Part shown: one piece after another, positions 1 through 30,373 of the stretch
Numbering within the stretch: position 1 is the stretch's first letter
Layout of the letters: each line of letters starts with the position of its first letter
NCBI GenBank assembly: GCA_017396865.1
Contig: JAFQKO010000127.1
Coordinates: 1-30,373 of the forward strand
DNA: 30,373 nucleotides
From: Clostridia bacterium
GTDB lineage: Bacteria; Bacillota_A; Clostridia; Oscillospirales; QAKW01
Direction: 5' to 3'
Program-made: the position numbers and the translations under genes
Notes under the pieces: model-generated
The model's input: only the letters and a program-made list of their open reading frames with translations
Told to the model about the DNA's origin: nothing
Database searches by the model: none

Positions 1-2
1 AG

Positions 3-764
<762 letters not shown>

Positions 765-770
765 TAATTC

Positions 771-802
771 AAAATGCCTGCCGCTTTGCGGCAGGCATTT
801 TT
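771..802 (+). terminator. Intrinsic terminator of the pyruvate oxidoreductase gene
   Basis: A 14-bp perfect stem pairs 771-784 (AAAATGCCTGCCGC) with 788-801. The loop is TTT and a T-run follows, six bases after the stop codon. Confidence 0.95.
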
Positions 803-825
803 CTTTCGTTTTCTCAAAAAACGGC

Positions 826-854
826 TTGACAAAGCGGATTTAGGGGGCTATAAT
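826..854 (+). promoter_or_regulatory. Promoter of the aromatic amino acid operon
   Basis: Perfect consensus -35 TTGACA at 826-831, a 17-bp spacer, and perfect -10 TATAAT at 849-854. Transcription would start near 861, about 27 bases before the leader peptide start. A perfect promoter fits an operon controlled mainly by termination after initiation. Confidence 0.92.
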
Positions 855-887
855 ATAAACATATTTTTTAAGGAAGGAAGCAGAAAT

Positions 888-959
888 ATGAAGTATTTAG
901 ACTATCGATTTTACTATTGCTCTACGGACTTTCTGTCTACTTCCAACTGCGAGCGCTGA
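888..959 (+). CDS. Tyr/Phe-rich leader peptide of the aro operon attenuator
   Basis: A 23-codon reading frame starts with ATG at 888, seven bases after a strong ribosome binding site (AAGGAAGGAAG, 870-880). The peptide begins MKYLDYRFYYC and stops at TGA 957-959. Of its first ten residues, four are Tyr (codons at 894, 903, 912, 915) and one is Phe (909); a second Phe codon is at 930. It has no Trp. The frame sits between a perfect promoter and a terminator-like hairpin, ahead of genes for Phe and Tyr synthesis. By analogy with pheL- and trpL-type leaders, its role is probably to stall ribosomes when charged tRNA-Tyr (or tRNA-Phe) is scarce. The peptide itself is unlikely to have a function. 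The role is inferred; the sequence features are seen directly. Confidence 0.8.
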   Translation: MKYLDYRFYYCSTDFLSTSNCER

Positions 960-1047
960 ATTTTATCAGGCGTTCGCCGTAGAATCAGGAAACAGAAAGC
1001 CCGCTATTCGACGTGCTCTGAAAGGAGCATTGAATTTGCGGGCTTTT
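921..1047 (+). promoter_or_regulatory. Transcription attenuator with alternative hairpins
   Basis: Pairings found by eye: (a) a protector stem, TCTACGG 921-927 with CCGTAGA 977-983, enclosing hairpin 950-959/966-976 (ten pairs, one bulge); (b) an antiterminator, CTTTCTGT 929-936 with ACAGAAAG 992-999, extendable to 926-927/1001-1002; (c) a terminator, AAAGCCCGC 996-1004 with GCGGGCTTT 1038-1046, with an inner TGCTC/GAGCA stem, running into a T-rich tail. (a) and (b) cross each other and (b) overlaps (c), so they are mutually exclusive. A ribosome stalled at Tyr codons 912-917 would mask about 927 and upstream. That breaks (a), frees 929-936 and favours (b), giving read-through. Normal translation, or none, favours (a) plus (c). 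Confidence 0.8.
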
Positions 1048-1075
1048 ATTATTTCCATATCAGGAGGAAATGAAA

Positions 1076-2269
1076 ATGGATATCAATCAAAAAATGTTAG
1101 GCCTTGGTAAGAAAAGCTCGATCATTCGTGAGATTTTTGAGTATAGTAAGCGCAGAAAGAGCGAGATCGGTGCTGAAAATGTCTTTGATTTCAGTATCGG
1201 AAATCCCAGCGTTCCTGCGCCCAACAGTATCAACGAAACGATGCTCCGCCTGCTGCAGGAGGGTGATCCCGTTCAGCTGCATGGCTATACCGCAGGCCCG
1301 GGCGATCCCGCGGTGCGGCAGAAACTGGCGGCCGGCATTAATCGCGAATTCAATGCTGATGCAAATTGGCAGTTGATGTATATGACCTGCGGTGCCGCCG
1401 CATCTCTGACCATTTCCTTGGCCGCAATTACCGCTTCTCCCGAGGATGAAGTGATTGTTTTTGCGCCTTTCTTCCCGGAGTATCGTGTTTTTGTGGAGCA
1501 TGCGGGCGCGAAGCTGGTTACTGTTCCTTGCCGTGAAGAGGATTTCCAGCTTGATTTTGATGCGTTGGAAAAGGCTATCAATCCCAATACTAAGGCGCTG
1601 ATCGTTAATTCTCCCAATAATCCCACCGGTGTTATCATTCCTGCAAAGGATATCGAACGCCTGGCAGCTCTTTTGGAGCAAAAGCAGGCAGAATACGGCC
1701 ATGTGATCTATCTGATTGCCGACGAACCCTACCGTAAACTCGTTTGGAACGGGGAAGAAGTGCCATATATACCGAATTATTATGGTAACTCTATCGTTTG
1801 CTACTCCTTCAGTAAGGCGGTTTCCCTGCCCGGTGAACGAATTGGCTATATCCTTGTTTCTTCTAAGATGAAGGATGCAGGCGACGTTTATGCGGCTGTT
1901 TGCGGTGCGGGCCGCGCCCTTGGCTTTGTATGCGCCCCCAGCCTGCTGCAATTTACCGTTGCAGAATGTGCCGACGATACCTCTGATTTCTCCATTTACC
2001 GCACCAACAGAGATCTTTTGCTGAAGGAATTGACACGGATCGGCTACGATGTGATCCAACCCGACGGCGCTTTTTATCTCTTTATGAAGGCGCTGGAGCC
2101 GGATGCCAACGCGTTCTATGAACGCGGTAAAAAGCATGAGCTGCTTTTGGTTCCCAGCGATTCCTTCGGTTGCCCCGGTTATGTTCGGATCGCCTATTGC
2201 GTCACCACCGAGCAGATCGAGCGCGCCATCCCTGCCTTTGAAAAACTCTACGAGGATTATCAAAAATGA
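1076..2269 (+). CDS. PLP-dependent aminotransferase class I/II, probable aromatic or prephenate aminotransferase
   Basis: A fold-type I, pyridoxal phosphate-dependent aminotransferase, cytoplasmic. As first gene of an operon for Phe and Tyr synthesis it probably transaminates phenylpyruvate and 4-hydroxyphenylpyruvate (or prephenate), but the sequence does not fix the substrate. Counting from the start chosen here, it shows NPTG near 182-185, ADEPY near 215-219 (Asp that binds the PLP ring nitrogen), the Schiff-base lysine in YSFSKAVSLPGERIGY (K247), and a C-terminal YVRIAYC whose Arg would bind the substrate carboxylate. Length (397 residues) is normal. An ATG at 1070 is also in frame, but AGGAGG at 1062-1067 lies only two bases from it and eight bases from the ATG at 1076, so 1076 is preferred. 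Its stop overlaps the pheA start (ATGA). Confidence 0.9.
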   Translation: MDINQKMLGLGKKSSIIREIFEYSKRRKSEIGAENVFDFSIGNPSVPAPNSINETMLRLLQEGDPVQLHGYTAGPGDPAVRQKLAAGINREFNADANWQLMYMTCGAAASLTISLAAITASPEDEVIVFAPFFPEYRVFVEHAGAKLVTVPCREEDFQLDFDALEKAINPNTKALIVNSPNNPTGVIIPAKDIERLAALLEQKQAEYGHVIYLIADEPYRKLVWNGEEVPYIPNYYGNSIVCYSFSKAVSLPGERIGYILVSSKMKDAGDVYAAVCGAGRALGFVCAPSLLQFTVAECADDTSDFSIYRTNRDLLLKELTRIGYDVIQPDGAFYLFMKALEPDANAFYERGKKHELLLVPSDSFGCPGYVRIAYCVTTEQIERAIPAFEKLYEDYQK

Positions 2270-3354
2270 GTAAATTAGACGAAGCGAGAAAAATCATTAA
2301 TGAAGTCGACCGCGAAATGGCAGACCTTTTCGTGAAACGGATGCGTGCCGCCGAGCTGGTCGCTGCTCATAAAATGGAGCGCGGGCTTCCTATTTTGGAC
2401 GCCGCCAGGGAAGAAGAGGTCGTTCGCAAAAATGCAGAGTACATCGAGGACAATGCTCTGCGGTCATATTATGTAAACTTCATTAAATATAACATGACCC
2501 TTTCCCGCCGCTATCAGCGCCGTTTGCTGGATGGAATGCGGGTTGCATACAGCGGTGTACCGGGTGCCTTTGCGGATATTGCAACCAAGAAGATTTTTCC
2601 GGATGCGACCCCTGTTCCTTGCAAGGATTTTAAGGCAGCTTATGAAGCGGTGGTCAGCGGCGAGTGTGATTGTGCGGTACTGCCCATCGAAAATAGCTAT
2701 GCCGGGGACGTTTCTCAGGTTATGGATCTGGGCTTTTTTGGTTCCTTGTTCATCAACGGCGTTTATGACATGGAAATCGTGCAAAACCTGGTCGGTGTTG
2801 AGGGGGCGACCCCTTGGGATGTGCGGGAGGTTATCAGTCATCCGCAGGCGTTGAGTCAGTGCGCCGAGTATATACGCGATCATGAGTTTATCACCCATGA
2901 GGCAACCAATACTGCGGTTGCTGCCCAAGACGTCGCAAAGGCGGGAAGAAAAGACTATGCGGCGATTGCCAGCGTGGAAACGGCAGAGCTTTACGGCTTA
3001 AAGGTGATTGAAAAGGGGATCAATGAGAGCAGTAATAATACTACGCGCTTTGCGGTGTTCTCCCGTTTTTCCAATCAATCCCCCAACGATAATTATTTCG
3101 TTATGAACTTTACCGTTAAAAATGAGGCGGGCGGCTTGAGCGAGGCGATTTCCGCTATCGGGAAGGCAGGCTTCAACTTGCGCGCACTGAAGAGCCGTCC
3201 CAATAAAGAACTGATTTGGGAATATTATTTCTTCGCTGAGGGTGAAGGAAATATCAATAGCGAGCAGGGCGAGCAGATGTTGGCTGAGCTTAAAAAGCAT
3301 TGCAGTAATCTGAAGGTGGTCGGCAGCTTTGCCCGCGAAATCAAACTTCGTTAA
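2266..3354 (+). CDS. pheA: Bifunctional chorismate mutase / prephenate dehydratase (P-protein)
   Basis: Converts chorismate to prephenate and then to phenylpyruvate, the committed route to Phe. Residues 1-88 form an AroQ-type chorismate mutase. Spacing against the E. coli enzyme places its active-site residues at R8, R25, K36, D45, E49 and about Q84, all present. Residues about 92-270 form the dehydratase, with VLPIENSYAG, SHPQALSQC and the catalytic TRF motif (260-262). A C-terminal ACT domain follows (about 275-362). In it the Phe-binding motifs known as GALV and ESRP read GGLS (289-292) and KSRP (309-312), so feedback control may differ. The gene starts in ATGA overlap with the aminotransferase and is followed directly by aroB, implying translational coupling. 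A domain order of mutase-dehydratase-ACT is usual; 362 residues is normal. Confidence 0.96.
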   Translation: MSKLDEARKIINEVDREMADLFVKRMRAAELVAAHKMERGLPILDAAREEEVVRKNAEYIEDNALRSYYVNFIKYNMTLSRRYQRRLLDGMRVAYSGVPGAFADIATKKIFPDATPVPCKDFKAAYEAVVSGECDCAVLPIENSYAGDVSQVMDLGFFGSLFINGVYDMEIVQNLVGVEGATPWDVREVISHPQALSQCAEYIRDHEFITHEATNTAVAAQDVAKAGRKDYAAIASVETAELYGLKVIEKGINESSNNTTRFAVFSRFSNQSPNDNYFVMNFTVKNEAGGLSEAISAIGKAGFNLRALKSRPNKELIWEYYFFAEGEGNINSEQGEQMLAELKKHCSNLKVVGSFAREIKLR

Positions 3355-3366
3355 GTGGTGAATCAT

Positions 3367-4374
3367 ATGGTTTTATCGATGAATCTTGGCGCTGAAAGCT
3401 ACGAAATCGTTGTGGAACGCGGTGCTTTGCAGCGGGCAGATCAATATTTTAAATTAGACCGTAAGGCGCTGATCGTTACCGATAGCGGTGTGCCTGAACA
3501 GTACGCCGAAACGGTCGCCTCCTGTTGCGGAGAACCTTATATCGAGGTGTTCGAGCAGGGTGAGCAAAATAAAAATATGGATACCTATCAGGCAATCCTC
3601 AGCCGTTTGGTGCAGGAGGGTTTTTCTCGCAGCGATTGCGTGGTTGCTGTTGGCGGGGGCGTAACCGGCGATATGGCGGGTTTTGCTGCCGCGTCCTATA
3701 TGCGCGGCATCGATTTCTATAACGTTCCGACCACTCTGCTTTCGCAGGTGGATTCCTCTATCGGCGGCAAAGTTGCAATCGATTTTAAAAGCTATAAAAA
3801 CATCGTGGGTGCGTTTTATCAGCCCAAGGGCGTCTTGATTGACCCTGAGGTGTTGAAAACTTTGCCCACCCGTCAGATCGCTAACGGTTTGGCTGAAGCG
3901 ATCAAGATGGCGGCGACCTGTGATCGGGCGCTGTTTGAACAGCTGGAGCGAGAAGATCCGCTTAATTGTATCGATGCGGTTATCATTGGTTCTTTGAAGA
4001 TCAAAAAAGACGTAGTGGAGCAGGACCCCAAGGAAAGGGGCTTGCGCCGCGTGCTGAATTTCGGGCATACGGCAGGCCATGCCATCGAAACGGTTTCCGG
4101 TCTTTCGGGGCTGTATCACGGCGAATGTGTTGCGCTGGGAATGTTGATTATGGCGGACGCAGAGCCGCGTGAGCGGATCCGCAAGGTGCTGGAAAAGGTC
4201 GGCCTTCCGACAGCGTATGCCTATGATCGCGATGCGGTAATTGCCGCCATGGCGATGGATAAAAAGGTTTCCGGCGGGGAGATCACGGTTGTTAATTTGC
4301 CGGCGATCGGGCAATTTAGCTTGGATAAGATTCCCCTTGCGGACCTGCAAAATCGAATGAAGGAAGTTTTATAA
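3367..4374 (+). CDS. aroB: 3-dehydroquinate synthase
   Basis: Second shikimate-pathway enzyme: converts DAHP to 3-dehydroquinate using NAD and a divalent metal, in the cytoplasm. The NAD-binding GGGVTGDMAGF motif, the PTTLLSQVDSSIGGK stretch, the metal-binding Glu in NGLAEAIK, and His residues in NFGHTAGHAIE and YHGECVALGM are all present. Length from the chosen start is 335 residues, slightly short but within the family. GTG codons directly after the pheA stop (3355, 3358) are also in frame. ATG 3367 is preferred because it gives a natural N-terminus (MVLSMNLGAESYEI) and a GGTGA-like site upstream, but this choice is uncertain. aroC begins one base after the stop. Confidence 0.95.
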   Translation: MVLSMNLGAESYEIVVERGALQRADQYFKLDRKALIVTDSGVPEQYAETVASCCGEPYIEVFEQGEQNKNMDTYQAILSRLVQEGFSRSDCVVAVGGGVTGDMAGFAAASYMRGIDFYNVPTTLLSQVDSSIGGKVAIDFKSYKNIVGAFYQPKGVLIDPEVLKTLPTRQIANGLAEAIKMAATCDRALFEQLEREDPLNCIDAVIIGSLKIKKDVVEQDPKERGLRRVLNFGHTAGHAIETVSGLSGLYHGECVALGMLIMADAEPRERIRKVLEKVGLPTAYAYDRDAVIAAMAMDKKVSGGEITVVNLPAIGQFSLDKIPLADLQNRMKEVL

Positions 4375-4375
4375 G

Positions 4376-5473
4376 ATGAAGAATACCTTCGGAAATCAAA
4401 TAACGTTAACCATCTTCGGCGAAAGCCACGGCAATGGGATCGGGGTTGTTTTGGATGGCCTCGCTCCGGGAATCAAGGTGGATGAACCCTTTGTTCGGGC
4501 GCAGCTTTCGAAGCGCCGCCCTTCCGGTAAGATTTCAACTGCTCGCCGTGAGCAGGATGAATATACCGTTGAAAGCGGTGTTTTTAACGGTTATACCACC
4601 GGTACGCCGCTTTGCATCGTGATCCCTAATACGGCGCAGCATTCCAAGGATTATTCTGCAACGCGCAGTAAGGCGCGGCCCGGCCACGCCGATTATACCG
4701 CCTATTGCAAATACCATGGCTTCGAGGATTATCGGGGCGGCGGTCATTTCAGCGGGCGTATAACCGCAGGCCTTGTAGCTGCCGGAGGGATTCTGATTCC
4801 TGCGCTGGAGAAAAAGGGGATCCGAATCGCAACCCATATGAGCCGTTGCGCCGGTGTGGATGATCGGTCGTTTGAAGATTTGGACGCTGATATCTTTGCG
4901 TTGAATCAGGCGGAATTCCCTGTCCTTTCAGAAGAATCTGCTCAAAAGATGCGGTTTGCCATTGAGGCTGCCGCAGAGCAGGGAGATAGCGTCGGCGGTG
5001 TGTTGGAAACGGTTATAACAGGCCTGCCTGCAGGCTTGGGTGAGCCGTGGTTTGATAGTGTGGAAAGTTTGCTGTCCCATGGTTTGTTCAGCATTCCCGC
5101 GGTTAAAGGCGTTGCCTTTGGTGATGGATTCGAGTTTGCCGACCAAAAGGGGAGCGAGGCCAACGATCCCTATCGCTACGAAGGGGATCGGGTCATTACC
5201 ACCAAGAACAGCAACGGCGGAATCAACGGCGGCATTACCAACGGGATGCCGATTCTGGTGAAAACAGCGATCAAGCCGACCCCGTCAATCTATAAAGAAC
5301 AAGAAACGGTCGATTTTATGAAGGGTGAGAATGCCAATTTGCAGATTGCGGGGCGCCATGATCCTTGTATCGTTCACCGCGCCCGCGTGGTGGTGGATAG
5401 TCTCTGCGCTTTGGTTGTAGCCGACTTGTTGTCCGTCCGTTTCGGGACCGATTACTTGGGGGAAGCGCAATGA
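4376..5473 (+). CDS. aroC: Chorismate synthase
   Basis: Last shikimate step: 1,4-elimination of phosphate from EPSP to give chorismate, needing reduced FMN. The N-terminus has the family signature FGESHGNGIG with the catalytic His at 18. RRPSGKISTARREQDE and RGGGHFSGRITA follow, and a C-terminal NSNGGINGGITNG and GRHDPCIVHRA segment completes the FMN and substrate site. At 365 residues it is a normal length. AAGGAAG just upstream inside the aroB end serves as ribosome binding site. Its stop overlaps the next start (ATGA at 5470), consistent with coupled translation. Confidence 0.97.
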   Translation: MKNTFGNQITLTIFGESHGNGIGVVLDGLAPGIKVDEPFVRAQLSKRRPSGKISTARREQDEYTVESGVFNGYTTGTPLCIVIPNTAQHSKDYSATRSKARPGHADYTAYCKYHGFEDYRGGGHFSGRITAGLVAAGGILIPALEKKGIRIATHMSRCAGVDDRSFEDLDADIFALNQAEFPVLSEESAQKMRFAIEAAAEQGDSVGGVLETVITGLPAGLGEPWFDSVESLLSHGLFSIPAVKGVAFGDGFEFADQKGSEANDPYRYEGDRVITTKNSNGGINGGITNGMPILVKTAIKPTPSIYKEQETVDFMKGENANLQIAGRHDPCIVHRARVVVDSLCALVVADLLSVRFGTDYLGEAQ

Positions 5474-6723
5474 AGTACGGCTGTATTGGCGAAAAATTAG
5501 GCCATAGCTTTTCTAAAGAGATCCATAATCGCTTGGCGGATTATCCGTATGAGTTGAAGGAACTCCGCCCGGAGGAGATCGACAGCTTCATGCGCAATCA
5601 TGATTTTTGCGCTATCAACGTGACGATTCCGTATAAGCAAACGGTGATTCCTTATTTGGATTCGATCAGCCCTCAGGCTGAGGCGATCGGTGCGGTGAAT
5701 ACCATCGTGAATCGCGGCGGTAAGCTTTATGGATATAATACCGACTTTTTTGGAATGCGTGCGCTGATTCTACGTGCGGGAATTGAAGTGGCGTCCAAAA
5801 AGGTTTTGATCCTCGGAAGCGGAGGAACCTCTAAGACCGCCCGCGCAGTCGCGGCAGATCTTAAGGCCCGTGAGGTGCTGGTTGTTTCCCGTACCGGGAA
5901 GGATGGCATCACCTATGAGCAGGCGTATGCCGACCATACAGATGCGGAGATCATCATTAATACGACCCCTTGCGGTATGTTTCCGAAGATCCATGCCGCT
6001 CCGATCGATTTGGATCGCTTTTCAAACGCAGAAGGGGTAATTGACGCAGTCTATAATCCCTTGCGTACAGAACTGATTCTGCAGGCGCAGGAAAGGAGAA
6101 TTCCTGCGGCGGGCGGTCTCTATATGTTGGTTGCGCAGGCTGCCTTTGCGGTCGAATTCTTTTTGGACACGAAGGTATCTTCGGAAAAAATCGAGTCGGT
6201 ATTTCGCGAGATTGATCGCTCGAAAAAGAATATTGTTTTGAGTGGAATGCCCGGCTGCGGAAAATCAACAGTCGGTCGGATTTTGAGTTCACGTCTGGGG
6301 ATGGCATTTTTCGATACCGATGCGTTGATAACGGAACGGGCAGGGAAGAGCCCTTCCGAGCTTATAACAGAGCGGGGAGAGGCTGCATTCCGTGATCTGG
6401 AAAGCCAAGTGATTGCCGAGCAGGTTGCCCCTATGAACGGGAGCGTGATCGCTACCGGCGGCGGTGCCATTCTGCGGGATGAAAACGTCAGGAACTTAAA
6501 AAAGAACGGCTATATTGTCTTTTTGGATCGTCCGCTGGATGAATTGGCAATGTCAGATGATCGTCCGCTTTCCAGCAACCGCACTTTGTTGGAACAGCGA
6601 TATCGCGAGCGTTATCAGCGTTATTGCGATACCGCCGATCAGATCATCTCGCCTGCCTCGGTTTTAGAGGAAAACTGCAAAAAGATTATTGAGGAAATGA
6701 ACCATGAAACTGCTTGTTATTAA
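5470..6723 (+). CDS. aroE-aroK: Fused shikimate dehydrogenase / shikimate kinase
   Basis: One 417-residue chain carries two successive pathway steps. Residues 1-248 are an AroE shikimate dehydrogenase (NADPH-dependent reduction of 3-dehydroshikimate): LGHSFSK substrate motif, catalytic K56 in NVTIPYK, D92 in YNTDFFG, the NADP loop GSGGTSKTA (117-125) and the C-terminal GGLYMLVAQA. Residues about 253-417 are an AroK shikimate kinase: Walker A GMPGCGKST (259-267), DTD (282-284), FRDLE with R308, GGGAI (330-334) and the lid DDRPL (363-367). All key residues of both enzymes are present, so both halves should be active. The order AroE then AroK matches their substrate-product relation. The 3' end overlaps aroQ by 20 bases. 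No frame break separates the domains, so this is a real fusion. Confidence 0.95.
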   Translation: MKYGCIGEKLGHSFSKEIHNRLADYPYELKELRPEEIDSFMRNHDFCAINVTIPYKQTVIPYLDSISPQAEAIGAVNTIVNRGGKLYGYNTDFFGMRALILRAGIEVASKKVLILGSGGTSKTARAVAADLKAREVLVVSRTGKDGITYEQAYADHTDAEIIINTTPCGMFPKIHAAPIDLDRFSNAEGVIDAVYNPLRTELILQAQERRIPAAGGLYMLVAQAAFAVEFFLDTKVSSEKIESVFREIDRSKKNIVLSGMPGCGKSTVGRILSSRLGMAFFDTDALITERAGKSPSELITERGEAAFRDLESQVIAEQVAPMNGSVIATGGGAILRDENVRNLKKNGYIVFLDRPLDELAMSDDRPLSSNRTLLEQRYRERYQRYCDTADQIISPASVLEENCKKIIEEMNHETACY

Positions 6724-7141
6724 CGGGCCTAATCTGAATATGCTGGGAATTCGTGAGCCGGGGATCTACGGCATAGAAACCTATGCGACCCTTTTGGAAA
6801 AGATTCAGAATTACTGTCAGGAAAAGGGGATTGAGGTGGAATGCTATCAATCCAACCATGAGGGCGACCTTGTGGATGCGATTCAGGGCGCTTACGGCGT
6901 TATGGATGGTATTGTGATTAATCCGGGCGCTTATACCCATACCAGTATTGCGATTTTGGACGCTGTAAAGGCAATAGGCTTGCCAACTGTCGAGGTACAT
7001 ATTTCGGACGTCAGCGCCCGTGAAGACTTCCGTCAGGTCAGTTATATCCGCGCTGCGTGTGTGAAAACCATCTGCGGTCACGGCACGAACGGATATTTGG
7101 AAGCAATCGACTTTTTAGCGGAGGAATACCATGCGGGTTAG
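6704..7141 (+). CDS. aroQ: 3-dehydroquinate dehydratase, type II
   Basis: Trans-dehydration of 3-dehydroquinate to 3-dehydroshikimate by the dodecameric type II enzyme. The 145-residue chain opens with INGPNLNMLGIREP followed by IYG (active-site Tyr region). It then shows QSNHEGDLVDAI, INPGAYTHTSIAILDA, and VEVHISDVSAREDFR with the catalytic His. This is the standard motif set and length. The start at 6704 lies inside the end of aroE-aroK, 10 bases after GAGG (6690-6693). The 3' end overlaps aroA by 11 bases. It fills the step between aroB and the fused aroE. Confidence 0.97.
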   Translation: MKLLVINGPNLNMLGIREPGIYGIETYATLLEKIQNYCQEKGIEVECYQSNHEGDLVDAIQGAYGVMDGIVINPGAYTHTSIAILDAVKAIGLPTVEVHISDVSAREDFRQVSYIRAACVKTICGHGTNGYLEAIDFLAEEYHAG

Positions 7142-8339
7142 AATTCAAAGCGGAAAAGCGAACGGCACCGTTCAGGCGCCGCCCTCCAAAAGCATGGCAC
7201 ACCGCTATTTGATAGCGGCGGCCTTGGCGGAAGGGAAAAGCCTGATCACCGGCGTGGAGTATTCCCAGGACATTTTGGCCACGATCGATTGCTTGCGCGC
7301 CCTCGGCGTGGAAATTCAATGCGAGGGAGATCGAGTGTGCGTAACCGGAGCGAAAGACCTTGTGCCCCGAGGAGAACTTCTCTGTCGAGAGAGCGGCAGT
7401 ACCCTGCGTTTTATGGTTCCTTTATGCTTGCTCTCGGGTAGACCCGCCACGCTGATGGGGAGCGAGCGCTTGATGGAGCGTCCTTTGACCGTTTATGAAA
7501 CGCTGTGTAGTGAACGGGGTTTTCGGTTCGAAAGAACCAACGGCGTGATCCACCTTTGCGGTACGCTGCAAAGCGGGCGTTATACGCTGGACGGCAGTAT
7601 CAGCAGTCAGTTTATAACCGGCATGATCCTTGCATTGCTGAAATGTGAGGGTGAGAGTACATTGCAGCTGACCGGAAAGGTAGAAAGTCGCTCTTATATC
7701 GATATGACACTTTCTGCTTTGCGGGAATTTGGCTTTGCGGTCGAATGGCAAGGAGAAAGCAGCCTGCTGATTTTCGGCGGCTGCGGAAAACCGCGCAATT
7801 TGGCGGTGGAAGGGGATTATTCCAACGCTGCCGCCCTTGAAGCGCTTAATTTTTTGGGCGGCGAGGTTAGGGTCTTGGGCTTGAAGCCCGATTCCTTGCA
7901 GGGAGATCGGGTCTATAGCGAGTATTTCTGTAAACTGAAACAAGGCTATGCAACGCTTTCTCTGGCAAACTGCCCCGATCTCGGCCCAATTTTGATGGCG
8001 GTAGCGGCCGCCTTGAACGGTGCACATCTGACCGATACTGCACGTCTTAAAATCAAAGAGAGCGATCGTGGTGCCGCTATGGCAGAGGAACTGCAAAAAT
8101 GCGGCGTTTCCGTTCGCTTGGAAGAAAACGATATCTATGTAGAAGGTGGCCGCTTGAAGCCGTCGAATGTTACGTTCAACAGCCATAACGACCATCGGAT
8201 CGTGATGTCGATGGCGGTATTGTGTACGTTATTTGGCGGCGAAATTTGCGGCGCTGAAGCGGTAGCAAAGAGTATGCCGACCTTTTTTGAAAAACTTTTG
8301 TTTCTTGGAATTGAGGTAAAGATCGATGAAACTGAATAA
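7131..8339 (+). CDS. aroA: 3-phosphoshikimate 1-carboxyvinyltransferase (EPSP synthase)
   Basis: Transfers the enolpyruvyl group of PEP to shikimate 3-phosphate. The N-terminal substrate loop PPSKSMAHR has K20, S21 and R25. The PEP-site glycine loop reads SGSTLRFM, where many enzymes read NAGTAMR. LMERPL, GDYSNAAALEAL, the catalytic Asp in CPDLGPILMAV, KIKESDR and NDHRIVMSMAV follow in the usual order. At 402 residues it is slightly shorter than the usual 420-450. A GCGGAGGAA ribosome binding site lies within the aroQ end. The 3' end overlaps tyrA by 14 bases. Confidence 0.95.
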   Translation: MRVRIQSGKANGTVQAPPSKSMAHRYLIAAALAEGKSLITGVEYSQDILATIDCLRALGVEIQCEGDRVCVTGAKDLVPRGELLCRESGSTLRFMVPLCLLSGRPATLMGSERLMERPLTVYETLCSERGFRFERTNGVIHLCGTLQSGRYTLDGSISSQFITGMILALLKCEGESTLQLTGKVESRSYIDMTLSALREFGFAVEWQGESSLLIFGGCGKPRNLAVEGDYSNAAALEALNFLGGEVRVLGLKPDSLQGDRVYSEYFCKLKQGYATLSLANCPDLGPILMAVAAALNGAHLTDTARLKIKESDRGAAMAEELQKCGVSVRLEENDIYVEGGRLKPSNVTFNSHNDHRIVMSMAVLCTLFGGEICGAEAVAKSMPTFFEKLLFLGIEVKIDETE

Positions 8340-9195
8340 AAATGCAAATACGAATATATTGATCGTCGGGTTGGGCTTGCTGGGCGGCAGCTATGCGATG
8401 GCGCTGAAAAAGAAAGGCTACCATGTGGAGGCGATCACCAAAGATCAGACCTCTGTGGACTATGCGCTGGAGCACGGCTTGATCGATTATGGTACGACGA
8501 AGGTAGAACCTTCGGTTGTGCAAAAGGCGGAATTGATCGTTTTTGCGCTGTATCCTCATGTATTGCTGGAATGGCTGAAGGAGAATCAGCAGTATTTCAG
8601 ACCCGGTACGGTGCTGACCGATGTAACCGGTGTTAAGTGCAGCACCATTTATGAAATCCAGAAACTTCTGCGGGAGGATGTGGAATATATCGCGGCCCAC
8701 CCGATGGCAGGTAAGGAAGTCTATGGCGTTGAAAACAGCGATTGCCGTATTTTCGAGGGTGCAAACTATATTGTGGTTCCCACCGAAAAGAACAGTGCGC
8801 TCGGCATCGCGCTTTGCGAAGAATTGGGGCGTGAGCTGGGCTTTAAGTCGATCTCCTGCCTTTCGCCGGAGGAGCATGATGAGATGATCGCCTATCTTTC
8901 GCAGTTGACCCATTGTATTGCGGTGGTGTTGATGTGCTGTCATGATAATCAACGGCTGGAGGCCTATACCGGCGACTCGTTCCGCGATCTTACCAGAATT
9001 GCTAAGATCAATGATGCCATGTGGAGCGAGCTGTTTATGATGAATAAGCCCGCTTTGCTGGAGCAGATGGATGTGTTTTTAGAGAAGTTTCAGCAGTTGC
9101 GCCGCTTTCTGGAAGAGGGCGACGTGGAGGAAATGCGAGCTATGATGCGGCTTTCCACCGAGCGCAGAAAGCGCTTTGATAAGAAAGAGGTATAA
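8326..9195 (+). CDS. tyrA: Prephenate dehydrogenase
   Basis: NAD(P)-dependent oxidative decarboxylation of prephenate to 4-hydroxyphenylpyruvate, the committed Tyr step. The Rossmann loop is GLGLLGGSYA (15-24). The catalytic His lies in AAHPMAGKEVYGVE (H125). The second His lies in SQLTHCIAVVL (H196), where many homologues read SQLPH. Length is 289 residues and there is no C-terminal ACT domain, so feedback control by Tyr through ACT, seen in some Firmicutes enzymes, is not expected. Lying in the same operon as pheA, it draws on the same prephenate pool. The start overlaps aroA; the last gene of the operon follows after four bases. Confidence 0.93.
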   Translation: MKLNKNANTNILIVGLGLLGGSYAMALKKKGYHVEAITKDQTSVDYALEHGLIDYGTTKVEPSVVQKAELIVFALYPHVLLEWLKENQQYFRPGTVLTDVTGVKCSTIYEIQKLLREDVEYIAAHPMAGKEVYGVENSDCRIFEGANYIVVPTEKNSALGIALCEELGRELGFKSISCLSPEEHDEMIAYLSQLTHCIAVVLMCCHDNQRLEAYTGDSFRDLTRIAKINDAMWSELFMMNKPALLEQMDVFLEKFQQLRRFLEEGDVEEMRAMMRLSTERRKRFDKKEV

Positions 9196-9199
9196 AACC

Positions 9200-10231
9200 A
9201 TGAGTATGAATTTTTTGAGAAAATTGCCGATCCCGATGGATATAAAAGAGCAATATCCGATGACCGAGCAGATGCAGCAGGTCAAGGATGCACGCGACAA
9301 TGAATTGCGTAAGATCTTTACCGGTGAAAGCAATCGCTTTGTTTTGGTGATCGGTCCGTGCTCTGCGGATAGTAAAGCTTCGGTGCTTGATTATATTGGT
9401 CGTCTGCGCCTTTTGGAGGATAAGGTCAAGGATAAGATTATGATCGTTCCCCGCATCTATACCAATAAGCCCCGCACGACCGGTGACGGCTATAAAGGAA
9501 TGCTTCATCAGCCTAATCCCGATGAGCGTCCCGATATGCTCAAAGGAATCGTTGCAATTCGTGATATCCATATGTGTGCGCTGGCTGATTATCAGTTCAG
9601 CTGCGCCGATGAAATGCTTTACCCCGATAATTACCGTTATCTTTCCGACCTGCTCTCCTACGTTGCAATCGGCGCGCGTTCTGTTGAAAACCAACAGCAT
9701 CGCCTGACCGCCAGCGGTCTGGATATCCCCGTTGGTATGAAGAATCCTACCGGTGGCGATCTTTCCATTATGATGAACTCTATCACCGCAGGTCAACATT
9801 CTCATACGTTTATTTATCGCGGATGGGAAGTGGTCAGCGACGGCAACCCCTATACCCATGCAATTCTGCGCGGCTATGTAGATAGCAGCGGCCGCTCCTT
9901 GCCCAACTATCATTATGAGGATCTGACCAAGCTTTGTGAACTTTACGGTCAAACGAACCTGGTTAATCCGGCGGTGATCATCGATACCAATCATGCCAAT
10001 TCCGGCAAGCAGTATCTGCAACAGATCCGTATTGCCAAGGACGTTTTGTATAGCTGCTCTCATAACGATGATATCCGCAAGATCGTAAAGGGCTTGATGA
10101 TTGAAAGCTATATTGAAGACGGCACCCAGAAGATCGGCGAGCATTGCTACGGTAAATCCATCACCGATCCCTGCCTCGGCTGGGAAAAAACCGAGCGGCT
10201 TGTTTTTGATATTGCCGAATCTCTTAAATAA
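9200..10231 (+). CDS. aroF: 3-deoxy-7-phosphoheptulonate (DAHP) synthase, AroFGH-like class I
   Basis: First step of the shikimate pathway: PEP plus erythrose 4-phosphate to DAHP. It resembles the E. coli AroF/G/H class: the metal-binding Cys in IGPCSADS, PRIYTNKPRTTGDGYKGM, GARSVENQQHR, VGMKNPTGG and the metal His in DTNHANSGK. The Glu in MIESYIEDGTQ and the Asp in KSITDPCLGWE complete the four metal ligands known for that class. It has no fused chorismate mutase. The 343 residues run from ATG 9200, which is preceded by AAAGAGG at 9184-9190. Upstream in-frame TTG 9176 lacks a comparable site. Which amino acid inhibits it cannot be read with confidence. It is the last gene before the operon terminator, an unusual place for the entry enzyme. 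Confidence 0.94.
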   Translation: MSMNFLRKLPIPMDIKEQYPMTEQMQQVKDARDNELRKIFTGESNRFVLVIGPCSADSKASVLDYIGRLRLLEDKVKDKIMIVPRIYTNKPRTTGDGYKGMLHQPNPDERPDMLKGIVAIRDIHMCALADYQFSCADEMLYPDNYRYLSDLLSYVAIGARSVENQQHRLTASGLDIPVGMKNPTGGDLSIMMNSITAGQHSHTFIYRGWEVVSDGNPYTHAILRGYVDSSGRSLPNYHYEDLTKLCELYGQTNLVNPAVIIDTNHANSGKQYLQQIRIAKDVLYSCSHNDDIRKIVKGLMIESYIEDGTQKIGEHCYGKSITDPCLGWEKTERLVFDIAESLK

Positions 10232-10235
10232 ACCA

Positions 10236-10268
10236 AAAAGTGCTGAAGCGTTTTGCTTCAGCACTTTT
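10236..10268. terminator. Bidirectional terminator between aro operon and rnpB
   Basis: A perfect 14-bp stem pairs AAAAGTGCTGAAGC (10236-10249) with 10255-10268, with a five-base loop. The T-run on the plus strand ends the aro operon. The A-run on the other side gives a T-tail for rnpB transcription on the minus strand. Confidence 0.93.
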
Positions 10269-10282
10269 ACTATTTAAAGGGG

Positions 10283-10627
10283 CTATGAGTGAGCCTGTAA
10301 GCCGAGTTCTGTCGAGAACAGTCATCTATCTGGGACATCTGTTGCCAAATGCCTCAAGCCACGCTTTCGAGGTTCAATCGGGCGGGCCGCCCTCGCCTCT
10401 GTTGGTGTTGCATCGGATAAGGTTTACAGACCTCCTATGTCACCATAGGACGTGGTGAGCTCTTACCTCGCCTTTCCACCCTTGCCGCATCAAGGATGCG
10501 GCGGTATATCTCTGTTGCACTCTCTCGGGAGTCGCCTCCGGTGGGCGTTACCCACTATCCCGGCCCGTGATGCTCGGACTTTCCTCCGCGCCGCAAGCGA
10601 CACGGCGACTGTTCAGCCCACTCATAG
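10283..10627 (-). ncRNA. rnpB: RNase P RNA, bacterial type A
   Basis: The catalytic RNA of ribonuclease P, which trims tRNA 5' leaders. Read on the minus strand, the RNA begins CTATGAGTGGGCTGAACAG and ends in CAGGCTCACTCATAG, so the two ends form the P1 helix (nine perfect pairs, CTATGAGTG with CACTCATAG). Conserved blocks are visible: GAGGAAAGTCCGAGC near the 5' end, GTGGGTAACGCCCAC, the core GGTAAGAGCTCACCA, and near the 3' end GATAGATGACTGTTC and CAGAACTCGGCTTACAG. Length of about 345 is in the usual range. The layout looks like the ancestral A type rather than the Bacillus B type. The ends are set by the P1 pairing and may be off by a few bases. Confidence 0.95.
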
Positions 10628-10628
10628 C

Positions 10629-10671
10629 GTAAATAATATATCATAAAAACAAAAAAATGTAAATAATATAT
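10629..10671. repeat. Short direct repeat in the rnpB-murD promoter region
   Basis: The 13-base string GTAAATAATATAT occurs at 10629-10641 and again at 10659-10671, exactly 30 bases apart. The copies cover the rnpB -10 region and reach the murD -35. They may simply reflect AT-rich promoter sequence. Confidence 0.6.
10635..10663 (-). promoter_or_regulatory. Probable rnpB promoter
   Basis: On the minus strand, TTTACA (10658-10663), a 17-bp spacer and TATATT (10635-10640). The -10 ends about seven bases before the inferred RNA 5' end at 10627, which supports both calls. Confidence 0.65.
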
Positions 10672-10699
10672 TGCTAATTAAATAATAAAATTATATAAT
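10671..10699 (+). promoter_or_regulatory. Probable murD promoter
   Basis: TTGCTA (10671-10676), a 17-bp spacer and a perfect TATAAT (10694-10699). It is back to back with the rnpB promoter. Confidence 0.75.
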
Positions 10700-10732
10700 T
10701 AATGTGTATGTAAAAAATGGAGGCGTATGGCT

Positions 10733-12112
10733 ATGACTCATATAGAACGGTTTAAAAATGATATTTGCGGCAAAACTGTCGGTGTGGTGGGGATCGGTGT
10801 TTCCAATACGCCGATTATTACCATGCTTTGCCAATACGGGGTGCAGGTATTTGCATTTGATAAACGCACCGAGGAGCAGCTTGGTGAAACAGCTTCAACG
10901 TTGAAGGCTCTCGGCGTCAAGCTGTTTTGCGGCGAGGACTACATGGAGCATCTGCAGGGTGATTGGATCATTAAAACGCCCGGTATGCGGTTCGACCATC
11001 CTGCGCTGGAGGCGGCTCGGGCGAAGGGGAGCAGTATTACCAGTGAGATGGAGCTGTTTTTTGAGTATTGCCCTTGCAAGATCATTGCCGTTACCGGCAG
11101 CGACGGTAAAACAACAACGACCAGCTTGATCTATGAAATGCTGAAGCGTACCGAGCGCAAGGTGCATTTGGGCGGGAATATCGGGTTTCCGCTTTTCTGC
11201 CGTTTACATGAGATCGAAAAGGATGATTTGGTGGTGGCAGAGCTTTCAAGCTTCCAGCTTCATACGCTGCGAAAAAGTGCGCAGGTCAGCGTGGTGACCA
11301 ACCTTTCCCCGAATCATCTGGACGTGCATAAGGATATGGAGGAATATACCGAAGCAAAGGCGAATATCTTCCGTTATCAAACGACCGATGAGCTTTTAAT
11401 TCTCAATGCCGATAACGAAATTACTGCCTCCTTCGCATCGGAAGCCAAAGGTAGAGTCAGAATGTTTTCCTTCAAAGGGGACCACGGCAAGGAGGGCGCG
11501 TATTACAGCAACGACGCAATCTATTATCGCGATGGCAACGGTGCGGTTGCCAAGATTATAGACCGCAGTGAGCTGAAGCTGCGCGGTAATCATAATGTCG
11601 AAAACTTCATGGCGGCGCTGCTTGCCGCTGCCGATGATTGCTCGGTTGAGCAGATGCGTGCGGTTGCCGCGGAATTCGGCGGTGTGCGTCATCGGATGGA
11701 GTTTATCCGTTCGGTGCGCGGCGTGGACTTTTACAACGATTCGATCGGTTCTTCGCCTACGCGTACCATTGCAACGCTGCGCAGCTATGAAAAAAAGGTT
11801 CGCTTGATTGCGGGCGGTTATGATAAGAAAATTCCCTACGACGTGCTGGGTCCGGTTGTGGTCGAGAAGGTAGAAAAGCTTTATCTTTGCGGTGCGACAG
11901 CCGAAAAGATCCGCGATGCGGTTGCGGCAGCGGATGCAACCTTCCAGATGGCAATCTATCCGGATCTGAAAACGACGATTGAAGCGGCCTATCGGGAGTC
12001 GGCAGAGGGAGATATCGTTCTGCTCTCTCCTGCATCTGCAAGCTTCGACCAATTTAAAAACTTTGAGGAACGGGGCGATTATTTCGTCTCGGTGGTGAAT
12101 GAACTGCAATGA
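10733..12112 (+). CDS. murD: UDP-N-acetylmuramoylalanine--D-glutamate ligase
   Basis: Cytoplasmic Mur ligase that adds D-Glu to UDP-MurNAc-L-Ala using ATP in peptidoglycan synthesis. Domain 1 has a Rossmann-like VGVVGIGVSNT loop. Domain 2 has the ATP-binding TGSDGKTTTT. Further on are SPNHLDVH with the conserved His/Asp, RHRMEFI, and the C-terminal LSPASASFDQFKNFEERGDYF typical of MurD. Length of 459 residues is normal. GGAGG at 10719-10723 is nine bases from ATG 10733 but only three from the in-frame ATG 10727, so 10733 is preferred. The gene stands alone here rather than in a division and cell wall cluster, and its stop overlaps the start of an M42 peptidase (ATGA). That links it in expression to three aminopeptidases. 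Confidence 0.94.
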   Translation: MTHIERFKNDICGKTVGVVGIGVSNTPIITMLCQYGVQVFAFDKRTEEQLGETASTLKALGVKLFCGEDYMEHLQGDWIIKTPGMRFDHPALEAARAKGSSITSEMELFFEYCPCKIIAVTGSDGKTTTTSLIYEMLKRTERKVHLGGNIGFPLFCRLHEIEKDDLVVAELSSFQLHTLRKSAQVSVVTNLSPNHLDVHKDMEEYTEAKANIFRYQTTDELLILNADNEITASFASEAKGRVRMFSFKGDHGKEGAYYSNDAIYYRDGNGAVAKIIDRSELKLRGNHNVENFMAALLAAADDCSVEQMRAVAAEFGGVRHRMEFIRSVRGVDFYNDSIGSSPTRTIATLRSYEKKVRLIAGGYDKKIPYDVLGPVVVEKVEKLYLCGATAEKIRDAVAAADATFQMAIYPDLKTTIEAAYRESAEGDIVLLSPASASFDQFKNFEERGDYFVSVVNELQ

Positions 12113-13146
12113 AAAATCTTCAGAACTATTTGTTTGAATTATGCGGAGAACACCTGCCTTCCGGCTTTGAATGGGGCTCCCATGCGGTAAAAAACCTGAT
12201 GGCACCGCTGGTGGACGAATGCTATACGGATGCGTCCGGAAGCATTATCGGTGTTCGCAAGGCTGTATTACCGAACGCAAAAAAGATTATGCTGGATGCT
12301 CATTTAGATGAAATCGGCTTGATTGTTACCAAAATTGACGACAACGGTTTTGTGCATTTTACAAATCTGGCGGGTTTTTCACCTGTCAGCCTGCCGGCTA
12401 CGATGGTAACGGTGAAGGGCACCCGTCCGTTGCCCGGTATTGTGGCAACTCTGCCGCCCCATTTGCTGACTGCCGAGGAGCAAAAGCAAACGATTCCCAT
12501 GAAAAAACTGGTGATTGATATCGGTTATTCCGCCGAAAAGGCGCGGCTTTTGGTTAAAGTGGGCGATCCCATTATTTTGCGCCAAAGTTGCGCAGATTTG
12601 ATGAATAACCGCGTATGCGGCAAGGCGCTGGATAACCGTGCGGGTGTGGCGGTTCTTTTAGATGTGTTGTATAATCTGCGTAAGATGCCGTTGCCTGTTG
12701 ATCTCTATACCGTTTTTTCTGCGGGGGAGGAATTCAGCGGCTTTGGCGCACGCCATGCCGCCAATGCACTTGCGCCCGATGAGGCGGTCGTTGTGGACGT
12801 AACGCACGGGGCTTCGCCCAATACGCCGAAGGAAAAAGCATTTGCCTTGGGAAGCGGCGCTGTGATCGGTATGGCTCCGATTTTGAACGGTGACGTAACC
12901 AATCGCTTGCTTTCACTTTGCGAAAAATATCAAATCGTTCATGCTCGAGAGGCCATGAGCGGCAGAACCGGAACAAACAGCGATTGTATTGCGGCAAGTC
13001 AGCGCGGTGTACCCACCGGCTTGGTTTCCATTCCGCTGCGGTATATGCATAGTGGCTGTGAGGTGGTTGATTTGGCGGATATGAAGGAATGCTCCCGCTT
13101 GATTACCCAATATATCAATCAGGGAGGTGCGATTCGCTATGAATAA
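12109..13146 (+). CDS. M42 family metallopeptidase, copy 1
   Basis: A cytoplasmic co-catalytic metal aminopeptidase of the M42 (glutamyl/deblocking aminopeptidase, FrvX/YsdC-like) family; such enzymes form large tetrahedral particles that degrade peptides. The full ligand set is visible: DAHLDEIG (H65, D67), ALDNRAG, FSAGEEFSG (catalytic and metal Glu), VVVDVTHG (metal Asp) and YMHSGCEV (metal His). An AERAKE-like insertion is not evident. At 345 residues its length is standard. It begins in ATGA overlap with murD and overlaps the next paralogue by eight bases. Its N-terminal region (ELCGEHLPSGFEWG) departs from the usual GVSGxE motif kept better by the other two copies, so it is the most divergent there. 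Confidence 0.9.
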   Translation: MKNLQNYLFELCGEHLPSGFEWGSHAVKNLMAPLVDECYTDASGSIIGVRKAVLPNAKKIMLDAHLDEIGLIVTKIDDNGFVHFTNLAGFSPVSLPATMVTVKGTRPLPGIVATLPPHLLTAEEQKQTIPMKKLVIDIGYSAEKARLLVKVGDPIILRQSCADLMNNRVCGKALDNRAGVAVLLDVLYNLRKMPLPVDLYTVFSAGEEFSGFGARHAANALAPDEAVVVDVTHGASPNTPKEKAFALGSGAVIGMAPILNGDVTNRLLSLCEKYQIVHAREAMSGRTGTNSDCIAASQRGVPTGLVSIPLRYMHSGCEVVDLADMKECSRLITQYINQGGAIRYE

Positions 13147-14149
13147 ACAACTGAGTTATTTAACTTCTCTTTTTGGTGCGTCAGGCAGCGAGGGCGACGT
13201 TCGTCAAGCTGTCATTAATGAGATTCGTCCTTATTGCGAGAGCGTTGAGGTGGATCGCTTGGGAAACGTAATTGCTTTTAAGCGCGGAACGATGGAGCCG
13301 CCGTTCACCTTGATGTTCTCTGCCCATATGGATGAAGTGGCGTTGATGGTCACCCATATCGATGGAGATGGCTATCTGAAGTTTGATTCGGTCGGCGGAA
13401 TCGACCCTCGAATCTTGCCCGGAAAGCACGTGGCGGTCGGCCGCCGCAAGCTTCACGGTGTAATCGGCGTGTTGGCGCCGCATTTGGCTAAGGATGACGA
13501 AAAAGCACCGAAGATGGAGGAGTTGTTCATCGATATCGGCGCTAAGGATAAAGAAGATGCGGAAAAGATGGTTTCGGTCGGTGATTTGATCGGCTTTGAA
13601 ACAATCTATCAGGAGTTTGGCGAAGACCTGGTTCGCGCCAAGGCGCTGGATGACCGCGCAGGCTGTTACGTCCTGATTGAGATGATCAAGCATACGATTC
13701 CGTTCGATGCATACTTTGTTTTTAGTGTAATGGAGGAGATCGGATGCATCGGCGCAAGAACGAGTGCTTTTGGCGTTCGCCCGCAGTACGCTGTCGTTGT
13801 TGAAGGAACTACGGCGGGTGATATTCATACGGATAAGGATAAATCCTCCGTATGTGAGCTCGGTAAAGGCCCGGTTATATCCTTTATGGATCGCAGCGCG
13901 ATCTATGACCGTGAATTCTATCGCCTGGCGATGAACGCCGCCGCAGAAATGGGAATTCCCGTTCAAACGAAAGAGGCGGTTTCGGGCGGCAATGAAAGCG
14001 GAACGATTCAGGGTGCTCTGAGCGGCTGCAAGGTGTTGGCCATTTCGGTTCCTTGCCGCTATATCCATTCGCCGGTCAGCGTTGCTTCGCTGCATGACAT
14101 CGATAATACGCTGAGGCTTGCTTTGGCGGTCTTTAATAAACTGATATAG
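13139..14149 (+). CDS. M42 family metallopeptidase, copy 2
   Basis: Second of three adjacent M42 aminopeptidase paralogues (336 residues). It shows GASGSEGDVR at the N-terminus, FSAHMDEVAL, ALDDRAGCYV, FSVMEEIGCIGAR and RYIHSPVS. Where copies 1 and 3 have VDVT or IDVT, this one has VVVEGTTAGD, so the metal-ligand position appears to be Glu rather than Asp. That form occurs in some M42 members but may shift metal or substrate preference. AGGGAGG at 13121-13127 supports ATG 13139; GTG 13127 upstream overlaps that site and is unlikely. The substrate is not predictable. Confidence 0.9.
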   Translation: MNKQLSYLTSLFGASGSEGDVRQAVINEIRPYCESVEVDRLGNVIAFKRGTMEPPFTLMFSAHMDEVALMVTHIDGDGYLKFDSVGGIDPRILPGKHVAVGRRKLHGVIGVLAPHLAKDDEKAPKMEELFIDIGAKDKEDAEKMVSVGDLIGFETIYQEFGEDLVRAKALDDRAGCYVLIEMIKHTIPFDAYFVFSVMEEIGCIGARTSAFGVRPQYAVVVEGTTAGDIHTDKDKSSVCELGKGPVISFMDRSAIYDREFYRLAMNAAAEMGIPVQTKEAVSGGNESGTIQGALSGCKVLAISVPCRYIHSPVSVASLHDIDNTLRLALAVFNKLI

Positions 14150-14163
14150 GAGAACGTTACGAT

Positions 14164-15138
14164 ATGATCAATACAATTCGTGATTTAGTCAAATGCAATG
14201 GCGTTTCAGGCAATGAAAGTGCTGTTGCGGCATATATTAAAAATCAAATCCTTTCCTGCGCGGATAAGGTTTATGAGGATGCGCTGGGAAACCTTGTTGC
14301 CGTACGAAAGGGAAGCGGCCCCAAGGTGATGCTGATGGCGCATATGGATGAGATCGGCTTGGTGGCAACCTTCGTTGATGAAAAAGGCTTTGTCCGCGTT
14401 TCGGACGTGGGCTACGTAAATCCCAAACAGACAATCGGCCATCCCGTTCAGTTCGAGAACGGTGTGATGGGCGTGTTTGCGTGCGGCGACGAGGATAAGA
14501 AAGAAATGAAGCTTTCCGACTGCTACGTTGATATCGGAGCGGAATCTCGCGAAGAAGCGTTGAGACGGATCGAAATCGGTATGACGGCGTCGTTTGTCAG
14601 CGAGACCTTTGAGACGGGCTCTAAAATTGTTTCCAATGCCTTGGATAATCGAGTGGGGTGCTACTGCTTGATTGAAACGATGCGGCGTTTAAAGAATCCA
14701 ACCTGTGAAGTATACGCCGTTTTTACCGTTCAGGAAGAGGTTGGCTTGCGCGGTGCCCGTGTTTCCGGCTTTGATATTGAGCCCGAGGTGGCGCTGGCAA
14801 TCGACGTAACGCTGAGCGGGGACCACCCCGACGGAGCGGATACCTCTGCCGCTCTCGGAAAGGGAACTGCAATTAAGGTGCGGGATCGCTCGGCAATTTG
14901 TTCCGGAAACGTCGTGGAGGATCTGGAGAATCTTGCTGTTCGAAAGGGGATTGCCTACCAAAGAGATGTGCTTTCGGCGGGCGGTACCGATATCGGCAGC
15001 GTTCAGCTTTTAGGTAAGGGCGTGCAGGTTGGAGGAGTCAGTGTTCCGATCCGCTACTGTCATTCTGCAATTGAGATGGCGGATCGCCGCGACGTAGAAG
15101 CAACGATCGGATTGTTGACGGCTTACTTGGAAAAATAA
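14164..15138 (+). CDS. M42 family metallopeptidase, copy 3
   Basis: Third M42 aminopeptidase paralogue, 324 residues. Motifs: NGVSGNESAV, LMAHMDEIGLVATF, NALDNRVGCYCLIE, FTVQEEVGLRGAR, LAIDVTLSGDHPD and RYCHSAIEMADRRD. All expected metal ligands (His, Asp, Glu, Asp, His) and the catalytic Glu are present, so it is probably active. It is the closest of the three to the classical family pattern. TAGGAGAACG (14147-14156) forms the ribosome binding site across the end of copy 2. No terminator is seen after it; the smc promoter lies directly downstream. Confidence 0.92.
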   Translation: MINTIRDLVKCNGVSGNESAVAAYIKNQILSCADKVYEDALGNLVAVRKGSGPKVMLMAHMDEIGLVATFVDEKGFVRVSDVGYVNPKQTIGHPVQFENGVMGVFACGDEDKKEMKLSDCYVDIGAESREEALRRIEIGMTASFVSETFETGSKIVSNALDNRVGCYCLIETMRRLKNPTCEVYAVFTVQEEVGLRGARVSGFDIEPEVALAIDVTLSGDHPDGADTSAALGKGTAIKVRDRSAICSGNVVEDLENLAVRKGIAYQRDVLSAGGTDIGSVQLLGKGVQVGGVSVPIRYCHSAIEMADRRDVEATIGLLTAYLEK

Positions 15139-15139
15139 G

Positions 15140-15168
15140 TTGCTTTTTATATATTAATTTGATATAAT
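15140..15168 (+). promoter_or_regulatory. Probable promoter of the smc-ftsY-leuS block
   Basis: TTGCTT (15140-15145), a 17-bp spacer and a perfect TATAAT (15163-15168), in the 62-base gap before smc. Confidence 0.7.
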
Positions 15169-15200
15169 AATCTGTATCGTTTATGTGAGGAAGTGAAATT

Positions 15201-18200
15201 TTGCGTTTAAAATGTCTGGACATACAAGGCTTTAAGTCTTTTCCCGATAAAATCAACATCAGCTTCGATCACGGCATTACTGCGATCGTTGGACCGAACG
15301 GCTCGGGCAAGAGCAACGTTTCGGATGCGATCCGCTGGGTGCTCGGCGAGCAATCCAATAAAAGCCTGCGCAGCACCAAGATGGAAGACGTCATCTTTTC
15401 AGGTACTGCAAAGCGTAAGCCGCAAGGCTTTGCCGAGGTTAGCCTGACCATCGATAACGACGATCGGGCGCTGGACGTTGACTACAATGAGGTTATGATT
15501 ACCCGCCGCTACTACAGAAGCGGTGAAAGTGAATACTTTATCAATAAGCAGCCTGCTCGTTTGCGTGATATTCATGAGTTGTTTATGGATACCGGCATTG
15601 GTCGCGACGGTTACTCCATCATTGGTCAGGGTACGATCGATCAGATTTTGTTGGGCAAGAGTGAGGAGCGCCGCTCCATGCTTGAAGAAGTTGCGGGTAT
15701 ATCCAAGTTCCGTTATCGCAAAAATGAGGCAGAACGCAAGCTTTCCGCAACGGAAGAGAATTTGGTTCGCCTTGGCGATATTGTCGGCGAGCTGGAGGAG
15801 CGGCTGCCCGGCTTGGAGCGCCAAGCCGAAAAAGCACGCAAATACTTGGCAATGTATGAAGAAAAGAAGGATCTGGAAATCTCTCTTTGGTTGGAGGAAT
15901 TGGATCGGATCAAAGAGAATGCTCGTAAGATTGATGAGCAGCATGCGATTGCCAAGGGTCAGCTGGATGGGTTGACCGTAGAAGTTGAAAACATCGAGCA
16001 GGAGATCAATCTTTTGTTCGAAGAGAATATTCAGATTACCACCGAGATTGATCGGATTCGTCAACAGCAGACGGCGTGGGAAGAGCAGCTTGGCTCGCTC
16101 TCCTCGCAAAAAGCTGTTTTGGAAAGCCAGGCTGAGTTTGAAAAAGGCGTGATCGTTCGTCTGGAGCAGGAACTCAGCGCAGTGGGTGGCCGACGTGAAG
16201 AAACAGAGGCACAGATTCTGGCTTTAAACGGCGATATTGAGCAGAAGACCGCAAAGATTGATGAGATCGATGCTTCGATCCAAAAGATTCTGGATGAGAT
16301 CAAGGAAATCACCGCCAAGAGTGAGGATCAGGAACGGCAAACCGATGCGCTGCAAAAGACGTTGATGGAAAACAGCGGGGAGCGTAATCGTTTGCAGATG
16401 GAGATTATCTCGGCACGCTCCTCAATCGAATCCTTGGAGAAGCGCCTGGAGGATCTGTCGGTCGCCCGCGCGGGTCAGCTGGAGCAAACCGAGCAGCTTC
16501 GCACAGAATTGGATGATTTGCAAAAGCAGATCTCAGAAAAGCGCGAGGAACGTGAGAGCGAGCAGAATGCTTCTGCGGGGTTGCGTAAAATGCAGGAAAT
16601 CAAGGAGCGTGCATATCGCGAGGCGCTTGAAAAGGAGCAAAAGTGTGCTTCTGAATGCAATGCGCTGGAGCAGCGAGCGCGCATTCTTTCCGAGATGGAA
16701 AAGCATCTGGAGGGATTTGGCGGTGCGGTCAAGCTGGTTCTTGAGCAAAGTCGCCGCGGCATTCTTCATGGCATTGTCGGCCCGATTTCTAAGCTGATCA
16801 AGGTTGATGAGGAATATTTGGTTGCAATTGAAACGGCGCTGGGCGCTGCGATTCAAAACGTTGTTACAACGGATAGTGTTTCCTCGAAAAATGCGATGCT
16901 TTGGTTGAAGCGTCAGAACGGTGGTCGCGCCACCTTCTTGCCGCTCAATACACTCACGCCCAAGGGAATCAAAGAAGATTATTCTCGCAGTAAGGGGTTT
17001 GTCGGCGTTGCGGATGAATTGGTGGAAACTGATGCATCCAATCGCAAAGCTATCGAGTTTTTGCTTGGCAGAACCTTAGTGTGCGAAACCATCGACCATG
17101 CTTTGTCCTTGGCAAAAACCTGCCAGTATCGATATAAGATCGTTACCTTGGACGGTCAGGTGATTAATGCAGGCGGCTCCATGACCGGCGGTAGTGCAGC
17201 CAAGAGCGGTGGATTGCTTTCCCGCGGATTGGAGCTGGAAAGAGTAGAAAAAGAGCTTACGCAAAAGACTGCTGCACATCAGGAATTGGAGAAGCGGTTG
17301 GATGGTGCAATGCGTGAAAAGAACACGCTCGATGCCCGTTTAACTGCCTCTGCGGATGCGATTCATCAGCTGGATGAAGAGCTTACTCGCTTGGAAGGCA
17401 TTTGCGAAAGCAAAGAGGTTGTGTTGGCGTCCTATAATGAGCTTGTGAACGGCTATGATCGCGAAAGCGGCACGATCCGTGAAACAGCAAAGTCGGCAGA
17501 GGAGCGGTGTTCCGCTTTGCAAACGCAGATTGCCGCTTTGGAAGAGGTTGCGAGCGGCTTGCAGGAGGAATTGACGTCTTTGCAGGGACTTGGAACCGAC
17601 GATCGCGAACGTATGGCTGAGCTGAAGCAGCGGTCTGCGGATTTTGAAGTGGACAAAGTGGGTCTGTTCAAAGAAATTGAAGGTATTCGTTCTTTGATCG
17701 GCCAACTGGAAACGCAGCTTTCCGTTATCGGAAAAGAGGCGGATGAAAAGAATCTGCAGATGGAGGCGTCGCGTCAAAAGATCGAAGAATCGATTACGGC
17801 AGCAAAGGATTTGGAGGAGCAGGCCAAGCAGCTGCGTGACCGGCAGGCGGAGGGCGAGCTTCGTACCAAGGAGCTGGCTGAGCAACGTCAGCAGCAGGAG
17901 CAACGCCAGACTCGCTTCCGCGCAGAGCAAAAGGAAAAGAGCGCAAATAAAGAAAAGCTGATCGAAGAGGTTTCGCGTCTGGATAATAAGTTGGCGGGAA
18001 TCTCCGAGCAATCCGATCGCTTGATTGCGCAGCTTTTGGATATGTATGAGCTTACCGTTTCGGCGGCGAAGGAAATTGCGAAGCCGCTTGAGGATCATGC
18101 GGAAGCAAAGAAGCGTGTACATAGCCTTAAGGCAAGCATTAAAGCCTTGGGCTCTGTCAGCATCGAATCGATCGAAGAATATAATTCCGTTAAGGAGCGC

Positions 18201-18764
18201 TATGACTTCATGAACGGTCAGGTTCAGGATTTGATCAAGGCGAAGGCAGATCTCGAAAAGATTATTCGTGAGCTGCTCAGCCAGATGCGGGATATATTTG
18301 CCGAGAAGTTTGAACTGCTTAACCGTGAATTTCAGAGTGTCTTTACCGAATTGTTCGGTGGCGGTACTGCAAAGCTGGTGCTGAGTGATCCCGAGGACGT
18401 TTTGAATTGTGACATTGACGTTAAGGCGGCACCGCCCGGAAAGATTATCAAAAATCTGGTGTCGCTTTCCGGTGGTGAGCGTGCGTTTACCGCAATTTGC
18501 TTGTACTTTGCAATTTTGAAGGTGCGTCCCACGCCCTTCTGCGTGGTCGACGAAATTGAGGCTGCATTGGACGATGTCAACGTCACCCGCTTTGCAGGCT
18601 ATCTGCGCCACTACTGCGAGACAACTCAGTTTGTTTGCATTACGCACCGTCGCGGTACGATGGAGGAGGCAGACGTTTTGTATGGCGTAACCATGCCGGA
18701 ACAGGGTATTTCCAAGCTGCTGACCATCAACGTAAATGAGATGGCAGAGCAATTAAAGATTTAG
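15201..18764 (+). CDS. smc: Chromosome segregation ATPase SMC
   Basis: Condensin core subunit that loads near the origin with ScpA/ScpB and organises the chromosome. The N-terminal head has QGFKSF, Walker A GPNGSGKSN (31-39) and GEQS. A coiled coil rich in Glu, Gln, Arg and Leu follows (about 165-500). The hinge (about 505-670) includes GGSMTGGS, and a second coiled coil returns to the C-terminal head with the LSGGE signature (1089-1093) and Walker B FCVVDEIEAALDD. Total 1187 residues, normal. The start is TTG 15201: GTGAGGAAGTG lies just upstream and MRLKCLDIQGFKSF matches the family N-terminus. The rnc gene often found before smc is absent; ftsY follows as usual. Confidence 0.97.
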   Translation: MRLKCLDIQGFKSFPDKINISFDHGITAIVGPNGSGKSNVSDAIRWVLGEQSNKSLRSTKMEDVIFSGTAKRKPQGFAEVSLTIDNDDRALDVDYNEVMITRRYYRSGESEYFINKQPARLRDIHELFMDTGIGRDGYSIIGQGTIDQILLGKSEERRSMLEEVAGISKFRYRKNEAERKLSATEENLVRLGDIVGELEERLPGLERQAEKARKYLAMYEEKKDLEISLWLEELDRIKENARKIDEQHAIAKGQLDGLTVEVENIEQEINLLFEENIQITTEIDRIRQQQTAWEEQLGSLSSQKAVLESQAEFEKGVIVRLEQELSAVGGRREETEAQILALNGDIEQKTAKIDEIDASIQKILDEIKEITAKSEDQERQTDALQKTLMENSGERNRLQMEIISARSSIESLEKRLEDLSVARAGQLEQTEQLRTELDDLQKQISEKREERESEQNASAGLRKMQEIKERAYREALEKEQKCASECNALEQRARILSEMEKHLEGFGGAVKLVLEQSRRGILHGIVGPISKLIKVDEEYLVAIETALGAAIQNVVTTDSVSSKNAMLWLKRQNGGRATFLPLNTLTPKGIKEDYSRSKGFVGVADELVETDASNRKAIEFLLGRTLVCETIDHALSLAKTCQYRYKIVTLDGQVINAGGSMTGGSAAKSGGLLSRGLELERVEKELTQKTAAHQELEKRLDGAMREKNTLDARLTASADAIHQLDEELTRLEGICESKEVVLASYNELVNGYDRESGTIRETAKSAEERCSALQTQIAALEEVASGLQEELTSLQGLGTDDRERMAELKQRSADFEVDKVGLFKEIEGIRSLIGQLETQLSVIGKEADEKNLQMEASRQKIEESITAAKDLEEQAKQLRDRQAEGELRTKELAEQRQQQEQRQTRFRAEQKEKSANKEKLIEEVSRLDNKLAGISEQSDRLIAQLLDMYELTVSAAKEIAKPLEDHAEAKKRVHSLKASIKALGSVSIESIEEYNSVKERYDFMNGQVQDLIKAKADLEKIIRELLSQMRDIFAEKFELLNREFQSVFTELFGGGTAKLVLSDPEDVLNCDIDVKAAPPGKIIKNLVSLSGGERAFTAICLYFAILKVRPTPFCVVDEIEAALDDVNVTRFAGYLRHYCETTQFVCITHRRGTMEEADVLYGVTMPEQGISKLLTINVNEMAEQLKI

Positions 18765-18780
18765 GAGAACGTTTTAGAGA

Positions 18781-19686
18781 ATGGGCTTTTTTGAAAAACT
18801 AAAGCAAGGACTTTCCAAAACCTCTAAGAGCATCGCATCAAAAATCGATTCGGTGCTTGCAGCCTTCGGTAAGATCGACGAGGATCTCTTTGAGGAATTG
18901 GAAGAAGCATTAATCATGGCGGATATCGGCGTGGATACGACGATGGAAATCATCGAGCGGTTGCGCAAGGACGTGCGTCAGGGAAGAATTACCAAGCCGG
19001 AAGAGATCAAAACGCGGTTGGTTGATATCATTGGTGAGATGATGGAACGGGACGTAGCGCCCTTCAAGCTGGAGACCAAGCCTTCTGTTATTTTGATGAT
19101 CGGCGTAAACGGGGTCGGCAAGACCACCACCGCCGCCAAGCTTGCGAAGATCTATAAAGATCAGGGAAAGAAGGTTATTTTCGGCGCAGCCGATACCTTC
19201 CGCGCTGCTGCGGCTGAGCAGTTGGCAACTTGGGCGGAACGAGTTGGCGTAGATATCATCAAGAGCCGGCAAGGTGCCGATCCTGCGGCGGTCGTATTTG
19301 ATACCATTTCTGCGGCAAAGGCCCGCGGATGCGACTTGATTATTTGCGATACGGCGGGCCGTCTTCACAATAAGGTCAATTTGATGAACGAGCTTGCGAA
19401 AATCCAGAAGGTGATCAATTCGCAGCTGCCCGATGCGGATACCGAGGTGTTGCTGGTGCTGGATGCAACAACCGGTCAAAACGCCATGAATCAGGCGATT
19501 GAGTTCAAGAAGGTGACGCCGCTTACCGGTGTTGTTTTGACCAAATTGGACGGAACTGCCAAGGGTGGTATGGCAATTCCCTTGCGTGTTGAGCAGGGAT
19601 TGCCGATTCGGTTTGTCGGTGTCGGCGAAAAGATGGATGATCTGCAGCCCTTCGATGGCCATGATTTTGCGAGAGCATTGTTTTGA
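18781..19686 (+). CDS. ftsY: Signal recognition particle receptor FtsY
   Basis: SRP GTPase receptor that docks ribosome-SRP complexes at the membrane for cotranslational insertion. A short amphipathic N-terminus ([13 protein letters not shown]) leads straight into the NG domain. G1 is GVNGVGKTT (108-116), [11 protein letters not shown] follows, then DTAGR (190-194) and [10 protein letters not shown] (254-263). At 301 residues it lacks the long acidic A domain of the E. coli protein, as is usual in Gram-positives. TAGGAGAACG from the smc end supplies the ribosome binding site. Its TGA stop lies 9 bases before the rph start. Confidence 0.97.
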
Positions 19687-19694
19687 GGAATATT

Positions 19695-20408
19695 ATGAGA
19701 GTAGACGGTAGAACAGAAAAACAAACCAGAAAAATTGAAATTATTAAAGATTATACCATGCATGCAGAGGGTAGCGTTCTTTATTGCCAGGGCAACACTA
19801 AGGTGATTTGCACCGCTTCGGTGGAAGAGAACGTACCCCCCTATCTGCTTGGCACCGGTAAAGGCTGGGTAACGGCGGAATATTCCATGCTGCCCCGTGC
19901 AACGGCCACCAGAAATAAGCGGGATATCAGCAAGCTGAAGCAAGCTCCCCGCAGTACCGAGATCCAGCGTTTGATCGGCAGAGCACTTCGCGGTGCAGTG
20001 GATCTCTCCTTGCTGGGTGAGCGCAGCATTGTTATTGATTGCGATGTCATTCAGGCCGATGGCGGTACGCGCTGTGCTTCGATCAGCGGTGGTTTTGTTG
20101 CCTTGGCGCTTACAATTCAAAAATTGATGGATGAGGGCAAGCTGGACGTAAACCCCATTCGTAAGCAGGTGGCGGCAATTTCCGTTGGCGTGCTGGACGG
20201 TGCTCCTGCATTGGATCTTTGCTACGTAGAGGATAGCAAGGCAGATACCGATATGAACGTGATTATGTCCTCCAATGGCGGCTTTATTGAAATCCAGGGG
20301 ACTGCCGAAGGTGAAGAATTTGATAAAAAGCAGCTTGATTCCTTGCTCGGCCTTGCAAAGCTTGGCTGCAAAAAAATATTTGCTGCGCAAAGCAAGGTGC
20401 TTGGATGA
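19695..20408 (+). CDS. rph: Ribonuclease PH
   Basis: Phosphate-dependent 3'-5' exoribonuclease that trims tRNA and other RNA 3' ends. The N-terminus [16 protein letters not shown], then [50 protein letters not shown] and [10 protein letters not shown] are typical of the family. At 237 residues the length is normal. ATG 19695 is chosen because GAGG (19685-19688) is six bases before it and the family begins MRxDGR. An in-frame TTG at 19683 adds only four residues. It ends in overlap with rdgB. Confidence 0.96.
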
Positions 20409-21007
20409 TGGAAAAGAAGTTTGTTATTGCAACCAATAATCCGCATAAGGTATTTGAATTCAAAAAGATTCTTGCTCCGCTTGGAATTTCATGCTATTCT
20501 TTGGAGGAAATGGGAATTGCCTGCGATGCCGAGGAAACGGGTACTACCTTTGCGGAGAATGCCTATATAAAGGCAAAAGCGGTTTATGATATTTGTAAGC
20601 TACCTACCGTTGCCGACGACAGCGGTATTTGCGTGGAGGCACTCGGCGGTGAGCCGGGTGTGTATTCCGCGCGTTACGGTGGCGAAGGCTATGACGATGA
20701 AGGAAGAATGCTTTTGCTGCTGAAAAACATGGAGCGGCATGAGAATCGCACCGCGAATTTTACTTCGTCTATCAGCTGCGTGATTGATGATGAAACAGTG
20801 ATCAGCGCGGAAGGATATGTGTTTGGTCAATTGACCCGCGAACCACGCGGCACCAACGGCTTTGGTTATGATCCGATCTTTTTGCCGAATGGCTATGATC
20901 AAACTACGGCCGAGATGGAAAGTGAAGCAAAAAATGCAATCAGCCACCGCGGGAATGCGTTGCGGCTGCTGGTGAATAAATTAAAGGAGTATTATGATGC
21001 TGAATAG
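20405..21007 (+). CDS. rdgB: XTP/dITP diphosphatase (RdgB/HAM1 family)
   Basis: House-cleaning nucleotide pyrophosphatase that hydrolyses dITP, XTP and ITP to monophosphates. Signature elements are [15 protein letters not shown] at the N-terminus, [58 protein letters not shown] and SHRGNALR. Length is 200 residues. Two in-frame ATG codons (20405 and 20408) are possible starts. It follows rph by overlap, a common Firmicutes arrangement, and overlaps yhbY by 14 bases. Confidence 0.96.
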
Positions 21008-21281
21008 TAAGCAGCGGGCAAAACTGCGTGGACTTGCCTCCACTGAGCCCACAATCTTTCAGTTGGGGAAGGATGGCATTACCGAGAATTTTATCAAATC
21101 GGTTGATACGGCGCTTGCGGCCAGAGAATTGATCAAATTCAAGGTTTTGGAAAATGCGATGATCGATCGCCACGCGGCGGCTGAGGAGATCGCCGAAGCA
21201 ACCGATAGTGAGGTTGTTACGGTGATCGGTACCAAGATCGTGCTGTATCGCCCTGCCAAAAAGCCGGTTATTCAGCTGTAA
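20994..21281 (+). CDS. yhbY: YhbY/YqeI-family RNA-binding protein (CRM domain)
   Basis: Small single CRM-domain protein (95 residues), a family associated with ribosome large-subunit assembly. It shows [13 protein letters not shown], the FQLGKDGITENFI motif (GxxGxT-like), ARELIKFKVLEN and the C-terminal VTVIGTKIVLYRPA. AAGGAG at 20984-20989 precedes ATG 20994; a second ATG at 20997 is possible. It lies one base before the NadD-YqeK fusion, matching the yqeI-nadD-yqeK-yqeL order of Bacillus subtilis. Confidence 0.95.
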   Translation: MMLNSKQRAKLRGLASTEPTIFQLGKDGITENFIKSVDTALAARELIKFKVLENAMIDRHAAAEEIAEATDSEVVTVIGTKIVLYRPAKKPVIQL

Positions 21282-21282
21282 G

Positions 21283-22389
21283 ATGGGAAATATACTGCTG
21301 TACGGAGGAACCTTCGATCCGCCGCATAAGGGGCACCGTCATTTGTTGAAGGTGGCTTTGGAGCAGGTTGCGATTGATCGGGTTTTCCTGATCCCCGCCT
21401 ATATCCCGCCGCATAAAGACCACCGACCGTCTCTTTCTTTTGAGATGCGCAAGGGTGTATTGATCGATTATTTCAGCGATATTCCGAATTTGAAGGTTCT
21501 GGATATTGAAGAAAAGCTTGGCGGGAAGAGCTATACGATTCATACCATCGAAACGTTGGAACGAGAATATCCGAATAACGACTTTTATTTTTTGATGGGA
21601 ACGGATATGTTTCTTAGCTTCGAACGTTGGTTTCAGTTTGAAGAACTGCTGAAACGGATGTTTTTGGTTGTCGGCTCCCGCGAGGTGGGCGATAAAGGGC
21701 AACTTTTGAAGCAGAAACAACATTTGTTGGAGCGTTTTGAGTGTAAAGGTATTATACTTTGCGATATGGAACCGATCGTTTGTGCCTCAAGCGCAATCAA
21801 AAGCGAAGGGGACGGCCTTGTTGGCGCAATTTTAAAGCATATCGGTTCGGAATTGGATGCAAAACGGGCACGGCACACTATGCAGGTTGCCGATTATGCC
21901 GCCGCTCTTGCCGAAATGCATGGTGCGGATCGTAAAAAGGCCTATCTGGCAGGATTGCTGCACGATTGTACCAAGTGCTATTCCGAGCAATGGCATCGGG
22001 AATATGCCGCAAAGCATAATATTTTACTTACAGCAGACGATTTGGCTTGTCCGCAAGTGCTGCACCAGATAACGGCACCCTGCTTTGCCCGGGAAACGTT
22101 CGGTGTGACCGATGAGGAAGTCCTTTCCGCTATCGGATGCCATACGACAGGTAAGGTGAATATGAGCACGCTCGATATGCTGCTGTTTTTCGCCGATAGC
22201 TGTGAACCGAGCCGTGATTATCCAACCGTGGATGCGATCCGTAAGGTAGGCGAGCGCAATTTGAAGGCGGGAGCTTTGATGCTGATCCGTCATGTGATCG
22301 CATTTTTGAAAGAAAGGAATGCGTACTTGCATCCTCAAACTGAGGCGGCAAGGGACGACTTAATAAAGGAGCTTGAAAAGAATGAATGA
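21283..22389 (+). CDS. nadD: Fused nicotinate-nucleotide adenylyltransferase (NadD) and YqeK-type HD phosphohydrolase
   Basis: A 368-residue fusion of two proteins usually encoded by adjacent genes. Residues 1-175 are NadD, which adenylates nicotinate mononucleotide for NAD synthesis: GGTFDPPHKGHRHL (8-21), IPAYIPPHK, FLMGTDMF, and CASSAIKS in place of the usual ISSTxIR. Residues about 180-368 resemble YqeK, an HD-domain hydrolase family shown to cleave diadenosine tetraphosphate: RHTMQVADYA (H198), LLHDCTK (H227, D228), H261, AIGCHTTG (H287) and FADSCEPSRDYP (D305). The usual C-terminal tail of NadD after its SST motif is missing at the junction. RsfS follows with an 8-base overlap. Both active sites look intact. 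Confidence 0.92.
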   Translation: MGNILLYGGTFDPPHKGHRHLLKVALEQVAIDRVFLIPAYIPPHKDHRPSLSFEMRKGVLIDYFSDIPNLKVLDIEEKLGGKSYTIHTIETLEREYPNNDFYFLMGTDMFLSFERWFQFEELLKRMFLVVGSREVGDKGQLLKQKQHLLERFECKGIILCDMEPIVCASSAIKSEGDGLVGAILKHIGSELDAKRARHTMQVADYAAALAEMHGADRKKAYLAGLLHDCTKCYSEQWHREYAAKHNILLTADDLACPQVLHQITAPCFARETFGVTDEEVLSAIGCHTTGKVNMSTLDMLLFFADSCEPSRDYPTVDAIRKVGERNLKAGALMLIRHVIAFLKERNAYLHPQTEAARDDLIKELEKNE

Positions 22390-22759
22390 AGCTGTTAAAA
22401 TTGCGGTGAACGCATTGGATAGCAGAAAGGGAACCGATATTGAAGTTCTGAAGATTGGCGGAATTTCTTCGGTGGCAGATTATTTTATTATCTGCTCCGG
22501 TTCTTCTACGACGCAGATCCGTACGCTTGGCGATGAGGTTGAATTTCGTTTGAAGGAAGATCTTGGGCTTGCACCGCTTCATTGCGAAGGCTATCAATCC
22601 GGGAATTGGTATTTGCTGGATTATGGTTTTTTGATTGTACACGTATTTCATCGTGAGGCGCGTGAGTTTTATAAGCTCGAGCATCTTTGGGCCGATGCTG
22701 AGCGAATTGCGCCTGAAACTTTGATTGACCAAAAGGGGGAAGAAGAAAATGAAGTATGA
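22382..22759 (+). CDS. rsfS: Ribosome silencing factor RsfS (Iojap/YqeL family)
   Basis: Binds ribosomal protein L14 and blocks subunit joining when nutrients are short. The 125-residue chain has [57 protein letters not shown] and [15 protein letters not shown], the family core in order. ATG 22382 is preferred to TTG 22373: AAGGAGC (22367-22373) is eight bases before it. It overlaps leuS by 11 bases. Gene order matches the conserved Firmicutes neighbourhood. Confidence 0.96.
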
Positions 22760-25154
22760 TTACAGTGCCATTGAAAAGAAATGGCAAAAGTATTGGGATG
22801 AGAATGAGAGCTACAAGGTAGAAATCGACCACAGTAAGCCGAAATTCTATGCGTTGGTTGAGTTTCCGTATCCTTCGGGCCAAGGTCTCCACGTTGGCCA
22901 TCCCCGTTCCTATACGGCGCTGGATATTGTCAGCCGCAAGAAGAGAATGGAAGGTTATAACGTTCTGTATCCTATGGGATGGGATGCTTTCGGTTTGCCC
23001 ACCGAAAACTTTGCAATCAAGAATAAGATCCATCCCGCGATTGTTACCGAAAATAATATCGCCAGATTCAAAAGCCAGTTGAAATCCTTGGGCCTTTCCT
23101 TTGATTGGTCTCGTGAGGTGAATACTACCGATCCTTCTTATTATAAGTGGACACAATGGATTTTCCTGCAACTGTTCAAAAAGGGCCTGGCTTACAAAAA
23201 GGAAATGAACGTAAACTGGTGTACCGGATGTAAGGTGGTTCTGGCAAACGAAGAGGTTGTTAACGGCGTTTGTGAGCGTTGTGCCAGCCCGGTCGTTCAT
23301 AAGGTTAAGAGCCAATGGATGCTTAAAATTACAGAATATGCCGAAAAGCTGATCAATGGATTGGATGACGTTGATTTTATCGAGCGCGTAAAGACGCAGC
23401 AGATCAACTGGATCGGTAAGTCTACCGGTGCAACCGTTCGCTTTGGTACAACGGTCGGTACGGAGCTGGAGGTCTATACCACTCGCCCCGATACCCTCTT
23501 TGGCGCTACTTATATGGTTATTGCTCCCGAGCATCCGTTGATTGATGAGTATAAGGACAGAATCGCTAACTATGACGCTGTGATTGATTATCGCAATACA
23601 GCGGCCGCTAAGAGCGATTTTGAGCGCACCGAGCTGGTAAAGGAGAAGACCGGCGTTAAGCTCGAAGGGATCTGCGGTATTAACCCTGTTAACGATAAAG
23701 AGATTCCCATTTTTGTTTCCGACTACGTTTTGATGTCTTACGGCACCGGTGCCATCATGGCGGTTCCTGCGCACGATACCCGCGACTATGAGTTTGCCAA
23801 GGTTTTTGATCTGCCAATCATTCAGGTCGTTGCTGGCGGCGATATTTCCGAGGAAGCCTTTACCGACGTTGCGACCGGTATTATGGAAAACAGCGATTTC
23901 TTGAACGGTCTTTCCGTTGAGGAAGCGAAGGTTAAAATCATCGAATTTCTTGCCTCGAAAGGGAAGGGTGAGCCCAAGACCAACTATAAGCTGCGCGACT
24001 GGGTATTCTCTCGTCAGCGTTATTGGGGCGAGCCGATTCCCATTGTGCATTGTCCCAAGTGCGGCCCCGTTGCTGTTCCCGAAGATCAATTGCCTCTGCT
24101 TTTGCCCGATGTAGAAAGCTATGAGCCTACCGATAACGGCGAGAGTCCGCTGGCCGCTATGGATAGCTTTGTGAATACCACCTGTCCTTGCTGCGGCGCA
24201 GATGCGAAGCGTGAAACCGATACCATGCCTCAGTGGGCGGGATCTTCCTGGTACTTCCTGCGTTATATGGATCCTAAAAACGACAAGGCCTTGGCCTCCG
24301 AAGAAGCATTGGAGTATTGGGGTCCTGTTGATTGGTACAATGGCGGTATGGAGCATACCACCTTGCACCTGCTGTATAGCCGTTTCTGGCATAAATTCCT
24401 GTATGATATCGGTGTTGTTAAGACTGCTGAGCCTTATGCAAAGCGTACCTCTCACGGTATGATACTGGGCGAGGGCGGCGAGAAGATGTCCAAGTCTCGC
24501 GGAAACGTTGTAAATCCCGATGATATCGTTCGCGATTACGGTGCCGATACTTTGAGAACCTACGAGATGTTTATCGGCGACTTTGAAAAGAGCGCACCTT
24601 GGAATACTGCAAGTATCAAGGGCTGCAAGCGTTTCCTTGAGAAGTCCTATAATCTTCTGGATATTATGGCAGAAGGAGATGAGATTTCCGCTGAGCTGGA
24701 GCGTGCATTCCATCTTACCATTAAGAAGGTGGGCGACGATATCGATCATCTGAAGATGAATACGGCGCTTGCTGCGTTGATGAGCCTGATCAATGATATC
24801 TCCGCGAAGGGCTCCATCAACCGTAAGGAATTGGAAATCTACGTTAAGATGCTGTACCCCTTTGCTCCGCACCTTGCAGAAGAAATGTGGCAAACTGCCG
24901 GGTTTGAGGGTGATATGACCTACGCAGCATGGCCGAAGTATGATGAAGCGAAGACGAAGGCATCTGAGGTCGAAATCGCCGTTCAGCTGCTTGGCAAGCT
25001 GAAGGGTCGCGTTATGATCCCCGCCGAAGCTACGCAGGATGAGGTTCTGGAGATCGTTCGTTCCGACGAAAAACTCGCTGCTTTGCTTGAGGGTAAGAAT
25101 ATTGTTAAGGTAATCTACGTCAAAGGCAAACTGATGAATCTGATTGTTAAATAA
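22749..25154 (+). CDS. leuS: Leucyl-tRNA synthetase
   Basis: Class Ia aminoacyl-tRNA synthetase charging tRNA-Leu, 801 residues. The ATP site has [14 protein letters not shown] (HIGH motif at 48-51) and EKMSKSRGN (KMSKS at 579-583). The inserted editing domain shows [20 protein letters not shown] and [19 protein letters not shown] with the conserved Asp. Two Cys-pair knuckles are visible ([14 protein letters not shown] and CPKCGP/CPCCGAD). The C-terminal anticodon domain ends in [17 protein letters not shown] 22749 follows AGGGGGAAG; upstream in-frame TTG 22725 would precede this site. No T-box leader is present, so leuS appears to be expressed from the upstream block. A strong terminator follows. 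Confidence 0.97.
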
Positions 25155-25157
25155 TGT

Positions 25158-25190
25158 AAAATGCCGCTCGAAAGATCGAGCGGCATTTTT
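25158..25190. terminator. Bidirectional terminator between leuS and the minus-strand PPTase gene
   Basis: A perfect 14-bp stem pairs AAAATGCCGCTCGA (25158-25171) with 25176-25189, with an AAGA loop and a T-run. The two convergent genes end on either side, and the stop codon of the minus-strand gene touches the stem. Confidence 0.93.
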
Positions 25191-25743
25191 ATATGGCAAA
25201 CGTTAAATAATAGTCTTTGGTTTGAACGGTGTGGAGGCGATCTTTTATTTCCGCCAGATGAACGGATCCCATTCCCGCGAGCCCAATTCCGATTAATTTA
25301 GTATAGGCTTCTTTTGCAGTCCATAACTCGAAAAAGTTTGTTTGCGGATCAGAATTGAGATAGGCTAATTCGGCATCATCGCAATAACGGTGAATGATTC
25401 TCGGATCGATGGTGCGCAGGAACTCAATGTCAACGCCTATCGGCTTGTCGCTTACGGCGCAGACGACGATTCCCTTGGAATGGCTGACACTAAAATGAAT
25501 TGGTAGATCAATTGCGTGGGGCTTTCCATGCTCATCGATTGAAAAATTTACGGAATCTGCATGGATACCAAACCATTCGGCAATCAGCTTTCTCGAGAGC
25601 ATATCAGAGGCCACGATCGATTTTTTTGCCGTTTCATTGATCGTTTGATTGACGCGTGCTTTTTTGCTTGAATCCATCATGCGATAGAAGAGAAAAAAAT
25701 CTCGTTCGCTCATGGAGCTTGTGTTGTAAAAAGACCAGATCAT
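25189..25743 (-). CDS. 4'-phosphopantetheinyl transferase, Sfp type
   Basis: Transfers the phosphopantetheine arm of CoA to a serine of carrier proteins. The 184-residue chain has the Sfp-type pattern GKPHA, HFSVSHSKG (83-91), IGVDIE with Mg-binding D105 and E107, and WTAKEAYTKLIGIGL (W141, K144, E145), matching the (I/V)G(I/V)D...WxxKExxxK signature. No fatty acid, polyketide or peptide synthetase genes lie nearby, so its target (primary ACP or a specialised carrier) cannot be told. It runs opposite to its neighbours, has its own likely promoter, and ends at the shared terminator with leuS. No strong ribosome binding site is seen before the ATG, only AAGAAAGATG. Confidence 0.9.
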   Translation of the reverse strand: MIWSFYNTSSMSERDFFLFYRMMDSSKKARVNQTINETAKKSIVASDMLSRKLIAEWFGIHADSVNFSIDEHGKPHAIDLPIHFSVSHSKGIVVCAVSDKPIGVDIEFLRTIDPRIIHRYCDDAELAYLNSDPQTNFFELWTAKEAYTKLIGIGLAGMGSVHLAEIKDRLHTVQTKDYYLTFAI

Positions 25744-25776
25744 ACATTGTCATCTTTCTTTGAAATATTTTATAAA

Positions 25777-25805
25777 ATTATATCACGCAAATGTTGAAAA
25801 AACAA
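25777..25805 (-). promoter_or_regulatory. Possible promoter of the phosphopantetheinyl transferase gene
   Basis: Minus strand TTGTTT (25800-25805), a 17-bp spacer and perfect TATAAT (25777-25782), 34 bases before the start codon. Confidence 0.6.
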
Positions 25806-25806
25806 G

Positions 25807-26232
25807 TTAAAGAAACTTCATAAATGCTTCGATGCTCCGTTCGTCGGCCTTTTTGAGCGTATAGGCTAATTCTAAAATGCGATGGTTATCTCCCGAATAT
25901 CGCTCAATACGGCGTGAATCCTTGAGGAGCGCTGCGGTTCCGCGGCGAATCAATCGAGCTGCAGAATGCGTGGATGAGGGAGCGAGGAAAGGGCCTGCTT
26001 TTGCCTGAGCGGCAGCGGTGATACGTGTTAAACTGTTTATGCTTTTGGGCTCAAATCCTAAGGCAACAAGTTCGGTTGATGCATTTGCAAAAATGCTGTG
26101 ATATTGATAAAACTGTGTTTCTAAGACTTGTATAATAGCAATGTCATGCTGCGTTTTCTGAAACTCTTTTAGTTTGATTTTTCTGATTTCGGTTGCTTTT
26201 CGGATGTATTGCAAAAGTTGCTTGCTTTTCAA
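25807..26232 (-). CDS. Uncharacterised small helical protein
   Basis: A 141-residue protein I do not recognise. It is probably mostly helical and cytoplasmic: there is no signal peptide, no membrane segment and only short hydrophobic runs. The N-terminal third is rich in Lys and Gln (KATEIRKIKLKEFQKTQHD). A middle section (ALGFEPKSINSLTRITAAAQ) is followed by a basic stretch (ARLIRRGTAALLKDSRRIER). The start appears to be TTG at 26232, because GGAGG (minus strand, 26242-26246) lies nine bases before it and no in-frame ATG is close. It may share a transcript with the downstream PPTase gene (63-base gap, no terminator seen). It is divergent from the tRNA unit. A real gene is likely from the ribosome binding site and position; no function is proposed. 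Confidence 0.6.
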   Translation of the reverse strand: MKSKQLLQYIRKATEIRKIKLKEFQKTQHDIAIIQVLETQFYQYHSIFANASTELVALGFEPKSINSLTRITAAAQAKAGPFLAPSSTHSAARLIRRGTAALLKDSRRIERYSGDNHRILELAYTLKKADERSIEAFMKFL

Positions 26233-26291
26233 GAAATCTCGCCTCCATGCAATAGGTTACCCGCAATTTTTGTTTTTATTTTCAAAAACGC

Positions 26292-26320
26292 TTGACATTG
26301 CAAGGGGAGTATGCTAATAT
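26292..26320 (+). promoter_or_regulatory. Promoter of the tRNA-Gly/tRNA-Arg unit
   Basis: Perfect TTGACA (26292-26297), a 17-bp spacer and TAATAT (26315-26320), ending 15 bases before the first tRNA. It fits a strong stable-RNA promoter. Confidence 0.85.
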
Positions 26321-26335
26321 ATTTAGGCGATAATT

Positions 26336-26410
26336 GCGGGTGTAGCACATCGGCTAGTGCATCGGCCTTCCAAGCCGAGGAGGTGGGTTCGATTCCCATC
26401 ACCCGCTCCA
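26336..26410 (+). tRNA. tRNA-Gly (anticodon UCC)
   Basis: Cloverleaf read by eye: acceptor GCGGGTG pairs with CACCCGC (26400-26406), the discriminator is T and CCA is encoded. The D arm is GCACATCGGCTAGTGC. The anticodon arm is TCGGC CTTCCAA GCCGA with anticodon TCC, decoding GGA/GGN glycine. The T arm is GTGGG TTCGATT CCCAT. It heads a two-tRNA transcript. Confidence 0.96.
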
Positions 26411-26416
26411 TCAGTT

Positions 26417-26493
<77 letters not shown>

Positions 26494-26503
26494 TATCGAA
26501 AAG

Positions 26504-26543
26504 TGGCTTAAACCAAGCATTCATGCGGGTTTGAGCCATTTTT
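26504..26543 (+). terminator. Terminator of the tRNA unit
   Basis: TGGCTTAAACC (26504-26514) pairs with GGTTTGAGCCA (26528-26538), 11 pairs with one G-T. A small GCA/TGC stem may extend into the loop. A T-run starts at 26539. Confidence 0.85.
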
Positions 26544-26563
26544 CTTTTTTTGATTTTTTTACT

Positions 26564-26583
26564 GTAAAGTTATAATGCTTTAC
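26564..26583. repeat. Inverted repeat around a TATAAT box upstream of the germination operon
   Basis: GTAAAG (26564-26569) and CTTTAC (26578-26583) flank TTATAATG. TATAAT at 26571-26576 could be a -10, but only poor -35 matches lie 15-16 bases upstream. It could be an operator or a chance palindrome. The rest of the 108-base gap before the gene holds only a ribosome binding site (GGGAGG, 26639-26644). Confidence 0.4.
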
Positions 26584-26651
26584 GAATGGCACTCCTTGAT
26601 TTCGTAATAAATTCGCGTTTGTTTGAGAATAATGAACAGGGAGGATGATTT

Positions 26652-28085
26652 ATGAAGCTATGCAATTCTTTTGAAAAAAACCTAAAACTATTTAAAAATG
26701 CCTTTCAGCGGGATGCTACGTTTAAGATGAAACGAATACAAAATCCGCATCATCCCGAGATTCAAATCATTGCGCTGATGTCCGGAGCAATGGTTAGCAA
26801 TGATATTGTGAACAGAGACGTAGTTGCCGGTTTGGAAACGAACCGATACGAACCGACTCCGGAAGGCGCGGTGGCCGGCGGCATATCGTGCCATAATCTT
26901 GAGATTACCGACGATTTACAGAAGGCTTTAATGCAGATTGGAGCGGGAGATTGCGTCGTATTAATTGGCGATGCCGCGCGTTGTATAATTGTTGATACCA
27001 AGGGGATGGCGCAGAGAAGCAACAGCGTTCCCGAAACGGAGATCTCGTTGTTGGGGCCTCAGGACGGTTTTAATGAGAATATTATGGCAAATCTCGGCCT
27101 TTTAAAAAAACGAATTGCTTCCCCAAAGTTGAAAAGTGAGTTTTTTGTTTGCGGCAAACAGTCGAACAATAAACTGGCGATTTGCTATTTGGAGGATGTT
27201 GTTCGTCCTGCCTTGGTTGAAGAGATAAAGCAACGCTTGAATACGATTGATATTGATTTTGTGCCGGATGGAAACATATTGGCCGAGTTAATTCGCGATT
27301 GTCCGTGGTCAGTTTTTAAAACGGTGGGCAAAACATCACGTCCCGACGTACTTGCGTCTAAGCTGATGGAGGGGAGGATTGGCGTGATATTGGACGGATC
27401 ACCCGTTGCAATCACGTTACCATATATTTTTGCCGAGAGCTTTCAAAGTCCTGATGATTATTATCAAAGTGTTTTATACGCGAATATTGGCCGAGTGCTG
27501 CGTTTTTTAGGCTTTATTTTATCCGTTTTTTTACCCGGCTTTTATTTGGCTGTTGTTAATTATAATCCGGGTGTACTTCCCGCACATTGGCTGTATACGG
27601 CAATGGCATCTTCGGCGGGCGTCCCCATTTCGACCTTTTCGGAGATGCTTCTGCTCTTTTTTGCCTTTGAAATTTTGCGCGAAACAGGTACGAGAATGCC
27701 GGCGGGATTGGGGCTTGCATTGAACATTGTCGGAGCGGTAATTTTGGGAGATGCGGCAGTCACAAGCAATATTGTTTCTACGCCGATGGTGATTATCGTA
27801 GCCTTTTCCGGTGTGACCGGATTGATGGTGAAGGATTTAAAGGGGCCGGTCTTTTATTTGCGTTTGCTTGGAATCTTTGCGGGTGCTTTCTTTGGGTTGC
27901 CCGGGATTGCATTTGCCGCCGTAATTGTTTTGATGATACCGGCGTCGATGCATTCGATGGGTGTGCCGTTTTTGTATACACTCGGCAGACGGATCGGAAC
28001 GCAGGATACGTTGGTGCGCGTTCCGTATTGGCGAATGATTTGGCGTCAAGCAAGATTTAGCCTTAACAGGAGGCGGCAGCGATGA
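26652..28085 (+). CDS. Spore germination protein, GerAA family
   Basis: The A subunit of GerA-type germinant receptors, which sit in the inner spore membrane and respond to small-molecule germinants. The N-terminal soluble part (about 1-270) holds the family motifs LLGPQDGFNENIMANLGLLKKRI (133-155; usual form GPxExFxE), AELIRDCPWSVF, KLMEGRIGVILDGSP and LPYIFAESFQSPDDYY (256-271). Several membrane segments follow at about 284-303, 327-345, 352-372, 376-393 and 402-432, then a basic tail (RRRQR). At 477 residues it is close to the usual 480-500. GGGAGG lies seven bases before the ATG. It overlaps the next gene in ATGA and starts a three-gene operon with the GerAC-like and permease-like genes. 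It could alternatively be a SpoVAF-type relative, but the neighbours favour a receptor. Confidence 0.92.
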   Translation: MKLCNSFEKNLKLFKNAFQRDATFKMKRIQNPHHPEIQIIALMSGAMVSNDIVNRDVVAGLETNRYEPTPEGAVAGGISCHNLEITDDLQKALMQIGAGDCVVLIGDAARCIIVDTKGMAQRSNSVPETEISLLGPQDGFNENIMANLGLLKKRIASPKLKSEFFVCGKQSNNKLAICYLEDVVRPALVEEIKQRLNTIDIDFVPDGNILAELIRDCPWSVFKTVGKTSRPDVLASKLMEGRIGVILDGSPVAITLPYIFAESFQSPDDYYQSVLYANIGRVLRFLGFILSVFLPGFYLAVVNYNPGVLPAHWLYTAMASSAGVPISTFSEMLLLFFAFEILRETGTRMPAGLGLALNIVGAVILGDAAVTSNIVSTPMVIIVAFSGVTGLMVKDLKGPVFYLRLLGIFAGAFFGLPGIAFAAVIVLMIPASMHSMGVPFLYTLGRRIGTQDTLVRVPYWRMIWRQARFSLNRRRQR

Positions 28086-28639
28086 GGATCAATATAAAAG
28101 CAGTTCTGATCGGTATTTTTCTTATTTTTGCGGTGATTGGTGCTTTGTTTTTGCCCCGCCGCGATTTACGAAAATTGGCGCAGGTGGCAGGCATAGCCTT
28201 GGATATTGCAGACGATAAGATCGTGGCAGCATTTGAACTGTACGTTCCCGCGGTTGATCAGCCGATCGGGAGTGAGCGGAGTGTTGTTTACGGAACGGGT
28301 GAAACCCTTGAAGAGTGTGTGGACTCGGTAAAGCGGCGCTTTGGAGCAGAACTTTATCTAAATGATGCATCTGTTTTGATTTTGGGCTCCGAACGCTTGA
28401 ATGATGCGGTTCGTTCCTACTATTCGGTTCTTGCCCACGATCACATGGACCTGCCTGTTTTCTATGCTTATCATCAGTCGGCGGCGGAAATCTTTGAGGG
28501 TGAAGGAACGGTGATTTCAACAGAGCTTGCCGCAAGTGCAGAAGCCTTAGGAGAATTTCAAACGATTCGCGACCTTATGAACGATGAAGGAAAACAAGCG
28601 TGGGTTCGGGGAAGAGGAGCGTATGAGATTGTATTGTAA
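28082..28639 (+). CDS. GerAC-like germination protein, N-terminal domain only
   Basis: A 185-residue protein that resembles the N-terminal domain of Ger(x)C lipoproteins. A hydrophobic N-terminal segment (VLIGIFLIFAVIGALFL, 8-24) is followed by PRRDLRKLAQVAGIALDIADDKI, which lines up with the family's CWDRxELxxLAxVxGIGID pattern. YGTGETLEECVDSVKRRFGAELYLNDASVLILG also fits. Two differences stand out. The lipobox Cys-Trp is replaced by Leu-Pro, so lipidation looks impossible and the N-terminus is more likely a membrane anchor. The chain also ends where the second and third domains of a roughly 370-residue GerAC would begin. The reading frame is clean and overlaps its neighbours on both sides, so this looks like a reduced protein rather than a broken gene. 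Assignment is by pattern only. Confidence 0.72.
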   Translation: MRINIKAVLIGIFLIFAVIGALFLPRRDLRKLAQVAGIALDIADDKIVAAFELYVPAVDQPIGSERSVVYGTGETLEECVDSVKRRFGAELYLNDASVLILGSERLNDAVRSYYSVLAHDHMDLPVFYAYHQSAAEIFEGEGTVISTELAASAEALGEFQTIRDLMNDEGKQAWVRGRGAYEIVL

Positions 28640-29357
28640 GCTTCGTTTAATGTTGGGATGCAGCGCTGCATTCGGATGGTTTATTTTGCGGGATATTTCA
28701 TTTCACGCGGTGCTGCCGATGATCCCGCTCGGGTTGCTCTATTACGTTATTGCACGGCGTTTTCGGGGTTCCTTTTGGCTAAATGCCGCTACGGCGGCGG
28801 GAACTGCTTTAATTGCAACGACTGCAGTGGGAGAAGGGGTGTTCGACGGCAATGGTTATTTGTCGTTGCTTTGTTTATTGCTTGCTGTTGGAGTGGGTGC
28901 GATCGGAATGTCGAAGGTTGAGCTTTCGAGAATCAGCGGGTGGTGGATTGCAGCGTTTTTTGCGTCTTATTGTTTGATGTTCATTGCAACATTTCCCGGT
29001 ATACGTTTTCGCACAGAGCTACCGCTTTTGGCCGAGTGGTCGGACGTTTTGGTTTTGTATTTGCTTGCTTTTATTGAGCCCTTGAGTCTTGGCCGTGATT
29101 ATCGCGGATCTCCGTTCCTTCTCGGTGTATTGCTGCTTCCCTTCAGCGTTGTGTCGTTCCTTGCATTGGGGGACGGTGCGTTTGAATTGGCTGAATATCC
29201 GTATCTGTCCGTGTGGTCCGGTGTCGCCGTATCGGCATTTCATCATCTGGAGGGGATCATCCTTTGCCTGTATTTCGGTGTTGCGGCTTTGCGCGTCGCA
29301 TTCTTTTTTGTTGAAATTCAAAAAATCCATTGCAATCGTTTAGAGGGTATGTTATAA
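28623..29357 (+). CDS. Short membrane protein in GerAB position, probable GerAB-like permease
   Basis: A 244-residue, very hydrophobic protein with about eight predicted membrane segments (for example HAVLPMIPLGLLYYVIA, LSLLCLLLAVGVGAIG, WWIAAFFASYCLMFIA, LLGVLLLPFSVVSFLAL, LEGIILCLYFGVAALRVAFF). Its place after GerAA and GerAC-like genes, and a C-terminal EYPYLSVWSGVAVSAFHHLEGI segment recalling the YP...R.E region near the end of GerAB, suggest a GerAB germinant permease. Normal GerAB has about 365 residues and ten segments, so two or so would be missing. ATG 28623 is preferred: AGAGGAG is just before it, and it overlaps the previous gene by 17 bases. ATG 28584 has no site. Family membership is inferred mainly from context. 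Confidence 0.6.
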   Translation: MRLYCKLRLMLGCSAAFGWFILRDISFHAVLPMIPLGLLYYVIARRFRGSFWLNAATAAGTALIATTAVGEGVFDGNGYLSLLCLLLAVGVGAIGMSKVELSRISGWWIAAFFASYCLMFIATFPGIRFRTELPLLAEWSDVLVLYLLAFIEPLSLGRDYRGSPFLLGVLLLPFSVVSFLALGDGAFELAEYPYLSVWSGVAVSAFHHLEGIILCLYFGVAALRVAFFFVEIQKIHCNRLEGML

Positions 29358-29358
29358 T
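29330..29358 (+). promoter_or_regulatory. Promoter of the ThuA-like gene
   Basis: TTGCAA (29330-29335), a 17-bp spacer and perfect TATAAT (29353-29358). It overlaps the last codons of the upstream membrane protein gene. Confidence 0.75.
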
Positions 29359-29407
29359 TTCCTTAGATTAAATGCCGAGTTGCGGTAAAATATCGGAGGA
29401 TAAAACT

Positions 29408-30199
29408 ATGATTAAAGTCACTGTATGGAACGAGTATTTGCATGAGGACCCCGAGCATCCAAAGAGCAATGAAAGATCAATTCAATGCCATCCCAACGGG
29501 TTGCATGAAACGATCGCCGAGATTGTTCGTGAATTGGGCGACGACAAGGTTCAGGTTCGTACTGCTGTTCTGAAGCAGCCCGAGCACGGCTTGACTCAAG
29601 AAGTATTGGACGATACCGACGTTCTTCTTTGGTGGGGTCATATGGGCCATCATTTGGTTGAAGATGAAATTGTTAACCGTGTTTATAAGCGCGTTTTGGA
29701 GGGTATGGGTCTGGTTGTTCTCCATTCCGGCCATCATTCCAAGATTTTCAAGAAGCTGAACGGTACCACTTGTAATTTGAAATGGATGGACGGCGCTTAT
29801 GAGCGTTTGTTTACCATCGATCCTGCCCATCCCATTGCTCGCGGCATTCCCGCCGAGTTTGAGCTTGGCATCGAAGAGTGCTACGGCGAGTTCTTTGATA
29901 TTGCAAAGCCCGATTCCGTTATCTTCCAGGGCTGGTTTGATTGTGGCGAGGTTTTCCGCAGCGGTTGTACTTTTACTCGTGGCTACGGCCGTATCTTCTA
30001 TCTCCAGCCCGGTCATGAAACCAATACTGCTTATCAGAATCCCCATATTCGCCGTATTATTCAGAATGCAGTTGAATGGTGCTATTCTGACATCAAGCGT
30101 CCTTACATCGACGCGCCCAAGATTGAAAATTCTTTGGAAGATCTTCGTTTGGGGAAAGCAGATGGCGACTATCTGAAGCACTTTAATGACAGCATCTAA
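29408..30199 (+). CDS. ThuA-like (trehalose utilization) domain protein
   Basis: A 263-residue soluble protein of the ThuA family, which has a class I glutamine amidotransferase-like fold and is linked to sugar metabolism in some bacteria; its reaction here is unknown. Visible features: a first strand [33 protein letters not shown], the central [17 protein letters not shown] turn, [13 protein letters not shown], and the late [31 protein letters not shown] typical of the family. ATG 29408 is chosen because GGAGG (29395-29399) lies eight bases upstream; an in-frame ATG at 29372 has no such site. The gene has its own promoter and terminator, so it is monocistronic. Its codon use (frequent CCC, CGC, GGC, AAG) resembles the oxidoreductase at the window start and suggests high expression. 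Confidence 0.85.
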
Positions 30200-30209
30200 G
30201 TAATGTATC

Positions 30210-30237
30210 GAGGGTGGCATTTGCCACCCTCTTTTTT
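30210..30237 (+). terminator. Terminator of the ThuA-like gene
   Basis: GAGGGTGGCA (30210-30219) pairs with TGCCACCCTC (30222-30231), followed by six T. Confidence 0.93.
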
Positions 30238-30293
30238 GTAGACGAAAACCACGCGATAGTCGCGTGGTTCAAAAAAAGGTTTACCGATGAAAA

Positions 30294-30359
30294 AAATCCT
30301 CCGATTGTGATAAAATAGGAACGACCTGCCAGTCGAACCAGAACACAATCGGAGGATTT
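30294..30359 (+). promoter_or_regulatory. RBS-sequestering leader hairpin of the transposase gene
   Basis: AAATCCTCCGATTGTG (30294-30309) pairs perfectly with CACAATCGGAGGATTT (30344-30359). The ribosome binding site GGAGG (30351-30355) is buried in the 3' arm, while its complement CCTCC lies in the 5' arm. A small CGAC/GTCG stem sits in the loop. Confidence 0.82.
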
Positions 30360-30363
30360 ATCT

Positions 30364-30373
30364 ATGAAAAATG
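30364..30373 (+). CDS. tnpA: Putative IS200-type transposase TnpA, first codons only
   Basis: Only ATG AAA AAT G is inside the window (Met-Lys-Asn). The start is supported by GGAGG at 30351-30355, eight bases upstream, and by the leader hairpin and element-end hairpin just before it. If correct, the gene continues past the window as a roughly 150-residue Y1 tyrosine transposase with an HUH motif. Identity rests on context, not on the three visible residues. Confidence 0.5.

Follow-up and report, generated by a model that had tools for sequence, protein, structure and literature searches.

A predicted Tyr/Phe leader-peptide attenuator ahead of the shikimate operon in gut Clostridia, with the leader's Shine-Dalgarno region as a covarying pairing strand

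How is an operon that carries the genes of a whole aromatic pathway regulated in a clade of gut bacteria? The window, the entire stretch of 30,373 nucleotides from a Clostridia bacterium that was analyzed here, encodes nine consecutive genes, identified with Pfam as those for a class I aminotransferase, chorismate mutase-prephenate dehydratase, dehydroquinate synthase, chorismate synthase, a fused shikimate dehydrogenase-kinase, dehydroquinase II, EPSP synthase, prephenate dehydrogenase and DAHP synthase. By the established pathway, these make up a full route to Phe and Tyr. NCBIfam searches on three operon proteins placed the aminotransferase and the DAHP synthase above a cut-off and the prephenate dehydrogenase below its cut-offs. 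From gene overlap and spacing, the nine genes are presumably co-transcribed. A preliminary description had proposed that a Tyr/Phe leader-peptide attenuator of a Clostridia-type genome lies ahead of them. Our analysis agrees in the main, although the strands are assigned differently: positions 826-1056 probably (at about 0.77) act as a ribosome-mediated attenuator of transcription, responding to charged tRNA-Tyr and tRNA-Phe and governing the shikimate-Phe-Tyr operon through a four-strand scheme in which the leader's Shine-Dalgarno (SD) region is strand 1. The features of the locus are as follows.

826 to 854, plus strand: promoter TTGACA-17-TATAAT, matching at 12/12 positions, unique in the window and recurring upstream of relatives' leaders.
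872 to 886, plus strand: strand 1, the SD region of the leader ORF, with pairs 872-876/940-944 and 880-886/930-936 and with covariation.
888 to 959, plus strand: leader peptide ORF, MKYLDYRFYYCSTDFLSTSNCER, with in-frame aromatic enrichment among relatives.
909 to 917, plus strand: Phe-Tyr-Tyr control codons, preceded by a CGA Arg codon at 906-908, with aromatic runs in relatives.
921 to 983, plus strand: the protector 921-927/977-983 of the preliminary description, formable in the window and unconserved.
925 to 944, plus strand: strand 2 (A), the 5' strand of the antiterminator and also the target of strand 1, within the leader ORF.
946 to 980, plus strand: stop-codon hairpin (946-959/966-980) in the antiterminator loop, with covariation.
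988 to 1003, plus strand: strand 3 (B), the 3' strand of the antiterminator, overlapping the 5' arm of the terminator, with covariation.
995 to 1056, plus strand: intrinsic terminator with arms 995-1004/1038-1047 and a T-rich tail, from folding and scan.
1076 to 10231, plus strand: operon of PLP aminotransferase, pheA (CM+PDT), aroB, aroC, aroE-aroK fusion, aroQ, aroA, prephenate dehydrogenase and DAHP synthase, from Pfam.

A motif scan of the window confirmed the promoter at 826-854 as perfect; no other exact TTGACA-17-TATAAT match occurs in the 30 kb, where 0.01 would be expected by chance. The ORF at 888-959 has the 23 codons previously ascribed to it, ends with TGA at 957-959 and is preceded by an SD sequence at 872-877. 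Its first ten codons include four for Tyr and one for Phe, and at least four Tyr within codons 2-10 would arise with a probability of 1.4e-4 given the codon frequencies of the window. Five stretches of the region were folded, and all were more stable than shuffles (z -3.8 to -5.8). Both the terminator and the antiterminator 929-936/992-999 were recovered, the latter extended in the window by 925-927/1001-1003 and 941-944/988-991. Across leaders, CGA encodes the Arg ahead of Phe or Tyr in 20 of 21 cases, which come from related leaders and are non-independent; CGA accounts for 30 of the 456 Arg codons across the window's genes. Elsewhere in the window, a class A RNase P RNA adjoins the end of the aromatic operon (10282-10624, minus strand), and three adjacent ORFs at 12109-15138, presumably aminopeptidase-like, appear alike by eye.

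The window's leader was compared with 49 from relatives, in sets of 26 and 24 that together make 50 leaders. A candidate was accepted on reading when its short ORF contained an aromatic run and, with few exceptions, when an aromatic gene followed; the aromatic ORF found in all 50 is thus partly so by construction. Five loci encode a close aminotransferase, all labelled 'MAG: Clostridia bacterium' and from ruminant colon or rectum, and the four that extend far enough upstream all carry the same kind of leader ahead of the aminotransferase gene. Among 26 aminotransferase loci, nine have a leader upstream, one is cut and 16 have none that was accepted, counting L026 and L031, whose weak short-ORF candidates were passed over by eye. 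Four of these 16 come from genomes (G009, G011, G013 and G014) that carry the leader before pheA. Rfam gave no match at 18 of the 26 loci, including the leader-bearing L018 and L024.

Wider searches used covariance models built from 7 and then 24 leaders, with base pairs modelled in the terminator only. Within the order of genome G001, matches at E<=0.01 occurred in 35 of 295 genomes; the 30 loci that were read comprised 23 leaders and 7 chance matches, and five weak matches (G216, G255, G256, G272 and G285) fall outside the read loci. The class-level search matched 10 of 391 genomes and yielded 7 leaders, the family of G004 11 of 120 (10 leaders), and the family of G071 17 of 63 (every one a leader, with one chance second match in addition). 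At the phylum level, 3 of 398 genomes matched, corresponding to two already known leaders and one chance match. Model matches set aside on reading as chance were L056, L059, L060, L061, L066, L067 and L068, and further L076, L077, L078, L088 and L106. The filters in these searches were strict, which makes the leader counts lower bounds, and on this sequence survey the element looks confined to part of the class.

A promoter matching at 10/12 positions or better lies upstream of 26/26 leaders in the first set and 21/24 in the second. An intrinsic terminator was located between the leader ORF and the first gene in 26/26 and 24/24 by a permissive scan, with the stem start of L057 set by hand afterwards. 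By eye, an ATTC..TATGC-like stretch recurs in the terminator loop of the alignment (1005-1016 in the window, and in many relatives). The first gene after the leader is the aminotransferase in 20 cases, pheA in 18, aroF in 11 and a sodium:solute symporter in one; at L083 the gap between leader and pheA is longer. The first gene is thus aromatic in 49/50 leaders and of three different kinds, so the element tracks the pathway rather than one gene. The leader frame with aromatic codons, the terminator and a matching antiterminator, on which the proposal of a Tyr/Phe attenuator had been based, recur in 50 leaders, 49 of them before aromatic genes. The symporter (L095:1500-3176, genome G782) follows a Tyr/Phe leader and scores above the Pfam SSF cut-off; all of its NCBIfam matches lie below their cut-offs, and the protein is incomplete at the end of the locus. 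Its position suggests a candidate aromatic amino acid importer.

Several observations bear on translation of the short ORF. Over the first 12 codons of the 50 leaders, Phe and Tyr make up 54% of the residues in frame versus 15% and 17% in the other frames, a contrast inflated by the selection of leaders partly on aromatic content. Only one Trp occurs among their 1067 residues. Among 29 pairs of close leaders, codons up to the end of the aromatic cluster show 45 single-base differences, and 23 of these are synonymous, against 13% expected. When all pairs with equal cluster position are considered, the single-base differences at Phe/Tyr codons comprise 262 synonymous and 360 non-synonymous ones, counts that take in Phe-Tyr exchanges and distant pairs. 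A translated-looking short ORF rich in codons for the regulated amino acid, as expected ahead of an attenuated operon, is present in all 50 leaders.

To identify the conserved pairings, the duplex energy of cognate strands was compared with that of strands swapped across species, using 20,000 permutations (floor 5e-5). L064 and L018, which both have leaders, were left out of these tests, as was L098, whose peptide is identical to that of L097. The antiterminator (A with B) was more stable in cognate than in swapped form among the 26 leaders (-17.8 vs -14.3 kcal/mol, p=5e-5) and among the 24 (-18.0 vs -15.3, p=5e-5). Two pairings absent from the preliminary description behaved in the same way. 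The SD region paired with A at -17.1 vs -12.1 kcal/mol in the first set and -17.5 vs -12.8 kcal/mol in the second, and the stop-codon hairpin at -9.6 vs -6.2 and -7.3 vs -5.1, with p=5e-5 in every case. Among 25 representatives below 60% identity, the z values were -5.9 for A with B, -7.8 for the SD region with A and -6.0 for the stop-codon hairpin. Three control pairings were flat: upstream DNA with A, leader codons with A and the SD region with B gave p=0.39, 0.44 and 0.47 in the 26 leaders and p=0.63, 0.37 and 0.70 in the 24, and p ranged from 0.39 to 0.82 in the representatives. The permutation p-values ignore ancestry, but the controls share that ancestry and stay flat. The second set was retrieved by a model trained on the first, and is independent of it in sequence, not in finding method. 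A strand 1 drawn from the leader codons, which marks the trp/phe subtype and is dispensable for attenuators as a kind, found no support (p 0.44, 0.37 and 0.56). The mutually exclusive antiterminator that characterizes an attenuator is thus backed by covariation.

The upstream partner of strand 2 was also sought by a scan that began 45 nt ahead of the start codon and ended at strand 2 itself. The SD zone holds the best partner in 49/50 leaders, with a median z of -3.25 vs shuffles; pairing of SD with A is poor in L049 (-7.0, the worst of the 26 in its row). At least five nucleotides of A are common to pairings 1:2 and 2:3 in 44/50 leaders, with 11 in the window and fewer than five in the other six leaders, and where such nucleotides are shared the two pairings are mutually exclusive. 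On sequence comparison, the leader region is real, and it is both conserved and coherent in function. Sequence and covariation bear out the leader with its aromatic codons, pairings 1:2 and 2:3 and the stop-codon hairpin; the terminator is borne out by scan.

From these elements we infer the following order of events. Strand 1 is the SD region, strand 2 is A, which lies in the ORF after the Phe/Tyr codons, strand 3 is B and strand 4 is the 3' arm of the terminator. When Tyr or Phe is short, the ribosome would stall between strands 1 and 2 and hold them apart, leaving A free to pair with B, which would give read-through. With ample Tyr and Phe, the ribosome would pass over A, and the vacated SD region would then capture it; with A held in this way, B would be available to the terminator and transcription would end. 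If no ribosome loads, 1:2 would be expected to form first, again with termination. Pairing 1:2 would also cover the leader's ribosome-binding site and limit further translation of the leader. The stall geometry put forward earlier fits this scheme. Between the last aromatic codon and the first base of the antiterminator lie 3-10 nt. If the leading edge of the ribosome is taken to be 12 nt beyond the first A-site base, 49/49 leaders have two or more aromatic codons at which a stall would leave A free. L075, whose aromatic cluster was set by rule on an early Phe pair, was kept in the pairing tests and left out of this count. A fuller version of the scheme, which we offer only tentatively, holds that the ribosome-binding site of the leader itself serves as anti-antiterminator, that about one ribosome reads each transcript in a one-shot switch, that strand 2 is translated and that the finishing ribosome opens the stop-codon hairpin. 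If this were true, one RNA strand would pick between hiding the sensor peptide's start site and opening up the operon.

Equilibrium folding of the 50 leaders with a masked ribosome, on transcripts ending in strand 3, did not reproduce the logic of the switch. Without a ribosome, 2:3 prevailed over 1:2 in 34/50. A ribosome on the aromatic cluster left 2:3 favoured in 23/50 or 36/50, depending on the stall site, counts that arise because the model allows 1:2 to close around the ribosome. With the ribosome at the stop codon, where 1:2 is expected, 2:3 was ahead in 39/50 (mean expected pairs 5.5 vs 2.0), and a ribosome on A nearly abolished both pairings (mean expected pairs 1.2 and 0.5). In full-length RNA folded without the SD region, the terminator dominated in most leaders and states. 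Because equilibrium folds miss the switch, the roles of 1:2 would depend on timing and sterics.

These folds lend some weight to a variant in which the same attenuator operates and 1:2 mainly shuts off leader translation, as small-ORF autoregulation, rather than deciding termination: 1:2 falls below 2:3 at equilibrium in the 34 and 39 leaders just given, and in the window it covers the SD sequence itself. The overlap of 1:2 with 2:3 by at least five nucleotides of A in 44/50 leaders means, however, that the two are not independent, and we consider this variant unlikely. The scheme of the preliminary description, with 921-927/977-983 as the anti-antiterminator, fares far worse. That duplex can form in the window (-11.4 kcal/mol), but a fold of 918-1003 prefers the antiterminator, and no covariation was seen in the first set (-5.16 vs -5.18, p=0.53), the second set (p=0.12), the 25 representatives (z -0.1, p=0.47) or all 50 leaders (p=0.21); the conserved partner of the A strand is the SD region. 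The comparison of relatives that had been suggested as a check upheld the leader frame, the aromatic codons and 929-936/992-999, and gave no covariation for the protector, whose role as anti-antiterminator we regard as very improbable.

A nascent-chain arrest peptide that senses free ligand, not tRNA charging, could account for the Arg-Phe-Tyr-Tyr conserved in some leaders and for its near-fixed CGA codon (20/21 of the Arg codons before Phe or Tyr). Other leaders replace RFYY with FYYYYYYF, FYFYFYYF, YFYYF and similar runs, so that aromatic richness alone is common to them, and we give an arrest peptide a slim chance. The slightest weight of all goes to a riboswitch or T-box at work with the ORF incidental. 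T-box matches do occur in 20/20 leader-bearing genomes examined, 19 with one over the cut-off, and the lineage thus uses both devices. At the locus itself, Rfam is silent: neither the T-box (RF00230) nor any other family matched the region at the gathering threshold or at E<=1 in 800-1080. The frame-specific aromatic enrichment and the excess of synonymous differences between close leaders (23/45, 0.13 expected) also speak against an incidental ORF.

The enterobacterial attenuators (trpL, pheL, pheM, thrL, ivbL, ilvL, leuL and hisL) combine a short ORF that has many codons for the regulated amino acid with an alternative antiterminator and terminator and a biosynthetic or synthetase operon downstream, and the Clostridia leader resembles them in each of these respects. 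An automated scan of the eight E. coli K-12 leaders placed the best upstream partner of strand 2 in the ORF for thrL, trpL, pheL, pheM and ivbL, with none of the five better than shuffles (z -0.7 to 0.1). For leuL and ilvL the partner spans the SD and the ORF (z -3.0 and -4.3), and hisL was mis-called by the scan. In trpL, pheL and pheM, strand 2 starts after the stop codon; in the window it lies inside the ORF, and the partner in the Clostridia leaders falls in the SD zone (49/50). The contrast with E. coli in the position of strand 1 is a hint only. In older E. coli work, the ribosome-binding site of trpL was reportedly able to pair with a distal part of the leader.

Leader-peptide attenuation itself is already known, also in Firmicutes. 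His leader attenuators are predicted in the Bacillus cereus group, Eubacteriales and Erysipelotrichales (PMC9413887); these would be ribosome-mediated, as is proposed for the Clostridia leader, and differ in their His codons and his operons. The Listeria Rli60 ilv-leu attenuator was tested by mutation, with start-codon and RBS mutants lowering ilvD transcription (PMC5864092). It is ribosome-mediated and from a Firmicute, with branched-chain codons instead, and a figure legend marks the RBS in both drawn structures, so RBS pairing may occur there as well (PMC5864092). A related case is the uORFC-13-1 motif upstream of aroF, reported in 24 examples from Acholeplasma and environmental sequences only (PMC8632094). 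It shares a promoter, an RBS, a uORF with at least one Phe codon, a terminator and a shikimate gene with the Clostridia leader. It differs in preceding aroF only, and the section describing it mentions neither Tyr codons nor SD pairing, but does mention another conserved base-paired substructure (PMC8632094); the two are compared here at the level of text. Merino predicted attenuators before tyrA operons and Phe-Tyr supraoperons, Firmicutes included (PMC1173090), which in the text covered are listed by operon and, unlike the Clostridia leader, without description of a leader peptide. Further reports concern Actinobacteria (PMC1262725) and pausing at E. coli leaders (PMC9291695). The earlier impression of novelty thus has to be narrowed, given the published leader attenuators of Firmicutes (PMC9413887, PMC5864092) and the Acholeplasma Phe uORF (PMC8632094), and it stands insofar as no Tyr/Phe leader in Clostridia, and no strand 1 from the SD region, appeared among the matches listed, in partial texts and with subscription papers thinly covered. 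Within the reach of these searches, two things are new: a leader for Tyr and Phe in this clade, and a covarying strand 1 supplied by the SD region.

What kind of organism carries such a leader? Among 20 leader-bearing genomes, 19 gave no match for trpE and 18 none for trpA, with one (G007) having a trpA match and no trpE match; both searches were positive in all 14 control genomes, and MAG incompleteness could explain some of the gaps. By this test, the leader-bearing organisms mostly appear to be without Trp synthesis, which would explain why a Phe/Tyr sensor could govern the common trunk. The sole genome of the 20 with a trpE match (G013:C50:7554-9224) carries, some 140 bases ahead of that match, a T-box match that scores below the cut-off; here two devices stand side by side in one genome. 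Leader-peptide attenuation of the classical kind, usually a proteobacterial story, would act on the entire shikimate pathway in gut Clostridia that carry T-boxes as well. The roles of the strands would be divided differently there, with the control codons merely stalling the ribosome and the ribosome-binding site doing the protecting.
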